Source: Natronorubrum halalkaliphilum
GTDB taxonomy: Archaea; Halobacteriota; Halobacteria; Halobacteriales; Natrialbaceae
Reading direction: 5' to 3'
DNA: 64,000 nucleotides
NCBI RefSeq assembly: GCF_009834785.1
Contig: NZ_WUYX01000029.1
Span: 1-64,000, forward strand
The notes below the pieces were generated by a model. It did no database searches and was not told where the DNA came from. It was given only the letters and a program-made list of their open reading frames with translations. The stretch's first letter is position 1. Each line of letters begins with the position of its first letter. Made by a program: the position numbers and the translations under genes. Shown piece by piece: positions 1 through 64,000 of the stretch.

Positions 1-105
1 TTCGCCGAGTCGTCAGCAGCAATGAGATGATCTCACGGGCTCACGCTGTGCCGGCTGTCGAGACCTCGGGGTAAACACATACGCGCTCCCCAGTTCCAGG
101 TCCTA

Positions 106-190
106 CATACGGTTTACTGTAGGCAATTACCGCCGATCACCAGGGACGGGGTCGGTGATCGGCGGTACATAGTTACAGCAATCCGTATCA
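106..190. repeat. dispersed palindromic element, copy 1 (inverted loop)
   Basis: A palindrome of about 85 bp with two nested inverted repeats. The inner arms taccgccgatcacc (128-141) and ggtgatcggcggta (154-167) are perfect complements around a 12-bp loop, agggacggggtc (142-153). The outer ends, catacggtttactgta and tacagcaatccgtatc, are imperfect complements. Copies 2 (22959-23044) and 3 (60878-60963) share both arms, but their loop is the exact reverse complement of this one. The element ends 8 nt before the stop codon of the leftward gene at 199. No other feature is visible in 1-198. Confidence 0.9.
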
Positions 191-198
191 GGCGAAGT

Positions 199-669
199 TC
201 AGTCGAAGTCCGGCAGATCCTCCGGCGGCTCGTACTCGGCCTCCCAGTCGATGTACTCCTCTTTGAGAATAACCGAAACGACCTGTCCGAACTCGGTCAG
301 TTCGGCGTTGATCGAGGAGACCGTGCCCCAGGTGTCGAGTTCGGGGTGATACTCTCGAGTCTGCCAGTCCTCCGGAATTCCGGGTGCGTGATAGCCGACG
401 CGGTCCGCGAAGTCGTCCCAGAAGAAATCGAACTCCGCAAAGAGATCGAGGTCGCGAGCGATATTGAACTCCCGTTGCTCGAGATCCGTGTCCGCTCGCC
501 ACTCCTCGAAGGCCTCCTCCCAGGCACCCTCCTCGAGGAACGCCTGAAGTTCCTCGCGGCGGTAGTCGATCTCGTCGCCGTCGTCGGCGCTGATCGTTGC
601 ATCGTCGTACTCGTTCGGATCGACGAACTCCAGTTCAGGCGGGTCGGTGGCTTCGACCTCGAGTGTCAT
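199..669 (-). CDS. conserved acidic hypothetical protein
   Basis: A soluble, very acidic protein of 156 residues, rich in Glu, Asp and Trp, with no signal peptide or membrane segment. The start at 669 (MTLEVEATD) is preferred to one 13 codons upstream because that extension is basic and unlike the rest of the protein. I do not recognise a domain. Composition is typical of haloarchaeal cytosolic proteins, which supports its being a real gene. Its stop codon lies immediately next to palindromic element copy 1, which may provide its 3' end. Confidence 0.7.
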   Translation of the reverse strand: MTLEVEATDPPELEFVDPNEYDDATISADDGDEIDYRREELQAFLEEGAWEEAFEEWRADTDLEQREFNIARDLDLFAEFDFFWDDFADRVGYHAPGIPEDWQTREYHPELDTWGTVSSINAELTEFGQVVSVILKEEYIDWEAEYEPPEDLPDFD

Positions 670-828
670 GGACGGACGTAGGACGGGTTCGCGGATAAGA
701 ATTCCCACCTCGTCACGTTGGCCGTATCGGGACGCGTTCGCCGTGACGAGAGGTACCGGGTCGGTGTCGGTCGATCGAAATCCGATAGAATCCCTACAAC
801 TATTTTCGTCTGGATCGTACGGACGGCT

Positions 829-1239
829 ATGGGCAGTGAGAGCGGTGGGAGGGAGTACAGTCTCACCGAAATCTTCGCTATCAAGTTCGTCCTGGCCGAT
901 ATCCTGATCATCGCCGCATTGCTGTTAGCGGGGCCGCTGTACGCAGTCGCGATCACGGCGCTGTTCGTGTTTACGACGTTCCTCATCTGGTATCTCACCC
1001 AGCGGACCGGAACTGAGACGGCAGATACCGAGACGCCTCGTGAAACCGATTCCACGGCCCAGCGGGCGGAGACCGACCGCGATCCCGTCACGAAACTGCA
1101 GGACCGATACGCCGCCGGCGAACTCTCCGACGAGGAGTTCGAAGCGAAACTCGGCCGACTGATCGAATCCAACGAACGGGCCGACGCTGCTGGGATCGAC
1201 ACGGCGGAACTCGAACTCGAACTCGAGCGATCGGAGTGA
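829..1239 (+). CDS. membrane protein with SHOCT domain
   Basis: A 136-residue protein with two hydrophobic segments around residues 11-50, a Thr/Glu-rich linker, and a C-terminal SHOCT-type segment with the pattern DPVTKLQDRYAAGELSDEEF. Known SHOCT domains are short C-terminal helical motifs of unclear function, possibly for oligomerisation, often found in small membrane proteins. The start at 829 (MGSESGG) is chosen because the preceding 37 codons are Arg-rich and not protein-like, and an AT-rich stretch (about 797-807) precedes it at promoter distance. It runs rightward from the divergent gene at 199-669 and shows no operon partner. Confidence 0.8.
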   Translation: MGSESGGREYSLTEIFAIKFVLADILIIAALLLAGPLYAVAITALFVFTTFLIWYLTQRTGTETADTETPRETDSTAQRAETDRDPVTKLQDRYAAGELSDEEFEAKLGRLIESNERADAAGIDTAELELELERSE

Positions 1240-1345
1240 AGCCGAACGAACGGTGTGATCGACGTCTCGACCGCCGCTCGGATCGGTACCGCTTGCTTTC
1301 CCGCTATCCCAACACTGAATCGACGGCCGGTCGTATCCTCGAGCC

Positions 1346-2131
1346 ATGACCGACTACGAGGCCGCGATTCTCGACGTCGACGGGACGATCGTTCGAGGCG
1401 AGGAGTTGCTCCCCGACGTGACCGACGGACTCCACGCGCTCGAGGACGCCGGCATCGCCCGACTCCTCTTTTCGAACAATCCGACGCGGGGCAGCGGTCA
1501 CTACGGCGAGATGCTCGAGCCACACGGGATCGACGTCGACCCCGAGGCGGTCCTCACCTCGGCGACGGTCTCGGCGGACTACCTCGCGAGGACTCACGCC
1601 GGCGAACGAGTCTACCTCGTCGGTAGCGACCGACTCGAGGCGATTCTCGAGGATGCGGCAGTCGAGTTGGCCGAGGAGCCGGAGGCGGCCGACGTCGTCC
1701 TCGGCTCGTTCGATACGGACTTCTCGTACGGCTCGCTCTGGGAGTCGCTGCGAGCGCTCGAGGGCGAGGTCCCGTTCTACGGTACTGACCCGGATACGAC
1801 GATCCCGGTCGACGACGGACAGATCCCCGGCTCCGGGGCGATCCTCGCTGCGATGGAAGCCGTCGCCGGCCGCGAACCCGACGCGATTCTCGGAAAGCCC
1901 TCTTCGATCGCTGCGACGGCTGCGATGGACCGCCTCGGGACCGACCCCGAGCGAACGCTGGTCGTCGGCGATCGACTGAACACCGACATCGCCCTCGGAG
2001 ATCGAGCCGGAATGACGACCGTGCTCGTCCTCACCGGCGTGACGGACCGTTCCGATATCGACGACGCGGACGTCCAGCCCGATTACGTCCTCGACTCGCT
2101 CGCCGAAATCGAGACGCTCCTCGAGGATTGA
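1346..2131 (+). CDS. HAD-superfamily hydrolase, NagD/class IIA type
   Basis: A 261-residue haloacid dehalogenase-like phosphatase. Motif I is DVDGT, with nucleophile Asp10 and acid/base Asp12. Motif II is the Ser in LLFSNNPTRG, motif III is the Lys in GKPS, and motif IV is VVGDRLNTDI. The class IIA cap lies between motifs II and III. This is the architecture of NagD, 4-nitrophenyl phosphatase and phosphoglycolate phosphatase-type enzymes, so a cytosolic sugar-phosphate or nucleotide phosphatase is likely. The substrate cannot be read from sequence. The length is normal for the family and the gene appears to be monocistronic. Confidence 0.9.
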   Translation: MTDYEAAILDVDGTIVRGEELLPDVTDGLHALEDAGIARLLFSNNPTRGSGHYGEMLEPHGIDVDPEAVLTSATVSADYLARTHAGERVYLVGSDRLEAILEDAAVELAEEPEAADVVLGSFDTDFSYGSLWESLRALEGEVPFYGTDPDTTIPVDDGQIPGSGAILAAMEAVAGREPDAILGKPSSIAATAAMDRLGTDPERTLVVGDRLNTDIALGDRAGMTTVLVLTGVTDRSDIDDADVQPDYVLDSLAEIETLLED

Positions 2132-2222
2132 AGCGCTTCTCTGGGAGAGAAACCGATAGCCGGTCGTCGCGGATTCGCCGGGGGATCGCCGTCCCTGCAC
2201 TGCAAATCGTGCGTCCGAGAGT

Positions 2223-2230
2223 CATATTTA
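2223..2230 (+). promoter_or_regulatory. TATA element of the gene at 2257
   Basis: The sequence catattta is centred 30 nt before the ATG at 2257, the spacing expected for a nearly leaderless archaeal transcript. A perfect 5-1-5 palindrome, gtgacagtcac (2234-2244), sits between it and the start codon and could be an operator. Confidence 0.6.
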
Positions 2231-2256
2231 TCAGTGACAGTCACGAACGTCGAAGT

Positions 2257-2493
2257 ATGAAATCCCGTATCAAACACGTCCTGCTTCGGGCCCGCTACGC
2301 GGCGATCGGCGCCGCGATCGGGGCCGCAATCGGATCCGTCTTCAGTCGAAACGCGGCGAGTACCGGCGGCGCGATCGGCGGTCTCATCGGCGCGACCGTG
2401 GCAGACACCCGCGACAGCGCGAGTAGCTTCCTCGACGAGGCCAAAGAGAAGGAGTTTAGCCCGTTGTCCGAGGGCGACGAAGAGCAGCACTGA
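2257..2493 (+). CDS. small glycine-zipper-like protein
   Basis: A 78-residue protein. After a basic N-terminus (MKSRIKHVLLRAR) comes a repeated small-residue helix (AAIGAAIGAAIG, then GGAIGGLIGATVA), resembling glycine-zipper membrane segments. The acidic tail ends in EEQH. The start at 2257 is fixed by a TATA element 30 nt upstream; upstream in-frame codons are not protein-like. The function is unknown. A small membrane-associated protein is the likeliest reading, since glycine zippers pack transmembrane helices. Confidence 0.7.
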   Translation: MKSRIKHVLLRARYAAIGAAIGAAIGSVFSRNAASTGGAIGGLIGATVADTRDSASSFLDEAKEKEFSPLSEGDEEQH

Positions 2494-2612
2494 ATCGGCG
2501 GCCCGACCGTCGTTTTCGTCCGATCCGGCCGGAACCGGGTCCGTTTTCGAACGGTTGCTTCTGATCATAAGCGACCCGAACGAATTTATTATATGAGTGA
2601 TATCCACGACGT

Positions 2613-3665
2613 ATGACTGAGTTCGTCACCCCGCCCCCGCTCGAACCCGGGGATCGGATCGCCGTCGTCGCACCGTCGTCGAACGCCGCCGTCGAGTTCC
2701 CGCACGTCTACGAACTTGGACTCGAGCGCCTGCGTACGACTTTCGACCTCGAGCCGATCGAGTATCCGACCGCGTCGAAGGGAACCGAGTACCTCATCGA
2801 CCACTCCGAGGCGCGGGCACGGGACGTGATGGACGCCTTCGCCGATCCGGACATCCGCGGCGTCATCAGCGTCATCGGCGGCAACGACCAGATCCGGATC
2901 CTCGAGCACCTCGATCCCGACGTGCTCCGAGAGAACCCGACGCGATTCTACGGCTACAGCGACAACACCCAACTCGCGCTGTACCTGTGGAACCTCGGAC
3001 TCGTCTCCTACTACGGACCGGCCGTGATGGTCGAACTCGCCATGGACGGCCACCTGTTCGATCACACCGTCGAGTACACGAATCGAGCGTTCTTCGATGA
3101 ATCGTTCGGCGCCCTCGAGCCGGCCGAGGCGTTCACCGACGAACCCGGCGACTGGACCGATCCCGACTCACTCGACCAGCCTCGCGAAACCGAGCCGAAC
3201 CCGGGCTGGACGTGGGCTGGCGGCGAGACAGCGGTCGAAGGCCGCGTCTGGGGTGGCTGTCTGGAGAGCATCGATCAACGGCTGCTCGCGGATCGATACC
3301 TCCCCGAGGACAGCGACCTCGAGGGGACGATCCTGGCCCTCGAGACGTCCGAAGAGGTGCCGGCCCACACCTGGGTCGCGGGTGTACTTCGCGCGCTCGG
3401 TGAACGGGGGCTGCTCGAGCGCTTCGACGGGGTGCTCGTCGGTCGTCCGGCGACGCGATCGCATCTCGAAGACAGGCCACCAGAACAGCGCGAGCGGTAT
3501 CGAACCCAGCAACGAGATGCGATCTCGGGCGTCCTCGAGACGTACAATCCGACGGCACCGATCGTCTTCGACGTCGATTTCGGTCACACGTGGCCGACGA
3601 CCCCGATTCCGATCGGGGGTCGAGTCGAGATCGATCCCGAGAGCGAGACGATTCGATTCGAGTAA
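2613..3665 (+). CDS. peptidase S66 family (LD-carboxypeptidase/MccF-like)
   Basis: A 350-residue protein with the S66 fold features: an N-terminal PGDRIAVVAPSS strand, the IGGNDQ loop, GYSDNT carrying the probable nucleophile Ser116, WGGCLESI at the start of the C-terminal domain, and FGHTWPT with the probable catalytic His325. S66 enzymes cleave L,D-peptide bonds in murein or, like MccF, hydrolyse peptidyl-nucleotide antibiotics. Haloarchaea have no murein, so an MccF-like self-immunity or peptide-amide role is more plausible. The AT-rich tttattatat about 25 nt upstream looks like the promoter. It is a single gene, convergent with the thioesterase downstream. Confidence 0.9.
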   Translation: MTEFVTPPPLEPGDRIAVVAPSSNAAVEFPHVYELGLERLRTTFDLEPIEYPTASKGTEYLIDHSEARARDVMDAFADPDIRGVISVIGGNDQIRILEHLDPDVLRENPTRFYGYSDNTQLALYLWNLGLVSYYGPAVMVELAMDGHLFDHTVEYTNRAFFDESFGALEPAEAFTDEPGDWTDPDSLDQPRETEPNPGWTWAGGETAVEGRVWGGCLESIDQRLLADRYLPEDSDLEGTILALETSEEVPAHTWVAGVLRALGERGLLERFDGVLVGRPATRSHLEDRPPEQRERYRTQQRDAISGVLETYNPTAPIVFDVDFGHTWPTTPIPIGGRVEIDPESETIRFE

Positions 3666-3686
3666 CGGCCACCCGGCTAGCTGCGG

Positions 3687-4133
3687 TTAGTTCCCGCCGT
3701 TCTCTCCCTCAATCGCGGTCTTTCGAAGCTGCGCTGCCTCCTCGCAGTCGACGGTCAACTCCGGAACCGGCGTCGGCGTGTTATCGTCGTCGATCGCGAC
3801 GTACACGAAGTACGATTCGGTCGTTTTCTCGCGCTCTCGAGTCCGCAGGTCCTCGCGTTCGGTGACCAGTCGAACCTTCACGCTCGAGGTGCCCGCGTCG
3901 TAGACGTAGGCCGTGATATATGCGGTATCGCCCACGGGAATCGGCCGTTCGAAGTTCATCCGGTTGACGCGAGCGGTGACGCAGGTCTCACCGGAAAACC
4001 GCATCGCGGACATCGCCCCGACCTCGTCCATCCACTTCATGACGTTTCCGCCGTGGGCGACCTCGAGCATATTCGCGTGATTCGGCTGCACCATCTCGCG
4101 GTTCTCGACCAGGGTCTCCATGAGATCGGTCAT
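3687..4133 (-). CDS. acyl-CoA thioesterase, hotdog fold (YciA/Acot type)
   Basis: A 148-residue single hotdog domain. The motif HANMLEVAHGGNVMKWMDEVGAMSA contains the His-Gly-Gly turn and the acidic residue at the start of the central helix expected for acyl-CoA thioesterases of the YciA/BFIT group. RVNRMNFERPIPVGD follows as the second conserved block. The enzyme should hydrolyse acyl-CoA to free acid and CoA in the cytosol. MTDLMETL at 4133 is chosen over a start 10 codons upstream because homologues of this group usually begin close to this point. Acyl chain preference is unknown. Confidence 0.87.
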   Translation of the reverse strand: MTDLMETLVENREMVQPNHANMLEVAHGGNVMKWMDEVGAMSAMRFSGETCVTARVNRMNFERPIPVGDTAYITAYVYDAGTSSVKVRLVTEREDLRTREREKTTESYFVYVAIDDDNTPTPVPELTVDCEEAAQLRKTAIEGENGGN

Positions 4134-4502
4134 CGGTCGGAGTTGCGCCACGAGCGCAATCACTCTTGTCGTTCAGCGGGCCGAGCGACGGACGGATACC
4201 GGTTGACGCCACGGTGAACGCCGACGGACTCGGACTCCAGGGCCGCCGACATCGTTCTCTACGGCAGGTGCAGGCCGAATACACCGGGGTCGTTCGGAAG
4301 AGCGCCCCCTCCGCGAGCGAGGCCGTCGGGGTCGCGGCCCTCGCAGGTCTTCGATCCCGCGGAGCGACGGGACGTCTCTGGGATCTCGAACCAGTCGCCC
4401 CCAAGCGATTTGCTGTGGACACGACCGACGTCGAGAAAGTACGGCTCGAGATAGTTTCCTGAGTCCGATACTGGTAAAAGTCGTCGCCGAGTTGACCCGC
4501 TA
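4134..4502. other. intergenic region, no supported gene
   Basis: A divergent intergenic region between the thioesterase and TraB genes. Short open frames exist on both strands, but they lack protein-like composition, promoter spacing or a recognisable domain. The segment just before 4503 (tactggtaaaagtcg) may hold the TraB promoter. Confidence 0.5.
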
Positions 4503-6278
4503 ATGAGCGATGCAGGCGACGCCGACGTGCCGGAGCCCCCGGAGCCGTCCACGAAGAAGGGACGAGGTTCCGTTCACGTCCTCGGGACGGCACACGTCTC
4601 GCAGGCGAGCGTCGACGACGTACACGAAACGATCGATCGCGAAGACCCGGACGTCGTCGCCGTCGAACTCGACGAAGGCCGATACCGCCAGATGCAGGGC
4701 GGTGCCCCGGAAGATATCGAGGCGAAGGATCTGCTCTCGGGGAACACCGTCTTTCAGTTTCTGGCCTACTGGATGCTTTCCTACGTCCAGTCACGGCTCG
4801 GCGAGAAGTTCGACATCGAACCCGGTGCGGACATGCGCGCCGCCATCGAAGCCGCCGAACGTAACGGCAGCGGCGTTGCGCTCGTCGACCGAGACATTCA
4901 GGTGACGATACAGCGGTTCTGGCGACGGTTATCGTTCACCGAGAAGTTGAAGATGGTCGGCGGACTCGCCCTCGGCATTACCGATCCCCGCACCATCGGG
5001 CTCACCTTCGGTGCCGTCGCCGGGATCTTCGTCGGCCTCATCTTCGCCGCGTTTCTCGCCCCGCTGTTGGGCCTCGGCGACCTCCTGTTGCTCGGGATCA
5101 CCGCCCCGACGACGCTCCAGTACATCGGTTCCGTCGCCGTCGGCGCGATCGGCGGCGCGCTTGTCGGACTGGTCTTTCTGCCCTCCCTGGAGACGGCCGG
5201 CGACTCCTCCGGCGGAGTTCTCAGCGGCTTCTCGGTACGGATCCTCGCCGGACTGGTCCTCGGGATCGCCGCCTGCCTCACACTGGTCGCGACCGAGACC
5301 TTCGTCGGGCCGTTCTCGGCCGGTGCCTTCGAGAGCGCCGGCATCTACGCCGTTCGCGGGACGATCGGAATCCTCGCGGGACTCGGTATCGGCGTCGCTA
5401 TCGGCGCCGTCGTCGGCCTCTTCCTGAGCACCACCAGCGGTGACGTCGAAGATATCGACGAAATCGACATCGAAGAGATGACCGACGGCGACGTCGTCGC
5501 CGCGATGATGGAGGAGTTCCGGCAGTTCAGCCCGCGCGGTGCAAACGCCCTGATCGACGAGCGCGACGCCTACATCGCCCACAACCTCCACCAACTCCGC
5601 GAGCAGGGGTACGACGTCCTCGCCGTCGTCGGCGCCGGACACAAGGCCGGTATCGAACGTCATCTGGAGAACCCATCGGGGATTCCCTCCCTCGAGTCGA
5701 TCTCGGGAACCGCCTCCGGACGGCGGTTTTCGCCGGTGAAAATCATCGGCTATCTGATCATGTTCGGCTTCATCGGCTTTTTCTTCCTCTTGATTATGGC
5801 CGGCGTTCAGGACACCTTCCTCCTGCAGTTGTTCGGCGCGTGGTTCCTGTTCAACGGCGTCTTCGCGTTCACGCTCGCGCGACTCGCCGGTGCACACTGG
5901 ACCAGTGCTGGCGTTGGCGGGTCGGTCGCCTGGCTGACCAGCATCAATCCGCTGTTGGCACCCGGCTGGTTCGCCGGTTACGTCGAACTCAAACACCGAC
6001 CGGTCAACGTCCGAGACATCCAGTCGCTCAACGAAATCGTCGGCGACACCGAGCGGCCGATGGGCGAGGCCCTGACCGATATGTTCGACGTCCCGCTGTT
6101 CCGGCTGATCATGATCGTCGCGCTCACGAACATCGGCAGCATGATCGCGACGCTGTTGTTCTTCGTCGTCGTCGTTCCCTGGATGGGCCAGGAGGTCGGC
6201 GGCGTCGATGCGCTGATGGGTGAACTCATCCGCGGGGCCGAAAACAGCCTCGAGCTGATCCGAGGACTCCTGGCATGA
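4503..6278 (+). CDS. TraB/PrgY-family membrane protein
   Basis: A 591-residue protein. The TraB domain begins with VHVLGTAHVSQASVDDV (about residues 21-38), contains DVVAVELDEGRYRQM, and resumes near residue 360 with the late block ending GAGHKAGIERHL. A hydrophobic block (about 155-330) interrupts it, and about 415-591 forms several further membrane helices. The family includes PrgY/TraB of Gram-positive pheromone plasmids and is structurally related to Tiki/GumN peptidases, whose GxxH and paired conserved residues are retained here. The archaeal substrate is unknown. The last 4 bases overlap the start of the M50 protease gene (ATGA), so the two are likely co-translated and may act together. 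Confidence 0.88.
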   Translation: MSDAGDADVPEPPEPSTKKGRGSVHVLGTAHVSQASVDDVHETIDREDPDVVAVELDEGRYRQMQGGAPEDIEAKDLLSGNTVFQFLAYWMLSYVQSRLGEKFDIEPGADMRAAIEAAERNGSGVALVDRDIQVTIQRFWRRLSFTEKLKMVGGLALGITDPRTIGLTFGAVAGIFVGLIFAAFLAPLLGLGDLLLLGITAPTTLQYIGSVAVGAIGGALVGLVFLPSLETAGDSSGGVLSGFSVRILAGLVLGIAACLTLVATETFVGPFSAGAFESAGIYAVRGTIGILAGLGIGVAIGAVVGLFLSTTSGDVEDIDEIDIEEMTDGDVVAAMMEEFRQFSPRGANALIDERDAYIAHNLHQLREQGYDVLAVVGAGHKAGIERHLENPSGIPSLESISGTASGRRFSPVKIIGYLIMFGFIGFFFLLIMAGVQDTFLLQLFGAWFLFNGVFAFTLARLAGAHWTSAGVGGSVAWLTSINPLLAPGWFAGYVELKHRPVNVRDIQSLNEIVGDTERPMGEALTDMFDVPLFRLIMIVALTNIGSMIATLLFFVVVVPWMGQEVGGVDALMGELIRGAENSLELIRGLLA

Positions 6279-6913
6279 GTTATCGGACGCGGCGAGAGTC
6301 CGAGTCGGGGCCGGAACTGCGCTTCAGCGACAAGGAACTGTTCGATCTTGCGCTGGCGTGGATCACGCTCTCCGTTGCGTTCGCGCTGTTGCTGGCGCCG
6401 ATTCACCGGGGGCAGATCGGCGCTGGATACTTCGGTGCAACGGTCGCGTTGAGCTTCGTCACCGTCGGTGTCGCCTTCCTGTTACACGAACTCGCCCACA
6501 AGGTCGTCGCGATCGAGTACGGCCAGATCGCCGAGTTCCGGGCGGACTACCAGATGCTGTTTCTGGCGATCATGAGCGCGCTCGTTGGCTTCCTCTTTGC
6601 CGCACCGGGAGCCGTCTACCATCAGGGTCGGATCACGAAACGCCAGAACGGCCACATCGCGCTCGCCGGCCCGGTTACGAACCACCTGCTCGCGCTCATG
6701 TTCTTCCCGCTCATGATCTTCCCCGGGATCATCGGGACCGTCGGCCACCTCGGCGTCCTGATCAATCTCTTCCTCGCCACGTTCAACATGATTCCGTTCG
6801 GTCCGCTCGACGGAAAGTCCGTCCTCGAGTGGAACAAGCCAGTGTTCGCCGTCGTGTTCGTGGTGAGCCTCGCCCTGACCGTCGGATTCTACATGGTTTT
6901 CGGGCTGTTCTGA
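6275..6913 (+). CDS. M50-type intramembrane metalloprotease
   Basis: A 212-residue, multi-helix membrane protein with a zinc-binding HELAH motif (His71, Glu72, His75) and a later NMIPFGPLDGKSVLEW block whose Asp179 would be the third ligand. Both are hallmarks of site-2-protease-like M50 enzymes. It is short and has no PDZ domain, as in minimal archaeal S2P homologues. It probably cleaves membrane helices in the plane of the membrane. The start overlaps the TraB stop by 4 nt, which suggests translational coupling and a shared role in membrane protein turnover or signalling; that role is an inference. Confidence 0.9.
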   Translation: MSYRTRRESESGPELRFSDKELFDLALAWITLSVAFALLLAPIHRGQIGAGYFGATVALSFVTVGVAFLLHELAHKVVAIEYGQIAEFRADYQMLFLAIMSALVGFLFAAPGAVYHQGRITKRQNGHIALAGPVTNHLLALMFFPLMIFPGIIGTVGHLGVLINLFLATFNMIPFGPLDGKSVLEWNKPVFAVVFVVSLALTVGFYMVFGLF

Positions 6914-7158
6914 CCGGCCTTCGATTCGATTTACTCGGTTTCTCTTTTCGTCTGAGACGGGTCAACGGACGGGTATCAGCACAATCATCGGGAGAGAGGT
7001 GATGGTTCAGTCGGCCATGTCCGGTAGAATATTTCACACTATGCTTTGTGCTGTAGAGTAATCTAATTGGAAAAGGTTTTCATCCTGTAACTCGAGTATC
7101 AGGACGAGTCGGAGCCGGCGTCGTCGACGGAGTGGTGGGACGAAAGAGCGTGGTCACA

Positions 7159-7992
7159 ATGCCAGAAACGACATCTCGATCGGTCCCCTGGACCGGACAG
7201 ACACGAGCGTTCGCACGGAGACACGTACAGCAGTTACGTCGAAACAAACTGATCGTCGCGCTCGCGGTCGGCTGGCCGGTGTTGTGGTACTTCCTGACGA
7301 TGGCGTTTTTCATCGAGGAACCCGCTTCCGGACAGTTGGGGTACGTAAAGGCCTCGAACGGGATCACCTACGGCCTGTTCGGTGCTTTTACCGTCACCGT
7401 CGCGGTGTTCGCGGGGGAGTTCGCACGCGACCTCGAGGGCGACCGGTACCGAAAACTGCGCGCATTGCCAGTCTCGCCGACCGCGGATCTCGCGGGTCGG
7501 TTCCTCGCGGGGACGGCACTCGGTGCCTGTTCCTACCTCGCGACGATCCTCGCGGCATACGCCCATGGCGGGACCTTCGAACTGCAGTATCTAGGCCCGA
7601 CGACGCTCGCGATACTCGCGCTCACGCTGGTTCTGTTTTGCGCGATCGCGATGGCGCTCGCGTTGCTCCTGGCGCTCGTCATCACCAAGCCCGAACACAT
7701 GACGACGATCGCCGTCGTGGTCGTGTTGATGGCGTTTTACCTGACGGGGTTCAACGGCACGGTCCCCCAGTTGATCGCCGAGGATCCGACGTTCGTCAAC
7801 TACTTGCCGAACTCGCTGGCGACCCGGATGCAGATCGCCGCCTGGGCGGGCTCCGACAACGTCGACTTTATGACGCCGCCGGCGGCGCCGCTAACCCTCG
7901 AGTACGGGGCCCTCCTGGTCGGCTACGCCGTCGGACTCTGTGCCGTCGCCGTCGCGATCGTGCGCCGGTTTGCTTACGGAGGTGAGCCCTAA
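7159..7992 (+). CDS. ABC-2 type transporter permease
   Basis: A 277-residue membrane protein with about six helices. A positively charged N-terminus (RAFARRHVQQLRRNK) leads into the first helix (IVALAVGWPVLWYFLTMAF), as is usual for ABC-2 permeases of drug or polysaccharide exporters. The start at 7159 (MPETTS) is nine codons inside the longest open frame and is favoured by composition. The ATPase gene follows after 2 nt, giving an operon of permease, ATPase, membrane protein and regulator (7159-9968). The exported substrate cannot be deduced. Confidence 0.85.
   Translation: MPETTSRSVPWTGQTRAFARRHVQQLRRNKLIVALAVGWPVLWYFLTMAFFIEEPASGQLGYVKASNGITYGLFGAFTVTVAVFAGEFARDLEGDRYRKLRALPVSPTADLAGRFLAGTALGACSYLATILAAYAHGGTFELQYLGPTTLAILALTLVLFCAIAMALALLLALVITKPEHMTTIAVVVVLMAFYLTGFNGTVPQLIAEDPTFVNYLPNSLATRMQIAAWAGSDNVDFMTPPAAPLTLEYGALLVGYAVGLCAVAVAIVRRFAYGGEP
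7978..7985 (+). promoter_or_regulatory. strong Shine-Dalgarno site for the ABC ATPase
   Basis: The octamer ggaggtga matches the anti-SD 3' end of haloarchaeal 16S rRNA. It lies 9 nt before the ATG at 7995, inside the end of the permease gene. It is notable because many genes in this window seem leaderless. Confidence 0.75.
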
Positions 7993-7994
7993 CG

Positions 7995-8987
7995 ATGCCG
8001 ACCGAAACCACGGAGACCGAGACGGTTGCACAGGCTCAAAAGACGGTGCTCGATGCCCGGGATGTTGCGAAAGGCTTCGGCGACGGCGCGGTTCTCGAGG
8101 GGATCGACCTGAGGGTCGCGGAGGGCGAACTCCTCACGCTGATGGGGCCAAACGGCGTCGGCAAGTCCGTACTGCTGTCGTGTCTCGCCGGCAGCACCGA
8201 CCCCGACGCCGGCACGATCGAACTGTTCGACGGGCTCTCGCCGACCGAAGCGCGCTCGGAAACGAGCGTCGCGTTACAGGGAGAGACGATCGATCCGGAC
8301 CTGACAGGCCGCGAGAACCTGCAGTTCTACGGCGACTTGCATCCACGAGCGACCGACGACTGGCGGGAGATCGCCGATCGGCTTGAACTGACCGACGACC
8401 TCGACCGACCGGCTCGGGAGTACTCCGGCGGCATGGCCCGCAAACTCGAGTTGACGATCGCGCTCACCGTCGACGCGAAGCTGTACCTGCTCGACGAACC
8501 CACGGCGGAACTGGACCTTGCGATGATTCAGACGGTACACGACCTCCTCCTGGAGTACAGCGGGGACGGAAAGACGATCCTCATGACGAGCCACGCGCCC
8601 CTAGACGCTCAGATAGCCGACCGGATCGCGTTCGTACAGCAGGGACGCGTCGTCGCGACGGATCGCCCCTCGGCGCTGCTCGAGGACCTCCCACCGACTG
8701 TCCGGGTCCGCGGTGGAATGGCCCCCGAGTCGGCATTTCTCGCTGACCGGGTGTTCCAGCGCGGCGACGAAATCAGGGGCTTTCTCGCTCCGGAGACCGA
8801 CCTCGAGACGATCGAGGGAGCGATCGACTCCGGCCGGAACCGCGTGACCGTCGAGCGGGACCCGCCGTCGTACACGGACCTGTTCAATTACTACACGTAC
8901 GTCCAGCCGACTCGCGATGCGGAAACGATGGCGACCGATACCGAATCGACTCGAGATCGACGCGACGCTACGGTTACGGACCGATGA
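7995..8987 (+). CDS. ABC transporter ATP-binding protein
   Basis: A 330-residue ATPase. Walker A is GPNGVGKS (residues 51-58), the signature is YSGGMARK, and Walker B is LYLLDEPTAELD followed by a MTSHAP switch. After the nucleotide-binding domain, about 90 C-terminal residues form an extra region similar in position to the C-terminal domain of drug-export ATPases (DrrA/CcmA-like). It pairs with the permease encoded 2 nt upstream and is preceded by a strong Shine-Dalgarno site. Its last 4 nt overlap the next gene (ATGA). An exporter role is likely from the ABC-2 partner. Confidence 0.92.
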   Translation: MPTETTETETVAQAQKTVLDARDVAKGFGDGAVLEGIDLRVAEGELLTLMGPNGVGKSVLLSCLAGSTDPDAGTIELFDGLSPTEARSETSVALQGETIDPDLTGRENLQFYGDLHPRATDDWREIADRLELTDDLDRPAREYSGGMARKLELTIALTVDAKLYLLDEPTAELDLAMIQTVHDLLLEYSGDGKTILMTSHAPLDAQIADRIAFVQQGRVVATDRPSALLEDLPPTVRVRGGMAPESAFLADRVFQRGDEIRGFLAPETDLETIEGAIDSGRNRVTVERDPPSYTDLFNYYTYVQPTRDAETMATDTESTRDRRDATVTDR

Positions 8988-9655
8988 CTGACAACATCGA
9001 CCACACGGACGACCCGCCGAGAGATTCGGAACCGGACGTCGACGCGTTGCGCGACGACATTCGCCAGATCAAATCGGCAATGGCCATCGAGGATCGGTAC
9101 CCCGGGCAGCGACGGCTGTGGCTCGTCCACGGCGTCGTCGTCGGTCTCGCCGGCGTGCTCACGAACGTCATGTTCGTCTACCCGTGGCCGCAGTACGTCT
9201 ACATTCTCGTCTGGGCGGCCGTCTTCGCGCTGGTCGGGTTCACCCAGTGGCAGACGAGTGCACGAGCGGGAACCGCCGTCGACGACCCCGCTCCGAAACC
9301 GAGTTGGACGATCGTCTTCGGTACGCTCGTCGCCGGACTATTCGTCATAACGGCGATCGTCGACCCCGTACTCGCCGACGTCGAGAGTGTTCTCCGAGGG
9401 GCGTTCTTCTTCAGTCTCGCCTTCGCCGTCCTCGGGATGGGGTATCTCCTCGCCGGCACGATTCTGCGCGCCTACCGCATTCGCGCCATCGACCGGTATC
9501 CGTTCTACGTCAACGGCGCGTGGATCCTGGCGTTCGCGACGGTCATGCCGTTCGTCGAGTGGCTGCAGTACGTCGGCTACGGCCTGTTCGGAATCCTCTT
9601 CTTCCTTCACGGCGCAGGAACGTACTACCTGCTGACCTACCGCCTGAGCGACTGA
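8984..9655 (+). CDS. polytopic membrane protein of ABC operon
   Basis: A 223-residue protein with an acidic cytoplasmic N-terminus of about 45 residues and roughly six membrane helices grouped as two, one, then three. I do not recognise a family. It overlaps the ATPase gene by 4 nt and is followed 13 nt later by a winged-helix gene, so it belongs to the exporter operon. A helper subunit or a membrane partner of the regulator are both possible. Nothing in the sequence shows enzymatic motifs. Confidence 0.8.
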   Translation: MTDNIDHTDDPPRDSEPDVDALRDDIRQIKSAMAIEDRYPGQRRLWLVHGVVVGLAGVLTNVMFVYPWPQYVYILVWAAVFALVGFTQWQTSARAGTAVDDPAPKPSWTIVFGTLVAGLFVITAIVDPVLADVESVLRGAFFFSLAFAVLGMGYLLAGTILRAYRIRAIDRYPFYVNGAWILAFATVMPFVEWLQYVGYGLFGILFFLHGAGTYYLLTYRLSD

Positions 9656-9668
9656 CCTGTGACTCATC

Positions 9669-9968
9669 ATGGAGTTCGACAAACTCGTCCACCAGCCGAC
9701 CCGGTTGCAAATCTTCGCGTATCTCTACCGTCACGAACGGGCGACCTTTTCGGAAATCCAGAACGAACTGGATATCACCGACGGCAACCTCTCCGGCCAC
9801 ATCCAGCGGATGGAGGACGCCGACGCCGTCGCCGTCGAGAAACAGTTCGTCGATCGGCGGCCACAGACCACCTACGAACTGACCGAAGACGGCCGACGGA
9901 CGTTCGAATCCCACGTCGACACCCTCGAGACGCTGCTCGATCAACTCGAGGGCGACGACGCGGGGTAA
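9669..9968 (+). CDS. winged-helix transcriptional regulator
   Basis: A 99-residue winged helix close to the minimal domain. It begins DKLVHQPTRLQIFAYLYRH, followed by the recognition-helix region ITDGNLSGHIQRMEDADAV and a wing (RRPQTTYELTEDGRRTF). This arrangement matches the small MarR/ArsR-like 'winged helix DNA-binding' proteins found after ABC exporter operons. The C-terminal helix ending DQLEGDDAG is probably for dimerisation. It lies 13 nt after the membrane-protein gene and probably autoregulates the operon; the ligand is unknown. Confidence 0.87.
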   Translation: MEFDKLVHQPTRLQIFAYLYRHERATFSEIQNELDITDGNLSGHIQRMEDADAVAVEKQFVDRRPQTTYELTEDGRRTFESHVDTLETLLDQLEGDDAG

Positions 9969-10040
9969 GCGGGTCGAAATAACTCGCGGCCGCTCTGCAG
10001 GACCGGTGACCTTTTGCTCGCCCCACGCAGTCGTTCCCAC

Positions 10041-11036
10041 ATGAGCGATCCAGCGGACGATGAGTCCGAGGCTGAGCAACTCACTTACGCCGAGACCGGT
10101 GTCGATATCGAGGCTAGCGAGGACGCAACCGCAGCCTTGCTCGAGGCCTTCGGCAGCGACCTTCGAACCGAGTACGCGGGTCTGATCGACATCGGCGATC
10201 GGTATCTCGCGCTGGCGACCGACGGCGTCGGCACCAAGCTGCTGGTGGCGGAGGCCGTCGAGGACTTCTCGACGATCGGCATCGACTGCATCGCGATGAA
10301 CGTCAACGATCTCGCCGCAGCGGGCGTCGAGCCCGTCGCCTTCGTCGACTACCTCGCGATCGACGAACCCGACGAGGAGCTCACCAACCAGATCGGCGAG
10401 GGGCTCGCAGTCGGCCTCGAGGAGGCTGACCTGACGATGCTCGGCGGCGAGACGGCCGTCATGCCCGAGGTCGTCAAAGGGTTCGACCTTGCGGGGACCT
10501 GCGTCGGATTGGCCGGCAAAGACGACGTGCTCGAAGGCGAGGCCGAGGTCGGCGACGTGCTCGTCGGCTTTGCCTCGAACGGCATCCACTCGAACGGGCT
10601 GACGCTGGCCCGGGAAGCGGTGACGCGCGAGCACGAGTACACCGACCCGTTCCCGCCGAACCCCGAGCGCTCGATCGGCGAGGAACTGTTACGGCCGACG
10701 CGGCTCTATACGGACCTGCTCGAGCCGATGGGCAACCACGACGTTCGGGCGGCGGCCCACATCACGGGCGGCGGCTGGACGAATCTGCTCCGGATGGGCG
10801 AACGGAAGTACGTGATCGACGATCCGTTCCCCGCCCAGTCGGTGTTCGAGTTCGTGCAGACGGAGGGGAACGTGACCGACGAGGAGATGCACCGCACGTT
10901 CAACATGGGCACTGGCTTCGTCGTTGCGCTGCCCGAAGACCGCGCGACGGAACTCGTCGCCGCGACCGACGGCCGGGTTATCGGCCGCGTCGAGGGCGGA
11001 AATTCAGTCGAGATCCGCGGGCTCTCGCTGTCCTGA
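10041..11036 (+). CDS. purM: phosphoribosylformylglycinamidine cyclo-ligase (AIR synthetase)
   Basis: A 331-residue PurM, of normal family length. It catalyses ATP-dependent closure of FGAM to aminoimidazole ribotide in purine synthesis. Recognisable blocks are LTYAETGVDIEA at the N-terminus, LALATDGVGTKL (ATP/substrate loop), CIAMNVNDLAAAGVEPVAFVD, LGGETAVMPEV, GFASNGIHSNGLTLAR and AHITGGGWTNLLRM. The ATG at 10041 (MSDPAD) is chosen over one nine codons upstream that encodes an Arg-rich stretch. It is monocistronic and convergent with the Usp gene. No other purine gene is adjacent. Confidence 0.97.
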   Translation: MSDPADDESEAEQLTYAETGVDIEASEDATAALLEAFGSDLRTEYAGLIDIGDRYLALATDGVGTKLLVAEAVEDFSTIGIDCIAMNVNDLAAAGVEPVAFVDYLAIDEPDEELTNQIGEGLAVGLEEADLTMLGGETAVMPEVVKGFDLAGTCVGLAGKDDVLEGEAEVGDVLVGFASNGIHSNGLTLAREAVTREHEYTDPFPPNPERSIGEELLRPTRLYTDLLEPMGNHDVRAAAHITGGGWTNLLRMGERKYVIDDPFPAQSVFEFVQTEGNVTDEEMHRTFNMGTGFVVALPEDRATELVAATDGRVIGRVEGGNSVEIRGLSLS

Positions 11037-11117
11037 TACCGGCTCCGCGCCGAACGACCTCCCACCCGTACTCGACGTCGAACTGAACCAACACTGCGAA
11101 AAACGAACGCGAGGCGA

Positions 11118-11585
11118 TTACAGCGTCGTAACCGGCCTGCTGGAGGTGTCCGCGACCGAATCGGGGACGCTTCGGAACAGCGGGCGAAGCGTCGTCTGCG
11201 GATGGTCGGCGATGACGATCCGATCGACGGCCTGTTCCTCCGCGTAGTCGACGATCTCACGGGCCGCGTTCCCGGATCGGACGACCAGTTCGATCTCCCT
11301 GTCGTTTCGGTCCGCGAGTTCGAGCGCTCGAGCGAGCGCGCGCTCGGCCCGTCGTCGCTGGGCCCAGGTGAACCGATCCGGGGAGGGACAGAGTTCTTCG
11401 TTCTCCTCGAGGGAGTCCGGAATGACGTACTCACACGGATCGCGGCCCCCGAACGGTCCGATTGAACTCCTCGCGTCGGTCACGTGGAGCACGGAAACCC
11501 TCGCGCCGGGGTATTCTTCGAACGCGTACTCGAGGGCCGCCGCCGACGATTCGCTCGGCCCCATCGCGACCAACACGTGTGCCAT
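11118..11585 (-). CDS. universal stress protein-like protein, ATP motif absent
   Basis: A 155-residue UspA-fold protein. It starts MAHVLVAMGPSESSAAALEYAF, like the family, and has the central helix EIVDYAEEQAVDRIVIADHPQTT. ATP-binding Usps continue with G-x2-G-x9-G-S/T; here the equivalent stretch is HPQTTLRPLFRSVPDSVAD, with none of those glycines, so it probably belongs to the non-ATP-binding class. A Cys-containing insert (about residues 45-65) is unusual. It is leftward and monocistronic, and its role is unknown beyond the stress-protein fold. Confidence 0.8.
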   Translation of the reverse strand: MAHVLVAMGPSESSAAALEYAFEEYPGARVSVLHVTDARSSIGPFGGRDPCEYVIPDSLEENEELCPSPDRFTWAQRRRAERALARALELADRNDREIELVVRSGNAAREIVDYAEEQAVDRIVIADHPQTTLRPLFRSVPDSVADTSSRPVTTL

Positions 11586-11703
11586 GTACTCGAGTTATCC
11601 AGAGTCAGTATATACTTTTTCGTTTCCGAGTAAATGTCGAGACTCGAATTACCGTCGACGAGCACCGGGATCTCATTTACGGACCACCGGTTGCTGGCAC
11701 CCC

Positions 11704-12243
11704 TTATCGATCAGACTCGCTCTCGCCGTCCATCCCCGACGGTTCGGCCGTTCCGGTTGCGGCGCGGATCGTCTCGTACTCGTCGTCGCTGTAGGCGATG
11801 AACCGAATCTCTGCGAGCGTCTCCGGTTCGTACCGGCCGATCTCCTCGCCGATGAGTTCGGCCCCTGTCACGAGGTCGAAGCCGGCGACGCCACAGCCGA
11901 GGGCCGGAATCACGAGCGACCGACAGCCGAGTTCGTCGGCGCGCTCGAGCGCGTTTCGCGTCGCGTCTCGAATGCTTTCTCGAGTCGCTTCCCCGGAGCC
12001 GTAGTGGGCCATCGCTGCGGCGTGGATGACGTACTCCGCGTCGAGGTCGTAGGCGTCGGTGACCGCGACCTTGCCGAGGTCGACCGGCCCCTTCTCGGTG
12101 GCTTCCTCGTTGATCCCCGCGCCCGCGCCTCGCTTGAGTGCGCCGGCGACGCCGGACCCCATCTCGAGGCTCGTTCCGGCGGCGTTGACGAGCGCATCCG
12201 CCGACTGTGCGGCGATATCTCCCTGAACAACGTCGAACTCCAT
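11704..12243 (-). CDS. macro domain ADP-ribose-binding protein
   Basis: A 179-residue macro domain. MEFDVVQGDIAAQSADALVNAAGTSLEMGSGVAGAL contains the NAAG and GSGVAGAL loops that contact ADP-ribose, and IPALGCGVAGFD is the second phosphate loop. Family members hydrolyse ADP-ribose-1''-phosphate or O-acetyl-ADP-ribose, or remove ADP-ribose from proteins. The NxxG-type catalytic Asn is present. MEFDVV at 12243 is the usual first strand, so I start there rather than seven codons upstream. The C-terminal tail after residue about 165 is acidic and disordered-looking. Leftward, single gene. Confidence 0.92.
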   Translation of the reverse strand: MEFDVVQGDIAAQSADALVNAAGTSLEMGSGVAGALKRGAGAGINEEATEKGPVDLGKVAVTDAYDLDAEYVIHAAAMAHYGSGEATRESIRDATRNALERADELGCRSLVIPALGCGVAGFDLVTGAELIGEEIGRYEPETLAEIRFIAYSDDEYETIRAATGTAEPSGMDGESESDR

Positions 12244-12337
12244 ACGCGCGGGTACGACCGCCATCAGTTTGAAACTGATCCCGAGGGATCACGATCGGCG
12301 TTCCCATCTTCTTAGGCCGACCAAAACCTTTTTAGAA

Positions 12338-12351
12338 TTAGGCTCACCTAA
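12338..12351. promoter_or_regulatory. iron-box-like palindrome (DtxR/Idr type)
   Basis: TTAGGCTCACCTAA is an inverted repeat with TTAGG/CCTAA arms, the form bound by DtxR-family iron regulators (Idr1/Idr2/SirR in haloarchaea). It lies between a TATA-like ctttttaga (about 12329-12337) and the ATG at 12361. That spacing implies a leaderless transcript whose start site the bound protein would block. A half-site, acttcaccta, follows directly. Confidence 0.6.
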
Positions 12352-12360
12352 CTTCACCTA

Positions 12361-12534
12361 ATGGACGTACCCGCCCGAAGGCAGGATTCCGAACTCGACG
12401 ACGACGACGCACTCGAGGAGCCGGCGGCGGTCGTGACCAGTCACGAGACCCGCCCCGGCAAGGTCGTCTTTACCGAACAGAACAACAGCGACGGCTGGAT
12501 CGCGACCGATCTCGCCGTCGACCTCGAGCGATAA
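12361..12534 (+). CDS. 57-residue acidic haloarchaeal protein (DUF7331-like)
   Basis: A 57-residue protein starting MDVPARRQDSELDDDD and ending IATDLAVDLER. The core (VVTSHETRPGKVVFTEQNN, then SDGWIATD) resembles a conserved family of very small haloarchaeal proteins, which I believe is DUF7331. A TATA-like element 25-30 nt upstream makes the ATG at 12361 the likely first base of the mRNA. An iron-box-like palindrome overlaps the promoter, so metal-responsive expression is likely. The function is unknown. dpsA lies about 200 bp downstream on the other strand. Confidence 0.75.
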   Translation: MDVPARRQDSELDDDDALEEPAAVVTSHETRPGKVVFTEQNNSDGWIATDLAVDLER

Positions 12535-12729
12535 CGCGCTTCGTTCGCTCGCGTTCAGGATCAACAGATCGCTGCTCGAGCCCGTTCGTACTGACCGTCT
12601 TTCTCCCCCGATCGCGTCAGTTCGACTCCGTTCGGCAACGGCCGTAGACGAAGATAGCCGCCGCTCGGGGTGGGTCGGTCGTTGTGCGGATGGGAAAATT
12701 CGATTTCGGCGCTGCGTGACGTTCGTCCG

Positions 12730-13275
12730 TTACTTCGTCGCTTCTTCCAGGACGAGCGTGTCGTCCTCGAGGTAGTGTTCGAAGTGGTGGCCGTCTTCCT
12801 CAAGCGTGACGAGGATATTCCGCAGAATCTCGGCGGTCGCGTAGTCGCCGAGGTTGTCTGCGAGTTCGATGCTGTCGCGCATCGACTCGATGATGTCGCC
12901 GTACATCTCGAGGTCGTTCTGGAACATCGTCCGGACGTCGTAGACGTCCTCGCCCTCGAACTCGACGGTTGCGCGCTGCTCCTGGTTGGCCGGACCCGAG
13001 ACGGGGACGCCGCCGAGCGCCTGGGCGCGCTCCGCGATTACGTCTGCGCCCTCCTCGACGTGTTCATAGGCCTCCTCGAGGAACTCGTGTAGCGGGAGGA
13101 ACTCCGCACCTTCGACGACCCAGTGGTGCTTTTTGAGCTGGTGGTACAGCACGTACGAGTTCGCCAGCTCCGTGTTCAGCGCGTCGACGATCTGTTCGGC
13201 CTTCTCCTGCTCGAGCCGAAGCTCGTTCTCTTCGACGACGTCTGCCTGTTGACGGACGGTTTTCTGGGTGCTCAT
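12730..13275 (-). CDS. dpsA: Dps-type ferritin (DNA-protecting iron storage)
   Basis: A 181-residue ferritin-like protein matching haloarchaeal DpsA. It assembles into a 12-subunit cage that oxidises Fe(II) with peroxide and stores it, protecting DNA. Ligand-bearing segments are LYHQLKKHHWVVEG, PLHEFLEEAYEHVEEGADVIAERAQALGG and the C-terminal LVTLEEDGHHFEHYLEDD. The TATA element gttttaagtg (13301-13310, minus strand) is centred 30 nt before the ATG, giving a short or absent leader. It diverges from the aldehyde dehydrogenase gene. I see no iron box in this promoter. Confidence 0.95.
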   Translation of the reverse strand: MSTQKTVRQQADVVEENELRLEQEKAEQIVDALNTELANSYVLYHQLKKHHWVVEGAEFLPLHEFLEEAYEHVEEGADVIAERAQALGGVPVSGPANQEQRATVEFEGEDVYDVRTMFQNDLEMYGDIIESMRDSIELADNLGDYATAEILRNILVTLEEDGHHFEHYLEDDTLVLEEATK

Positions 13276-13300
13276 CGTACTATCTGCTACACGCGCTTTC

Positions 13301-13310
13301 CACTTAAAAC
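13301..13310 (-). promoter_or_regulatory. TATA element of dpsA
   Basis: On the minus strand the sequence reads gttttaagtg, centred about 30 nt from the dpsA start codon. The region up to the divergent aldehyde dehydrogenase gene is very AT-rich (13318-13350) and probably holds both promoters. Confidence 0.6.
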
Positions 13311-13480
13311 CTTCCCATGAGAAAATATTTTTTCCGTATATAGAAATATCTGTTCCCGAAACACCCCGTTATATTTCGGGTGTGGTGCTAGTTATCCCAC
13401 GTCTGATGTTTACATCCAACATGATTTTGTTTTTTCGTGGGTGAGTAAACATTTTCAGTGTGGGGGTCCAAGTGGTGGGT

Positions 13481-14950
13481 ATGGCAACGAGAGTCGCACA
13501 GCGGAGAGAGCAGATTTACGTAGACGGTGAGTGGCTCGAGACCGAGAGCGTGCTTTCGGTCTCGGATCTCGCCGACGGTGGCACCTTCGCGCAGGTCGCC
13601 GCTGCGGATCCGGCCGCAGCACAGACCGCACTGAAAGCGGCCCACGAGATCAAACCCGAACTGCGCCAGACGACCGTCGTCGAGCGCGCCGAGTGGTGTG
13701 AAACGATCGCCGATGGGCTCCGCGAGCGCGAGGAGGAACTCGCGGAGATCATCGTCCGCGAGGCGGGCAAACCGATCTCGTCGGCTCGCGGCGAGGTCGG
13801 CCAGGCTGCGGAACGGTTCGACCGCGCCGCCGAGGAAGCGCGGAACATCGTCAGCAAAGGCGAGTTCCGCGAGGGGTCGACCGACGGCCACGAGGGCTGG
13901 CAGGCGATCGTCAAACACGAGCCGATCGGTGCGGTGCTCTGTATCACGCCGTACAACTACCCGCTGGCTACCACGGCATTACAGGTTGCCCCTGCACTCG
14001 CCGCGGGTAACAGCGTTCTCCTCAAACCCGCGAGCAAGACGCCGATTTCGGCGGCGATCCTTGCGGAGGTCATCGCCGATGTCGACGGGATTCCGGACGG
14101 CGCGTTCAACTTCGTTCCCGGTGAGGCCAGCGAGATCGGTGATATCCTCTCGGGCGACGATCGCATCAACGCGATCGCTATGACGGGCTCCTCGGGAGCC
14201 GGCAAACACGTCGCCGGCGAGAGCGGGATGGTCAACCTCCACATGGAACTGGGCGGCAACGCGCCGGCGATCGTCTTCGACGACGCCGATCTCGCGGACG
14301 TGGCAAGCAACTGCGCCAAGGGCTCGTTCAAGTACGCCGGCCAGCGTTGCTCGGCCGTCTCCCGCGTGCTCGCTCACGAGTCGGTCCACGACGAACTGGT
14401 CGATCTCATCGACGGCCAGATGGACGCCTGGCGAGCCGGTAACCTCTTCGATGAGGACACCGCCCTCGGCCCGCTCATCTCCGAGGAGCAGGCCGACTGG
14501 GTCGAGACGCTGGTCGAGGACGCGCTCGACAAGGGTGCGGACCTCGTCCGCGGCGGCGAGCGCCGCGCACCTGAGGGAGTTCCGGACGAACTCGGAAACC
14601 AGTTCTTCGAACCGACGCTGCTCGCGAACGTCCCCCGTGACGCCCGCATCATCGACGAAGAGCAGTTCGGTCCCGTCGCCGTCGTCACCACCTTCGAAGA
14701 CGAGGACGACGCTATCGATATCGCCAACAGCTCCGACCTCGCGCTCGACGCTGCGGTCTTTACGAACGACCACGGGCGAGCGATGAACGTAGCAAACCGC
14801 GTCGATGCCGGTGCCGTCCGAATCAACGGCGCGCCGAGCCACGGTCTCGGCGACATCCCCTTCGGCGGCAACAAGGACTCCGGAATCGGGCGCGAAGGGC
14901 TCGACGCCTCTATTCACGAGATGCTTCGCAAGAAGAGCATCGTCCTCTGA
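13481..14950 (+). CDS. NAD(P)-dependent aldehyde dehydrogenase, GapN-like
   Basis: A 489-residue class 3-type ALDH. Catalytic Cys290 lies in GQRCSAVSRV and general base Glu256 in HMELGGNAP. Other blocks are ITPYNYPLATTALQVAPALAAGN, LLKPASKTPISA, EEQFGPVAVVTTF and GDIPFGGNKDSGIGREG. The C-terminal blocks resemble non-phosphorylating glyceraldehyde-3-phosphate dehydrogenase (GapN) more than betaine or succinate-semialdehyde enzymes, and a sugar kinase follows, so a role in sugar catabolism is plausible. The substrate is not proven. The start at 13481 (MATRVAQ) follows typical homologue starts; the seven preceding codons are unlikely. Confidence 0.9.
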   Translation: MATRVAQRREQIYVDGEWLETESVLSVSDLADGGTFAQVAAADPAAAQTALKAAHEIKPELRQTTVVERAEWCETIADGLREREEELAEIIVREAGKPISSARGEVGQAAERFDRAAEEARNIVSKGEFREGSTDGHEGWQAIVKHEPIGAVLCITPYNYPLATTALQVAPALAAGNSVLLKPASKTPISAAILAEVIADVDGIPDGAFNFVPGEASEIGDILSGDDRINAIAMTGSSGAGKHVAGESGMVNLHMELGGNAPAIVFDDADLADVASNCAKGSFKYAGQRCSAVSRVLAHESVHDELVDLIDGQMDAWRAGNLFDEDTALGPLISEEQADWVETLVEDALDKGADLVRGGERRAPEGVPDELGNQFFEPTLLANVPRDARIIDEEQFGPVAVVTTFEDEDDAIDIANSSDLALDAAVFTNDHGRAMNVANRVDAGAVRINGAPSHGLGDIPFGGNKDSGIGREGLDASIHEMLRKKSIVL

Positions 14951-15117
14951 TCCGTCCGCACACGAACCGTCCCGTCCGCGCTCCACATCGGTCGGCACGT
15001 TCCCGCTGACCGCTTGCGACCGCTCCTCTCTCGTTCGTCCCCGTCCAACGCCGCCATCCTCGAGAGCGATCGGCCGACAAAGGTACGCCTAACTTGTCGG
15101 CTGCGAGAGAGACAGCT

Positions 15118-16140
15118 ATGACGCACGACGTACTCGTCGCCGGCGAGACACTGATCGACTTCCTCCCCGAGCGGCCGGGCTCGCTCGAGGACGTCTCGGG
15201 CTTCGATCGACGTCCCGGCGGTGCGCCGGCGAACGTCGCCGTCGCACTCGCTCGCCTCGAGCACGCGCCGCTGTTCTGGACCCGCGTCGGCGACGACCCG
15301 TTCGGTCGCTACCTCGAGTCGACGCTCTCGGACGCTGGACTTCCGACCAAATTCGTCGAGCGCGATCCCGATGCGAAAACGACGCTCGCGTTCGTCACCC
15401 ACGACGAGTCGGGCGACCGCGAGTTCACTTTCTACCGCGACGACACCGCGGATACGCGCCTCGATCCCGGCCGAGTCGACGACGCGACGCTCGCGGACCT
15501 CGAGTGGGTCCACGTCGGCGGCGTGACCCTCGCGGGCGGCTCGTCCCGCGAGGCGACGCTCGACCTCCTCGAGCGAGCGTCTACGGCGGGGTGTACCACC
15601 TCGTTCGATCCGAACTTCAGACCGGAGCTGTGGGCCGACGCGGAGACGTTCGCGCGCGTCGGCCGCGAGGCACTCGCAGCCGTCGACGTCTGTAAGGCGA
15701 CCGTCGAGGAACTCGAGGCGTTGGGGTTTGCCGGCGATTCACCCGACGCGCTCGCCCGCGCCGTCCTCGAGTACGGCGACGATGAAGCGGGTCCCCACAC
15801 CGTCTTCGTCACTCGGGGAAGCGAGGGAGCGCTCGCGGTCGCCTCGGCGGCTGCGCTGTGGGATTCGGGGCCGGAATCGAAGCTCGGGACGAAGTCGAAT
15901 CCGGAATCGAACGAAGTGGCGCATGGTGGATTCGAAGCCGATGCCGTCGATACGACCGGCGCGGGCGACGCGTTCGTCGCGGGCGTTATCGCCGCGTTGC
16001 GAGACGGCCGGTCGCTCGCGGGCACCCTCGAGTTCGCCAACGCGGTCGCCGCGACGGCGACGACCGACGCGGGAGCGATGGCCGCCCTGCCGACCCGCGA
16101 CGCCGTCGAGTCGATGCTCGAGGACGTGCCGGATTCGTAG
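15118..16140 (+). CDS. PfkB-family sugar kinase
   Basis: A 340-residue ribokinase/PfkB kinase. It begins VLVAGETLIDFLPERPG, has the substrate-side RRPGGAPANVAVALARL block, TSFDPNFRPELW, and the C-terminal signature DTTGAGDAFVAGV, whose Asp is the catalytic base. Family members phosphorylate fructose, ribose or 2-keto-3-deoxygluconate. The Asp-Pro-Asn-Phe-Arg block is shared by fructokinases and KDG kinases. Position after a GapN-like gene fits a modified Entner-Doudoroff or fructose pathway, but the substrate is inferred only. The ATG at 15118 matches the first strand of the fold. Confidence 0.9.
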   Translation: MTHDVLVAGETLIDFLPERPGSLEDVSGFDRRPGGAPANVAVALARLEHAPLFWTRVGDDPFGRYLESTLSDAGLPTKFVERDPDAKTTLAFVTHDESGDREFTFYRDDTADTRLDPGRVDDATLADLEWVHVGGVTLAGGSSREATLDLLERASTAGCTTSFDPNFRPELWADAETFARVGREALAAVDVCKATVEELEALGFAGDSPDALARAVLEYGDDEAGPHTVFVTRGSEGALAVASAAALWDSGPESKLGTKSNPESNEVAHGGFEADAVDTTGAGDAFVAGVIAALRDGRSLAGTLEFANAVAATATTDAGAMAALPTRDAVESMLEDVPDS

Positions 16141-16245
16141 GACAGCCGTACGAGAGCCCTCGAGATCGATCAACGGTCGCTGACGGAAACCAGTACGGGG
16201 CCTGCAAGCCAATCAGCTAACGTTTTCCAGTCCCCTTCGTTTGCT

Positions 16246-17418
16246 ATGTCCACCGACGTTCGGGACGGCCTCTCGTTCGCGAAGACCGTCGTCGACGGTA
16301 TCCAGGAGCGGAACGTCCCGTTCATGGCCGCGAGCATCGCCTACCAGGCGTTTATCTCGCTGATCCCGTTGCTCGTCCTCGTTTTCTTCCTCGTCACGCT
16401 CGTTCCAGACGAGGAGTTCGCGACGCAGGTCACGGAGACCACGGAGGGCTTTCTCCCCGAGAGCGGCCAACTGTTGATCGAAGAGTCCCTCGAGGACTCA
16501 CCCGCGACGGCGGGGTCGACGATCATCGGACTCGTCGTTCTCCTGTGGGGGTCGCTGAAAATTTTCAGAGGGCTGGATACGGCCTTCTCGGAGATTTACG
16601 GGACGACGGGCGACAACTCCTTCATCGAACAGCTTCGTGATGCCGTTCTCGTCTTCGGTGCGATCGGGGGCGCTCTGTTGACGGCGGCCGGGATGGGGAT
16701 CGCGTTCGCCTTCCTGCCGGAGGTTCCCGGCTTCGGCGTGTTGCAGTCGCTCCTGCTCGTCGTCGTCCTCACGGCCGCGTTCTATCCGATGTACTACTAC
16801 TTCCCCGACGCCGAAGGGATCTCCAAGCGCGAGGTTATCCCCGGCGTTATCGTCGCGGCCGTGGGTTGGACCGCTCTCCAATCGCTCTTCCGGGTCTACG
16901 TCGCACTCGCCGCCGACGAGGGGGGCGGGGCGGTCGGAGCGATTTTGCTCCTACTGACCTGGCTCTACTTCGGCGGCCTGATCCTGCTCTCGGGGGCCGT
17001 CGTCAACGCCGTCGGCACGGGATATCTCGAGCCCGGGGCGGACTCCAAAAGCGAGGAGGACGAATCGGTGCTCACGAACGAGTCGATCGCCGAAACCGAT
17101 CGCGACCCCTTCGTCGACGACCGCCAGCGAGAACGCGAACGGCTCGTCGACCGCGCGAACGGTCTCGAGCGCGAGCGCAATCAGCTTCGAACCGACCTGC
17201 GGGCCCAGCGCGAACGTCGGTACCGCCTCGAGGATCGAGTCAACAGCCTCGAGACGACCAGTCGGGCACTCGAGGACGAAAACGAGCGCTTGCGACGCGA
17301 ACTCGAGGACCGACGGCGAGCCACGGAAGACGAGCCGGCGTGGCGACGGGCGATGCGAACGGTGTTCGGTCACGTCCGAACGCTGAACGTCGGCATCGTC
17401 GAACGCCGGCGGGAGTAA
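16246..17418 (+). CDS. YihY/BrkB-family membrane protein with C-terminal coiled coil
   Basis: A 390-residue protein. Residues about 1-265 form six membrane helices typical of the YihY (BrkB, formerly RNase BN) family, with IPFMAASIAYQAFIS-like and GSLKIFRGLDTAFSEIYG blocks; the local form is VPFMAASIAYQAFISLIPLL. The family has an unclear transport or envelope role and is not a nuclease. Residues about 285-365 form a long charged heptad region (RERERLVDRANGLERERNQ) predicted to be a coiled coil, absent from bacterial YihY. The start at 16246 (MSTDVRD) fits the family. Single gene. Confidence 0.87.
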   Translation: MSTDVRDGLSFAKTVVDGIQERNVPFMAASIAYQAFISLIPLLVLVFFLVTLVPDEEFATQVTETTEGFLPESGQLLIEESLEDSPATAGSTIIGLVVLLWGSLKIFRGLDTAFSEIYGTTGDNSFIEQLRDAVLVFGAIGGALLTAAGMGIAFAFLPEVPGFGVLQSLLLVVVLTAAFYPMYYYFPDAEGISKREVIPGVIVAAVGWTALQSLFRVYVALAADEGGGAVGAILLLLTWLYFGGLILLSGAVVNAVGTGYLEPGADSKSEEDESVLTNESIAETDRDPFVDDRQRERERLVDRANGLERERNQLRTDLRAQRERRYRLEDRVNSLETTSRALEDENERLRRELEDRRRATEDEPAWRRAMRTVFGHVRTLNVGIVERRRE

Positions 17419-17523
17419 CGGGATCGCAGGCCCCAGCGATACCGATAACTGCCGTGGAGAATCGATCACACCGCCGCGAACGGAGTCGAGACACCTTAGT
17501 AACTCCCCCGCACACTCATACCC

Positions 17524-17946
17524 GTGTCCTACCCGGTACGAGACGCTCGACGTCGGATCCAGGACGAACACGTCGCAATCGTCGAGGGGATCGACCACTG
17601 TGCAGCGCAGGTCGCCGAGCCCTGGGACACCGCCCGGACCACCGATCGGAACGCCGTCACCGACAGCCTTCGGGCGGCGCTCGAGTCGACCGGCCTGCTC
17701 GAGCAACTGCCGCTGGTTCTCGCGGATGTCGTCGACGCGACGGGCTATCAGTTACGGGCCCAGCCGGTCGCGGCACCGCCGTACGTCGTCATCACGAGCC
17801 GCGGACCGATCCTGCGGGCGACGATCGATCCCGGTCGCCTGGTGATTCGGTTCGACGTCTTCGACGTCGTCCGCGACGGCGATCCCGGTCGTCTCCCGGC
17901 GTACCGGCGCCGAAACGGGGTTCGGCTCGACGTCTCGCTGGAGTGA
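17524..17946 (+). CDS. conserved haloarchaeal hypothetical protein (GTG start)
   Basis: A 140-residue soluble protein with a GTG start (MSYPVRDARRRIQDEHVAIV when initiated). Features are an acidic N-terminal helical region, then strands PYVVITSRGPILRATIDPG and LVIRFDVFDVVRDG. I do not recognise a domain. Composition and codon use match neighbouring real genes, the frame is closed by stops just upstream, and the next gene starts 33 nt later on the same strand, which supports a real gene. Function unknown. Confidence 0.7.
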   Translation: MSYPVRDARRRIQDEHVAIVEGIDHCAAQVAEPWDTARTTDRNAVTDSLRAALESTGLLEQLPLVLADVVDATGYQLRAQPVAAPPYVVITSRGPILRATIDPGRLVIRFDVFDVVRDGDPGRLPAYRRRNGVRLDVSLE

Positions 17947-17979
17947 ACGTTTTTGTCGTCGCCTCGAGAAGGGAGGGCA

Positions 17980-18456
17980 ATGCATCCGCGCACAACAGCG
18001 TTCGTCGAACGCGCTCGCGAGGAGTACGGATTCGAACCGGACGTCGAGGAGTTCCCAGAGGGAACGAAGACGGCGGCTGACGCCGCCGAAGCGGTCGGCT
18101 GTGACGTCGCTCAGATCGCCAGTTCGCTCGTCTTCGACGTCGACGGCTCGCTCGTCGTTTCGGTCACCAGCGGCGCGAACCGCGTCGACGAGGGTGCACT
18201 CGGCGTTGCGTTCGATGTCTCCGCCGACGCGGTCTCGATGGCCGACGCCGGTCGAATCAAGGAGGAAATCGGCTGGTCGATCGGCGGCGTGCCGCCGTTC
18301 TGTCACGATCGATCGGTTCCGGTCGTCATCGACGAAACGCTGCTCGAGCACGAGACCGTCTGGGCCGCGGCGGGAACGCCGGAAGCCGTTTTTCCGATCG
18401 ACCCCAGCGAGCTACGCCGATTCGCGGATGCCGAGCCGACGGTCGTCACTGAGTGA
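17980..18456 (+). CDS. YbaK/EbsC aminoacyl-tRNA deacylase-like protein
   Basis: A 158-residue protein of the YbaK/ProX editing-domain family. Blocks are EEFPEGTKTAADAAEAVGC, IASSLVFDVDGSLVVSVTSG, IGWSIGGVPPF (the conserved GxxPG-like loop) and DETLLEHETVWAAAGTP. Relatives hydrolyse mischarged Cys-tRNA(Pro) or Ala-tRNA(Pro) in trans. The start at 17980 (MHPRTT) is favoured because the nine upstream codons are atypical. It lies 33 nt after the hypothetical gene on the same strand, so they may be co-transcribed. tRNA specificity is unknown. Confidence 0.9.
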   Translation: MHPRTTAFVERAREEYGFEPDVEEFPEGTKTAADAAEAVGCDVAQIASSLVFDVDGSLVVSVTSGANRVDEGALGVAFDVSADAVSMADAGRIKEEIGWSIGGVPPFCHDRSVPVVIDETLLEHETVWAAAGTPEAVFPIDPSELRRFADAEPTVVTE

Positions 18457-18619
18457 ACAGCGATATCCGTCGGCACTGCTCCGGCACGATTTTTCGGGTC
18501 TAGGTCCTCGGATCCCTGTTTTGCTGAAGCCTGTTATCTCCTCTAGTTGTCTTGTTCTCAGATTATTAAGATCGTCAACTTCATTACTAACGAGTCGTAA
18601 CTCTCGGCTGGTAACTATC

Positions 18620-19285
18620 ATGACCGCAAACCGACGATCGGCAACTCGCCGAAAACTGCTCGCAACATCCGGTTCGATCGCACTGGCTGGTCTCGCCGGC
18701 TGTGTGGGTGGTAACGAAGACGATGACGGAAACGGAGACGACGACGACGATCATGGCCACGACGACGACCACGATCACGACGATGATGACGACCACCTCC
18801 ACGTCGAGGAGTTCCATCTGCTCGACCGAGACCACGACGAAGACGTCATCGCGTACGTCCACGGCGACCACTGGGATCACGGTCCGCTGATGGTTCCGGA
18901 GGGCGACTACGTCTCGGTCGGTGCATACGTCGAAGATGACGACGGCCACGAGATCGAACTCGGCGATGGCCTCGAACTCGAGGCCGAGGAAGACGGAAAC
19001 GACATCCTCGAGATCGACTCGCACGGCGATCATCTCCACATCGAAGGAACCGAAGAAGGGTTCAGCGATCTCATCTTCCACCTCGTCGAGGACGGCGAGG
19101 TCGTCTACGAGACGCCCGACGGACATCCGCTCGAGGTCGAAGTCGGTGACGGCGAGCAAGAGTACACGGACCCGGACGACGGTCACGATCATGATCACGA
19201 CGACGACCACGACCATGATCACGACGACGACCACGACCATGATCACGACGACGACCACGACCACGATCACGACGACGATCACTGA
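18620..19285 (+). CDS. Tat lipoprotein with metal-binding domain and His/Asp-rich tail
   Basis: A 221-residue secreted lipoprotein. Twin arginines (RRKLLATSG) and a lipobox LAGC, with lipid-bearing Cys28, give Tat export and membrane anchoring. A His/Asp-rich linker (about 30-60) precedes a domain of about 115 residues (about 65-185) carrying HGDHWDH (His81, His84, His87) and GDHLH (His138, His140). The tail is four exact copies of DHDHDDDH (190-221). The same domain is inserted in the substrate-binding protein encoded next (18620 protein H-x-DHW, GDH and DGEVV motifs align). An extracellular zinc or manganese chaperone for the ABC importer is my inference. A TATA-like gattattaag lies at 18561. 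Confidence 0.85.
   Translation: MTANRRSATRRKLLATSGSIALAGLAGCVGGNEDDDGNGDDDDDHGHDDDHDHDDDDDHLHVEEFHLLDRDHDEDVIAYVHGDHWDHGPLMVPEGDYVSVGAYVEDDDGHEIELGDGLELEAEEDGNDILEIDSHGDHLHIEGTEEGFSDLIFHLVEDGEVVYETPDGHPLEVEVGDGEQEYTDPDDGHDHDHDDDHDHDHDDDHDHDHDDDHDHDHDDDH
19187..19282 (+). repeat. 24-bp tandem repeat coding DHDHDDDH, four copies
   Basis: Four near-identical in-frame 24-bp units (of the type gaccatgatcacgacgacga plus ccac) end the lipoprotein gene. The encoded octapeptide is perfectly repeated, while some units differ by synonymous changes (cat/cac). Such tracts can change copy number by slippage and would alter metal-buffering capacity. Confidence 0.85.
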
Positions 19286-19487
19286 TCTCGTCCCTGACCG
19301 GTAACCGCTGATTCGGGGGCTCGAGGTTCTACTTCCACCCCCACCGCTCCCGAAAGTCCTCCGGCACCTTTCAGTTGATCGACCGTCCAACGACCCTTGC
19401 TAGTTCACACCGAGCTAAGCGCCACAGGTTATTAACATCTGGTAAGAGAATAATAATCCTTTTACCCACTCATCCGTACTGTCGCGT

Positions 19488-20867
19488 ATGAAGCTGTCAC
19501 GCCGTTCGGTGCTACAAACAGGTGCCGGGGCGCTCGCGATCAGTACGCTCGCTGGCTGTCTGAGCGAGCCCGACAACGGGGACAACCCGGATGGGGGATA
19601 CGCGGCGTTTTTCACCCTCGAGGATTGGGCCGAACAGATCGCCGGCGACGAAATGAGCTTTGAAAATCCGGTTCCGGCAGGCGAGATGGGACACGGTTGG
19701 GAGCCGCCGGGCGACCTCCAGCGCGATATCGCTGAATCCAGCGCGTTCGTCTACCTCGAAACCGTCGAGTTCGCGTGGGCACAGGATGTCGCCGCCGACC
19801 TCGAGATCGACTACGACCACGTCGAACTGATCGACGGGATGGCGGGACTCGAGAGCCAGTTGCTCCCGTTGGGAGATGAGGAAGGTGACGGTGCCGATCG
19901 TCAACCGGACGAGTACGACGGCGATCCGACCGAGGTTTCAGTCGGTGGATTCGACGTCTACCACCGCTCGTCGGGGACGGAAGTCGCCTACTGGCACAAC
20001 GATCACTGGCACGGTGCAGTACCAGAAATTGCCGTCGACGGCAGCGTCGCCATCGACGGCATCTTCGAGGACGATGACGGTCGCGTCCTCCCGCTCGGTG
20101 AGGACGAACCGTTCCAGATCGACGCTCGCGTCGTCGATGGCGCGGACGAGGACGTCCTCACTATCGAAAGTCGTGGCGATCACATCGTGTTCCGCGGCCA
20201 CGAAACCGGCCGCACACGGATCGTCTTCGAACTGGTCGCCGACGGGGAAGTCGTCTGGGACACCAGCGCGGACAACATGAGCGTCGACGTTGTCGAAGAC
20301 GCCGAGCCACCCGAGTCCTACGACCCGCACGTCTGGGTCGACCCCGTCCTCGCACAGGACGTCGTCGAGACTATCGCCGACGGTCTCGCGGAGGTCGATC
20401 CGGACAACGCCGAGCTGTACGCCGACAACGCCGCCGAGTACAACGAACGACTCGAGGAGATCCACCAGCAGTTCGAGGAACTGGCTGCGGACGCGGATCG
20501 GAACCTCGCAATCCTCGCCGGCCACGACTCGTTCCAGTATCTCGAGCACCGGTACGACTTCGAGCTACACACGCCGGTAAACATCTCTCCCGACGCCGAT
20601 ATCACCGAGGAGGACGTCGCGGAGACGATCGATCTCGTCGACGAACACGGTATCGAGACGATCCTTTACGATCCGTTCGAGAGCCCCGATGGCGAACTCC
20701 CGGACACCGCCGAACTCATACTCGAGGGGAGCGGAGCCAGCGACGCGAAACCGATCAGTCCCGTCGAGGGAACGACAGAGGAGTGGAGCGACGACGACTG
20801 GGGCTGGGTCGAACAGATGGAGGAGTTGAACCTCCCGTCGCTTCGGCAGGCACTCGATGCGGAGTAG
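19488..20867 (+). CDS. ZnuA/MntA-type metal substrate-binding lipoprotein with inserted domain
   Basis: A 459-residue, Tat-exported lipoprotein (SRRSVL, lipobox LAGC, Cys24), cluster A-1 binding protein for Zn or Mn. Likely metal ligands are His69 (GHGWEP), His281 (DPHVWVDP), His346 (GHDSF) and an acidic residue in ILYDPFESP. It is longer than usual ZnuA proteins (about 300 residues) because residues about 150-270 hold an extra domain where ZnuA normally has a His-rich loop. This insert has HNDHWH (His170, 173, 175) and GDH (His232) and is homologous to the lipoprotein at 18620. ATPase and permease follow. Zn versus Mn cannot be decided. Confidence 0.92.
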   Translation: MKLSRRSVLQTGAGALAISTLAGCLSEPDNGDNPDGGYAAFFTLEDWAEQIAGDEMSFENPVPAGEMGHGWEPPGDLQRDIAESSAFVYLETVEFAWAQDVAADLEIDYDHVELIDGMAGLESQLLPLGDEEGDGADRQPDEYDGDPTEVSVGGFDVYHRSSGTEVAYWHNDHWHGAVPEIAVDGSVAIDGIFEDDDGRVLPLGEDEPFQIDARVVDGADEDVLTIESRGDHIVFRGHETGRTRIVFELVADGEVVWDTSADNMSVDVVEDAEPPESYDPHVWVDPVLAQDVVETIADGLAEVDPDNAELYADNAAEYNERLEEIHQQFEELAADADRNLAILAGHDSFQYLEHRYDFELHTPVNISPDADITEEDVAETIDLVDEHGIETILYDPFESPDGELPDTAELILEGSGASDAKPISPVEGTTEEWSDDDWGWVEQMEELNLPSLRQALDAE

Positions 20868-20999
20868 TCGATCGGTTCTCGAAAACAGTGGTCTCGTCGA
20901 CCAACAACTCGCCGAGGCCGTGCAACTACGTGACAAGCCGATGGAACTGAAACTGGAAGAACTAAGCGCACGCGCGTTTGAGCACGGAGTGAATACACA

Positions 21000-21740
21000 G
21001 TGAGTTCGGTCGTCGACATTCAGAACGTCTCGTTTGCCTACGGTGAGCAGACAGCCGTCGATGACGTCTCTTTGACCATCGAGGAAGGGGATTTCCTCGG
21101 ATTGATCGGCCCCAACGGCTCGGGCAAGACGACGCTGTTGCATCTCATGCTCGGCCTGCTCTCGCCCGACAGCGGCTCGATCGAACTGTTCGGTCAGTCC
21201 GTCGATTCCTTCGACCAGGGCGAACGGATCGGCTACGTCTCTCAGCAGGCGACCAGCCGCGGCGGCACCATGCCCGTCACCGTCCGGGAGTGCGTCCGGA
21301 TGGGCCGGTTCGCCCACGTCGGCCACTCGAGGCTGACCGACGAGGACCGCCGGATCGCCGAGGAGGCTCTCGAGACGGTCGATATTATGAATCTCGCGGA
21401 TCGTCGAGTCAACCAGCTGTCCGGCGGCCAGCGCCAGCGAGCGTATATTGCGCGGGCGCTGGCCTCGGAGGCCGACCTGCTCGCACTCGACGAGCCGACC
21501 GTCGGCGTCGATGCCGACTCTCGAGACGCCTTCTACCAGTTGCTGGATTCGCTGAACAATGCCGGGATTACCATCGTGCTGATCGAACACGACATCGGCG
21601 TCGTCACGGACCGTGCGAATCGTATCGCCTGTATCAATACGGAACTGTATCACCACGGCGACACCGAGTCGTTCGTCGAAAGCGACGCCCTGAGCGAAGC
21701 CTACGGTACGACGGGAACGGTCGTCCACCACCACCACTAA
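21000..21740 (+). CDS. metal ABC transporter ATP-binding protein (ZnuC/MntB type)
   Basis: A 246-residue ATPase with a GTG start. Walker A is GPNGSGKT (37-44), the signature is LSGGQRQRAYIARAL, and Walker B is LLALDEPTVGVD with IEHD following. The sequence matches the ZnuC/MntB subfamily that energises group A-1 metal importers. The C-terminus ends VVHHHH, which could bind metal and report cytosolic levels, although this is unproven. ggagtga at 20986-20992 is a good Shine-Dalgarno site for the GTG. The permease gene starts 3 nt after the stop. Confidence 0.94.
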   Translation: MSSVVDIQNVSFAYGEQTAVDDVSLTIEEGDFLGLIGPNGSGKTTLLHLMLGLLSPDSGSIELFGQSVDSFDQGERIGYVSQQATSRGGTMPVTVRECVRMGRFAHVGHSRLTDEDRRIAEEALETVDIMNLADRRVNQLSGGQRQRAYIARALASEADLLALDEPTVGVDADSRDAFYQLLDSLNNAGITIVLIEHDIGVVTDRANRIACINTELYHHGDTESFVESDALSEAYGTTGTVVHHHH

Positions 21741-21743
21741 TCG

Positions 21744-22883
21744 ATGAGTCAGCCTGAAGACACCGCCGTCGACCATGATGTCTCGAACACCGGTGGTTCG
21801 GCCCACGTCGCGTCCTCCGATCCGGTACGGACGCTCGAGCTCGTCGGCATCGGACTGGTCGGGGTGCTGGCGGCAGTGATGGTCGGTTTCATCGCGCTCG
21901 ACTGGCTCCGCCTGTATCCGTACGCTGACAGCTACCCGTTCGTCGAATCGCTGTACTCGGCGACGCGGATCGATCCCATAATCGGACGGCTCTTCGATCA
22001 ACTCATGATCGTCGGCATGTGGATGGACTACTACCTTGGAACAAACGTCTTCAAGCATCCGTTCATGTGGCGTTCGATCGCGACCGGCGTCCTCATCGGT
22101 GTCGTCGCTCCGCTGGTCGGCACCTATCTGGTCCACCGTCAGATGGCACTGATCGGGGAGACGCTCGCCCACACGGCGTTCGCTGGCGTCGCGGTCGGTA
22201 TCCTCGTCACCGGCTTTACCGGATTTGGCGGCTCCTTGCTGTTCGTCGCACTCATCGTGAGCGTGATCGGCGCGCTGGCCGTCCAGTGGCTCACCGAGCA
22301 AACAAGTACGTTCGGGGACGTGCCGATCGCCATCATGCTCAGCGGGAGTTTCGCCGTGGGGACGTTGCTCATTAGCTGGGCTCGAGGCACGGTTGCGGTG
22401 ACGATCGACATCGAGAGCTTCCTGTTCGGGACGCTCGCGGTCGTCACTCCGGGGGGCGCTCGAATGATGGCCGTGTTGAGCGTCGCCGTCGTCGCAATCG
22501 TCGCGTTCACGTACAAACAGCTGCTGTTCATCACGTTCGACGAACAGGCCGCACGGGTCGCCCAGCTCAACGTCAGGTGGTACAACACCCTGCTCGTGGT
22601 GATGACGGCGGTCGTCGTCGTCGGCGCGATGCAGGTCCTCGGCGTGATCCTCGTCGCCGGGATGCTCGTCATCCCGGTTGCGGCCGCCTCGCAGATCGCT
22701 CGCAGCTTCCGAGAGACGCTGTACCTCTCGATCCTGATCGGACAGGTGTCGGTGCTCGGCGGCTTCGCGTTCGCGATCAGCCAGAGCCTGCCCTCGGGCG
22801 GTTCGATCATCGTCGTCGCTATCGCGATATATCTCCTCGCGATCGCTCTCTCCGACCGGTCGCCCGCGCTCTCGATGCACTGA
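21744..22883 (+). CDS. metal ABC transporter permease (ZnuB/MntC type)
   Basis: A 379-residue permease of the ABC-3 family. The conserved core starts near residue 105 (PFMWRSIATGVLIG) and contains GTYLVHRQMALIGETLAHTAFAGVAVG and the late QVLGVILVAGMLVIPVAAASQIA block; about nine helices are visible. An N-terminal extension of about 100 residues with an extra membrane helix is unusual for the family. It forms the importer channel with the ATPase (3 nt upstream) and the lipoprotein at 19488. Transcription probably ends near palindromic element copy 2, 75 bp downstream. Confidence 0.92.
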   Translation: MSQPEDTAVDHDVSNTGGSAHVASSDPVRTLELVGIGLVGVLAAVMVGFIALDWLRLYPYADSYPFVESLYSATRIDPIIGRLFDQLMIVGMWMDYYLGTNVFKHPFMWRSIATGVLIGVVAPLVGTYLVHRQMALIGETLAHTAFAGVAVGILVTGFTGFGGSLLFVALIVSVIGALAVQWLTEQTSTFGDVPIAIMLSGSFAVGTLLISWARGTVAVTIDIESFLFGTLAVVTPGGARMMAVLSVAVVAIVAFTYKQLLFITFDEQAARVAQLNVRWYNTLLVVMTAVVVVGAMQVLGVILVAGMLVIPVAAASQIARSFRETLYLSILIGQVSVLGGFAFAISQSLPSGGSIIVVAIAIYLLAIALSDRSPALSMH

Positions 22884-22958
22884 GAGGGACTGCTGTCAGT
22901 CAGTACCGGAGAACCGCGAGCCCGGCTCGCTCCAGTGCCACAGTTGCATCGGACCGTC

Positions 22959-23044
22959 TCATACGGTTTCCTGTAGTCAATTACCGCCGATCACCGACCC
23001 CGTCCCTGGTGATCGGGGGTACATAGTTACAACAATCCGTATGA
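22959..23044. repeat. dispersed palindromic element, copy 2
   Basis: The inner arms are taccgccgatcacc (22982-22995) and ggtgatcgggggta (23008-23021, one mismatch), around the loop gaccccgtccct (22996-23007). The outer ends are tcatacggtttcctgta and tacaacaatccgtatga. Outer arms keep the same orientation as copy 1, but the loop is its reverse complement. It lies between the metal permease and the acetyl-CoA synthetase genes, both rightward. Confidence 0.9.
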
Positions 23045-23112
23045 GTCTGCTGCCGGTGTCGTCCGCTGAATCGAACGCGATCCCGTGCCCAACGGATGGG
23101 AGGCAGGGATCG

Positions 23113-23120
23113 GTTTTAAT
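23113..23120 (+). promoter_or_regulatory. TATA element of the acetyl-CoA synthetase gene
   Basis: gttttaat (23113-23120) is centred about 29 nt before the ATG at 23146, implying a leaderless transcript and fixing that start against an upstream in-frame ATG at 23041 that lies inside the palindromic element. Confidence 0.6.
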
Positions 23121-23145
23121 CTATTACGCGCTGACTCATCGAACG

Positions 23146-25242
23146 ATGGGACGGTTATCCGCGCTCTTCGAACCCGAGACTGTCGCCGTGGTCGGTGCGA
23201 CCGACCGCGAGGGTGCCGTCGGCCGCGCGATCCTCGAGAACCTGCGAGACGGCTTCGCAGGCGAGGTCGTGCCGATAAACCCCAGTCGCGACGAGGTGCT
23301 CGGGCTCGAGTGCTACGCAGACATGTCGAGTGCACCGCCGACCGATCTGGCGGTCGTCGTCGTACCGCCGCCGGTCGTCCTCGAGGCGATTCGCGAGATC
23401 GGCGAGGCTGGAACGAAACACGTGGTCGTCATCACGGCCGGCTTCTCCGAGACCGGGGGCGAAGGCGCCGAACGGGAACGGGAGTTACGCGAGATCGCCG
23501 CGGAGTACGATCTCAACATCGTCGGGCCGAACAGCCTCGGGATCATGTCGACCCCGAACGGGATGAACGCGACGTTCGGTCCCGAAAACGCCCGCGAAGG
23601 ATCGATTTCCTTTATGAGCCAGTCGGGCGCGTTCATCACCGCCGTCCTCGACTGGGCCAACGAGCAGGAGATCGGCTTTCAGGACGTCGTCTCGCTCGGC
23701 AACAAGACCGTCCTCGACGAGACCGACTTCGTCGAAGAGTGGGGTGACGACCCCGATACCGACGTCATTATCGGCTACCTCGAGGGGATCGACCACGGCG
23801 ACGAGTTCGTCGAGACGGCCCGCGAGGTGACCGACGACACGCCGATCGTCCTCGTCAAATCGGGCCGTACCGACGCCGGCGCACAGGCGGCCTCTTCTCA
23901 CACCGGGGCGATCGCCGGCAGCGAGCGGGCCTACGAAGCGGGCCTCGAGCAGGCGGGCGTGATCCGCGCGAACTCCGTCCAGGAACTGTTCGACTACGCG
24001 CGAGCCCTGTCGGGACTCCCCGAACCGGACTCCGAGGGCGTCGCCGTGGTGACGAACGCGGGCGGCCCCGGCGTGTTGACGACCGACGCCGTCGGCGACT
24101 CGCGACTCCGAATGGCCCAGTTCACCGACGAGACGATCGACGATCTGACCGCGGCGATGCCCGACGAGGCCAACGTCTACAACCCGATCGACGCCATCGG
24201 AGACGCCGACATCGAGCGCTTCGGCGACGCGCTCGATATCGCGCTCGGCGATCCCAACGTCGGCAGCGCGGTGGTCGTCAGCGCGCCCACGGCCGTCCTC
24301 GAGTACGACAAACTCGCCGAGACGGTGATCGAGAAACGCGAGGATCACGACAAGCCCGTCGTCACCTGCCTGATGGGCGGCCAGCGGGCCCGCGCGGCCG
24401 AGGAAGTCCTGCGCGAGTTCGGCATTCCGAACTACTTCGACCCCGCACGGGCGGTGTCGGGTCTCGACGCGCTCGCGCGATTCAGCGAGATTCGCGAGCG
24501 GACGATCGACGACCCCGAACGGTTCGATGTCGACCGCGAGCGCGCCCGCGAGATTCTCGACCGGGCAACCCGCCGAGACGACAACCGCCTCGGCGTCGAG
24601 TCGATGGACCTGCTCGAGGCCTACGGCATTCCGACGCCCGAGGGCGAGATCGTCGACGATCCGGACCGGGCACGCGACGTCGCGGAGTCGATCGACGGCG
24701 ACGTCGTCATGAAGATCGTCAGCCCCGATATCTCCCACAAGTCGGACATCGGCGGCGTGAAAGTCGGCGTCGCCGACGAGGACGTCTACGACGCCTACGA
24801 GGACGTCGTCGCTCGAGCGCGTAACTACCAGCCCGACGCGACGATCCTCGGCGTGCAGATCCAGGAGATGCTCGACCTCGAAACGGCCACGGAGACGATC
24901 GTCGGCATGAACCGGGATCCGCAGTTCGGGCCGCTCTTGCTGTTCGGCCTCGGCGGAATCTTCGTCGAAATTCTGGAAGATACGTCCGTTCGGGTCGCCC
25001 CGATCGGCGAAGGTGAAGCCCGCGACATGATCGACGAGATTCGGGCCGCGCCGCTGTTGCGCGGCGCTCGCGGCCGCGAACCCGCAGACGTCGAGGCGGT
25101 CGTCGAGACGGTCCAGCGACTCTCACAGCTGGTAACCGACTTCCCGGCGATCCTCGAACTCGACGTCAACCCGCTCGTTGCGGGCCCCGATGGCGTACAG
25201 GCGATCGATCTCAGACTCACCGTCGATACGGAGGAACTATGA
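23146..25242 (+). CDS. acd: acetate--CoA ligase (ADP-forming), fused alpha-beta
   Basis: A 698-residue fusion of both subunits. Order: CoA-binding Rossmann domain (FEPETVAVVGATDREGAVG, residues about 5-130), two succinyl-CoA-ligase flavodoxin-like domains (about 145-450) with the phosphohistidine loop SSHTGAIAGS (His252), and a C-terminal ATP-grasp domain (about 480-698; LLEAYGIPTPEGE, KIVSPDISHKSDIGGVKVG, LFGLGGIFVE, ELDVNPL). It interconverts acetyl-CoA, ADP and phosphate with acetate, CoA and ATP, for energy conservation or acetate use. The start at 23146 is supported by a TATA element. The stop overlaps the DRTGG gene by 4 nt. Confidence 0.95.
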   Translation: MGRLSALFEPETVAVVGATDREGAVGRAILENLRDGFAGEVVPINPSRDEVLGLECYADMSSAPPTDLAVVVVPPPVVLEAIREIGEAGTKHVVVITAGFSETGGEGAERERELREIAAEYDLNIVGPNSLGIMSTPNGMNATFGPENAREGSISFMSQSGAFITAVLDWANEQEIGFQDVVSLGNKTVLDETDFVEEWGDDPDTDVIIGYLEGIDHGDEFVETAREVTDDTPIVLVKSGRTDAGAQAASSHTGAIAGSERAYEAGLEQAGVIRANSVQELFDYARALSGLPEPDSEGVAVVTNAGGPGVLTTDAVGDSRLRMAQFTDETIDDLTAAMPDEANVYNPIDAIGDADIERFGDALDIALGDPNVGSAVVVSAPTAVLEYDKLAETVIEKREDHDKPVVTCLMGGQRARAAEEVLREFGIPNYFDPARAVSGLDALARFSEIRERTIDDPERFDVDRERAREILDRATRRDDNRLGVESMDLLEAYGIPTPEGEIVDDPDRARDVAESIDGDVVMKIVSPDISHKSDIGGVKVGVADEDVYDAYEDVVARARNYQPDATILGVQIQEMLDLETATETIVGMNRDPQFGPLLLFGLGGIFVEILEDTSVRVAPIGEGEARDMIDEIRAAPLLRGARGREPADVEAVVETVQRLSQLVTDFPAILELDVNPLVAGPDGVQAIDLRLTVDTEEL

Positions 25243-26369
25243 CCGATACCGATACTGACACCGATACCGATACCGACACCGAATCCGAACTCGAATCCAC
25301 GGCCGCCGACACCATCCTCGTCAGTTCGCTCGAGGAGAGCACCGGCAAAACAGCCATCGCGCTGGCGCTTGCCCGTCTCGCGGAGGCGGAAGGCGACAGC
25401 GTCGGCTACATGAAGCCGAAGGGGACCCGCCTGCAGAGCAACGTCGGCAAAACCATGGACGAAGATCCGCTGCTCGCCCGGGAGTTACTCGACCTCGACG
25501 CGGAGATGCACGACTTAGAGCCCGTGGTCTACTCGCCGACGTTCATCGAGCAGGCGATCCGTGGCCGTGAAGACCCGGCAGAGCTCCGGGAGCGCGTAAG
25601 CGAGGCCTTCGAGACGCTCGCGGCGGATCACGACCGGATGTTCCTCGAGGGCGGCGGCGAGTACGACACCGGCGGAATCGTCGACCTCACCGACGTCGAC
25701 CTCGCCGACCTCTTCGACGCTCGCGTGGTGCTCGTCGCACCGTACTCGATCCCCGGCGACCTCGACGACCTGCTCGCTGCGGCTGAGGCGTTCGGCGACC
25801 GACTGGCCGGCGTCATCTTCAACGACATCGCGGACGCGGCGTACGATCCGCTCGAGACCGACGTGGTTCCGTTCCTCGAAGGGCGCGGCATCCCGGTCTT
25901 CGGCGTGGTTCCGAGCGAGCAGACGCTCTCGGGTGTGACGGTCGCCGACCTCGCAGCGGAGCTCGGTGCCACGGTACTCGTCGAGGGAGAAACGGACGCG
26001 TACGTCGAACGATTTACCGTCGGGGCGATGGGCGCGGACAGTGCCCTTCGACACTTCCGGCGGACCAAAGACGCTGCCGTAATTACGGGCGGCGATCGAG
26101 CCGAGATTCACACCGCTGCGCTCGAGGCCCCCGGTGTCCGCTGTCTCATCCTCACTGGCGGCCATCGGCCGTCGGGTGCGGTCGTCGGACAGGCGACGGA
26201 GAAGGGCGTACCGATCCTCTCGGTCCAGACGGATACCCTCACGACCATCGAACGGGCCGAAGACGTCGTTCGAAGCGGGCGGGCTCGTGACGCGTCGACC
26301 ATTGATCGGATGGAAGGACTGCTGACCGATCACGCGGCGGTCGACGCCGTCCTCGAGACCGGCGGCTAG
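25239..26369 (+). CDS. BioD-like P-loop plus DRTGG-domain protein
   Basis: A 376-residue protein with a (Thr-Asp)n N-terminus, an AAA/BioD-like P-loop domain (ILVSSLEESTGKTAIALALARLAE, about residues 24-220) and a C-terminal DRTGG domain (ATVLVEGETDAYVERFTVGAM, ALRHFRRTKDAAVITGGDRAEI). This is the layout of the N-terminal, non-catalytic half of some phosphotransacetylases; the PTA catalytic domain is absent. The 4-nt overlap with acetyl-CoA synthetase strongly suggests a regulatory or partner role in acetate metabolism. That role is an inference. The N-terminal hexanucleotide repeat (gatacc-like units, 25243-25280) could slip. Confidence 0.87.
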   Translation: MTDTDTDTDTDTDTESELESTAADTILVSSLEESTGKTAIALALARLAEAEGDSVGYMKPKGTRLQSNVGKTMDEDPLLARELLDLDAEMHDLEPVVYSPTFIEQAIRGREDPAELRERVSEAFETLAADHDRMFLEGGGEYDTGGIVDLTDVDLADLFDARVVLVAPYSIPGDLDDLLAAAEAFGDRLAGVIFNDIADAAYDPLETDVVPFLEGRGIPVFGVVPSEQTLSGVTVADLAAELGATVLVEGETDAYVERFTVGAMGADSALRHFRRTKDAAVITGGDRAEIHTAALEAPGVRCLILTGGHRPSGAVVGQATEKGVPILSVQTDTLTTIERAEDVVRSGRARDASTIDRMEGLLTDHAAVDAVLETGG

Positions 26370-26660
26370 CGACTCGAGGTAACGTGCCGAAGTAGCAGTC
26401 CCGGGAGGTTCCAGCCGAGTCACATCCCGGGACGTGCCGGTTGTCAGAGGCACCCCGGCACCAGTCCGTTCACTCGCATCGCGCATATCTGCATTCGTCG
26501 CGCCGGGACTCAGGGTCCGGTGGCCATATATAAAGACTGTGGGCATTTAAATAGGGCCGGGTGGTGTACTCTGGAACAGTTAATTCGGTTCGTTCGCCAA
26601 CACAGTCGTATCCCGTTTCGCCCCGAATTACTTGTAACCGGCTCTCCGTTCGATTACTAT

Positions 26661-27620
26661 ATGGGCCGTGAGCCGACGGTGTTCGAGGCTGTTCGAAGTC
26701 GTGAGACGCTCCTCCAGCGATTGGCAAACCAGCCGGCAGGTCCCGACGATCTCACCGCGGACCTCGAAGCGTCCCGGTCGACGGTCGACAGGGGGTTGTC
26801 CGAACTCCAGCGTATCGGACTCGTCGAGCAAGCCGGCGGGCGCTACCGACTCTCCCACGCCGGAACGCTCGCGCTCGCCGAGTTCGACCGGCTGAGTACA
26901 CAGTTCGACGCGCTCGTCGATTCCCGCGACCTCCTCGCGTCCATCCCGGCTGCCGTGTCGCTCGATCCGAGTGTACTCGAAAACGCGACCGTCGTCCACG
27001 CGGGAGCGACGGCCGCAGATCACTCTGCAAGGGGAGGGGGTGACGGTGAAAGTGACGGTGAGAGCGAGGGGGAACGTCAGACAGCCGCCGAAACCGCGAC
27101 CAACACTTCCGAGTCGCCGACCGACCCACAGCAGGTGTTCAAGTCCCTGCTCGAGACCGGGACCCGCCTTCGCGGTGTCGCCCCAGGGCTCGAGCACGAC
27201 CTGGTGACCGCCGTTTGCGACGCGATCTGTAGTACGGAGACGGGATCGGACGGGCTCGAGGTCGAATTCGCACTGCCCGGCGACGCCGTCGAAACCCTGG
27301 TGACGACGTTTCGCGAGCCGGCCGGAACTGCGCTCGAAACCGGACGAGTGGCGCTTTTCCAGACGCCCGAGCCGCTTCCCCACGGCCTCGCGGTGATCGA
27401 GCGTGACGACGGCGACGGCGATAGGGATAGGGATAGGAACGACAGCGCAGCCGAACTCGACATCGGTGACGACCCCGTCATCGTACTCGCCGTCTGTGAC
27501 GAAAGCGGCGTTCGGGGTGTGATCGTTACGGACGATGCCGACGCACTCGAGTGGGCGAGAACGCGTCTCGACGAAGTTTGGGCAGACACAGAGTCCCTCT
27601 CAGCGCCGCACAATCCCTGA
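26661..27620 (+). CDS. haloarchaeal HTH transcriptional regulator
   Basis: A 319-residue protein. Residues about 8-85 form a winged helix (FEAVRSRETLLQRLANQPAG, then DLTADLEASRSTVDRGLSELQRIGLVEQ). A C-terminal ligand-sensing region includes DAVETLVTTFREPAGTALE and PLPHGLAVIE, as in the archaeal regulator group with a DUF1724/FilR1-like domain. Two low-complexity Gly/Glu/Asp tracts interrupt it (about 117-140 and about 250-265, the latter from a gatagg triplet repeat). The start at 26661 is the first plausible ATG; a TATA-like catatataaag (about 26525) leaves a leader of about 110 nt in the 26370-26660 gap. Confidence 0.82.
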   Translation: MGREPTVFEAVRSRETLLQRLANQPAGPDDLTADLEASRSTVDRGLSELQRIGLVEQAGGRYRLSHAGTLALAEFDRLSTQFDALVDSRDLLASIPAAVSLDPSVLENATVVHAGATAADHSARGGGDGESDGESEGERQTAAETATNTSESPTDPQQVFKSLLETGTRLRGVAPGLEHDLVTAVCDAICSTETGSDGLEVEFALPGDAVETLVTTFREPAGTALETGRVALFQTPEPLPHGLAVIERDDGDGDRDRDRNDSAAELDIGDDPVIVLAVCDESGVRGVIVTDDADALEWARTRLDEVWADTESLSAPHNP

Positions 27621-27712
27621 TCTCGTCGCCGCAAGTCGATCCCACCCGATCACGAATCGATGACTGTTATGTCTGACCAAGAATTAAGAGTCCACCACGC
27701 ATGAGGCCAGAC

Positions 27713-28006
27713 ATGGACGATACTCCCCAGGAGATTACCTCTCTCGTTGGACGTGAGGTGTACTCGAATAACGGCGTGTTCGTCGGCGAAGTCGAAGATC
27801 TGCGGCTGAACGTCGACGGCGAAACCGTGACCGGACTCGCACTCGGCAATCTGAACACCGAACTGTTTACAGACGCAGCCCGTGGCGGGCAAGGCGTCAT
27901 CGTTCCCTATCGATGGGTCCGTGCCGTCGGCGACGTGATCCTGATCAACGACGTCGTCGAACGCGTGCGCCAGCCCGACGAGGAAGAGGACGAACTGATC
28001 GCCTGA
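27713..28006 (+). CDS. PRC-barrel domain protein
   Basis: A 97-residue single PRC-barrel: PQEITSLVGREVYSNNGVFVG, EVEDLRLNVDGETVTGLALG, VIVPYRWVRAVGDVILI. This small beta-barrel family occurs in RimM and photosynthetic reaction centre H subunits; haloarchaeal single-domain versions have no assigned role but some associate with cell division (CdpB family), which this resembles in size. The ATG at 27713 is chosen over 27701 because a TATA-like gaattaaga (27681-27689) lies about 27 nt upstream, fitting a leaderless transcript. Confidence 0.88.
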   Translation: MDDTPQEITSLVGREVYSNNGVFVGEVEDLRLNVDGETVTGLALGNLNTELFTDAARGGQGVIVPYRWVRAVGDVILINDVVERVRQPDEEEDELIA

Positions 28007-28124
28007 GCCAGACCTCCGTTCCGGTGTTCCTTGCGTCGCTCAGCGGATCCACCTGTGACTGTGACAGCGGACCGTCTGAGAACCGACGGCTCTTCTCTCC
28101 GACCCCTTCTTCGCTCGAGTTCCG

Positions 28125-29573
28125 TTAACTCCCGTTCGAGCCTTCAGTCCCTTCGACACCCATCGCGTCGAACAGCGTCCGTTTGACCGCTTCCTCGGTC
28201 AACTCGAGCAGCGTATCCCGGGTGTCCTCCGAGATCTCGATCCCAGTGAAGATGCCGAGCGGGATCTCCGCGCTGGCCTGCGTCGAATGGCCCGCGGTCT
28301 CGCCCATCTCGCCGTAGGCGTCCTCGAGAACCTTGCCGATGTTGATGCGAATGTCCTTCGAGCGGCCGGCGAGGAAGATGGTCTCGTCGGCGATGCCGAA
28401 GACCGCGGTGGTGGTGACCCCCTCGAGATTCAGCAGGTGGCTCGCGGCCTGCGTGAGGGCTTCGCGATCGCGAACGAAGCCGGCGTTGGAGACGAGATGA
28501 CTCCCCTGTACGTCCCGGTTGGCGATGGCTTCGGCGAGGACGTCCAGCGTCTCGGGGGACATCGACGGCGACTCCACCTGCTCTAAGGTGTCGTGGTTCG
28601 CGAAGGGGTAGAGATACGCCGCGGCGGTGAGGTCGGCGGGGGTCGTGTCGCGTTTGAAATCCAGCGTCTCGGCCCGGATACCGTAGAGAAGCGCGGTCGC
28701 AACCTCCTCCGAGACGTTCATGTCGAACTCCTGGATGTACTTCGTCATGATCGTCGACGTCGAGGACATGTTGGGCCGGATGTCGACGAACTCGGGTTCG
28801 TACTCTTCGTCGGCTTCGTGGTGGTCGACGACGATGTCGACCGAGAGCTCCATCTCGGTCGAGGTCGCGTGATCGACGAGGGCGACGGTGTCGTACACTG
28901 AATGGTCTTCGATTTCGTCCCACTGCACGAGGTCGATCCCGAGCAGGTTGACGAACGCCCGATTCTCCTGGTGGCCGACGTCGCCCAGATAGATGATATC
29001 CGATTCGATTCCCAGGTGCGTCGCGATCGCCTGCAGGGCCGCCGCGCTGGCGATCGAGTCCGGATCCGGACTGTCCTGGGTGACGATCGCCAGCCGTTCG
29101 CCGGTTTCTTCTAACAGTTGGGCGAGTTTCCCCGCGTTGTACTCGAGTTCGCCCGACTCCAGCGCCCGAAGCGCCGACTCGGCGATCACCGAGGAGGGGT
29201 TGATGACGATATCCGCGCCGAGTTCGGATAGTTCGTCCCCGGAGACGGGATCGCTCGCCCGCGCGACGACGAACTGGGTGTCGTCGACGGCGCGGATGTG
29301 TTCGACGGCCCGCTTGTTCGATTCGACGTCCGAAGCCAGAATGAGGACGACGTCGCGGTCGGCGACGAGGTCCGCGGCTTCGGGTTCGCGAATGTCTGCG
29401 GTGCGGGCGTCTAAGTCCTGATCGCGGAGCGATTCGACGCGGCTCTCATCCCGGTCGATGATGAGGACGTCTTTCCCCTGCTCGACGAGTTCCTCCGCGA
29501 CGGCGTAGCCGACGCTCCCACAGCCCAAGATAGCGTAGTCAGAGATCGATGAGATCGTAACCCCCGTGCTCAT
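28125..29573 (-). CDS. TrkA-N (RCK) and DHH phosphoesterase fusion
   Basis: A 482-residue protein. Residues about 8-130 are a TrkA-N Rossmann domain (YAILGCGSVGYAVAEELVEQG) expected to bind NAD(H) or a nucleotide. Residues about 155-330 are a DHH phosphoesterase domain (SPDPDSIASAAALQAIA, DTVALVDHA, VDIVVDHHE), and about 390-465 is DHHA1-like. DHH/DHHA1 proteins degrade c-di-AMP or nanoRNA. A role in cyclic-dinucleotide or potassium-linked signalling is plausible for this fusion but is not shown. The start at 29573 (MSTGVT) is preferred to one eight codons earlier. Leftward, single gene. Confidence 0.9.
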   Translation of the reverse strand: MSTGVTISSISDYAILGCGSVGYAVAEELVEQGKDVLIIDRDESRVESLRDQDLDARTADIREPEAADLVADRDVVLILASDVESNKRAVEHIRAVDDTQFVVARASDPVSGDELSELGADIVINPSSVIAESALRALESGELEYNAGKLAQLLEETGERLAIVTQDSPDPDSIASAAALQAIATHLGIESDIIYLGDVGHQENRAFVNLLGIDLVQWDEIEDHSVYDTVALVDHATSTEMELSVDIVVDHHEADEEYEPEFVDIRPNMSSTSTIMTKYIQEFDMNVSEEVATALLYGIRAETLDFKRDTTPADLTAAAYLYPFANHDTLEQVESPSMSPETLDVLAEAIANRDVQGSHLVSNAGFVRDREALTQAASHLLNLEGVTTTAVFGIADETIFLAGRSKDIRINIGKVLEDAYGEMGETAGHSTQASAEIPLGIFTGIEISEDTRDTLLELTEEAVKRTLFDAMGVEGTEGSNGS

Positions 29574-29744
29574 TGAACGTGTGGTCGGACCGACCACACT
29601 TAACGCTCCCGAAGATTGTTACATCGCGAATATCACAGGGGAGAGCGCGGGGAAATCTGTGAGACGGCGAACGTGTGTCCGTCACTGCCACAACGCCCAC
29701 CAAGGGAAACGTATTTCACTTCCCACCGAAAAGTCGCAGGTACA

Positions 29745-29818
29745 GGGCCGGTAGCTCAGTTCGGCAGAGCGTCTGACTCTTAATCAGACGGTCGCGTGTT
29801 CAAATCGCGCCCGGCCCG
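29745..29818 (+). tRNA. tRNA-Lys (anticodon CTT)
   Basis: A complete cloverleaf. Acceptor arms are gggccgg (29745-29751) and ccggccc (29811-29817) with discriminator G. The D-arm contains tagctcagttcggcagagc. The anticodon stem is tctga/tcaga with loop ctcttaa, giving CTT. The T-arm is gcgtgttcaaatcgc-like. CCA is not encoded and there is no intron. Confidence 0.97.
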
Positions 29819-30173
29819 CTTTTGCGACGAACAATTTCGTGAGGAGTAAAGCGGCCAGGGCGATTTGAACGCAGGGAGTGGAAGGTGAGCGACGCCGAAG
29901 GCGGAGCGAACGGGAACGACCGTGTGTTCAAATCGCGCCCTACTTGCTCGAGTCCGGGCCCGATCTATGAGGGTGTGCGAATCCCACGGGTTACTCGAGC
30001 CTACGTCTGCGAAGACCACGGCCGCGTTCGAGCGACTCGGCCGGTTTACTGCTCGAGGGGCCTCGATAACCGGACTCGAGCGGACGGATTCGTCGCCAAT
30101 TCACCAAGAAAACACACCTTCTCCCTAATTAATGGTGTAGTTTAACATAGCACATGGCGTAGAACGATCCGTA
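29819..30173. other. intergenic region downstream of tRNA-Lys
   Basis: No supported gene. The first half holds an inverted repeat made of tRNA 3'-end sequence (29855-29943). The rest shows no domain-like frame; a TATA-like taattaatgg (30126-30135) may drive the small zinc protein at 30174. Confidence 0.5.
29855..29943. repeat. inverted repeat derived from tRNA-Lys T-arm
   Basis: gtgttcaaatcgcgccc (29924-29940) is an exact 17-nt copy of the tRNA-Lys 3' portion at 29796-29812. agggcgatttgaac (29857-29870) is its reverse complement apart from a 2-nt deletion. Together they make a hairpin with arms of about 16 bp and a loop of about 50 nt. It may be an old attachment site or a tRNA-derived processing or terminator element. 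Confidence 0.75.
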
Positions 30174-30389
30174 ATGAGTTACGACCAAGACTCCGCCGAG
30201 AGCGAACTGAGCAACAAGGAGGAAACCGAAATCCCGATCGGTGAACCGCAAGAACCCGAACGCCGAGAGTCCAACATGTGGCGGTGTCGAGGCTGCGGCG
30301 AGATGGGCAAGTTCGATGGAACGCTGCCCGAGGAATGTCCCGGGTGCGCGGCTCCGAAAGAGGACCTGTATTACTGGGAAGAAGACTGA
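30174..30389 (+). CDS. small rubredoxin-like zinc-ribbon protein (DUF7130-like)
   Basis: A 71-residue protein with an acidic, disordered N-terminus of about 34 residues, then WRCRGCGEMGKF and EECPGCAAPKEDLYYW, giving two CxxC pairs 15 residues apart. This rubredoxin/rubrerythrin-type knuckle binds Zn or Fe. It matches small haloarchaeal proteins that I believe are grouped as DUF7130. Electron transfer or a zinc-structural role are both possible. Monocistronic. Confidence 0.85.
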   Translation: MSYDQDSAESELSNKEETEIPIGEPQEPERRESNMWRCRGCGEMGKFDGTLPEECPGCAAPKEDLYYWEED

Positions 30390-30560
30390 TCGGTGACTCG
30401 AGAAGGCGTTTTTTGGTCGCAATTCGTTGCCGGACGACAGACCGAGACGGGGGACCCCGGAAACGGATCGCCGTTCGCAGTGACAGTCACGTCGAGTCTA
30501 ACAGCGAAGCGATACCACGGCGAGTTATAAGGCGACGCACCTCGTAGCTCTCGAGCGACC

Positions 30561-31226
30561 ATGTCCGTCACCTACGAGGGAATCACGTTCGAGCGACTCG
30601 GCCACGCGAGCAACCGACTCGAAACCGGCGACGGGACCGTCATCTACATCGATCCGTGGGATGAGGTCCTCGAGGGCGAACCGGGCGACGGCGACATCGT
30701 CTTCGTCACCCACGACGACTTCGATCACTACGATCCGGAGGCGATCGAGGCCGTCGCCGGCGACGACGCCACCGTCGCGGTCTTCGAGGCTGTCGACACC
30801 AGCGACCTCGAGCGCGATGTCGTCGATCTTCCGCACGCGGGCGAGACGACCGTCGACGGGATCGCGGTGGAGACGGTCCCGGCCTACAACGAGTCCGACG
30901 GCGAGCACGTCGACGACGACGGAAACCCGTTCCACGCCGAGGGAGAGGTGATCGGCCTTCACCTGACGATCGACGACACGACGGTCTTCGTCCCGTCGGA
31001 TACGGACTTCCTCGAGCACCACGAGGCGATCAGCGCCGACGTGTTCGTCCCGCCGATCGGCGGCCACTACACGATGGATCGCCACGAGGCCGCCGAGTTC
31101 GCCCGGAGCGTCGATCCCGAACTCGTGCTGCCGGAACACTATGACACGTTCGAGGCGATCGAGACCGACGCCGAGGCGTTCGTCGCCGATCTCGAGGCGG
31201 ACGGGATTCGCGTCGAACTGTTCTGA
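30561..31226 (+). CDS. metallo-beta-lactamase-fold hydrolase (UlaG/RomA-like)
   Basis: A 221-residue MBL-fold protein. VFVTHDDFDHYDPEAIEAV is a HxxxDH-type metal site (a variant of HxHxDH with Asp at the second position), followed by VPSDTDFLEHHE and a final LPEHYDTFEAI His. FERLGHASNRLETGDGTVIYIDPW at the N-terminus is typical of UlaG-like or metal-dependent hydrolases. The substrate is unknown. A TATA-like gttataa (30524-30530) lies about 34 nt upstream. It converges with the HalOD1 gene, with 3'-end motif sequence between them. Confidence 0.88.
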   Translation: MSVTYEGITFERLGHASNRLETGDGTVIYIDPWDEVLEGEPGDGDIVFVTHDDFDHYDPEAIEAVAGDDATVAVFEAVDTSDLERDVVDLPHAGETTVDGIAVETVPAYNESDGEHVDDDGNPFHAEGEVIGLHLTIDDTTVFVPSDTDFLEHHEAISADVFVPPIGGHYTMDRHEAAEFARSVDPELVLPEHYDTFEAIETDAEAFVADLEADGIRVELF

Positions 31227-31255
31227 GAACGTCTCGAGGATCCGATTGCGATCAC

Positions 31256-31271
31256 TCATACAGTCTGCTGT
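31256..31271 (-). repeat. 3'-end motif copy after the MBL gene
   Basis: On the minus strand it reads acagcagactgtatga, 30 nt after the stop of the rightward MBL gene. It belongs to the ACAGCARTCCGTATCA family found at 175, 43564, 55587 and 60948. The facing HalOD1 gene ends in ccgtatca at 31332-31339. Confidence 0.55.
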
Positions 31272-31336
31272 CCCCGTCTACCGGAGACCGCGAGCAGTTG
31301 TGCGGTCGCGCCGGTACTGACGGATAGGAGACCGTA

Positions 31337-31600
31337 TCAGACGGTCTGTCTCTCGGGTTCGGTGACGGCGGGAGCGCTTCCGACGGTTATCTCGCCGGTA
31401 CTGTCGATGCGAACGGTGTGGCCGTTGTAGCGAAACTCGATCGTGGGCCGTCGATCCGGGTCGTTCGACCGGAACAGCGAGTCGAGCGCGTCCGTATCGA
31501 TAGCGGTGTGAAGCGGTGGTCGAAGCTCTTCTACGGGGACGCCTTCGCGGTCGGCGACCTGCTGGGCGACTTCGAAACTGATCGGCCGTTCCTGGCTCAT
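31337..31600 (-). CDS. HalOD1 output-domain protein
   Basis: An 87-residue protein consisting of little more than a HalOD1 domain: PISFEVAQQVADREGVPVEEL, then LDSLFRSN and the closing IEFRYNGHTVRIDSTGEITV strands. HalOD1 is a haloarchaea-specific output domain of signalling proteins; stand-alone copies may act as partners of response regulators. The start at 31600 (MSQERP) is chosen because the 32 upstream codons are Arg-rich and unlike the domain. The stop codon lies inside a ccgtatca motif. Confidence 0.87.
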   Translation of the reverse strand: MSQERPISFEVAQQVADREGVPVEELRPPLHTAIDTDALDSLFRSNDPDRRPTIEFRYNGHTVRIDSTGEITVGSAPAVTEPERQTV

Positions 31601-31807
31601 ACCCGCCGCTGCCAGACTTCGACACATAAAACCAGGTGTTCGTCTACTGACGCGTGTCTGACGAAGGGCAGACGGACGGGGGCGAGTACCGATCACCGAG
31701 ACACCCGGCGCGGTTTTGACACCGGTCGGACGATCGGCGCGGTCACTCTTCCCACACCCTGGGAACTCCCGACGGGTGAAATACCGGTTCGGAACGAACT
31801 AGCAGTT

Positions 31808-33133
31808 ATGACAGCCGAGCCACCACAGACCGACGACGAAATCAAGCGAGCGGTCGTCGACCGCGTGCGGGAGGTCCAGATACCGGGGGGTGACCTGATC
31901 AGCGAACAGTTGCTCGAGGACATCACCGTCGAGGACGGCGTCGTCACGTTCGTCGTGGCCTTCAGCCGGCTCGATCAGGCGATGGCGGATCGCGTCACCG
32001 ATCAGTTACACGGTGCGGGGCTCGCAACGCAGGGCGTCGAACACGCCCGAATCGAAGCCGTTGACGCCGAAGCGCCCGAGACGGGGCTGCCCGTCACCGG
32101 CGTCGACTCGATGATCGCCGTCGGGAGCGCGAAGGGGGGCGTCGGGAAGACGACGGTCACCGTCTCCCTCGCGCGAGCGCTCGACGCGGCAGGGTTGGAC
32201 GTCGCCGTCTTCGACGCGAACGTCCACGCGCCCGATGCGCCAGACCTGCTGGACGCCGAGGGCCCGGTTCAGTCGACGCCGTCGGGGAGTCCGATGCCCG
32301 TAAACGCGGACGGTATCGAGGTCATCAGCATCGAACTCATTGCCGAGGACGGGCCGGTCGCCTGGCGCGGGGCGATGGTTCATGACGTCGTGACCGACCT
32401 GCTCGGCAACGCCGTCTGGCAGAACCGGGACGTCTTGCTCGTGGACCTCCCGCCGGGAATCGGCGAAGCGGTCACGACGCTGGTCCAGCAGGCACCCCTC
32501 GACGGCGCGTTGCTCGTCAGTACGCCGACCGACGAGGGGGCCCGCGCAACCGAGCGCACGGGGGCGCTGTTCGACGCTTACGAGGTCCCGACCATCGGCG
32601 TCGTTCCGAACATGGTCGCGACGGAAGCCGAGGATGCCGCGTCGCCGTTCGAGGGCGACGGCCGATCCCTCGCGGACGATATCGAGTCCGTCGACGTGGC
32701 GACCGAATCGATCGAGCCGATTCCGTTCGATCCGTCGCTCCGAGAGCCGCTCGCGATCGACTTCGACGAGCCGTCGACGCCGGGCGAAACCGCGATCGAA
32801 TCGCTCGCCGGAACCGTCCGGGAGTACCTCGCGGACGCCAGCGGCTCCGAAGCGCCCGCCGACGCCGTCGACCTCCGCGGGCTCCCGCCGGCGGCGACCC
32901 AACAACAGGCGCTCGCCGAGTTCGGCGTCGCGGGCGACTCGCCGGTGTCGATGCTGATGCGCGGGAACCCGGACGAACTCATCGACGTCGTCGATGATCG
33001 ACTCGAGTTCGACGGGCGCTCGCTCGCCCGGACAGCCGTCGACGACCTCGGACACGAGGGCTGGCTGATCGAACTCGAACTCGAGACGGACGCCGATCCG
33101 TCGAAGCCGTCGAAATCGGAGCCGACGGCGTAG
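31808..33133 (+). CDS. Mrp/NBP35-like P-loop ATPase, cysteine-free, DUF2249-like C-terminus
   Basis: A 441-residue protein with three parts. Residues about 8-90 are a MIP18/DUF59-like domain. Residues about 100-360 are a Mrp-type deviant Walker ATPase (SAKGGVGKTT, residues 107-116; VDLPPGIGEAV). Residues about 365-430 resemble DUF2249 (VDLRGLPPAATQQQALAEFG, ending HEGWLIELELE). The CPxC Fe-S scaffold motif of Mrp is missing and the protein has no cysteine at all, so it cannot ligate a cluster like ApbC/Nbp35. It may load or sort proteins instead. Compare the canonical Mrp at 54299. The ATG at 31808 fits the first domain. Confidence 0.85.
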   Translation: MTAEPPQTDDEIKRAVVDRVREVQIPGGDLISEQLLEDITVEDGVVTFVVAFSRLDQAMADRVTDQLHGAGLATQGVEHARIEAVDAEAPETGLPVTGVDSMIAVGSAKGGVGKTTVTVSLARALDAAGLDVAVFDANVHAPDAPDLLDAEGPVQSTPSGSPMPVNADGIEVISIELIAEDGPVAWRGAMVHDVVTDLLGNAVWQNRDVLLVDLPPGIGEAVTTLVQQAPLDGALLVSTPTDEGARATERTGALFDAYEVPTIGVVPNMVATEAEDAASPFEGDGRSLADDIESVDVATESIEPIPFDPSLREPLAIDFDEPSTPGETAIESLAGTVREYLADASGSEAPADAVDLRGLPPAATQQQALAEFGVAGDSPVSMLMRGNPDELIDVVDDRLEFDGRSLARTAVDDLGHEGWLIELELETDADPSKPSKSEPTA

Positions 33134-33244
33134 TCGGCTGGCTCCTGGCGAGTACTGCGCGAAAAACGGTGATTCATCTCGTTCGTTTTGTCCGTCTCCG
33201 TTCGGCATCCGAAAGAATCGCGGTCAGCTGTGAGGGCGTCCCGA

Positions 33245-34045
33245 CTACCGTCCTTCGTACTCCGGTTCGCGATCCTCGAAGAAGGCGTTGACGCCCTCCT
33301 CGTGGTCGTCCGTCTCGAAGATAATCCCCTGAGCCGTCGCCTCGTCGGTCATTGCTTGCTCGAGTGACTTCTCCAGACCCTCGCCGACGAGCCGGTTGGC
33401 GTGGCGCAACGCGATGGGCGGCCCGGAGACGATCTTCTCGACGAACGCCTCGACCTCGTCGTCGAACGACGCTTCGTCGTAGACGTGATTGACGAGTCCG
33501 AGCTCCTTCGCTCGATTCGCGTCGATGATGTCGCCGGTCAGGACGAGTTCCTTGGCGACGTTTTCCCCGACGATCCGGGGGAGCAGGTAGGAGGTACCGG
33601 CGTCGACACTCAGCCCGACCTGCCGGAACACGAAGCCGAAGACGGCGTTTTCGCTGGCCAGTTGCACGTCACAGGCGATCGCGAGGTTCGCACCCGCACC
33701 CACGGCGGGCCCGTCGACGAGGGCGATCGTCGGGACCGGCACGTCCACGACCCGGCCGATCAGTGCGTTCGTGGACCGCTCGAGGCGACGCACTCGATCA
33801 TCGGCCGGGACCTCGTTCTGGATCCCTTCGACCATCCGTTCGATGTCGCCGCCGGCCGAGAACGCGCCGCCGGAGCCCTCGAACAGGACACAGCGGGCGT
33901 CGCTATCCTCGATCTCGTCGAGCGCGGCGAGGATGCCGTCGGCGATCTCCGCCGAGAGGGCGTTTCGCCGGTCGGGCTGGTTCAGTGTGATCCGCGCGAC
34001 GCCGTCGTCCTCGATCTCGAGGAGAACTGCCTCGCCGAGAGCCAT
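33245..34045 (-). CDS. enoyl-CoA hydratase/isomerase family protein
   Basis: A 266-residue crotonase. ITLNQPDRRNALSAEIADGIL is the first block, EGSGGAFSAGGDIERM the CoA/oxyanion loop, and VDGPAVGAGANLAIACDVQLASENAVFGFVFRQVGLSVDAGTSYLLP the second oxyanion and catalytic region. The glutamates of classical hydratases are not clearly both present (GLSVDAG where hydratases often have a Glu), so isomerase or another crotonase activity is possible. Its ATG overlaps the stop of the acyl-CoA ligase gene (TAATG), which shows coupled expression in fatty-acid degradation. Confidence 0.92.
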   Translation of the reverse strand: MALGEAVLLEIEDDGVARITLNQPDRRNALSAEIADGILAALDEIEDSDARCVLFEGSGGAFSAGGDIERMVEGIQNEVPADDRVRRLERSTNALIGRVVDVPVPTIALVDGPAVGAGANLAIACDVQLASENAVFGFVFRQVGLSVDAGTSYLLPRIVGENVAKELVLTGDIIDANRAKELGLVNHVYDEASFDDEVEAFVEKIVSGPPIALRHANRLVGEGLEKSLEQAMTDEATAQGIIFETDDHEEGVNAFFEDREPEYEGR

Positions 34046-35625
34046 TATTCGGCCTCCGTTTCGGCGTCGTCCTGTTCACGGAGCTTGAACTTCTGGACCT
34101 TGCCGGTGGTGGTTCGGGGCAGTTCCTCGACGAACTCGACCTCGCGGGGGTGTTTGTACTCCGCGAGGTTGGTCAGACAGTACTCCCTGATCTCGTCTTC
34201 GGTGATCTCGGCGTCGGGCGTGGGGACGATGAACGCCTTGACGGTCTCGCCGCGGCGCTCGTCCGGAATGCCGGCGACGGCGACGTCGGCGACGGCCTCG
34301 TGCTCGAAGAGCAACTCCTCGACTTCCCGCGGGTAGACGTTGTAGCCGCCGGTGACGATCATGTGTTTCTCGCGGTCGACGACGTAGAAGAAGCCGTCCT
34401 CGTCGCGATAGCCCAGATCGCCGGTGTGGAACCACCGCTTTCCGTCACGTTCGGTGAACGCCTCCTCGTTGGCCTCGGGGAGGCCGTAGTAGCCTTTCAT
34501 CACGTTCGGCCCGGAAACGACGATCTCGCCGGTGATCTCGTCGAGATCCGCTTCGTCCTCGTCGATCGGTCCCTCCTCGACCGGTGGGACGTCCTCGAAG
34601 TCGTCGGTGACGACCCTCGAGTCGACGCCGGGAACGGTCTTGCCGATACTCCCGACCCGACGGCCCTCGACGGGGCTGTTGAAGTGCGTGATGGGGCTCG
34701 TCTCGGTCAGTCCGTACCCCTCGTAGACCGTCGGCTCGTATAGCTCCTCGAACCGGCGCAGGACCTCGACCGGGATGCCGGAGCCGCCGACGCCGCACAG
34801 CCGCACCGACGACAGGTCGAACTCCTCGGCGTTTGGCTGGTTGATAACGTCGTTGTACATCGCCGGCACGCCGTGCATCAGCGTGAGTTCCTCGTCCTCG
34901 ATGAGCGAGATCGCCTTCTGGGCGTCCCACTCGGGCATCGGGTAGTACGCGCCGCCGTGGAACAGCGTGGAATTCATCACGACGGTCATGCCGTAGATGT
35001 GGAACAGCGGGAGGACCCCGAGCTGCTTGTCGTCGGACCTGATGCCGTCGGGAATCAGTTCCGACGCCGCGTTCGCGTTCGACGCGAGATTTTCATGGGT
35101 GAGCTGGACGCCCTTCGGCTGTCCGGTCGTCCCCGAGGTGTAGGGCTGGACCGCGACGTCGTCGTCCGCCCGGTCGGCGATATCCGGATCGCCGGGCTCG
35201 AGAAACTCCGTGAACTCGGTCGCGCCCTCGGCGTCCCCGCCGACGCTCACGATGTGTTCGACGCTCGTCTCGTCCTGCACTTCGGTCACGAACGGCACGA
35301 GATCGGCCAGCGCGACGACCACTTTCGCCTCGCTGTCCCCGAGCAGATGGCCGATCTCGCGGGCCTTGTACTGCGGGTTCATCGGAACGACTGTCCCGCC
35401 CATCCGAAGCGTTCCGTGGAAGGCGATCAGAAACGGCGGGACGTTCGGCAGATAGATCGCGACCCGATCGTCGGCTTCGATGCCGCGCTCCTCGAGCGCC
35501 GTCGCAAAGGCACCGGTTTGCCCCCAAAACTCCTCGTAGCTCGTTTCGGACCCCTGAAATCCAACCGCGGTATTCGCGCCGTGTTCCTCGACGGCGGCCG
35601 CGAGATTAGTGACAAGATTTGTCAT
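34045..35625 (-). CDS. long-chain acyl-CoA synthetase (AMP-forming)
   Basis: A 526-residue adenylate-forming ligase. VQPYTSGTTGQPKGVQLTH is the P-loop, YEGYGLTETSP the adenine-binding A5 motif, WFHTGDLGYRDEDGFFYVVDREKHM the A7/A8 hinge, and TTGKVQKFKLRE holds the catalytic lysine. It activates a fatty or carboxylic acid with ATP and CoA. The enoyl-CoA hydratase gene follows with a TAATG overlap, so the pair feeds beta-oxidation. Chain-length preference is not visible. Confidence 0.94.
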   Translation of the reverse strand: MTNLVTNLAAAVEEHGANTAVGFQGSETSYEEFWGQTGAFATALEERGIEADDRVAIYLPNVPPFLIAFHGTLRMGGTVVPMNPQYKAREIGHLLGDSEAKVVVALADLVPFVTEVQDETSVEHIVSVGGDAEGATEFTEFLEPGDPDIADRADDDVAVQPYTSGTTGQPKGVQLTHENLASNANAASELIPDGIRSDDKQLGVLPLFHIYGMTVVMNSTLFHGGAYYPMPEWDAQKAISLIEDEELTLMHGVPAMYNDVINQPNAEEFDLSSVRLCGVGGSGIPVEVLRRFEELYEPTVYEGYGLTETSPITHFNSPVEGRRVGSIGKTVPGVDSRVVTDDFEDVPPVEEGPIDEDEADLDEITGEIVVSGPNVMKGYYGLPEANEEAFTERDGKRWFHTGDLGYRDEDGFFYVVDREKHMIVTGGYNVYPREVEELLFEHEAVADVAVAGIPDERRGETVKAFIVPTPDAEITEDEIREYCLTNLAEYKHPREVEFVEELPRTTTGKVQKFKLREQDDAETEAE

Positions 35626-35952
35626 AGTCCGTGCGGTACGTTTTCGTGTACCGTAAAAAAGATTGTTAAAGACTGAGAGGGCTGCCTAATCATTGGAAAC
35701 TGCTCGGCGGTTGTCCGTCGGGTCCGGAACTCGAGTCCGGCGGCGTTTGTCGCTGTCGACCGATCAGTTATCCGGAAAGATGCCCTCCGGCTCGAGGGCC
35801 TCGAGCGGCCCGACGTGTTCGCCGGTGGTCGCGTACTGGCAGAGAGCGGTCCGGACGATCACGCCGAGGGCCTGTCTGATGACGACCGTCGGGACGAGTC
35901 CAGTGAAACGCGACTCGAGGCTATATACGTCCGTATATCCAATACGCCCACT
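35626..35952. other. divergent promoter region, no gene
   Basis: Separates the leftward acyl-CoA ligase from the rightward Usp gene. ttttcgtgtaccgtaaaaaag (35640-35660) probably holds the ligase promoter and tatatacgtccgtatat (35921-35937) the Usp promoter. I see no protein-like frame. Confidence 0.5.
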
Positions 35953-36579
35953 ATGTACCAGGACGTTCTCATTCCGACGGACGGGAGCGACGGGACCCGC
36001 CAATCGATCTCGCACGGCCTGACGATCGCGGATCGTTTCGACGCGACGGTCCACGCCCTCTCGATCGTGCCGGAGGGGCCACTCGGCACGCTGCAGAACG
36101 ATGCTGCAGTCCCCGCAGCCCACCGAGCGGTCGAGCGCATCGAAACCGAGGCGGCCGGAGAGGGCGTCGAGACCGTGACGGCGGTCGAGCAGGGCGTCCC
36201 GCACGAGGAGATCCTCGAGTACGCCGAGGAGAACGATATCGATATAATCGTCATGGGGACCCAGGGGCGGACCGGTCTCGACCGCGTGCTCGTCGGCAGC
36301 GTCACCGAACGGGTCGTCCGCATGGCCGACGTACCCGTCGTGACCGTTCGCCTGACCGACGAGATCCGGATCGACGACGCCGCGGAAGCCGAAGGGATCG
36401 CCCGAAAGGCGCTCACGGCGGACGAACCCGGAACCGATGCGGACGGCGTGACGCTCCTCGAGGAACCGCATCGAACCAGCGCCTCCTGGATCGTCCCGTT
36501 CGAGACCGAGTCGGGCACCGTCCACGTTCACGTCGACGCGCTGTCCGGCGACGCGCGGATCGCGAGACGACCCGAATAG
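35953..36579 (+). CDS. universal stress protein with C-terminal extension
   Basis: A 208-residue protein. Residues 1-140 are a UspA domain: MYQDVLIPTDGSDGTRQSIS, EYAEENDIDIIVMGTQGRTG, then LVGSVTERVVRMADVPVVTVR, which keeps the G-x2-G-x9-G-S ATP-binding pattern. Residues about 141-208 are an extra region with FETESGTVHVHVDALSGDAR, resembling a PepSY-type or similar small beta domain. The start at 35953 follows a TATA-like tatatacgtc at about 25 nt. Stress resistance is the known family role; the extension's role is unknown. Confidence 0.88.
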   Translation: MYQDVLIPTDGSDGTRQSISHGLTIADRFDATVHALSIVPEGPLGTLQNDAAVPAAHRAVERIETEAAGEGVETVTAVEQGVPHEEILEYAEENDIDIIVMGTQGRTGLDRVLVGSVTERVVRMADVPVVTVRLTDEIRIDDAAEAEGIARKALTADEPGTDADGVTLLEEPHRTSASWIVPFETESGTVHVHVDALSGDARIARRPE

Positions 36580-36927
36580 CCGCCGCCCGCTATGCGGGGC
36601 GACTCGGTGGGACCCTCGTGACTCGCAACTCTCGACCCACGACTCTCGACTCCCGATCCGTTGCCCTCGCACGCCGGTTCGATCGTCCCGAGCAATCACT
36701 CGAGTCGTATCCTCGACTCGACTCCGCCCCCGTTCGCTCCGACGCGACCGTTTCGCTGCGGCGACCGGTGTAGTCCTGCTCTCGTTGTTAATCGGTGCCA
36801 ACAGTCCGGTAACGGCTCCCATCAAAGCTACAGGAGTAATCACATGACTCAAATATCCAATTTGGTTGTACAACGGTCGCACGTACTTTTGGTCTGATTC
36901 GGGCTGGCGACGGGTTGAGGGAGACAC
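36580..36927. other. intergenic region, no supported gene
   Basis: No protein-like frame. It holds short repeats of the type actctcgac (about 36620-36650) and an AT-rich stretch, caatttggttgtac (36858-36871), likely the promoter of the secreted protein at 36928. Confidence 0.45.
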
Positions 36928-38553
36928 GTGAACAGACGAACGCTTTTGCGAGGGGTTGCGGCTGGAAGTATCGTCCCGGCCACCTACGTCGGAACCGCAG
37001 CAGTAGCATCCGAGAGCAACGAGACGCCGGTATCCGTCCGAATCGTCGAAGCCTCGGAGACGGTCGCCGGTGGGGACCTGCTCGAGTGGACCGTCGAAGT
37101 CGAGAACCAGACGGACCGGTCGGCCCGGCCGACGCTGGAGTATTTCGTCGACGGCGACCCGGCGGGAAGCGTGACGCTGACGGTCGACCCCGGGGAGACG
37201 GAACGACCGTTCTCCTCGAGTTATCGGACCGAGCCCGTCGCGCGTGACGAGGACGTGACGCTCCGCGTCGAAGCCAACGGCGACGCGGACGAACGGACCG
37301 TTCGACTGCTCGGCGTCGAGGAACTGGACGGCGAACGGCGCTTCCCCGACCGAGAACTCGCCGTCCAGCCGGAGACGACGGTCCACTTCGAAGTCGGGGG
37401 GACCGATCCAGACGCGTCCCAGACCACTGTCTGGTGGGTCAACGGCGAGCGCGTCGGCGACACGCTGGCGAGTCCGTGGCAGGCCGTCTATTATGTGGAG
37501 CAAGCCGCCCACTACTGGCAGGAGACGTTCGACACGGCGGGAACACACGACGTGGTCGCCGGCGTCGAAATCGACGGCGAACAGTACCGAGCGAGCTGGA
37601 CCGTTACCGTCACGCCGGACGGTCTCGCCGAGCCCACCATCGAGGGCGCGAGACCGGAGCCCGGCACGCTCGAAGCCGACCGCGACGAAACCACCACGCT
37701 CGAGGTCGACGTCGCCGATCCGGACGAGAACCTCGAGCGCGTCGTCTGGTGGCTCAGCCAGGCGGACGTCATCCTCGGGGAGAGTGAGGTCTCGGGGGCC
37801 ACGGATACGGCGACGCTCACCGTCGACGGCGGGTTCTGTCACACCTGCCACATCATCCCATGGGTGATCACGAGCGACGGAACGTTCGCCGGCGACTCGG
37901 TGTGGCAGGCCGTCGATCCGACCATCGGTACCGGTGACGCCGAACTCGATCTGACGATCACGGCGACGAACGATCCCGTGGACGCGGGCGAGATTCTCGA
38001 GGTGACCGCGGACTGTGAGAACACCGGCACCGAGCCGGTCGAACAGTCGGTCGACCTGATCGTCGGTCACGATCCCCAGCGGGTCGATACCCGAACCGTC
38101 GCCGTCGACGGCGGGGCGACCGAAACGGTGGTTCTCGAGTTCGAAACGGCGGTGGTCTCGCGGACGCAGACGTTCCCCGTCCGCGTCGAGGGTCCCGACG
38201 ATTCGGACGAGCGAACGGTCGAAGTGATCGGTACCGAGGCGGCCGCGCCGGAACTGGACGTAACCATCACCGGGGTCAACGACCCCGTCGACGCGGGCGA
38301 GCTGCTCGAGGTGACCGTCGACTGCGAGAACGCGGGGGATCAGGAACTCACCCGGTCGGTGGATCTCATCGTCGGCCACGACCCGACACTGGTCGATAGC
38401 CGGTCCGTGACCGTCGCGGCCGAAAGGAGCGAAACGGTTGTCCTCGAGTTCGAGACGGCTCCCGTACCGAACGATCAGTCGTTCCCTGTGCGGGTCGAAA
38501 CCGACGGCAGCACGGACGAACGCACCGTTCAGGTGTGGGGAACCGGCGGGTAG
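36928..38553 (+). CDS. Tat-secreted CARDB-like repeat protein with CxxCH motif
   Basis: A 541-residue extracytoplasmic protein with a GTG start and a Tat signal (NRRTLLRGVAAGSIVPATYVG). Beta-rich domains follow. Two CARDB-like repeats of about 95 residues end the protein, each beginning with a TNDPVDAGEILEV-like block (or VNDPVDAGELLEV) and containing SVDLIVGHDP. The central part holds DGGFCHTCHIIPWV, a CxxCH motif (Cys304, Cys307, His308) that could bind haem c or a metal. No transmembrane anchor is visible. It is probably exported and bound to the cell surface; the function is unknown. Confidence 0.8.
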   Translation: MNRRTLLRGVAAGSIVPATYVGTAAVASESNETPVSVRIVEASETVAGGDLLEWTVEVENQTDRSARPTLEYFVDGDPAGSVTLTVDPGETERPFSSSYRTEPVARDEDVTLRVEANGDADERTVRLLGVEELDGERRFPDRELAVQPETTVHFEVGGTDPDASQTTVWWVNGERVGDTLASPWQAVYYVEQAAHYWQETFDTAGTHDVVAGVEIDGEQYRASWTVTVTPDGLAEPTIEGARPEPGTLEADRDETTTLEVDVADPDENLERVVWWLSQADVILGESEVSGATDTATLTVDGGFCHTCHIIPWVITSDGTFAGDSVWQAVDPTIGTGDAELDLTITATNDPVDAGEILEVTADCENTGTEPVEQSVDLIVGHDPQRVDTRTVAVDGGATETVVLEFETAVVSRTQTFPVRVEGPDDSDERTVEVIGTEAAAPELDVTITGVNDPVDAGELLEVTVDCENAGDQELTRSVDLIVGHDPTLVDSRSVTVAAERSETVVLEFETAPVPNDQSFPVRVETDGSTDERTVQVWGTGG

Positions 38554-38978
38554 CCGACGGCGGGTCCACCGCCGTCGCCGGCTGAACGCTTGGTGAACGG
38601 ACGACGTCGTCCCCGTATTGTGGGTGCAGTGGAGTGGCTTCCAGTGAGGGACGCGATGAGACGGAGACCAGTCCGTAAGCCGACGGTTGTCGGCCGATAC
38701 CGGCCGGTCTGGCGCGTCACTGACTCGAGAGTACGCTACCGGTGGCGAAGCCACCTACATAATTTGGGAATAAACCTTTCACTATCAGCGACCTTCATAG
38801 CAATGACGAGAGTCGAACACCTGTCGTTGCCACGAACGGGGGTTCAACTCTGAGACATCACCTCTCGTCACCCGATCATCAATTGTTCCAACGTCAGCCG
38901 TCACCGGCTGGCATTTTTGCACACAACGAATTAAGAGGAAAGTCGTCGCTCAGGCGTAGGTTTGAACCTGAGAATTTA
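38554..38978. other. intergenic region, no supported gene
   Basis: 425 bp without a convincing gene. An AT-rich ataatttgggaataaacc (38758-38775) looks like a promoter, followed by a 16-codon open frame from the ATG at 38803 that I do not trust. caattgttcc and a T-arm-like aggtttgaacct (38958-38969) lie just before tRNA-Thr. Confidence 0.45.
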
Positions 38979-39052
38979 AGCCAGGGCGGGGATTTGAACC
39001 CCGGGAGTCTCGATTACAAGTCGAGTGCATGAACCGCCCATGCTCCCCTGGC
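38979..39052 (-). tRNA. tRNA-Thr (anticodon TGT)
   Basis: On the minus strand the acceptor arms are gccaggg and ccctggc with discriminator T. The D-arm contains agcatgggcggttcatgc, the anticodon stem is ctcga/tcgag with loop cttgtaa (TGT), and the T-arm is ccggggttcaaatcccc-like. There is no intron and CCA is not encoded. Confidence 0.96.
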
Positions 39053-39063
39053 GCAGTTTTCGA

Positions 39064-39588
39064 TTAGCCGTCCTCCTTTGAATGTGTATCGTTTTTGGAC
39101 GACGCGTCGTTCTCGAGCGAGCGCTTCATCCCGACTCGGTACGTGTCGTACCCCTGGCGTTCGTAAAACCGCCGGGCGGCTTCGTTCGCGGCCATCACCT
39201 CGAGGACCATCACCGCCGCGCCTCGTTCGGTGAGCGTCTCCTCGGCGGCCTCGAGCAGGGCGGTTCCGAGCCCGTGATCACGGTAGGCCGGGTCGACGTA
39301 GAGGTTCGACAGAAGCCCGCGCGTAGCGTCGAGTTCGAGCGAGCCGCGCTCGATGGTAAACGAGGCGAAGCCGACGATACTGTCGCCGAGGCGGGCGACG
39401 AGCAGCCCGTCGTTGACCTGATGGGCGGCGAGCGTCTCTCGCATCGTCTCGCGGTTGTCGGCGGCGCGGACGAACGACTCGTACTCGCGCTGATCGCGAG
39501 CCAGCCGAACCCACAGATCGGCGACGGCGTCGATATCGTCCTGCGTGGCGCGTTCAATCGTCGGCCGGCTGTTGTTGTTGGGGTCCAT
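39064..39588 (-). CDS. GNAT-family N-acetyltransferase
   Basis: A 174-residue GNAT. TIERATQDDIDAVADLWVRLA is strand 1/helix 1, LLSNLYVDPAYRDHGLGTALLEA is the acetyl-CoA pyrophosphate loop (R/Q-x-x-G-x-G/A equivalent RDHGLG), and NEAARRFYERQGYDTYRVGMKRSL closes the domain. The substrate is unknown; the RimI-like final block allows a protein N-terminal or small-amine acceptor. The start at 39588 gives a 35-nt overlap with the end of pgk on the same strand, so the two are probably translationally coupled. Confidence 0.9.
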   Translation of the reverse strand: MDPNNNSRPTIERATQDDIDAVADLWVRLARDQREYESFVRAADNRETMRETLAAHQVNDGLLVARLGDSIVGFASFTIERGSLELDATRGLLSNLYVDPAYRDHGLGTALLEAAEETLTERGAAVMVLEVMAANEAARRFYERQGYDTYRVGMKRSLENDASSKNDTHSKEDG

Positions 39589-40780
39589 CTTCGAGAGCGG
39601 TGACGGCGGGGAGCGGTTCCGCGGTGAGCATCCGCAGGGCAGCGCCGCCGCCGGTGCTGATGTGAGAGAAGCCGTCGACGCCGAGTCGGCGCAGCGCAGA
39701 GGCGGTGTCGCCGCCGCCGACAATACTCGTCTCGACCGCCGTCGCGGCACCGTAGAGCTGTCGGGTCCCCTGCTCGAAGTTCTCGTCCTCGAAGACGCCG
39801 GCGGGGCCGTTGAGAATCACCGTTTCGGCGTCCTCGAGAATCCGCCGGTAGTAGGCGAGCGTCGAGTTGCCGATGTCCATAGCGGCTTCGCCGTCCTGGG
39901 GCGGGAGCGCGTTGACGCCGAGTTCGTGTCGATCCCCGTCGCGCTCGACGGCGACGTCCCGCGGGAGGGCGACCTGTTCGCCGTAGGCGTCGAGCAGGTC
40001 GGCGGCGCGGTCGATCTCGTCCCAGTAGCCCTGATCGTAGATGAAATCGGAACTCGCGTCGCCGAGGTCGACGCCGTCGGCGATGAGGAAAACGTTCCCG
40101 ACGACGCCCGCGGTGAGGACGTGATCGGCGAGGCCCTTCTCGAGGACGGACCAGGCGACGTCGATCGAGTCGGAGACTTTCGCCCCGCCGAGGATGTAGA
40201 CGCGCGGTTCCGGCGTGGCCTCGATCGAGCCCAGAACGTCGAGTTCCGACTCCATGACGCGGCCGGCGTAGCCCGGCAGGACCGTCGGAAAGCCGACGAG
40301 CGAGGGCTGTGAGCGGTGGGCCGCGGCGAAGGCGTCGTTGACGTAGGCGTCGAGCACCGGCGCGAGCCCCTCCACGAGGTGGGTTTCGGCGGCGCGCTCG
40401 GGTTCGAATTCCATGTACTCCTCGCTGTAAAAGCGGGTGTTCTCGAGGACGACGCAGTCGCCGTCGTCGAGGTTGCGAACGGTCTCGCGGGCGGCGTCGC
40501 TGAACGTCGCATCCACGTAGTCGACGGGCCGCTCGAGTAACTCGGCGAGTCGGTCGGCATGAGATTCCAGAGCGACGAAGTCGTCACCGCCGGGACGGCC
40601 CTGGTGAGCGAGCACGGCAACCCGGCCGCCACGCTCGAGCAGTTCCGAGAGGGTGTCGACGTGGGCGCGGAGTCGCGCGTCGTCGGCGAGGGTGCCGTCG
40701 TCACCGATGGGGCTGTTGACGTCGACGCGGACGCCAACGGTGGTCCCTTCGACGTCGAAGTCGTCGAGGGTATCGATCAT
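39554..40780 (-). CDS. pgk: phosphoglycerate kinase
   Basis: A 408-residue PGK of normal archaeal length. VGVRVDVNSPI is the N-terminal strand, RVAVLAHQGRPGG the substrate loop, LENTRFYSEEY the conserved block, YVNDAFAAAHRSQPSLVGF follows, then ILGGAKVSDSI, and the C-terminal VGGGDTASALRRLGVDGFSHISTGGGAALRML phosphate loop. It converts 1,3-bisphosphoglycerate and ADP to 3-phosphoglycerate and ATP, reversible in glycolysis or gluconeogenesis. The start at 40780 (MIDTLDDF) is chosen; the 70 upstream codons are not PGK-like. Its 3' end overlaps the GNAT gene by 35 nt. Confidence 0.97.
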   Translation of the reverse strand: MIDTLDDFDVEGTTVGVRVDVNSPIGDDGTLADDARLRAHVDTLSELLERGGRVAVLAHQGRPGGDDFVALESHADRLAELLERPVDYVDATFSDAARETVRNLDDGDCVVLENTRFYSEEYMEFEPERAAETHLVEGLAPVLDAYVNDAFAAAHRSQPSLVGFPTVLPGYAGRVMESELDVLGSIEATPEPRVYILGGAKVSDSIDVAWSVLEKGLADHVLTAGVVGNVFLIADGVDLGDASSDFIYDQGYWDEIDRAADLLDAYGEQVALPRDVAVERDGDRHELGVNALPPQDGEAAMDIGNSTLAYYRRILEDAETVILNGPAGVFEDENFEQGTRQLYGAATAVETSIVGGGDTASALRRLGVDGFSHISTGGGAALRMLTAEPLPAVTALEDGPQQQQPADD

Positions 40781-40919
40781 TATCGACCAGTCCACCGCCG
40801 TACCCGAAAGGTCTTTCCATCGGAGAAATCGCTGTCGGTAGCTGGTGATATCGCGTCTGACCCCTCCGAAGACGAGCAAAAAACGCCGCGGTGGCGCCGA
40901 CACTCTGTAGGCAGACCTG

Positions 40920-41534
40920 TCAGACTGTCCGACAGTCCGCACAGACCAGTTGGCCGTTGGCGTCCCACAGCGAATCCGCCAGGGAGCCACAGGCCTCGCA
41001 AACGCCCTGCGTCGTGTACTCGTCGCCGCCGTTCGGGAGCACCTGTGTCTCGACGTCTTCGGGGGATGCCGCGGACTGGATCGCGCGCTCGTCGGCCGGT
41101 CGGTCCTGTTCGATCGGCGGCGTGTTCGAGCGCGTCGGTGTCATGGTAGCCTGGAAGGAACCCGCAGCGGCGATGACGTCTCGCTGGGTGACCAGTCCCA
41201 ACACGCCGTCGTCGCCCTCGACCACGACGTTACGGATGTTCTCGCGGGCCATCGTGTTCGCCGCGTCGGTCAGCGACCGGTTCGGATCGAACGTGATAAC
41301 GGGCGACGTCATCACGTCGCCGACGGTCGTCTCACCCGGGTCGTGGGCGTCGTCGACGACGCCGAGTACGTCCCACTCGGTCATGATGCCGACCGGTTCC
41401 GACCCGCGGACGACGAGTACGCAACTCGCTCGTTCCTCGCGCATGAGCGACACTGCGCCGCGAACGGTGTCTGACTCGCTGACACCGACGTATTCGTTCG
41501 TCAGGACGTCCCTGACCGACAGTTCTGATTCCAT
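40920..41534 (-). CDS. CBS-pair protein with C-terminal zinc ribbon
   Basis: A 204-residue protein. Two CBS motifs (VRDVLTNEYVGVSESDTVRGAV and VGDVMTSPVITFDPNRSLTDAA, residues about 6-130) form one adenosyl-nucleotide-sensing Bateman module. After a flexible linker, residues about 175-204 carry CEACGSLADSLWDANGQLVC and ADC, a CxxC...CxxC zinc ribbon. Such CBS/zinc-ribbon proteins are common in haloarchaea, and their partners are unknown. The start at 41534 follows directly from a TATA-like region on the minus strand (about 41560). Single gene between pgk and arfA. Confidence 0.9.
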   Translation of the reverse strand: MESELSVRDVLTNEYVGVSESDTVRGAVSLMREERASCVLVVRGSEPVGIMTEWDVLGVVDDAHDPGETTVGDVMTSPVITFDPNRSLTDAANTMARENIRNVVVEGDDGVLGLVTQRDVIAAAGSFQATMTPTRSNTPPIEQDRPADERAIQSAASPEDVETQVLPNGGDEYTTQGVCEACGSLADSLWDANGQLVCADCRTV

Positions 41535-41650
41535 GTGTGAACATTACCCACAGACAGGCTAAAAGCTACCCCCGCCACACTTAAGCAAATCCAGATCGAA
41601 GATTGGTAATTCGACGTCTCGAGTCGTCTATCGGCCGAGTCGCGGGCGGG

Positions 41651-42412
41651 TTACCACTCGAGTTCGACTCGAGTGCCGTCGGCCCGACAGGTTTCGAGGG
41701 CGTGTTTCGCGGCGAAGCCGGCGTCGTGGGCGCTCTTCCCGCGGCCGACGCCGACCTGCAGTTCGACGTCGACGGCCTCGTCGACGTGGTGGATCGCCTC
41801 CTCGTAGTCGTCTTCCTCGAGGTCGGGGCAGACGACGATGATGTTGTCGCCGCCGACGAAAAAGGAGAGGCTATCGTGGGCGTAGCGCATGTGTCGCATG
41901 AGTTCGGCGTACCCCTGCTCGATTTCGATGAACGTGTCGAAGGCGTTGAGTTCGTCCGTGTAGTTGCCCGTCGCGTTGACGACATCGAAGTGAGCGATCT
42001 GGAGGTCCTCGTCGGTTCGGTGGGGATCCTCGATGACTCGGCCGTCGAGACACTCCCGTCGGTCCTTGTCCTGTGCGCTGCCGGCCGCCTGGACGCGTTC
42101 GGTCGCGTCGGCGAGCGCCTGTACCGGACTGGTGCCGGTCGCCACGCCGAGGCTGAGCGTTACGGGGTAGCGGTTGCCGACGGACTCCTGTAGGAGTTCG
42201 TGGTCCTCGAGCGAGCAACCGTTCGTGACGGCGATCATGTTGTCGAAGCGAGTGAAGAAGACGTAGCCGTCGCGGTTACCGACGAACTGGGAGATGTCGG
42301 CGTAGAGCCGAGACTGCAGCGTCTGGAGGTCGGCCTCTCTGCGAGGTTCCGGGGTCACCGTCCACGGCCCGTAGTTGTCGATCTGAACGAGCGTAACCTG
42401 CGTATTAGTCAC
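41651..42412 (-). CDS. arfA: GTP cyclohydrolase III (ArfA)
   Basis: A 253-residue archaeal GTP cyclohydrolase III, which converts GTP to FAPy-GMP at the start of F420 and riboflavin synthesis. The duplicated GGDEF-like fold shows in two halves: QIDNYGPWTVTPEPRREADLQ, GYVFFTRFDNMIAVTNG in the first and FFVGGDNIIVVCPDLEEDDY in the second. LSLGVATGTSPVQALADATERVQ and LQVGVGRGKSAHDAGFAAKHALE are the paired nucleotide-binding blocks. Length and order match the family. Single gene, leftward. Confidence 0.95.
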   Translation of the reverse strand: MTNTQVTLVQIDNYGPWTVTPEPRREADLQTLQSRLYADISQFVGNRDGYVFFTRFDNMIAVTNGCSLEDHELLQESVGNRYPVTLSLGVATGTSPVQALADATERVQAAGSAQDKDRRECLDGRVIEDPHRTDEDLQIAHFDVVNATGNYTDELNAFDTFIEIEQGYAELMRHMRYAHDSLSFFVGGDNIIVVCPDLEEDDYEEAIHHVDEAVDVELQVGVGRGKSAHDAGFAAKHALETCRADGTRVELEW

Positions 42413-42508
42413 GGTGACTGAGTCTTTCGAACGCCATCGTATAAGCGATACGTAATCCAGATTCGTGATGGGGTCGAGAAAGCTGCGGTTTCCGCGTCGA
42501 GTGCGTAG

Positions 42509-42829
42509 TTACGCGTGTTTCGTTTCGGGGTCTGCACCCTTCGGGTGGTACTCCCAGAAGTCACCGGCGCGCATCGCCTTGCCGACTGCCTTGTGCATGT
42601 CGAGAATCGTCTCGAACTCCTCGACCTCGACGTAGTCGAAGATCTCACGCATCGGGACGACCGTCTGGTAGTTGATTCGGATCGGGTCGTCACCGTGTTC
42701 CTCGACGAACTCGTCGCGGTTCAGCGGAAAGTCCTCCTCGTCGTCGACTTTGTCGGCGATGATCCGCATATCGTACTTGCGCATCCCTTCGCTCCCTTCC
42801 TCGCCGTCGGGATCGTGTGGCCAGTCCAT
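42509..42829 (-). CDS. DUF5785-family protein
   Basis: A 106-residue haloarchaeal protein beginning MDWPHDPDGEEGSEGMRKYD, followed by FPLNRDEFVEEHGDDPIRINY, VVPMREIFDYVEVEEFE and GDFWEYHPKG. I recognise it as DUF5785, a conserved small soluble family without known function. The start at 42829 is chosen over one nine codons upstream because MDWPHDP is the conserved N-terminus. No operon partner is visible. Confidence 0.88.
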   Translation of the reverse strand: MDWPHDPDGEEGSEGMRKYDMRIIADKVDDEEDFPLNRDEFVEEHGDDPIRINYQTVVPMREIFDYVEVEEFETILDMHKAVGKAMRAGDFWEYHPKGADPETKHA

Positions 42830-43190
42830 ACCTCGACGTGCGTAGGGGTCCCGCAAAAGGATTACTCTCCGCAGCCGCGAGTCGGATTCGGACCGGTGGC
42901 CGCTCCGCGTTCGCCGTCGATTTGGAAACGGGTCCGACTTTTCCTTACGGATTCCGAACAGTTAGCGGTGGATATAAGTTAATACAAGTCAGCAATTAGA
43001 ACGGACGCCACTCCTCGAGCGGCGAGGGGACCGAATCCTGTCGGGTACGGGAAGCGCTGAGACGCACCGCTTCAGTCCGACCGTTCGAAGCCATGATCAC
43101 AGCCAATACGGCGGGAGATACTCATCCCGCACGGCAGTTCGTTCGCACTCTCGGTTCACCACTCACCAGTGCTCCCGGCGGTGACCGGAC
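42830..43190. other. intergenic region, possible promoter and short frame
   Basis: A TATA-like gtggatataagttaatac (42968-42985) sits in otherwise GC-rich DNA. A 33-codon open frame from the ATG at 43093 ends in TGA overlapping the GTG of the small zinc protein at 43191 (GTGA); it may be an upstream leader frame but has no recognisable features. Confidence 0.4.
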
Positions 43191-43364
43191 GTGACCATCG
43201 AGACCTCCGAGGAGTCATCAGTCGACGAATCCGACGGGTCTTCGTTTCCCGTCTGTTCGGCCTGCGGATCCCCCGTCGTGACGGTGACCGTCAGCGAACC
43301 GCTCGAGGGCGTTGCGAGTCCCTGCGGCTGCCGAGTCAGTCCCGAGACGCTCGAGTCCGAGTAG
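43191..43364 (+). CDS. 57-residue putative zinc-binding small protein (GTG start)
   Basis: A 57-residue protein with a GTG start. It has an acidic, Ser-rich N-terminus, then FPVCSACGSPVVTVTVSEP and SPCGCRVSPETLE. The CxxC and CxC pairs, separated by about 20 residues, form a likely one-zinc microprotein of the kind common in haloarchaea. The frame is closed by a stop three codons upstream, so GTG 43191 is the first possible start. No homologue name is known to me. The pattern of four cysteines in 57 codons of acidic protein supports a real gene. Confidence 0.6.
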   Translation: MTIETSEESSVDESDGSSFPVCSACGSPVVTVTVSEPLEGVASPCGCRVSPETLESE

Positions 43365-43563
43365 CAGCGGGCTCGAGGGAGCGTGTCTTGCTGTTCGATT
43401 TTCCGTCTCCAGGTCCGGCGGCTCTTTCGTGTTCGTCTCGCTGATCCGGGCTGATCTCCGGCTTTGGCAGCAGTTACAAAAACGCCCGAAGTCGACTCGT
43501 CCGGCCGCCATCCGCCAGTGCCGGTTCAACCGCAACCGTCCTGGGTCGCACCGGAAAATCGGG

Positions 43564-43579
43564 ACAGCAGTCCGTATCA
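43564..43579 (-). repeat. 3'-end motif at the mct stop
   Basis: Plus-strand acagcagtccgtatca; its final tca is the complement of the TGA stop of mct. It is the best match to the right end of the palindromic elements without the rest of the palindrome, and closely matches 55587-55602. Confidence 0.65.
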
Positions 43580-44758
43580 GTCGTCCGCCGTCGTCTCCGC
43601 CTTCTCTTCGCTCTCACCCAGCACGTCCTCGCGGTGTTCGTCCAGTAACGGCGCCCGTCCGCGCGGCCGTGGCGTCGTCTCGCTCATCTTGATCGGATTC
43701 CCGGCGATCTCGACCTCGCGGTCGGCGCCGGGCTGTTCAACGGGGACGAGCATGTCTCGAGCGTGAACGTGTGGATCCTCGAAGATTTCTTCGGTGGTCT
43801 GGACCTTGGCTGCGGGCACGCGCCCCTCGAGTTTGCTCACGAGTTCCTCGTTCGTCTGCTCGACCGCCCAGTCGGCGAGTTCCGCCCGGAGGGAGTCGCG
43901 GTTCTCGAGTCGTTCGGGCGTGGTCGGATACGCCTCGGCCAGGTCCTCGCGGTCCATCACGTTGCAGAGTTCGGCCCAGTGGTTGTTGTTGAAGGCGGCG
44001 ATGACGGCGTAGCCGTCGTCGGTCTCGAAGGCGTTGTAGGGAAACAGCGTGGGGTGGGAGTTCCCGCCGCGGGTGGGGGCCTCGCCGGTGTAGGACTGCT
44101 GGTAGATAGCGCGCTCGGTGAAGCTGAGCATCGAGTCGTACATGGCGGTGTCGACGTACTGGCCCTCGCCGGTCTGTTCGCGGTGGTTGACCGCAGCTAA
44201 GATGCCGATGCAGTTCAGGGTGGCCGTAAAGAGGTCGCCGACGCCGGGGCCGGTTTTCGTCGGTGGACCGTCCGGTTGGCCGGTGGTCTCCATGACGCCG
44301 CCCAGCGCCTGGGCGATGAGGTCGAAGGAGGGTTGGCCCTGTCGGTGGGTCTCGCCCGTGCGCGGGTCGCCGAAGCCGCGGATCGAGGAGTAGATAAGCT
44401 CCTCGTTGTACTCGGTCAAGGTTTCATAACCGAGATCGTACTTCTCCATCGTCCCCGAGCGGTAGTTCTCGACGACGATGTCGGCTTCTTCGACGAGCGA
44501 AAGGAAGTCCGCGCGATCGTCTTCGTCGCCGAGGTTCAGTTCGATGCTCTTCTTGCCCCGGTTGACGCTCTGGAAGTAGCCGCCGTAGGCTTCGCCCTCG
44601 GGGTCGTCGACGAAGGGGGGGTTCGAGCGAATCATGTCTCCGCCTGGCCGCTCGATCTTGACGACGTCTGCACCCATATCGGCGAGTAGCATCGTACAGT
44701 ACGGCCCGGCGAGCACCTGAGTCAGATCCAGCACGCGCAGGTTCGAAAGCGCTCCCAT
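43577..44758 (-). CDS. mct: mesaconyl-CoA C1-C4 CoA transferase (CaiB/BaiF)
   Basis: A 393-residue class III CoA transferase. LRVLDLTQVLAGPYCTMLLADMGADVVKIERPGGD is the N-terminal block, VVENYRSGTMEKYDLGYE follows, and Asp175 in GVGDLFTAT is the catalytic aspartate. By family alone it could use several acids. Because it diverges from mamAB-mal-mch-citE I assign it as Mct, which shifts CoA between the C1 and C4 carboxyls of mesaconate in the methylaspartate cycle. Length matches Mct. The promoter faces mamA across 154 bp containing direct repeats and a palindrome. Confidence 0.9.
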   Translation of the reverse strand: MGALSNLRVLDLTQVLAGPYCTMLLADMGADVVKIERPGGDMIRSNPPFVDDPEGEAYGGYFQSVNRGKKSIELNLGDEDDRADFLSLVEEADIVVENYRSGTMEKYDLGYETLTEYNEELIYSSIRGFGDPRTGETHRQGQPSFDLIAQALGGVMETTGQPDGPPTKTGPGVGDLFTATLNCIGILAAVNHREQTGEGQYVDTAMYDSMLSFTERAIYQQSYTGEAPTRGGNSHPTLFPYNAFETDDGYAVIAAFNNNHWAELCNVMDREDLAEAYPTTPERLENRDSLRAELADWAVEQTNEELVSKLEGRVPAAKVQTTEEIFEDPHVHARDMLVPVEQPGADREVEIAGNPIKMSETTPRPRGRAPLLDEHREDVLGESEEKAETTADD

Positions 44759-44800
44759 GTACAGCCCCGTTTCAGATGAGAGTACCTAAACCTTTACCAT

Positions 44801-44886
44801 AGATCATGAACTTTGACACAGTGTCACATAGGGACGCTGTTAGGATGTTTAAGGAGTATTATCATGGAAGATCATTAACTTTATAG
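44801..44886. promoter_or_regulatory. mct-mamA divergent regulatory region
   Basis: Direct repeats agatcatgaacttt (44801-44814) and agatcattaacttt (44869-44882), 68 bp apart, differ at one base. A perfect 6-1-6 palindrome, tgacacagtgtca (44814-44826), adjoins the first. The second repeat runs into ctttatag (44879-44886), a TATA element 30 nt before the mamA ATG at 44913. Likely operators for coordinated control of the methylaspartate cycle. Confidence 0.55.
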
Positions 44887-44912
44887 CCCCATCCATCATG
44901 ATTCCGAATACG

Positions 44913-45353
44913 ATGTCCCAAACGGTCGTCCTCGGCGTGATCGGCTCCGACGCCCACGTCGTTGGAATCACAATCCTAGAGCAGGCCTTCAGCGCAGCGG
45001 GCTTCGACGTCATCAACCTCGGTGTCCAGACCTCCCAAGAGGAGTTCGCCGAGGCGGCGGTAGACCACGACGCCGAGGCCGTACTGGTTTCCTCGCTCTA
45101 CGGCCACGCCGAGCAGGACTGCCAGGGCTTCCACGAGGTTCTCGAGGCGGCAGACGTCGACGCCGTCACCTACATCGGCGGCAACCTCGCCGTCGGGCAA
45201 GACGAGTTCGACCAGACCCGGCGGACGTTCCGGGAGCTGGGCTTCGATCGCGTCTTCGATTCCGAGACCGATCCCGAAGACGCCATCGAGGCGCTCCGGC
45301 AGGACCTCCAGATCACACCGACCGAGTCGGAACGTGCTACTATCAGTTCCTAG
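44913..45353 (+). CDS. mamA: glutamate mutase, small B12-binding subunit
   Basis: A 146-residue cobalamin-binding subunit. SDAHVVG is the base-off B12 motif DxHxxG (Asp13, His15, Gly18), followed by the Ser/Gly-rich nucleotide loops VLVSSLYGHAEQDC and TYIGGNLAVG. With MamB it rearranges glutamate to threo-3-methylaspartate. The ATG at 44913 (MSQTVV) is preferred to 44898 because the TATA element sits 30 nt upstream. The stop codon abuts the mamB ATG directly. The length matches GlmS/MutS subunits. Confidence 0.95.
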   Translation: MSQTVVLGVIGSDAHVVGITILEQAFSAAGFDVINLGVQTSQEEFAEAAVDHDAEAVLVSSLYGHAEQDCQGFHEVLEAADVDAVTYIGGNLAVGQDEFDQTRRTFRELGFDRVFDSETDPEDAIEALRQDLQITPTESERATISS

Positions 45354-46793
45354 ATGATACGAGACGAACGTATTCCGTCCGACGAGCTACGGCGCATCGA
45401 CGAAGAAATTCGGTCCGGCTGGGATACCGGCGCGGACGTCGACTTCGAGGACGCTATCGAGTACCACGAATCGCTGCCCGCACACAAGCGATTCGCGGAC
45501 GTCCTCGAGTCGGCCGACAAACCGCTCTTGCAACCACGAGCCGGGGTTCCCCGGCTCGACGACCAGATCGAACTCCTCCGGTACCTCCACGAGGAGGGGA
45601 AAGCCGATCTCCTGCCGACCACGATCGACTCGTACACGCGCGACAACGAGTACGGAAAAGCCCAGCAGGGCCTCGAGAAGGCCCGCGAGACGGGCGACGA
45701 CACGCTCAACGGCTTTCCGGCGGTCAACCACGGCATCGACGGCTGCCGGAAGCTAATCGACGCGATCGACGCGCCGATCGAGGTGCGCCACGGGACGCCG
45801 GACGCACGCCTCCTCGCGGCGATCACCTTCGCGGGCGGCTTCCAGAGTTTCGAGGGCGGTCCGATTTCGTACAACATTCCGTACACGAAACGCCACGGGC
45901 TCGAGGAGACCATCGAGAAGTGGCAGTTCGTCGATCGGCTCGCGGGGGCGTACACCGAACGCGGCGTTCGGATCAACCGCGAGCCGTTCGGCCCGCTCAC
46001 GGGGACCCTCGTTCCGCCCTCGATCGCGATCGCGATCATGATCGTCGAGGGCCAGCTCGCGGCGACCCAGGGCGTGCGTTCGATCACGCTCGGCTACGGG
46101 CAGGTCGGGAACGTCGTCCAAGACGTCGCCGCCCTAAACGCCCTGAAGAAGCTGGGCGACGAGTACCTGCCCGACGAGGTGTGCGTCACGACGGTCTTTC
46201 ACGAGTGGATGGGCGGCTTCCCGCCGGACGAGGCTCGCGCCAACGGCGTCATCAGCCTCGGGGGGATGACCGCCGCCATCGCTCAACCGGACAAGGTCAT
46301 CACCAAGTCCCCCCAGGAGTTCCAGGGCGTCCCGACGAAGGAGGCGAACTCCGCCGGCCTGCGAACCACGCGGCAGGTCATCGACATGGCGATCGAGCAG
46401 AAGATCGACATCGACGGCATCGCCGAGGAACAGGACCTGATCGAACGCGAGACGCGGTGTCTGATGGACACCATCTTCGAGCACGGCGACGGCGACGTCG
46501 TACAGGGGACGCTCAAGGCGTTCGATTCCGGCGCGCTCGACGTGCCCTTTGCCCCCAGCGACAGCGCGGCGGGAGCCGTGTTGCCGGCGCGGGACGACGA
46601 CGGTCGCGTCCGAATCTTCGAGTGGGCCGACCTCGCGATGGACGACGATATCAAGGAGATTCACAAGGCCCGCCTGTCCCAGCGTGCGGATACCGAGGGC
46701 CGCGAACAGTCGTTCCGCATGGTCGCGGACGACGTCGACGCGATCAGCGACGGAAAACTCATCGGCCGACCGCAGGGAGAGCTCAAACTATGA
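45354..46793 (+). CDS. mamB: glutamate mutase, large catalytic subunit
   Basis: A 479-residue epsilon-type subunit forming a TIM barrel. LLQPRAGVPRLDDQIELLRYL, GFPAVNHGIDGCRKLIDAIDAPIEVRHGTPDARLLA, QSFEGGPISYNIPYTKRHGLEETIEKW and LVPPSIAIAIMIVEGQLAATQGV contain the arginines and glutamate that bind glutamate in GlmE. It works with MamA and adenosylcobalamin. It starts one base after the mamA stop and overlaps mal by 4 nt (ATGA), so the cluster is one operon. Length is normal. Confidence 0.95.
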   Translation: MIRDERIPSDELRRIDEEIRSGWDTGADVDFEDAIEYHESLPAHKRFADVLESADKPLLQPRAGVPRLDDQIELLRYLHEEGKADLLPTTIDSYTRDNEYGKAQQGLEKARETGDDTLNGFPAVNHGIDGCRKLIDAIDAPIEVRHGTPDARLLAAITFAGGFQSFEGGPISYNIPYTKRHGLEETIEKWQFVDRLAGAYTERGVRINREPFGPLTGTLVPPSIAIAIMIVEGQLAATQGVRSITLGYGQVGNVVQDVAALNALKKLGDEYLPDEVCVTTVFHEWMGGFPPDEARANGVISLGGMTAAIAQPDKVITKSPQEFQGVPTKEANSAGLRTTRQVIDMAIEQKIDIDGIAEEQDLIERETRCLMDTIFEHGDGDVVQGTLKAFDSGALDVPFAPSDSAAGAVLPARDDDGRVRIFEWADLAMDDDIKEIHKARLSQRADTEGREQSFRMVADDVDAISDGKLIGRPQGELKL

Positions 46794-48073
46794 AGATTAC
46801 AGGAGTCCACGCCACGCCCGGATTCTCCGGGTTCTTCTTCGACGACCAGCGCGCGATCAAGCAGGGCGCACAGCAGGACGGGTTCACTTACGACGGCGAG
46901 CCCGTCACCGACGGCTTCGACGAGATTCGCCAGGCCGGCGAATCGATTATCGTCGATATCGAACTCGCAGACAGCACCGTCGTCCGCGGCGACTGCGCGG
47001 CGGTCCAGTACTCCGGCACCGGCGGCCGCGATCCGCTGTTTCAGGCCGAGGCGTACGCTCCCGTCATCGGGGGAGCCGTCGCCGACGAACTCGAGGGGCG
47101 GGATGCGACCGAGTTCCTCGCGAACGCGGAACTGCTCGAGGAGCTGCAGGTCGACGGTGATCGGCTCCACACGGCGATCCGGTACGGCGTCTCGCAGGCG
47201 CTTCTGGCCGCCGCAGCGGAAGCCGAGAACACGACGCAGACGGACGTGATGGCCGACGCGCTCGGCACCGACCCCGCGACGGAGCCGGTGCCCGTCTTCG
47301 GCCAGTCCGGTGACGACCGGTACAACAACACGGAAAAGATGTTCGTCAAGGGCGTCCCCGTCCTGCCACACGCGCTGATCAACAGCGTCGAAAAGATCGG
47401 CGAGCGCGGCGAGACCTTACTCGAGTACGTCGAGTGGCTCACCGAGCGGTCCCAGGAACTCGGCCCCGACGGCTACGAACCGCGGTTCCACATCGACGTC
47501 TACGGCATGATCGGAGAGGTCTTCGGAGCGCCCTACGATCGCGAGGAGGTCGTCGACTACTTCGCCGGCCTCGAGGACGCCGCCGCGCCGTACCCGCTCC
47601 AGATCGAGGGCCCGATGGACGTCGGCGACCGCGAAGCGCAGATCGAGGCGATGGTCGAACTCCGCGAGGGGCTCGCAGACGCGGGCGTTTCGGTCGATAT
47701 CGTCGCCGACGAGTGGTGTAACACGTTCGAGGACGTCAGGGCGTTCGTCGACGACGAGGCGGCCGACATCGTCCAGATCAAGACCCCCGATCTGGGCGGG
47801 ATTCACCGCAGTGGGCAGGCCGTCCGCTACTGCGAAGGAACCGAGACTCGAGCCTACCTCGGCGGGACCTGCAACGAGACGGAAACGTCCGCACGTGCCT
47901 GCGCCCACGTCGCGCTCGCGACGAACGCGGCGCAGGTGCTCGCAAAGCCCGGCATGGGCTTCGACGAAGGGTACATGATCGTCGAAAACGAGATGCGCCG
48001 AACGATCGCGCGACGGAACCGCGAACGCGAACAGCAGCCGACCGACACCGACGAAATTACCGCAGATGACTAG
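46790..48073 (+). CDS. mal: methylaspartate ammonia-lyase
   Basis: A 427-residue enolase-superfamily enzyme. FHIDVYGMIGEVFG, YPLQIEGPMDVGDREAQ and VADEWCNTFED supply the three Mg ligands (Asp, Glu, Asp), and VQIKTPDLGGIH holds the catalytic lysine; TRAYLGGTCNETETSA is the late conserved loop. It removes ammonia from 3-methylaspartate to give mesaconate. The start overlaps mamB by 4 nt and the end overlaps mch by 8 nt. The acidic C-terminal tail (REREQQPTDTDEITADD) is a haloarchaeal addition. Confidence 0.95.
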   Translation: MKITGVHATPGFSGFFFDDQRAIKQGAQQDGFTYDGEPVTDGFDEIRQAGESIIVDIELADSTVVRGDCAAVQYSGTGGRDPLFQAEAYAPVIGGAVADELEGRDATEFLANAELLEELQVDGDRLHTAIRYGVSQALLAAAAEAENTTQTDVMADALGTDPATEPVPVFGQSGDDRYNNTEKMFVKGVPVLPHALINSVEKIGERGETLLEYVEWLTERSQELGPDGYEPRFHIDVYGMIGEVFGAPYDREEVVDYFAGLEDAAAPYPLQIEGPMDVGDREAQIEAMVELREGLADAGVSVDIVADEWCNTFEDVRAFVDDEAADIVQIKTPDLGGIHRSGQAVRYCEGTETRAYLGGTCNETETSARACAHVALATNAAQVLAKPGMGFDEGYMIVENEMRRTIARRNREREQQPTDTDEITADD

Positions 48074-49187
48074 GGAATCACAACGGGATTCCGACAACGG
48101 GAGCGGAGAGCGAAGCGAACCGCGATCGATTGATTGGACAGATCCCGACACGTTCGCACAGGCGCTTGAGCAGGCAGAGACCAAGGAGAAGGGAAACTAC
48201 TTCGAGAACTTCGAAGAAGGCGACGTCATCGAACACGACCCCGGACTCACGCTCACCCGGTTCGGCAACGAACAGTGGATGAGTCAGACCCTGAACCACG
48301 ACCCCGCCTACTGGCGGACTGACGCCGCACGCGCCCGCGGGTTCGAGGATCCCCCGATCCACCCGGACTACCTCACCGCCGCCACGCTCGGCATCACCGT
48401 CGAGGATCTAAGCGAGAAGGGCGGCTACTTCCTCGGGCGAACCGACGTCCGGTTCCCCGAGGCACCCGTCTACGCCGGCACCGAACTCCACGTCGAGAGC
48501 GAGGTCGTCAACCGGGCGACCTCGAGTTCCCGTCCCGAGTACGGCATCGTCTCCTGGCGGACCCGCGGGAAAGACGCCGAGACGGGCGACGTGCTCTGTT
48601 CCTACGAGCGCACGAACATGATCCCGCGGCGTGATCCCGTTGCAACGGACGGAAGCGGTGCTGCTGCCGCCGAGGCAGACGACGGTCCCGAACTCTCCGA
48701 CGAGTTCATTACTCCCGACGGTGGCTACTACGAGGACTTCGCCGAGGCACTCGAGACGGCCGCCGACGAGAACGCCGCAGTGGCCTACCGCCACGAGCGC
48801 GGCCGCACGCAGGACGACGTCACCGTCGCCTCCCTGCCGTTGTCAACGTTGAACACGGCCAAACAGCACCACAACGTCGACGTCATGGCCGACTCGCCGT
48901 CGGGCGACATCGTCACCTACGGGGACGTCACCCGGTCGACCGCGCTGGGCCACGCCCGATCCGACGAGGAGACGTGGCGCGAGGTCGGCTTCGATGACGA
49001 ATCGTTCCACACGTTCGTCGCCGTGGGCGACACCGTCTACGCCTTTACGCGCGTACTCGAGGCCGAGAGCGGTGCCTCGAGCGACGAGGCCGGTACCGTC
49101 CGGTTCGAACATATCGCGTTCAACCAGAACGACGAACCAGTTTACTCGGGTACCCGAACCGCGGAGATTCGGAAGCGTCCGAACTGA
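48066..49187 (+). CDS. mch: mesaconyl-CoA hydratase (MaoC-type)
   Basis: A 373-residue double-hotdog dehydratase. GNYFENFEEGDVIEHDPGLTLTRFGNEQWMSQTLNHDP and HPDYLTAATLGITVEDLSEKG are the first half, and TYGDVTRSTALGHARSD the second. MaoC-type catalytic Asp/His residues lie in the NHDPAYW and neighbouring stretch. It hydrates mesaconyl-C1-CoA to beta-methylmalyl-CoA. It overlaps mal by 8 nt. A Gly/Ala/Ser-rich linker (about 190-205) separates the halves. Assignment rests on family plus operon position. Confidence 0.93.
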   Translation: MTRESQRDSDNGSGERSEPRSIDWTDPDTFAQALEQAETKEKGNYFENFEEGDVIEHDPGLTLTRFGNEQWMSQTLNHDPAYWRTDAARARGFEDPPIHPDYLTAATLGITVEDLSEKGGYFLGRTDVRFPEAPVYAGTELHVESEVVNRATSSSRPEYGIVSWRTRGKDAETGDVLCSYERTNMIPRRDPVATDGSGAAAAEADDGPELSDEFITPDGGYYEDFAEALETAADENAAVAYRHERGRTQDDVTVASLPLSTLNTAKQHHNVDVMADSPSGDIVTYGDVTRSTALGHARSDEETWREVGFDDESFHTFVAVGDTVYAFTRVLEAESGASSDEAGTVRFEHIAFNQNDEPVYSGTRTAEIRKRPN

Positions 49188-49266
49188 CTCCAGTCGATTA
49201 CCACCCAGACGATAGACGACAAACGACAGACGACACATACGTTCACACCACACCTACTCACAAGCC

Positions 49267-50310
49267 ATGACCGAAGACATCCGACTCTGCCGAACCTTCC
49301 AGACCGCACCGGCCGCCGTTCCCAAAGACGATTCGGCGAAGTACCTGCGCTCGGGCCTCGAAGCTGAGGGGTTCCAGGCTCCCGACTGGCTCGTCCCCGA
49401 CATGGAAGACGGCACCGCGCCGAACATGAAAGATGAGGGCCTCGAGAACACGATCGATCTCGTCCCCGAACACGAGTTCGCCGGCGAAATCTGGCCCCGC
49501 GTCGAGTGGAGCTACGAGGACGCCTCCTTCCGCGACCGCGGTCGCGAGCAGATCGACCAACTCGTCGGCGAAATCGGCGACCACATCGACGGCGTCGTCG
49601 TCCCCAAGGTCGGTCGCATCGAGGACGTCGAGCGCGCCGCCGAAGCCGTCGCGGAAGCCGAGGACGCACACGGGTACGACGAGGGCTCGATCCGGCTCTC
49701 GATCATCGTCGAGACCGGACGCGCCCGCTCGGACCTGCGCGAAATCTCCAAATTCGGCGCGGAATCCCGGCTCACCGCACTCGTCTTCGGCCCCGTCGAC
49801 TACGCGGCCGAACTCGGCGCTCGAGACCTGGGCGACGGTCGTCCGCGCTGGGACGGGCTGCTCGAGGCGCTCTCGAACGAGGCCAGCGCCGGCGACTTGC
49901 TCTGTATCGGCGGCCCCTTCGACGATCTGTTCAAGGAGCGCGCCGGTTTGACCTACTACAACGCCGACGCCTACGCGGACCAGGTCGAACACGAGGCCCA
50001 CCTCGGTCTCGACGGCTCCTGGTCGCTGTATCCCAAACAGACAATTCAGGCGAACACCATCCACATGCCGAACGAGGACGAACTCGAGCGCGACGTGAGC
50101 AAAATCGAACGGTTCAACGAGGCCAAACGCGAGGGCACCGGCGCGGTCACGCTGGACGGCCAGATGGTCGACGAGGCCACGTTCAAAGTGTTCCGAAACA
50201 CGGTCCAGCAGGTCCGCGCGATAGACGAGACCCGGCCAGAACAGACCGAGGACTACTACGACGAGGAGCTGCTGAGCCGAGCGCGCGACCTCGAGTTGTC
50301 CTATCAATAG
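49267..50310 (+). CDS. citE: beta-methylmalyl-CoA lyase (HpcH/HpaI/CitE family)
   Basis: A 347-residue citrate-lyase-beta-type TIM barrel. It begins LCRTFQTAPAAVPKDDSAKYLRS, with PDMEDGTAPNMKDEG carrying the Mg-binding acidic residues. VVVPKVGRIEDVERAA and LSIIVETGRARSDLREI follow, the latter with the second Mg ligand Glu. It should cleave beta-methylmalyl-CoA to glyoxylate and propionyl-CoA, the last unique step of the cycle. It follows mch by 79 bp on the same strand, so it may share the transcript or have its own promoter. The CitE-like malate synthase is not in this window. Confidence 0.93.
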   Translation: MTEDIRLCRTFQTAPAAVPKDDSAKYLRSGLEAEGFQAPDWLVPDMEDGTAPNMKDEGLENTIDLVPEHEFAGEIWPRVEWSYEDASFRDRGREQIDQLVGEIGDHIDGVVVPKVGRIEDVERAAEAVAEAEDAHGYDEGSIRLSIIVETGRARSDLREISKFGAESRLTALVFGPVDYAAELGARDLGDGRPRWDGLLEALSNEASAGDLLCIGGPFDDLFKERAGLTYYNADAYADQVEHEAHLGLDGSWSLYPKQTIQANTIHMPNEDELERDVSKIERFNEAKREGTGAVTLDGQMVDEATFKVFRNTVQQVRAIDETRPEQTEDYYDEELLSRARDLELSYQ

Positions 50311-50518
50311 CGACCAATAACGTCTCGCGTCGATTGGCGTCCGGTTCGACGCTCGCAGTGCTTTTGTTCGTGCACACAGCCTCGAGAGCGGGCGCAAAGC
50401 GACTATAAAGCCTGCCACAACGGCCGGCACTCGTCCTCTCGAGTTCCATCGTTTCGTTGCATACTCACGACCCCGGCCGTCTCGAATGGCTACGGCCATT
50501 GCGTTGGTCGCGGAAAAA

Positions 50519-50602
50519 CGGTGGGGATGGGATTTGAACCCATGAGGCTTGACAGCCACCTGCTCTCAAGGCAGGCGCGTTAGGCCGCTCTGCCACCCCA
50601 CC
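50519..50602 (-). tRNA. tRNA-Ser (anticodon TGA)
   Basis: A type II tRNA with a long variable arm. On the minus strand the acceptor arms are ggtgggg and ccccacc with discriminator G. The D-arm starts ggcagagcggcc, the anticodon stem is cctgc/gcagg with loop cttgaga (TGA), the variable arm is tggctgtcaagcctc-like, and the T-arm is atgggttcaaatcccat. There is no intron. Confidence 0.95.
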
Positions 50603-50658
50603 TCACCGCTTCCTTTTCCGTCCGTTCAAAAAGGGTTGTCGGTCTCCCGTCGCGGAAC

Positions 50659-51432
50659 TCACTCCCGCTCGAGCGATTCTTCGTCCCCGATCGTCAGCCC
50701 CAGTTCGTCCACGAATGCGGCCGTCGCCTCGGCACCGGGTTTTGCCGCGGTCCGTCGGGCCTCGAGCAGGGCGACCGTCGACCGAAGCCCCGCAGGCGTC
50801 GCCACGGACGGAAGCATCGGGGCGAACCCGACGCTGAGCCCCGCCGCGTCCGCCCGGGTAGCCAGCGTGGACATTTCGGGAACTGCGTACGCGTCGGTGA
50901 AGTCGATCGGCTCGCTAACGGCCGCGAGATAGACGCGACCGTCCGATGACGGCCCGAGGACGACCTCGTTCCGGCGGATCGACATCGCCGCGCCGTCGAC
51001 CTGGGTCCGTCCGACGAGCGACGCCGTCGGCTCGAGAACCCCGACGCTGTTCGCCGCCTCTTGCTCGAGCAGGTGGGTGACGGTGTTGCCCACCCGGGCG
51101 GCGCGACTCGAGCCGACCTGTCGTTCGAATCGGACGCCGCCGTCGGTCGTGGCGTCGGTGTCTTCGTCAAAGTCGCCGAGGGCGTCGACGGCCAGCGCGC
51201 GGACTTCGGCTTCGGGGTCGCCGTCGCCGTCGGCGACCGACCGGGGCAGCGTCTCCGCGTCGCGGTAGTTGACCAGCAGGTCGCCGCCGCTGGCCGCGAC
51301 GGCCCGAAGGACGTCGACGACGCTCGCCTCGTAGAGCGCGAGCGCTTCGGCGGCCGAAAGCGGCGTTTGGTCGACGAGCGACGACGACACGAGTCCCTCC
51401 CGGGGTGGATCGACCGGAACGACGACGATCAT
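50659..51432 (-). CDS. DUF2064-like (GT-A fold) hypothetical protein
   Basis: A 257-residue soluble protein. It starts MIVVVPVDPPREGLVSSSLV, followed by TPLSAAEALALYEASVVDVLRA, and later EVVLGPSSDGRVYLAAVSEPIDF. This order (N-terminal strand, helix, DGG-like loop region) resembles TIGR04282/DUF2064 nucleotidyl- or glycosyltransferase-like proteins, though the resemblance is modest. The C-terminal segment is Ala-rich and helical (TVALLEARRTAAKPGAEATAAF). Leftward, single gene between tRNA-Ser and a small membrane gene. The function is not known. Confidence 0.65.
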   Translation of the reverse strand: MIVVVPVDPPREGLVSSSLVDQTPLSAAEALALYEASVVDVLRAVAASGGDLLVNYRDAETLPRSVADGDGDPEAEVRALAVDALGDFDEDTDATTDGGVRFERQVGSSRAARVGNTVTHLLEQEAANSVGVLEPTASLVGRTQVDGAAMSIRRNEVVLGPSSDGRVYLAAVSEPIDFTDAYAVPEMSTLATRADAAGLSVGFAPMLPSVATPAGLRSTVALLEARRTAAKPGAEATAAFVDELGLTIGDEESLERE

Positions 51433-51571
51433 GGTTCAGTCTCCGAGTGCGCGACCCTTGAACGCGGCGCTTCCGGCGCTCGCTACGTAGATAGCTCGAA
51501 ATCAGACAACAGCGACCGGACCGACGAGCGATGGCGGACGAATTATAGTGATGGGGCGGCAGACATCCGGT

Positions 51572-51811
51572 ATGGACGATCAATCAGTCACGCGGTCGAT
51601 TCCCGGTTCGGTCGGACTGCTCGGGACCCTGACCATCGCCGGACTGGCGGTGCTCGGGCTCTGGGGGGTCGTGGATGGCTACCTGCTCCAGACCGGCGGC
51701 GAGTACTTCCTCCCGACGCTCGGTGTCCTCGCGGTCGTGGTTCTCGTCGTCGGCACACTGATCGCACTCGGCGTGCGCTCCAAGCGGTGGCTGGAAGGCC
51801 CCTACTGGTAG
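51572..51811 (+). CDS. small two-helix membrane protein
   Basis: A 79-residue protein with two membrane helices (GLLGTLTIAGLAVLGLWGVV and LPTLGVLAVVVLVVGTLIALG) connected by a short loop and ending in a basic tail (RSKRWLEGPYW). No domain is recognised. MDDQSVTRS at 51572 is preferred to ATGs 8 codons upstream. A TATA-like gaattatagtg (51540-51550) lies about 27 nt upstream and fits a leaderless transcript from 51572. Confidence 0.72.
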   Translation: MDDQSVTRSIPGSVGLLGTLTIAGLAVLGLWGVVDGYLLQTGGEYFLPTLGVLAVVVLVVGTLIALGVRSKRWLEGPYW

Positions 51812-51853
51812 TCCGGACCTTTTCCGCACCAATCGTACGCGGCTCCACGTTAA

Positions 51854-52534
51854 CTACCGATCTCGCTGCCCCTTCGTCTGTCGATAGTCCGACGCCATGA
51901 GCGCGACGAACGCCTCGAGCCACGCCTGGGTCTGTGCGTCGGACTGTTCGCGCGGGTCGATCATGGGGACGAGTTCGAACCCGCGGCCGCGAATGCGCTG
52001 TCCGTGATCCGCCGTCACGTCGAGTTCGTCGACCGGCGTCGTCGTGTACTCCGTCCCGAGTTCCGTCAGCGCCCGTTCGCCGACCGGAATCAGGATCTCG
52101 GGGTTGATCATCCGAATCTCGGCGTTGAGGTAGGGGTCGCAGTTGCCGATCTCCTCGTCGGTCGGCTTCCGCTGGGGGTCGCGACAGCGGGTGAGGTTCG
52201 TCAGGTAGACGTTCTCGAGACAGGGCTGCTCCGGCGGCGAGGTCGAATCGCAGAGGCCGAGGCGTTCGAGCATTCGCCGGAGGGTGGTTCCTGAGGCGGC
52301 GTCTCCGTTTTCATTGCCATTCCTGCCGTCAGCAGTCCCATCATCGGAGACCGCAAGCGGGACGCCCACCTCGTCGGCGGTCGGCGTCGGTCGTTCGCCG
52401 ATGAACAGAAAGTCCGCGCCGACGTCGCCGTAGCCGTGGACGACCTGCGTACGCGTCTCACAGAGCGCCGGACAGTTCCGGCACTCCTCGTCCATACCGT
52501 AGGGGTTCGCTCGAGATCGCTGATTCGCGTCCAC
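51854..52534 (-). CDS. uracil-DNA glycosylase-like protein, family 4 related
   Basis: A 226-residue protein with four Fe-S cysteines: CRNC (Cys18, Cys21) and a TRCRDPQRKPTDEEIGNC pair 16 apart. Motif A is degenerate (FLFIGERPTPTADEVGVPL, lacking the GEAPG loop), and the usual HPS-type motif B is replaced by PMIDPREQSD with no histidine. It therefore keeps the family-4 scaffold but may have changed or lost uracil excision. An insertion (about 68-80, GNENGDAAS) is also present. Start at 52534. Leftward, single gene. Confidence 0.8.
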   Translation of the reverse strand: MDANQRSRANPYGMDEECRNCPALCETRTQVVHGYGDVGADFLFIGERPTPTADEVGVPLAVSDDGTADGRNGNENGDAASGTTLRRMLERLGLCDSTSPPEQPCLENVYLTNLTRCRDPQRKPTDEEIGNCDPYLNAEIRMINPEILIPVGERALTELGTEYTTTPVDELDVTADHGQRIRGRGFELVPMIDPREQSDAQTQAWLEAFVALMASDYRQTKGQRDR

Positions 52535-52671
52535 ACTCGCCTCTCGGGGCAGAGCCCCAAAAGCGACGCGTTCGTGTCGGCCTGTTCACGACGCACCCGT
52601 TGGTATTCGGTTAGGAAAACGGTGAGAAATCGAGGCTCCAGACTGCACGGACAGCGATTCGACCGACCGCC

Positions 52672-53691
52672 CTACGACTGCGACTGAGCGGCCTCGACCC
52701 AGTTCGTCGCCTGTGCTTCCGAAATATTCGCGGCCGCCGCGATGGCACTCGCCTGTGCATCGGCGAGGTCGTCGATCGTCTCGATGCCGGCCTCGGCGAG
52801 GCGGTCGGCGTAGGTCTGACCGACGCCCTCGAGGGCCTGTAGATTCTCCTCGACGACCTCGGTCCCGCCTTCGGCTGCGGTTTCGATCGCGTCCGCGGTT
52901 TCGGCGGCCATCTCGTCGGTGGCTTCGGCCGCCTCACCGACGAGATCCTGTGTCCCCTCCTGTGTCGCTTCGACGAGCATCTCGCTCTGTTGCTGGGTCG
53001 TCTGCATGACCTCTTCCGTCTGCTGCTGGACGGTTTCGGCGGTTTCTTCGGCTTGCCGGACGCCTTCGATGGTCTGCTGTTCGGTCTCCTGCTGAGCCTC
53101 GAGGAACGACTCGGTCGACTCCGCGAGCAGCGTCTTCTGCTGGTCGGTGAGGCCATCGACCGCCTCGAGGAAGTCCGACTCGAACTCCGCCCAGGCTTCG
53201 TCCTGGTTCCGTTCGAACGCCTCGAACTGCCGGTCGACGGTCGAGCGAACGTCGACCCCGTCCTCGTCGAGGGCCGACTCGAGGGCGTCGAACTGGGCGT
53301 GGAGCAACTGCTGGAACAGCGCCGCCCCCTGTTCGAACTGCTCGTTCAGCAGCTGTTGCGTCTGTTTCATCCCCTGTTCGAACTGGTCGTTCCACAGTTC
53401 CTGGGTCTGCTGGGTTCCGTCTTCGAACTGCTGGTCGACGGTCGAGCGAACGTCGAACGTCTCGGCGTCGAGCGCCGACTCGAGGGCCTCGAGGTGGGCG
53501 TCGAAGAACTGTCGGGTGAGTTCGGTGCCCTGACGCTGGGCGCTTCGCTGTGCCGCGAATCCATTCTGCAGGGTCGTTTCGGCGATGTTTTCCTGAAACT
53601 CGAGTCCCTGCTCGAACAGTTGCTGGCTCTGTTTGATCGACTGGCGCTGCAGTTCGAACGTGGCTTCGATTGGTGTGGTTGTATTAGTCAT
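52672..53691 (-). CDS. coiled-coil phasin-like protein with C-terminal HhH domain
   Basis: A 338-residue, Gln/Glu-rich, mostly helical protein without cysteine. A segment ALESALDAETFDVRSTVDQQFE is repeated later as ALESALDEDGVDVRSTVDRQFE, pointing to internal duplication. Long heptad regions with Ala/Gln/Glu (about 30-270) resemble phasins or other granule-coating proteins. The last 55 residues (LQALEGVGQTYADRLAEAGIETIDDLADA) form a helix-hairpin-helix module as in RuvA- or DUF4332-like proteins. PHA granule coating is a guess from composition. The start at 53691 (MTNTTTPIE) is used because the upstream 22 codons are hydrophobic and unlike the rest. Confidence 0.8.
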   Translation of the reverse strand: MTNTTTPIEATFELQRQSIKQSQQLFEQGLEFQENIAETTLQNGFAAQRSAQRQGTELTRQFFDAHLEALESALDAETFDVRSTVDQQFEDGTQQTQELWNDQFEQGMKQTQQLLNEQFEQGAALFQQLLHAQFDALESALDEDGVDVRSTVDRQFEAFERNQDEAWAEFESDFLEAVDGLTDQQKTLLAESTESFLEAQQETEQQTIEGVRQAEETAETVQQQTEEVMQTTQQQSEMLVEATQEGTQDLVGEAAEATDEMAAETADAIETAAEGGTEVVEENLQALEGVGQTYADRLAEAGIETIDDLADAQASAIAAAANISEAQATNWVEAAQSQS

Positions 53692-53951
53692 TGGAAGTGG
53701 TGTCAGTGACGAGGTGAGTCCCTCGCTGCTGGGTCCTACCCAAACGAACACACCCATAGAGGATAAGCAACACCCCTAAACGGTTTGTATTGCCATTAGA
53801 GACCATTCGATGGTACAGAGCGTTCTTAGTCCCGACCCAGGAGTCACTGGACGGAACATCAGTCGAGAGGACAGTGGTTGACAGAGGTGGACAGAGTGGA
53901 CTCCTCTGTCGGTGTGGCGGTGTCAACGGTCGGTCGAACGTTGCGTCGCGT

Positions 53952-54302
53952 TCAGCGCTCGAGCCCGCCGCGTTCGGTGACCTCGAGAATGAACTTGACG
54001 TTGCGGATGATCTCTTCGGGCGTCGTCTCCTCGTTGGGGTCGTAGAGGTCGCTGGTCCGGTAGAGAATGTTCGCGAGCTGTTTGCTCTCGCTGGTCTCGG
54101 CGCGGACATCGTCGGCGACCTCGCGCAGCGCGGCGACGCGTTCAGGGTCGGGATCGAACGCGGGGTCGGGGCCGCTATCGGCGGCGTCGGTGTCTTCGGG
54201 TTCGGGTTCCGCTTCCGTGTCCGCTTTTGCTTCCGATCCCGATTCTGCTTCCGATCCTGCTTTCGCTTCCGCTTCGACACCGGAATCTCCGTTCGTGGTC
54301 AT
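53952..54302 (-). CDS. hypothetical acidic protein, mrp-coupled
   Basis: A 116-residue protein. The first 55 residues are low complexity (Glu/Ala/Asp/Ser; EAEAKAGSEAESGSEAKAD), while the C-terminal 60 look folded (ERVAALREVADDVRAETSES, PEEIIRNVKFILEVTERGG). I do not recognise a family. Its ATG overlaps the stop of mrp by 4 nt (ATGA), so it is in the mrp operon and could assist Fe-S assembly; this is inference. The low-complexity DNA (cttccgat-type units, 54210-54280) may be unstable. Confidence 0.72.
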   Translation of the reverse strand: MTTNGDSGVEAEAKAGSEAESGSEAKADTEAEPEPEDTDAADSGPDPAFDPDPERVAALREVADDVRAETSESKQLANILYRTSDLYDPNEETTPEEIIRNVKFILEVTERGGLER

Positions 54303-55375
54303 TGGTCGGTCGAAACCGCTTCGTTGCGTCTGGTCTGTGACACGCCGCGGCGGTGGACGATCCCCGTGTTGTTCGCGACGTTCTCGGTGATCGTTCGGAA
54401 CGCATCACCCGTCGCGCTTTCGTCCTCGAGCACCGTCGGCTTCCCGCCGTCGCCGCCCTCTCGGACGACCGGATCGAGGGGGATCGACCCCAAGAACGGC
54501 ATCTCGTGTTCGTCGGCGAACTCTCGGCCGCCGCCGGAGCCGAAGATGTCGTGTTCGCCGCCGCAGTCGGGGCAGGCGAACGTCGACATGTTCTCGGCGA
54601 TTCCGAGCACGACGGTGTCGTGCTTGGCGAACATTTCGAGGCCCTTGCGGGCGTCGTCCAGCGCGACGTCCTGGGGCGTCGTGACGATCACGGCACCCGT
54701 AACGGGCATCGTCTGAAGCATCGTCAGCTGCGTGTCGCCGGTCCCCGGCGGGAGATCGATGACGAGATAATCGAGGTGACCCCACTCGACGTCCTCGGTG
54801 AGCTGGGTGATGACCTTGTGGACCATCGGGCCGCGCCAGATGACCGGATCGTCCTCGCCGGTCAAGAAGGCCATGCTCATCAGCTTCACGCCGTACTTCT
54901 CCGGGGGGACGAGCGTTTCGTCCTCGGTGGCCATCGGCGGCTCGTCGGCGTCGACCATCCGCGGCACGTTCGGGCCGTAGACGTCGGCGTCGAAGAGCCC
55001 GACGTGTGCACCGAGCTGTGAGAGGCCGGCGGCGAGGTTGACCGCGACGGTCGACTTGCCGACGCCGCCCTTCCCGGAGGCGACGGCGATAACGTTCTTG
55101 ACATTCGGCAGTACCTGGTCCTCCCCTTCGAAGTCGTCCCGGTCGGGAATGCTCGCGGAGAGCTCCGGATCGACGCCCTCCTCGAGGAAGAGTTCGCGGA
55201 TCTCGCCGGCGATATCGCTTTCGGTCGGTGAGTAGGGGGCACCGAGTGCGAGGTCGATATCGACCTGCTCGCCGTCGACGCTGATGTCGTTGACGAGTCC
55301 AAGCGACACGATATCGTCGCCGAGTTCCGGATCTTCGACCGTCCGAAGGCGGTCGCGAACGGCGGCTTCGTCCAT
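54299..55375 (-). CDS. Mrp/NBP35-family Fe-S carrier ATPase
   Basis: A 358-residue protein. Residues 1-90 are a MIP18/DUF59 domain (LRTVEDPELGDDIVSLGLV), then VIAVASGKGGVGKSTVAVNLA (deviant Walker A), LFDADVYGPNVPRM, VIDLPPGTGDTQLT and ENMSTFACPDCGGEHDIFG with the CPxC that bridges a 4Fe-4S cluster between subunits. The family (ApbC, Mrp, Nbp35) carries Fe-S clusters to targets. Unlike the paralogue at 31808, all key residues are present. It overlaps the downstream acidic gene by 4 nt. Confidence 0.95.
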   Translation of the reverse strand: MDEAAVRDRLRTVEDPELGDDIVSLGLVNDISVDGEQVDIDLALGAPYSPTESDIAGEIRELFLEEGVDPELSASIPDRDDFEGEDQVLPNVKNVIAVASGKGGVGKSTVAVNLAAGLSQLGAHVGLFDADVYGPNVPRMVDADEPPMATEDETLVPPEKYGVKLMSMAFLTGEDDPVIWRGPMVHKVITQLTEDVEWGHLDYLVIDLPPGTGDTQLTMLQTMPVTGAVIVTTPQDVALDDARKGLEMFAKHDTVVLGIAENMSTFACPDCGGEHDIFGSGGGREFADEHEMPFLGSIPLDPVVREGGDGGKPTVLEDESATGDAFRTITENVANNTGIVHRRGVSQTRRNEAVSTDQ

Positions 55376-55586
55376 GCCTGTAGGTTCTTCCCAGCGTCGA
55401 AAAGGGTTGTGTTCGCGTACCGTCCGTCGCGTCGTCTCGCGGTTGGTCTCACCGACGTTCGAAGCCGTGTTGTCCGGTCGGTCGCGGGATGGGTCCTCGA
55501 GTTCGGTAACCAGCCGTAGTCATACGGGCTGGGTCCTATTACCGCTGGCGAAGTCAGGACCCGCTGTGGTTCTCCGGGACATCAGC

Positions 55587-55602
55587 ACAGCAGTCCGTCT
55601 CA
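55587..55602 (-). repeat. 3'-end motif at the stop of the 55600 gene
   Basis: acagcagtccgtctca; its final tca is the complement of that gene's stop codon. It matches the mct copy (43564-43579) at 15 of 16 bases. A preceding inverted repeat, gggtcct...aggaccc (about 55524-55551), suggests a fuller but divergent palindromic element between 55519 and 55602. Confidence 0.6.
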
Positions 55603-55923
55603 GGCGTTGAAGTCGAACCGCGGACCGCCGTACGTCGCCGGATCGGGGTCGAGTTCGACACCTTGCTCGTACCGGACGAAGTTCAGATAGAAGGGGCGGC
55701 CACAGCCCTCGATCGGTTCGCCCTCAAGGTCGGTGACCGGGCCATCCTCGCCGCAGATGAACTCGATTCCGTCGGCCGATTCGCGGTCCGGGTCGTTCGG
55801 TTCGGCGTACTCCCAGCCCGGCTGTGTCACTTTTGTCACGGAGCGATCCGCCAGGTCCGGCGGCCGCTCGAGGCTCACGACGGCGTTGCAGTGGGGACAG
55901 GTGTAGCGGACGGTGACGGTCAT
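55600..55923 (-). CDS. zinc-ribbon-containing hypothetical protein
   Basis: A 107-residue protein. YTCPHCNAVVSLERPPDL is a CxxC knuckle. A second pair is less regular (FICGEDGPV and IEGCGRPFYLNF), spaced about 60 residues on, so a zinc-binding fold with two CxxC-like halves is likely. It ends in a Tyr/Phe-rich FVRYEQGVELD region. I do not recognise the family. The stop codon falls inside the 3'-end motif. Diverges from the DUF5783 gene. Confidence 0.75.
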   Translation of the reverse strand: MTVTVRYTCPHCNAVVSLERPPDLADRSVTKVTQPGWEYAEPNDPDRESADGIEFICGEDGPVTDLEGEPIEGCGRPFYLNFVRYEQGVELDPDPATYGGPRFDFNA

Positions 55924-56027
55924 CGACGGCCCTAGGCGTCTCGAGGATGTAAGCCTGCGGGACGCGGCTATGCTCCCACCCGGGCCCGTTTCCGAACCGT
56001 TTACCGGCTGCCTCTCCCACCACAGTT

Positions 56028-56351
56028 ATGGCCGACTTCGATCCCGAAAAGTTCGAAGACAAGTACGTCCACTACTTCGAGGAACTCGAGACCGCGTACT
56101 CGAACGCGTATCAGGAGTTACACGGACGATACGAGTCCGAGGTGCTCCGTGCCGTCGACCGGCGGGTGTTGAGCGAGAGCGAACCGTTCTACGAGGGTGA
56201 GGGGGAGTTCCGAGTCGAGTTGCCCGATGAGCCCCGCGAACGCGTCGGCGCGGTCGCCGACCACGACCAGTTCGACGCCGTCCTCGAGGCACTCGTCGAC
56301 CGAATCGAGAACGAACTGGCGCGGATCTTCGGGTTCGAATCGGCCGACTGA
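56028..56351 (+). CDS. DUF5783-family protein
   Basis: A 107-residue acidic protein: MADFDPEKFEDKYVHYFEEL, YSNAYQELHGRYESEVLRAVDR, VLSESEPFYEGEGEF. The order and length match the haloarchaeal family DUF5783, whose function is unknown. A helical N-terminus and mixed C-terminus (FDAVLEALVDRIENELARIFGF) suggest a compact soluble domain. It may be co-transcribed with the eIF2B-like gene 60 bp downstream. Confidence 0.87.
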   Translation: MADFDPEKFEDKYVHYFEELETAYSNAYQELHGRYESEVLRAVDRRVLSESEPFYEGEGEFRVELPDEPRERVGAVADHDQFDAVLEALVDRIENELARIFGFESAD

Positions 56352-56411
56352 GCACGTCCCGAGCCGAGTCGGACCCGAACACCTTTTGCGCTGACGGGAA
56401 TTCGTGCAGGT

Positions 56412-57263
56412 ATGATCGACGAGACGGCCGAGGAAATTCGGGACATGCAGACACACAGCTCCTCGGTAGTCGCCGTACGCGCGACCCAGGCCCTCGAGGA
56501 ACTTGTCGAACGGGAGTTCGCGACCGTCGAAGAGTACGTCCGCGCGCTCGAGCGCAACGGCTCGGTGTTGCGGCGAGCGAACGCCTCCCACGCCTCGCTA
56601 CAGAACGCGGTTCGCGAGGTCGTCGACGACGTCACCGACGCCGATCCCGAGAGCGTCGAGGCGGCCAAACGCCTGACGAGCGAGAAGATCGACGAGGTCG
56701 TCTCTCGGGTCGAATCGGGCAAGCGGCTGGCGGCCGAAAACGCCGTCGAAACGCTCGCGGACGGCGCGACGCTCTTGACTCACGACTACTCCTCGACCGT
56801 TCTCGAAGCCCTCGAGCGAGCCGTCGACGCCGGAAAATCCTTCGAGGTGTACATCACGGAGGCTAGACCGCGGTATATCGGCCGCAAGACGGCGCGGGCG
56901 CTCGCCGATATCGACGATATCGAGACGACGCTCATCACCGACAGCGCGAGCGGCCTCTACCTCGAGGAGTGTGACCGCGTCGTCGTCGGCATGGACTGCA
57001 TCGTCGACGACACGTTGTATAACCGCGTGGGAACGTTCCCGATCGCGTCGACGGCCGCCCAACTCGACGTGCCGGTGACCGTCCTGGGATCGGCGTCGAA
57101 AATCGTCAGCGAGGGATTCGTCTTCGAAAACGAGTTCCGGTCGGGCAGCGAGGTCATGCCGGAACCCGCCGAAGGGTTCGCGGTCAAGAACCCGAACTAC
57201 GACGCGACCCCGGTCGAACTGCTCGAGAGCGTCGTCACCGACGAGGGTCGCCGGGAGTTCTAG
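56412..57263 (+). CDS. eIF-2B/ribose-1,5-bisphosphate isomerase family protein
   Basis: A 283-residue protein of the IF2B alpha/MtnA/R15P-isomerase fold. An N-terminal helical domain (about 1-105) precedes a Rossmann-like part with LLTHDYSSTVLEALE, VYITEARPRYIGRKTARALAD, LITDSASGLYLEECDRVVVGMDCI and VDDTLYNRVGTFPIAS; the Cys and Asp of related isomerases are suggested by MDCIVDD. In archaea, relatives either isomerise ribose-1,5-bisphosphate (AMP pathway with type III Rubisco) or are annotated as eIF2B. No Rubisco or AMP phosphorylase is present in the window, so the activity is undecided. Confidence 0.88.
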   Translation: MIDETAEEIRDMQTHSSSVVAVRATQALEELVEREFATVEEYVRALERNGSVLRRANASHASLQNAVREVVDDVTDADPESVEAAKRLTSEKIDEVVSRVESGKRLAAENAVETLADGATLLTHDYSSTVLEALERAVDAGKSFEVYITEARPRYIGRKTARALADIDDIETTLITDSASGLYLEECDRVVVGMDCIVDDTLYNRVGTFPIASTAAQLDVPVTVLGSASKIVSEGFVFENEFRSGSEVMPEPAEGFAVKNPNYDATPVELLESVVTDEGRREF

Positions 57264-57342
57264 CTTTTCGCGAAGTCCACGGGGCGCGGACAATCACGCT
57301 CCCGTGGCGACAGCCTAAACCCGGTTGTGTGGTATGGCCGCC

Positions 57343-58629
57343 ATGCGTCTCGTACAGGTGTTCGTCCCGTCGGGGGATCTGGAACTCGTCCTCGAGACAG
57401 CGGAGGAAACGGGAGTCGATTACGCCGTCTCCGAACAGACGAGTCGCGGAGAGTTCGAGGCACTCGTTTCGGTCCCCGTCCCGCCGGCCGCCGTCGAACC
57501 GTTTCTCTCGAAGCTTCGAGACGCCGGTCTCGACGAGGAGTCGTACACGGTCGTTACGGCCGCTGAAACGATCGTCTCGAGCCGAACGGACGAACTGACT
57601 CGCGAGTTCGACGGCACCAGAATCTCCCGGGAGGAGCTCCAGTCGCGGGCGGCCGATCTCGCCCCCGCCGCGTCGACGTACTTCGTCTTGCTCGTGGTTA
57701 GCACGGCCATCGCGACGGCCGGCCTGTTGCTCAATTCCGCGGCGACCATCATCGGCGCGATGGTCGTCGCGCCGTTGATGGGGCCGGCACTGACCGCCAG
57801 CGTGGGCGTCGTCGTCGACGACGACGCGCTCGCGACACGGGGAGTGGTCCTGCAGGTGGCTGGCCTCGGCGTCGCCGTCGCGACGGCGGCGGTGATCGGG
57901 TGGGCACTCAGAGGGACGGTGTTACTCCCGCCGGGGTTCGATATCACGACGGTTCCCGAAATCAGCGAGCGAACCACGCCGAGCGTTCTCGCGCTGTTTC
58001 TCGCGCTCGGCTCGGGTGTCGCCGGCGTCGTCAGCCTCGTCCGCGACGTCGGCTCGGTGCTCGTCGGCGTGGCCATCGCGGTCGCGCTCGTCCCGCCGGC
58101 CGCCACCGCCGGTCTCGGTATCGCTTGGGGGCATCCGACGGTGATCCTCACCGCCGGCACGCTCGTCCTCGTCAACCTGCTCTCGATCAACCTGACCGCG
58201 CTGATCCTGCTGTGGCTTTCGGGGTACCGTCCGCACCGAACGGAGCGGGTCGATCACGCGTACGGCCGGTTGCGCTCGCGCGTCGTCGTGCTCCTCGCCG
58301 CCATCGCCGTCCTGTCGCTCGTCCTCGGCGGCGTTACGTACGGCACCTACCAGGCCGCCGCGGTCGAACACGATGTCCAGGCCGAACTCGAGGCGATGAG
58401 CGACGATCCGGCCTTCGAGGACCTGTCCTTCCGGGAGGGGAACGTCGACTACGAACCGATCGACGTCTACACGGGCGGGCAGCCGTCGGTGATCGTCTTC
58501 GTCGAGCGGCCGCCGGGAGAGCAGGAGCCACCCGATTTCGCCGACACCGTTCGGGAGCGGCTGGAAGCGGCCACCGGGACCGAACTCGAGGTCGCCGTCG
58601 AACTGGTCGATACGCAGCGAAGCGAGTGA
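57343..58629 (+). CDS. DUF389/TIGR00341-family membrane protein
   Basis: A 428-residue protein. An N-terminal soluble domain (about 1-100) begins MRLVQVFVPSGDLELVLE. The DUF389 core follows (TYFVLLVVSTAIATAGLLLNSAATIIGAMVVAPLMGPALTA, about 112-155), then several helices to about residue 335 and a C-terminal extracytoplasmic-type region (about 340-428). It is probably a membrane protein of unknown transport or sensing role. The start at 57343 is the conserved N-terminus; the six preceding codons are weaker. Single gene; converges with ThuA. Confidence 0.88.
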   Translation: MRLVQVFVPSGDLELVLETAEETGVDYAVSEQTSRGEFEALVSVPVPPAAVEPFLSKLRDAGLDEESYTVVTAAETIVSSRTDELTREFDGTRISREELQSRAADLAPAASTYFVLLVVSTAIATAGLLLNSAATIIGAMVVAPLMGPALTASVGVVVDDDALATRGVVLQVAGLGVAVATAAVIGWALRGTVLLPPGFDITTVPEISERTTPSVLALFLALGSGVAGVVSLVRDVGSVLVGVAIAVALVPPAATAGLGIAWGHPTVILTAGTLVLVNLLSINLTALILLWLSGYRPHRTERVDHAYGRLRSRVVVLLAAIAVLSLVLGGVTYGTYQAAAVEHDVQAELEAMSDDPAFEDLSFREGNVDYEPIDVYTGGQPSVIVFVERPPGEQEPPDFADTVRERLEAATGTELEVAVELVDTQRSE

Positions 58630-58639
58630 GCGATCGCGA

Positions 58640-59371
58640 CTACTCTCGTTCGCCGAACGTCCGCGGGGCCCCTTCGGTCGGACTCGCCCAGTCGACGGCG
58701 TTGCGAAGCACTCGTTGAACAGTCTCGTTCTCGTAGATCGGATACGTCTCGTGACCCGGACGGAAGTAGAATATTCGGCCGTTTCCGCGTCGGTAGCAAC
58801 AGCCGCTGCGGAACACCTCGCCGCCTTCGAACCAGCTGTTGAATACGAGTCGGTCCGGTTCGGGGACGTCGAACGGTTCGCCGTACATCTCCGTCCGCGG
58901 CAACTCGAGATACTCCTCGAGTCCGTCCGCGATCGGGTGGCCGGGATCGACGACCCAGAGGCGCTCTGTCGCGCCGTCCTCGCGGTACTGTAGGCTGCAG
59001 GTGGTCCCCATCAGCCGCTTGAACGGCTTCGAGTAGTGTCCGGAGTGGAGGACGACCAGGCCCATGCCCTCGAGGACCCGTTCCTGGACGCGCTCGGCGA
59101 CCGCGTCCGACACCTCGTCGTGGGCTTCGTGACCCCACCACAGCAAAACGTCCGTCTCCTCGAGGACCGCGTCGGTGAGGCCGTGTTGGGGTTCGTCGAG
59201 CGTTGCGGTCCGTATCTCGTAGGTGGCGTCGTCGCGGCCGGTGCCGTCACCGCCGTCGTGGTTCCGAAGTCCGTCGGCGATGGTCTCGTGAATGCCGTCC
59301 GGATAGACGGCCGCAGCATCCTCGTCTTCGCGCTCGTGTCGAAACTCGTTCCAGATCGTGACCCTGGTCAT
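58640..59371 (-). CDS. ThuA-domain protein (trehalose utilisation-like)
   Basis: A 243-residue ThuA domain. [14 protein letters not shown] starts the fold, with [43 protein letters not shown] and [30 protein letters not shown] as the conserved blocks; residues are arranged like type 1 glutamine amidotransferases but without a clear catalytic Cys. It diverges from a Gfo/Idh/MocA oxidoreductase, a pairing seen in bacterial sugar-use gene sets, so a role in polyol or sugar catabolism is likely. The start at 59371 (MTRVTI) is chosen over a start 21 codons upstream. Confidence 0.9.
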
Positions 59372-59649
59372 CGACCGGTTCTCGTCACCCAGCCTTTTAG
59401 TTCGACTGATCGGAAACGGTGAATATCCGGGCAAAATACAGCATTATCGAACCAAAAACCCTGAACGAATACGGTGGTCGTGTCGAACGGCGAGAACGAA
59501 AAACGACCGTACAGATTAATTGGTCACAACTCTTATTTCGATAGCCAACTGCGTCACTCTATGGACTGGGACCGCACACAAACGACAGCGAAATGGAATG
59601 TTTCTCCCCGCACGTCCCCCTCAGGAACACATCAATCGGGGGTTTCGCA

Positions 59650-60765
59650 ATGATCGGCGCCGGAATCGGCGTCGGAATCGTCGGCCTCGGCGGAATGGGC
59701 CACCTCCACGCGCGAAGCGTCAGCGAACTCGGCGCCGACGTCGTCGCCGGCGCCGACCTGGTCGAGGGACAGCGCCAGCGATTCGCCGGCGAATTCGGTG
59801 CAACGACCTACGAAACCCACGAGGGCCTCGTCGAAGACGACGCCGTCGACGCCGTCATCGTGACGACGCCCAACCGGTTCCACGAACCGATCACCGTCGA
59901 CGCGCTCGAGGCCGGCTGTGACGTTCTCGTCGAGAAGCCGCTCGCCCACACCTTAGAGAGCGCAGAACGAATCGCTCAGGCGGCGGCCACGGCGGAGGGC
60001 ATCTGTATGGTCGGATTTCACAACCGTCACGCCGCGTCGATGGCCATGTTCGACGAACACGACGCCCGCGGCCGATTCGGCGATCTCACGCACATCGAGG
60101 CGAACTACATTCGGCGACGAGGCGTCCCCGGTCCGGGCTCCTGGTTCACCGATCCCGAACTCGCCGGCGGCGGCGCCCTGCTCGATATCGGCGTCCACGC
60201 CCTCGACCTCGCCCTCTACGCACTCGATTTCCCCGAAATCACGGAGGTCTCCGGTACCACCAGAACCACGTTCGGAACCACCGAGGAGTACGCCGACCCC
60301 GAGGGATTCGGCGACAACTGGGACGCCGAAAGCGAAACCTACGAGGTCGACGACTCCGTCAGCGCCTTCATCCGGTGTGCAAACGGCGAGACGATCTCCC
60401 TCGAGGCCGCGTGGGCGACAAACCGCGAGGAGAGCATGGACTTTCGTGTGCGCGGGACGGACGCCGGCGCGCAGTTCGACATCGGCGACACGGCGCTCAA
60501 TATTCTCGAGACCGGGACCGCCGGCGGCGATCACTACGCCGACGTGACGCTCACCGGCGACTCGTCGCTGACCGGGTATACGGCCCAGGACGAACAGTTC
60601 CTCACAGCCGTCGCGGCGGAGACGCCGCCGGAAACGAACACCATCGAGGAGGCCATGATCGTCCAGCGCGTAATCGACGCCATCTACCGCTCGAGCGAAA
60701 CCGGTCGAGCGACCCGACTCGAGGAGGTCGACCTCGGCGTCGAGCAGCGGGCGCGGATGAACTGA
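59650..60765 (+). CDS. Gfo/Idh/MocA-family oxidoreductase
   Basis: A 371-residue NAD(P)-dependent oxidoreductase. GVGIVGLGGMGHLHARSVSEL is the dinucleotide loop, EKPLAHTLESAERI holds the conserved EKP, and GGALLDIGVHALDLALYAL supplies the DIGVH catalytic block. Substrates in this family are cyclitols, sugars or sugar derivatives. It is divergent from the ThuA gene. The start at 59650 (MIGAGIG) is favoured over 59593 because it directly precedes the Rossmann strand. The substrate is unknown. Confidence 0.92.
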   Translation: MIGAGIGVGIVGLGGMGHLHARSVSELGADVVAGADLVEGQRQRFAGEFGATTYETHEGLVEDDAVDAVIVTTPNRFHEPITVDALEAGCDVLVEKPLAHTLESAERIAQAAATAEGICMVGFHNRHAASMAMFDEHDARGRFGDLTHIEANYIRRRGVPGPGSWFTDPELAGGGALLDIGVHALDLALYALDFPEITEVSGTTRTTFGTTEEYADPEGFGDNWDAESETYEVDDSVSAFIRCANGETISLEAAWATNREESMDFRVRGTDAGAQFDIGDTALNILETGTAGGDHYADVTLTGDSSLTGYTAQDEQFLTAVAAETPPETNTIEEAMIVQRVIDAIYRSSETGRATRLEEVDLGVEQRARMN

Positions 60766-60877
60766 CTCGTCGGGCCGATTCTCTGTTTTCTTCTTCTTTG
60801 GGTTGATTTACGCTCGAAGGGTTTTCACAGGCGTTCGTCCAGTAGCAACGCTGGTGTCAGTCGGTGGCTCGAGGGTA

Positions 60878-60963
60878 TCATACGGTTTACTGTAGTCAAT
60901 TACCGCCGATCACCGACCCCGTCCCTGGAGGTCGGCGGTACATAGTTACAGCAATCCGCATCA
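60878..60963. repeat. dispersed palindromic element, copy 3
   Basis: The inner arms are taccgccgatcacc (60901-60914) and ggaggtcggcggta (60927-60940, two mismatches), around the loop gaccccgtccct (60915-60926) as in copy 2. The outer left end is tcatacggtttactgta and the right end is acagcaatccgcatca. It lies between the convergent Gfo/Idh and psmB genes, about 60 bp after the psmB stop. Confidence 0.9.
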
Positions 60964-61024
60964 GTGGGGACAGCCGAGGCTGAGGCTAGATGGGAGGTCG
61001 AGAAAAGCGACAGGAACGGCCGTC

Positions 61025-61756
61025 TTAGAGGACTTCGTCGAAGTCGTGGTGACCGTGGATATCGACGCCTTCCTCGGTGATCTCACAGAGGAAGACACCG
61101 TTCCCGGAGCCGGTGTCGCGCTCGACGGCCGACTTGATGCCGCGGGCGGCGACGGTTTTCGCCTCTTCGTTGGACATGTCGTCCTCGTAGGACTGCTCGA
61201 GGTGACCGTAGGCGAGTTGCATCCCGCTGCCGGTGACGGTGTAGTCGTCTTCCATGACGCCGCCGGCGGGGTCGATGCTGTAGACGTGGCTACCGTCCTC
61301 GTCGACGCCGCCCAGGATCGGGTGGATCGCGAAGAACGGGCCGCCGCGGGCGAAGTTACCCGCGAGCGTCGCGAGTGCATCGATGCTCAGGTTTTCGCCG
61401 CGTCGGGCCTCGTAGAGGTTGACTTCGGCGCGGAGGCTGCCGATGAACGACTGTGCGCCGCCGACGCTGCCGACCAGCGTCAGTGCGGCGGTCGGGTGGA
61501 TCTGTTCGACCTTCTGGACGTTCTTGTTCGAGACGAACCGGCCGCCGAGGCTGGCTCGCATGTCGGTCGCGATGACGACGCCGTCGGCGGTCGAGATACC
61601 GATCGTCGTCGTCCCGGTCTTGTTGACGTTGTCGAGATCAGCGCGTGTGAGATCGTTCTGGGGCATCGAGCCGACTTCCGGCTCATAGGGGTTCGGATCG
61701 TCGGCCAACTGGTCGACGGTGCGGGAGAAGTCCGAATTCTGTTGAGGTGCTCGCAT
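61025..61756 (-). CDS. psmB: proteasome beta subunit
   Basis: A 243-residue archaeal 20S beta subunit. A propeptide of 48 residues ends in ...NVNKTG, and cleavage exposes Thr49 of TTTIGI, the catalytic nucleophile. The mature fold shows the Asp/Lys-bearing VVIATDMRASLGGRFVSN and later GSGMQLAYGHLEQSYEDDMSNEEA. It degrades unfolded proteins with alpha rings and PAN ATPase. The start at 61756 (MRAPQQN) is chosen; the upstream 22 codons are atypical. Alpha subunits are not in the window. It is leftward. Confidence 0.95.
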   Translation of the reverse strand: MRAPQQNSDFSRTVDQLADDPNPYEPEVGSMPQNDLTRADLDNVNKTGTTTIGISTADGVVIATDMRASLGGRFVSNKNVQKVEQIHPTAALTLVGSVGGAQSFIGSLRAEVNLYEARRGENLSIDALATLAGNFARGGPFFAIHPILGGVDEDGSHVYSIDPAGGVMEDDYTVTGSGMQLAYGHLEQSYEDDMSNEEAKTVAARGIKSAVERDTGSGNGVFLCEITEEGVDIHGHHDFDEVL

Positions 61757-61912
61757 TGACCGAACGTTACGGCCGGCACGGTATAAAACACCGGCGGTCA
61801 CCACCGTCGTTTCCGCTTTCACGGCGGCGGCTCTCGAGTCGATCAGTAGGAGAAGTAGTTCGGGTCTCGTCCGGGTCGGTCTCGGTCCGTCTGAAACGGC
61901 GTAGTTAGTTCA

Positions 61913-62083
61913 TCAGGGTTGGGTGGCTTCGTAGGCCGACTCGACGTTTGCGAGGAGCCGGTGGACTGGGAGGGTGAACCCGATCTGTCGGGTGACCATT
62001 GCAAGCGGCATCGCGAGGATGCCGACCATAATGCACAGCTGGTACAGTGCGAACAGGGTCGCGCGGTACACGCGGGATATCAT
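61913..62083 (-). CDS. small single-helix membrane protein
   Basis: A 56-residue protein with the order MISRVYRATLFALYQLCIMV, then GILAMPLAMVTRQIGFTLPV and a short amphipathic tail HRLLANVESAYEATQP. One strong membrane helix is visible. The minus-strand sequence cttatata (about 62113-62120) is a TATA element about 34 nt before the ATG, giving a very short leader. It is too small for routine gene calling. Composition and promoter support it. I recognise it as similar to short haloarchaeal membrane proteins but cannot name a family. Confidence 0.7.
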   Translation of the reverse strand: MISRVYRATLFALYQLCIMVGILAMPLAMVTRQIGFTLPVHRLLANVESAYEATQP

Positions 62084-62407
62084 CAGCGTTCATCGTGCCC
62101 CAGACGGAGGGTGTATATAAGCTTTCTTGAAATCCAATATCTATAATGGTTGTTACTGACTAATCGGGTCGCTCCCGTCATGCGATTCAACTCCGGTTTC
62201 GATCCGAACAACTCGAGGCGTACTCGGGCCGATGTACGGGTATCCTGACGACAATCGACTCGCTCGATTCTCGTAACTTATGCGCATTATCCGATTCACG
62301 TGCGCACCTCGAGCGCGTCGCTATCGACGTCGGAACAACGACGGGGGATCCGCCGCGTGTCGGGGACGAACCGCAAAGCAGGAAACCCCCCGGAACGACC
62401 ACGACAT
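62084..62407. other. divergent promoter region
   Basis: Separates the small membrane gene and the DUF555 gene. It holds the minus-strand TATA element at 62113-62120 and a weaker taacttatgcgc (about 62274-62285) for the rightward gene, with a leader of about 120 nt. No gene is supported. Confidence 0.5.
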
Positions 62408-62764
62408 ATGGGAAACTATCTCGTCGCGATGGAAGCCGCATGGCTCGTTCGTGACGTCGAAGCGATCGACGACGCGATCGGCGTCGCCGTCAGCGAAGCC
62501 GGGAAACGACTCAACAGCGAAAACATGGACTACGTCGAGGTCGAGGTCGGCGCGACGGGCTGTCCGGCCTGTGGCGAGCCCTTCGATTCGGCGTTTATCG
62601 CGGCCGACACCGCGCTCGTCGGCCTCGGTCTCGAAATGGAGGTTTTCAACGCCGACAGCGAAGAACACGCCTCTCGGATCGCCAAGAGCGAAGTCGGCGG
62701 CGCGTTGCGAGACGTGCCGCTCTCCGTCGTCGAAATCGCCGAAGTCCCCGAAAACGAGGACTAA
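62408..62764 (+). CDS. DUF555/UPF0212-family protein
   Basis: A 118-residue archaeal protein: MGNYLVAMEAAWLVRDVEAI, then DDAIGVAVSEAGKRLN, a CPACGEPFDSAFIAADTALVG knuckle with one CxxC, and LSVVEIAEVPENED at the end. The family (UPF0212) is conserved in euryarchaea with no established function. The single CxxC pair would need another ligand or a dimer to bind zinc. The start at 62408 is the conserved N-terminus. The XRE-CBS gene follows 97 bp later on the same strand. Confidence 0.93.
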   Translation: MGNYLVAMEAAWLVRDVEAIDDAIGVAVSEAGKRLNSENMDYVEVEVGATGCPACGEPFDSAFIAADTALVGLGLEMEVFNADSEEHASRIAKSEVGGALRDVPLSVVEIAEVPENED

Positions 62765-62830
62765 TTTCGGTCGCGGCCGCCGTTTTCGACAGCAGTTCGT
62801 CGAACTACAGAACCGTGAATCGACCCAAAG

Positions 62831-62840
62831 TATTTTTGAT
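62831..62840 (+). promoter_or_regulatory. TATA element of the XRE-CBS gene
   Basis: tatttttgat is centred about 27 nt before the ATG at 62862, implying a leaderless transcript separate from the DUF555 gene upstream. Confidence 0.55.
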
Positions 62841-62861
62841 AACCCGCAGTTATTGGCCCGT

Positions 62862-63401
62862 ATGGAACTTCCGACGCCCGCGGACCTGCGCCAGCGCCGA
62901 ACCGAACTCGGGCTGACCCAGAGCGAACTCGCGGATACGGCCGACGTCTCCCAGCCGCTGATCGCGCGAATCGAGGGCGGGGACGTCGACCCGCGGCTCT
63001 CGACGCTTCGACGGATCGTCAACGCGCTCGAGAAGGCCGAAAGCGACGTCGTCCGTGCCGAAGACCTGATGAACGAGGCCGTCGTCAACGTGGCCCCGGA
63101 CGACGCGGTCAAGGCCGCTGCCCGAAAGATGGAAGACGAAGCCTATTCCCAACTGGCGGTCATCCAGGACGGGATTCCCGTCGGCTCGATCAGTCAGAGC
63201 GACCTCGTTCACCTCGACTCCGAGGCTCGAGACGAACCCGTCGAAGAGCACATGAGCGAGAGCTTTCCGACGGTGTCGAAAGACGCCACCTTAGACGAGA
63301 TCAGCAATCTGCTCGAGCACTACAAGGCCGTGATGATCACCGAGGCCGGCGAGACCGTCGGGATCATCACGGAGGCCGATATCGCCGCGCGGTTCTCCTG
63401 A
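62862..63401 (+). CDS. XRE-type HTH plus CBS-pair regulator
   Basis: A 179-residue protein. Residues about 5-58 are an XRE helix-turn-helix (LRQRRTELGLTQSELADTAD and VSQPLIARIEGGDVDPRLS), followed by a CBS pair (about 68-178; VVNVAPDDAVKAAARKM, PVEEHMSESFPTVSKDATLDEISNLLEHYKAVMITEAG). This matches archaeal MJ-type XRE-CBS regulators that couple adenosyl-ligand sensing to DNA binding. Targets are unknown. It follows DUF555 on the same strand with its own TATA element, so it may be independently expressed. Confidence 0.93.
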   Translation: MELPTPADLRQRRTELGLTQSELADTADVSQPLIARIEGGDVDPRLSTLRRIVNALEKAESDVVRAEDLMNEAVVNVAPDDAVKAAARKMEDEAYSQLAVIQDGIPVGSISQSDLVHLDSEARDEPVEEHMSESFPTVSKDATLDEISNLLEHYKAVMITEAGETVGIITEADIAARFS

Positions 63402-63662
63402 TCGGCTTCCGGTCGGGGCCGTCGCCTTTCGCCGAACTGGCGGAAGTTGCGAGTCGGTTATCGAATCGGGCGAAAAGAACACAGATGAACTTCTCAAAGG
63501 AATTTCCGATTTTCCACTGAAAGAGGGAGATTTGGTCCTCGAAACCACGGAATGATAACTACGCGTGGGAATCGTGGGTCAAATGCTGTCGCCAGCGTGC
63601 TTTCCAGGCAAGTATTGGGCTCGTAGTGCAGACTACGGTTCGACAGCGCGGGGAGTCCACTA

Positions 63663-64000
63663 ATGGAACACACGCGACGGGAGATCGTACTGGGAGCCAG
63701 CGCGGTGACGGCCGGCAGTCTCGCCGGTTGTCTGGGAACCGTCGGCCGGGACAGCGACGGCGAGTGGGCGCTCGCCTCGTTCTTTACGCTTGCCGATTTC
63801 ACCGCCCAGATCGTCGGCGACGGTAGATCGGTCGACAATGCGGTTCCGTCCGGACAGCACGGCCACGGCTGGGACCCCCAGGCGACGATGCTCCCGTCGA
63901 TCGTCGAATCCGAGGCGTTCGTCTATCTCGGTGTCGAAGGGTTTCAGCCGTGGGTCGATCAAGCGGTCGAGGAAGTCGAGTCGAATCACGGCGACGACGT
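63663..64000 (+). CDS. second ZnuA-type substrate-binding lipoprotein (cut by window end)
   Basis: The first 112 residues of a cluster A-1 metal-binding lipoprotein; the gene continues beyond 64000. Features are a basic N-terminus (HTRREIVLG), lipobox LAGC (Cys23), then WALASFFTLADFTAQIVGDG, GQHGHGWDPQATML with the His metal ligand, and ESEAFVYLGVEGFQPW. These blocks align with the protein at 19488 (FFTLEDWAEQIAGDE, GHGWEP, FVYLETVEF), showing paralogy. Whether it also carries the inserted His domain cannot be seen. It is at least 40 kb from the other locus. Confidence 0.9.
   Translation, partial: MEHTRREIVLGASAVTAGSLAGCLGTVGRDSDGEWALASFFTLADFTAQIVGDGRSVDNAVPSGQHGHGWDPQATMLPSIVESEAFVYLGVEGFQPWVDQAVEEVESNHGDD

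Follow-up and report, generated by a model that had tools for sequence, protein, structure and literature searches.

A shared domain of predicted Ig-like fold, free and built into a ZnuA-type receptor, as a candidate metal-capture module of archaea

The window, a stretch of 64,000 nucleotides from a Natronorubrum halalkaliphilum contig, contains a lipoprotein gene followed by the genes of a ZnuABC-type importer (Table 1). Both open reading frames singled out by an initial annotation of the sequence were located where it had placed them: the 18620 lipoprotein, hereafter P1, and the 19488 ZnuA-type receptor, hereafter P2. P1 consists of a Tat-type signal with a lipobox (RRKLL...LAGC), an acidic and histidine-containing linker, the domain considered here, and a His-rich tail, and it matched no Pfam or NCBIfam entry. 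P2 matched the ZnuA profile PF01297 above its cut-off across the receptor core. It keeps the receptor ligands H69 (GHGWEP), H281 (DPHVW), H346 (AGHDS), and D395, which were invariant in eight orthologues and whose role was assigned by comparison with known ZnuAs. Genes for a ZnuC-type ATPase and then a ZnuB-type permease directly follow P2.

Table 1. Positions of genes, domain copies, motifs and candidate operators in the window.
Feature	Position	Strand	Basis
Candidate operator WTANYAA-N14-WTANYAA, P1 promoter, 57 nt ahead of ATG	18563..18590	not assigned	pattern match
P1, stand-alone domain lipoprotein, 221 residues	18620..19285	+	translation
Domain copy 1, P1 residues 62-169	18803..19126	+	family profile E 1.1e-36; AF2 model pLDDT 91.4, Ig-like all-beta (predicted)
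HGDHW motif of copy 1 (H81, H84, W85)	18860..18874	+	invariant in 70 relatives
GDH motif of copy 1 (H138)	19025..19033	+	near-invariant
Asp/His repeat tail, C-terminal end of P1	19175..19282	+	sequence
Same candidate operator, znuA promoter, 59 nt ahead of ATG	19429..19456	+	pattern match
P2, ZnuA-type receptor lipoprotein with internal domain, 459 residues	19488..20867	+	PF01297 E 1.2e-44
Domain copy 2, P2 residues 152-264, ahead of DPHVW ligand motif	19941..20279	+	family profile E 6.7e-49; loop-site comparison
HNDHWH triad of copy 2 (H170, H173, H175)	19995..20012	+	invariant in orthologues
GDH motif of copy 2 (H232)	20175..20183	+	conservation in relatives and orthologues
ZnuC-type ATPase of importer	21000..21740	+	ABC_tran E 6.2e-34
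ZnuB-type permease of importer	21744..22883	+	ABC-3 E 2.1e-55

Residues 62-169 of P1 and 152-264 of P2 are one homologous domain. BLASTP aligned the two proteins over 135 columns with 37% identity (57.4 bits, E = 4e-14), and their Smith-Waterman score of 167 was reached by 0 of 2000 shuffles (mean 48.3, sd 7.7, maximum 86). Control scores were 62 with the reversed sequence and 39 with the receptor minus its insert. A chance alignment of two acidic proteins is ruled out by the shuffle and reversed-sequence scores. The initial annotation had proposed that one domain occurs both free in P1 and inside P2, and had named statistical failure of the alignment beforehand as grounds for abandoning this; the alignment stood up to both controls, and the family profile recovers both copies (1e-36 and 1e-48). 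The blocks it had listed (HGDHW or HNDHW, EDDDG, GDH, and DGEVV) all were found in both proteins in the same order. Its approximate limits of residues 65-185 and 150-270 held as an alignment and were refined by an iterative profile to those given above.

No Pfam or NCBIfam family was found for the domain in P1, P2, or 54 members. DUF2796, one identity considered beforehand, did not turn up in Pfam scans of P1 and P2 (E up to 1) or of the 54 members (E up to 0.1). Searching the PDB by sequence returned only short chance matches, the best having an E of 0.025. An AlphaFold2 model built from 19 sequences, without metal, was confident and all-beta (pLDDT 91.4, pTM 0.84), which predicts an Ig-like beta-sandwich. 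Its structural neighbours in the PDB, identified with Foldseek, were generic Ig-like/BIG2-like and S-layer domains (best E 6e-4), and query-normalised TM-scores were at most 0.60 among the matches shown. ZinT, the other identity considered, was rejected: PF09223 matched neither protein nor any of the 54 domains, and the model is not lipocalin-like. ZinT did not appear in the listed top 50 PDB matches of the model, and PF09223 was found in 0 of 97 haloarchaea searched. The domain is therefore distinct from ZinT, as had been suggested, with a predicted fold resembling Ig/BIG2-like sandwiches. It is real, matches nothing in the libraries searched, and is apparently undescribed. A bacterial family carries similar GDHADY-type repeats.

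Several histidines had been noted as conserved in both copies, and this extends to relatives. Across 70 domains, both histidines and the Trp of HxxHW were 100% conserved and the residues of GDH were conserved at 96, 97, and 83%; when the sample was enlarged to 115 domains, HxxHW stood at 96, 95, and 100%. About 80% of members have HxxHWH, that is, the HxxHxH form, with the third triad position being His in P2 (H175) and Asp in P1. A single-sequence query detected the domain in 72 of the 391 Halobacteria sampled, and a profile search in 16 of 79; it was also present in three methanogens of one genus, where mcrA is present. The majority of the loci examined have a domain-bearing znuA directly preceded by a free lipoprotein that contains the domain once or twice. 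Searching plasmids by protein gave nothing useful.

Domain copies also occur in other types of protein. Very large secreted proteins have one or two copies (L072 4485-9094, L073 2275-6529, L070 4817-9391, and L074 3710-6346), and in some of them one repeat lacks both histidines of HxxHW. These proteins also carry a repeated LLAETxxDHxHA...VWNVTxDG unit for which there was no Pfam family. A related gene, with PKD and CARDB matches in L072 and L073, adjoins the large protein in L070, L072, and L073. Three of the four loci also have a znuA gene. A membrane-anchored methanogen protein contains one domain copy (L077 5444-6619 and L080 5033-6208), and in L077 it adjoins formate-dehydrogenase-like genes.

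The insert had been placed where ZnuA proteins usually have a His-rich loop, and haloarchaeal ZnuAs without the domain bear this out. Most have an Asp/His-rich loop at the same site, directly ahead of the DPHxW ligand, and some have a short linker. By this sequence comparison, the domain in P2 takes the place of the Asp/His-rich loop of other haloarchaeal ZnuAs. Two arrangements are telling natural intermediates. In genome G370, a free domain lipoprotein adjoins a receptor that has a long His-rich loop and no domain. In the genome studied here, a second receptor has the domain flanked by His-rich stretches (L011 3664-5142, contig 63663-65141). This gene, at 63.7-65.1 kb, straddles the right edge of the window and is followed by a permease and then urease genes, with no ATPase gene in between. 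The same genome has a third ZnuACB-type importer (L134 5186-7943, contig C45), whose receptor lacks the domain. In a tree of receptor cores, domain-bearing receptors formed two clades of 47 and 4 members, which requires two changes, while a single clade of all inserts was not rejected in the tree of the short domain (AU p 0.446). Together the trees are compatible with either two gains or a gain and a loss. Because the model of the full receptor was poor (pLDDT 67), it does not fix the place of the domain relative to the cleft.

The P1 and znuA promoters share a phased pattern, WTANYAA-N14-WTANYAA, that we regard as a candidate zinc operator. There were 3 matches in the window versus 0.00 expected, although this test is not independent, since these very promoters and related ones served to define the pattern. 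More weight falls on the whole-genome and cross-species counts. The whole genome contained eight sites versus three for the reversed pattern. Among relatives, the operator lay 59-60 nt upstream of 34 of 45 domain-bearing znuA genes and ahead of 23 of 27 free domain genes, mostly by 57-58 nt, with these counts inflated by the kinship of the loci. It was absent from the four second-group receptor genes (described below) that were tested (L011, L065, L071, and L082) and from two diverged domain copies tested (L081 and L083). In the organism's own genome, it also precedes a CobW/COG0523 GTPase gene (L142 192-1466), a truncated cobW (L139 1563-1982), and an amidohydrolase gene (L146 1581-3005). COG0523 proteins are tied to zinc homeostasis, and co-regulation with znuABC has been predicted for one in methanogens, the two forming a predicted archaeal zinc regulon; archaea are reported to be without a recognisable Zur (PMC2770081). 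Given that the operator is common to both promoters, occurs in most relatives, and precedes a CobW/COG0523 gene, the lipoprotein and znuA genes probably belong to one zinc regulon.

Contrary to what the initial annotation anticipated, the domain is not confined to ZnuA inserts and their neighbours. We found it also in urease-linked receptors, in proteins directly upstream of CbiM cobalt/nickel importers, and in the very large secreted proteins, and one further copy adjoins a protein that weakly matches Fe2+ transport. Receptors assigned to the second domain-bearing ZnuA clade, the second group, stood at urease genes in 7 of 10 loci (G000, G064, G033, G104, G141, G132, and G390), with 4 of the 10 placed on the receptor tree and the rest assigned by context and weak similarity to the main clade. 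Some of these urease loci also hold a transporter, which we rejected as a nickel importer: UrtA and UrtB exceeded their NCBIfam cut-offs and UrtD was the best match, identifying a urea transporter. One locus has two consecutive open reading frames that both match the urease alpha subunit (L071 8307-11788). Since urease requires nickel, this metal is the likely ligand of the urease-linked receptors, judging from context. In the haloarchaeon G217, a two-domain protein lies ahead of CbiM and CbiQ, and in the methanogens G428 and G485 such a protein is directly ahead of CbiM. G428 additionally has CbiD and a corrin methylase upstream of the two-domain protein, and a NikL-family gene follows. Diverged copies (VHWHHWHF or VHYHHWHF) lie beside a DUF7350 protein (L130 6466-8309 and L131 5917-7544), which in L130 also has the weak match to Fe2+ transport (PF10634). 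With relatives adjoining nickel and cobalt genes, the domain would seem to be a module that archaea use at the cell surface to catch metals in general.

Comparable accessory domains are known from bacteria. In Streptococcus, the surface protein PhtD binds zinc at an HxxHxH site and hands it to AdcAII, a ZnuA-type receptor encoded in the same operon as Pht (PMC3842936). P2 has this form of triad (H170-N-D-H173-W-H175). However, Pht units are short three-stranded repeats (PF04270), whereas here the domain is of about 110 residues, Ig-like by prediction, and also found inside a receptor; 2 of 54 members touched the PF04270 profile and none exceeded its cut-off (best E 0.011). ZinT and the ZinT-type C-terminal domain of AdcA likewise act on metal outside the cytoplasm as accessories, either on their own or as part of a cluster A-I receptor, and have a three-His site open to Co and Ni. 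In AdcA this domain aids uptake, and a His-rich loop lies at the interface (PMC7858048). Yet ZinT is lipocalin-like and fused C-terminally, while the domain here is predicted to be Ig-like, is internal to P2, and sits at the loop site; P2 scored far under the cut-off of the AdcA model (79.6 of 700 bits). Export, control by Zur, and an Ig-like sandwich characterise ZepA, a zinc-uptake protein of cyanobacteria and other bacteria that is reported absent from Archaea (PMC10957091). It may resemble the present domain in export and in fold, judging from our model and the published description. Its site reads H-X2-9-H-F/Y-H, and that of the present domain HxxHWH. ZepA differs in having PEP-CTERM and a second domain and not being built into ZnuA, where P1 has one domain and ends in an Asp/His repeat. 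NikK and NikL are accessory parts beside CbiM/NikM in Ni/Co ECF importers, much as the methanogen domain protein adjoins CbiM and NikL, but the domain matched no NikK-type model in Pfam or NCBIfam.

By analogy with Pht-AdcAII and ZinT-AdcA, the reading we favour, with a probability of roughly 0.6, is that of a histidine-triad capture domain of different fold that would bind divalent metal outside the cell and pass it to importers. This reading draws on the invariance of HxxHW and near-invariance of GDH across a varied family, and on the fit of HxxHWH to the zinc-binding triad of Pht (PMC3842936). It draws also on the substitution of a His-rich loop and a folded domain for each other at one site, with a mixed form in the second receptor, and on the pairing of free domain genes with znuA, which is conserved and in G370 involves a loop-type receptor. 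The operator common to both promoters and the CobW/COG0523 gene, and the independent metal contexts of urease, CbiM/CbiQ, and NikL, argue in the same direction. Against capture stand the Asp at the third triad position of P1 and the fact that Ig-like domains are often plain spacers. The metal-free structure model, the poor model of the full receptor, and the operator counts inflated by kinship weigh on the same side.

Under the capture reading, the domain would be an extracytoplasmic divalent-metal module in which HxxHW[H/D] and the strand histidines of GDH/GDHxH form a site for Zn2+. Metal shortage would act through the shared operator to turn on the lipoprotein and znuACB together. P1, with its His-rich tail, may then gather zinc and raise its concentration at the membrane. 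In P2, the internal copy that stands in place of a flexible His-rich loop would hold zinc beside the binding cleft and pass it to H69/H281/H346/D395, from where ZnuBC would import it. Other members of the family may play the same role for nickel at urease-linked receptors and for cobalt or nickel at CbiM importers. The initial annotation had envisaged a dedicated metal-handing domain serving as both carrier and receptor part. Its free and inserted forms are borne out, the restriction to a ZnuA setting is not, and metal binding, the identity of the metal, its transfer, and a response to zinc are what we infer.

The same histidines could serve purposes other than delivery. The domain might buffer or store zinc, or gate the receptor and so regulate uptake under plentiful zinc. 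Metal storage would suit the Asp/His tails, and a regulatory role has been proposed for ZnuA His-rich loops, going by the title of one paper. We consider this rather unlikely given that the presumed operator groups the domain with uptake genes and a COG0523 GTPase, as a shortage response would, and that its occurrence together with urease and cobalt importers points to supply. Somewhat less probable still is a structural or docking Ig module (a spacer, dimer interface, or contact to the permease or cell wall) whose histidines aid folding or interaction and bind no transported metal. The generic character of the Foldseek neighbours fits such a role, as do the Trp being the most conserved residue and the large-protein repeat without both histidines. 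However, both histidines are 95-96% conserved in free, inserted, urease-linked, and cobalt-linked copies, and the contexts repeatedly involve transition metals.

It is also conceivable, although very improbable, that a metal other than zinc (Mn, Ni, or Co) is chiefly bound and that ZnuA is only a family label. Both Mn and Zn types are known among cluster A-I receptors, one receptor clade stands at urease, relatives occur at cobalamin genes, and SirR is predicted to control cbiM and zurA-type genes in Halobacterium (PMC3600143). Against this, no Ni or Co gene adjoins the window's own locus, its operator also precedes the CobW/COG0523 GTPase gene, and a search for the operator at four second-group receptor genes gave no match.

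At about even odds, we would extend the capture reading to one undescribed archaeal family of Ig-like metal-capture domains. Such a family would serve importer classes that are unrelated to one another: zinc uptake by ZnuABC, nickel receptors linked to urease, cobalt/nickel uptake by CbiM ECF importers, and possibly iron/copper proteins of the P19 type. It would include two ZnuA-type clades with the domain at the same loop site, through two gains or a gain and a loss, and in haloarchaea its control would lie with a zinc regulon so far unrecognised, whose operator consists of two palindromes.

An accessory metal domain of an importer receptor is a known kind of use, but the insertion site is unusual and the metal context is wider than first described. 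How scarce zinc is held and handed over at the surface of archaea that lack an outer membrane and ZinT is little studied. Since a folded module here stands in for a disordered His-rich loop, the role of this loop, long debated, becomes open to test. Judging by the urease and CbiM contexts, several metals may share one hand-over step outside the cytoplasm, and through the shared operator the zinc regulator of haloarchaea could be sought.
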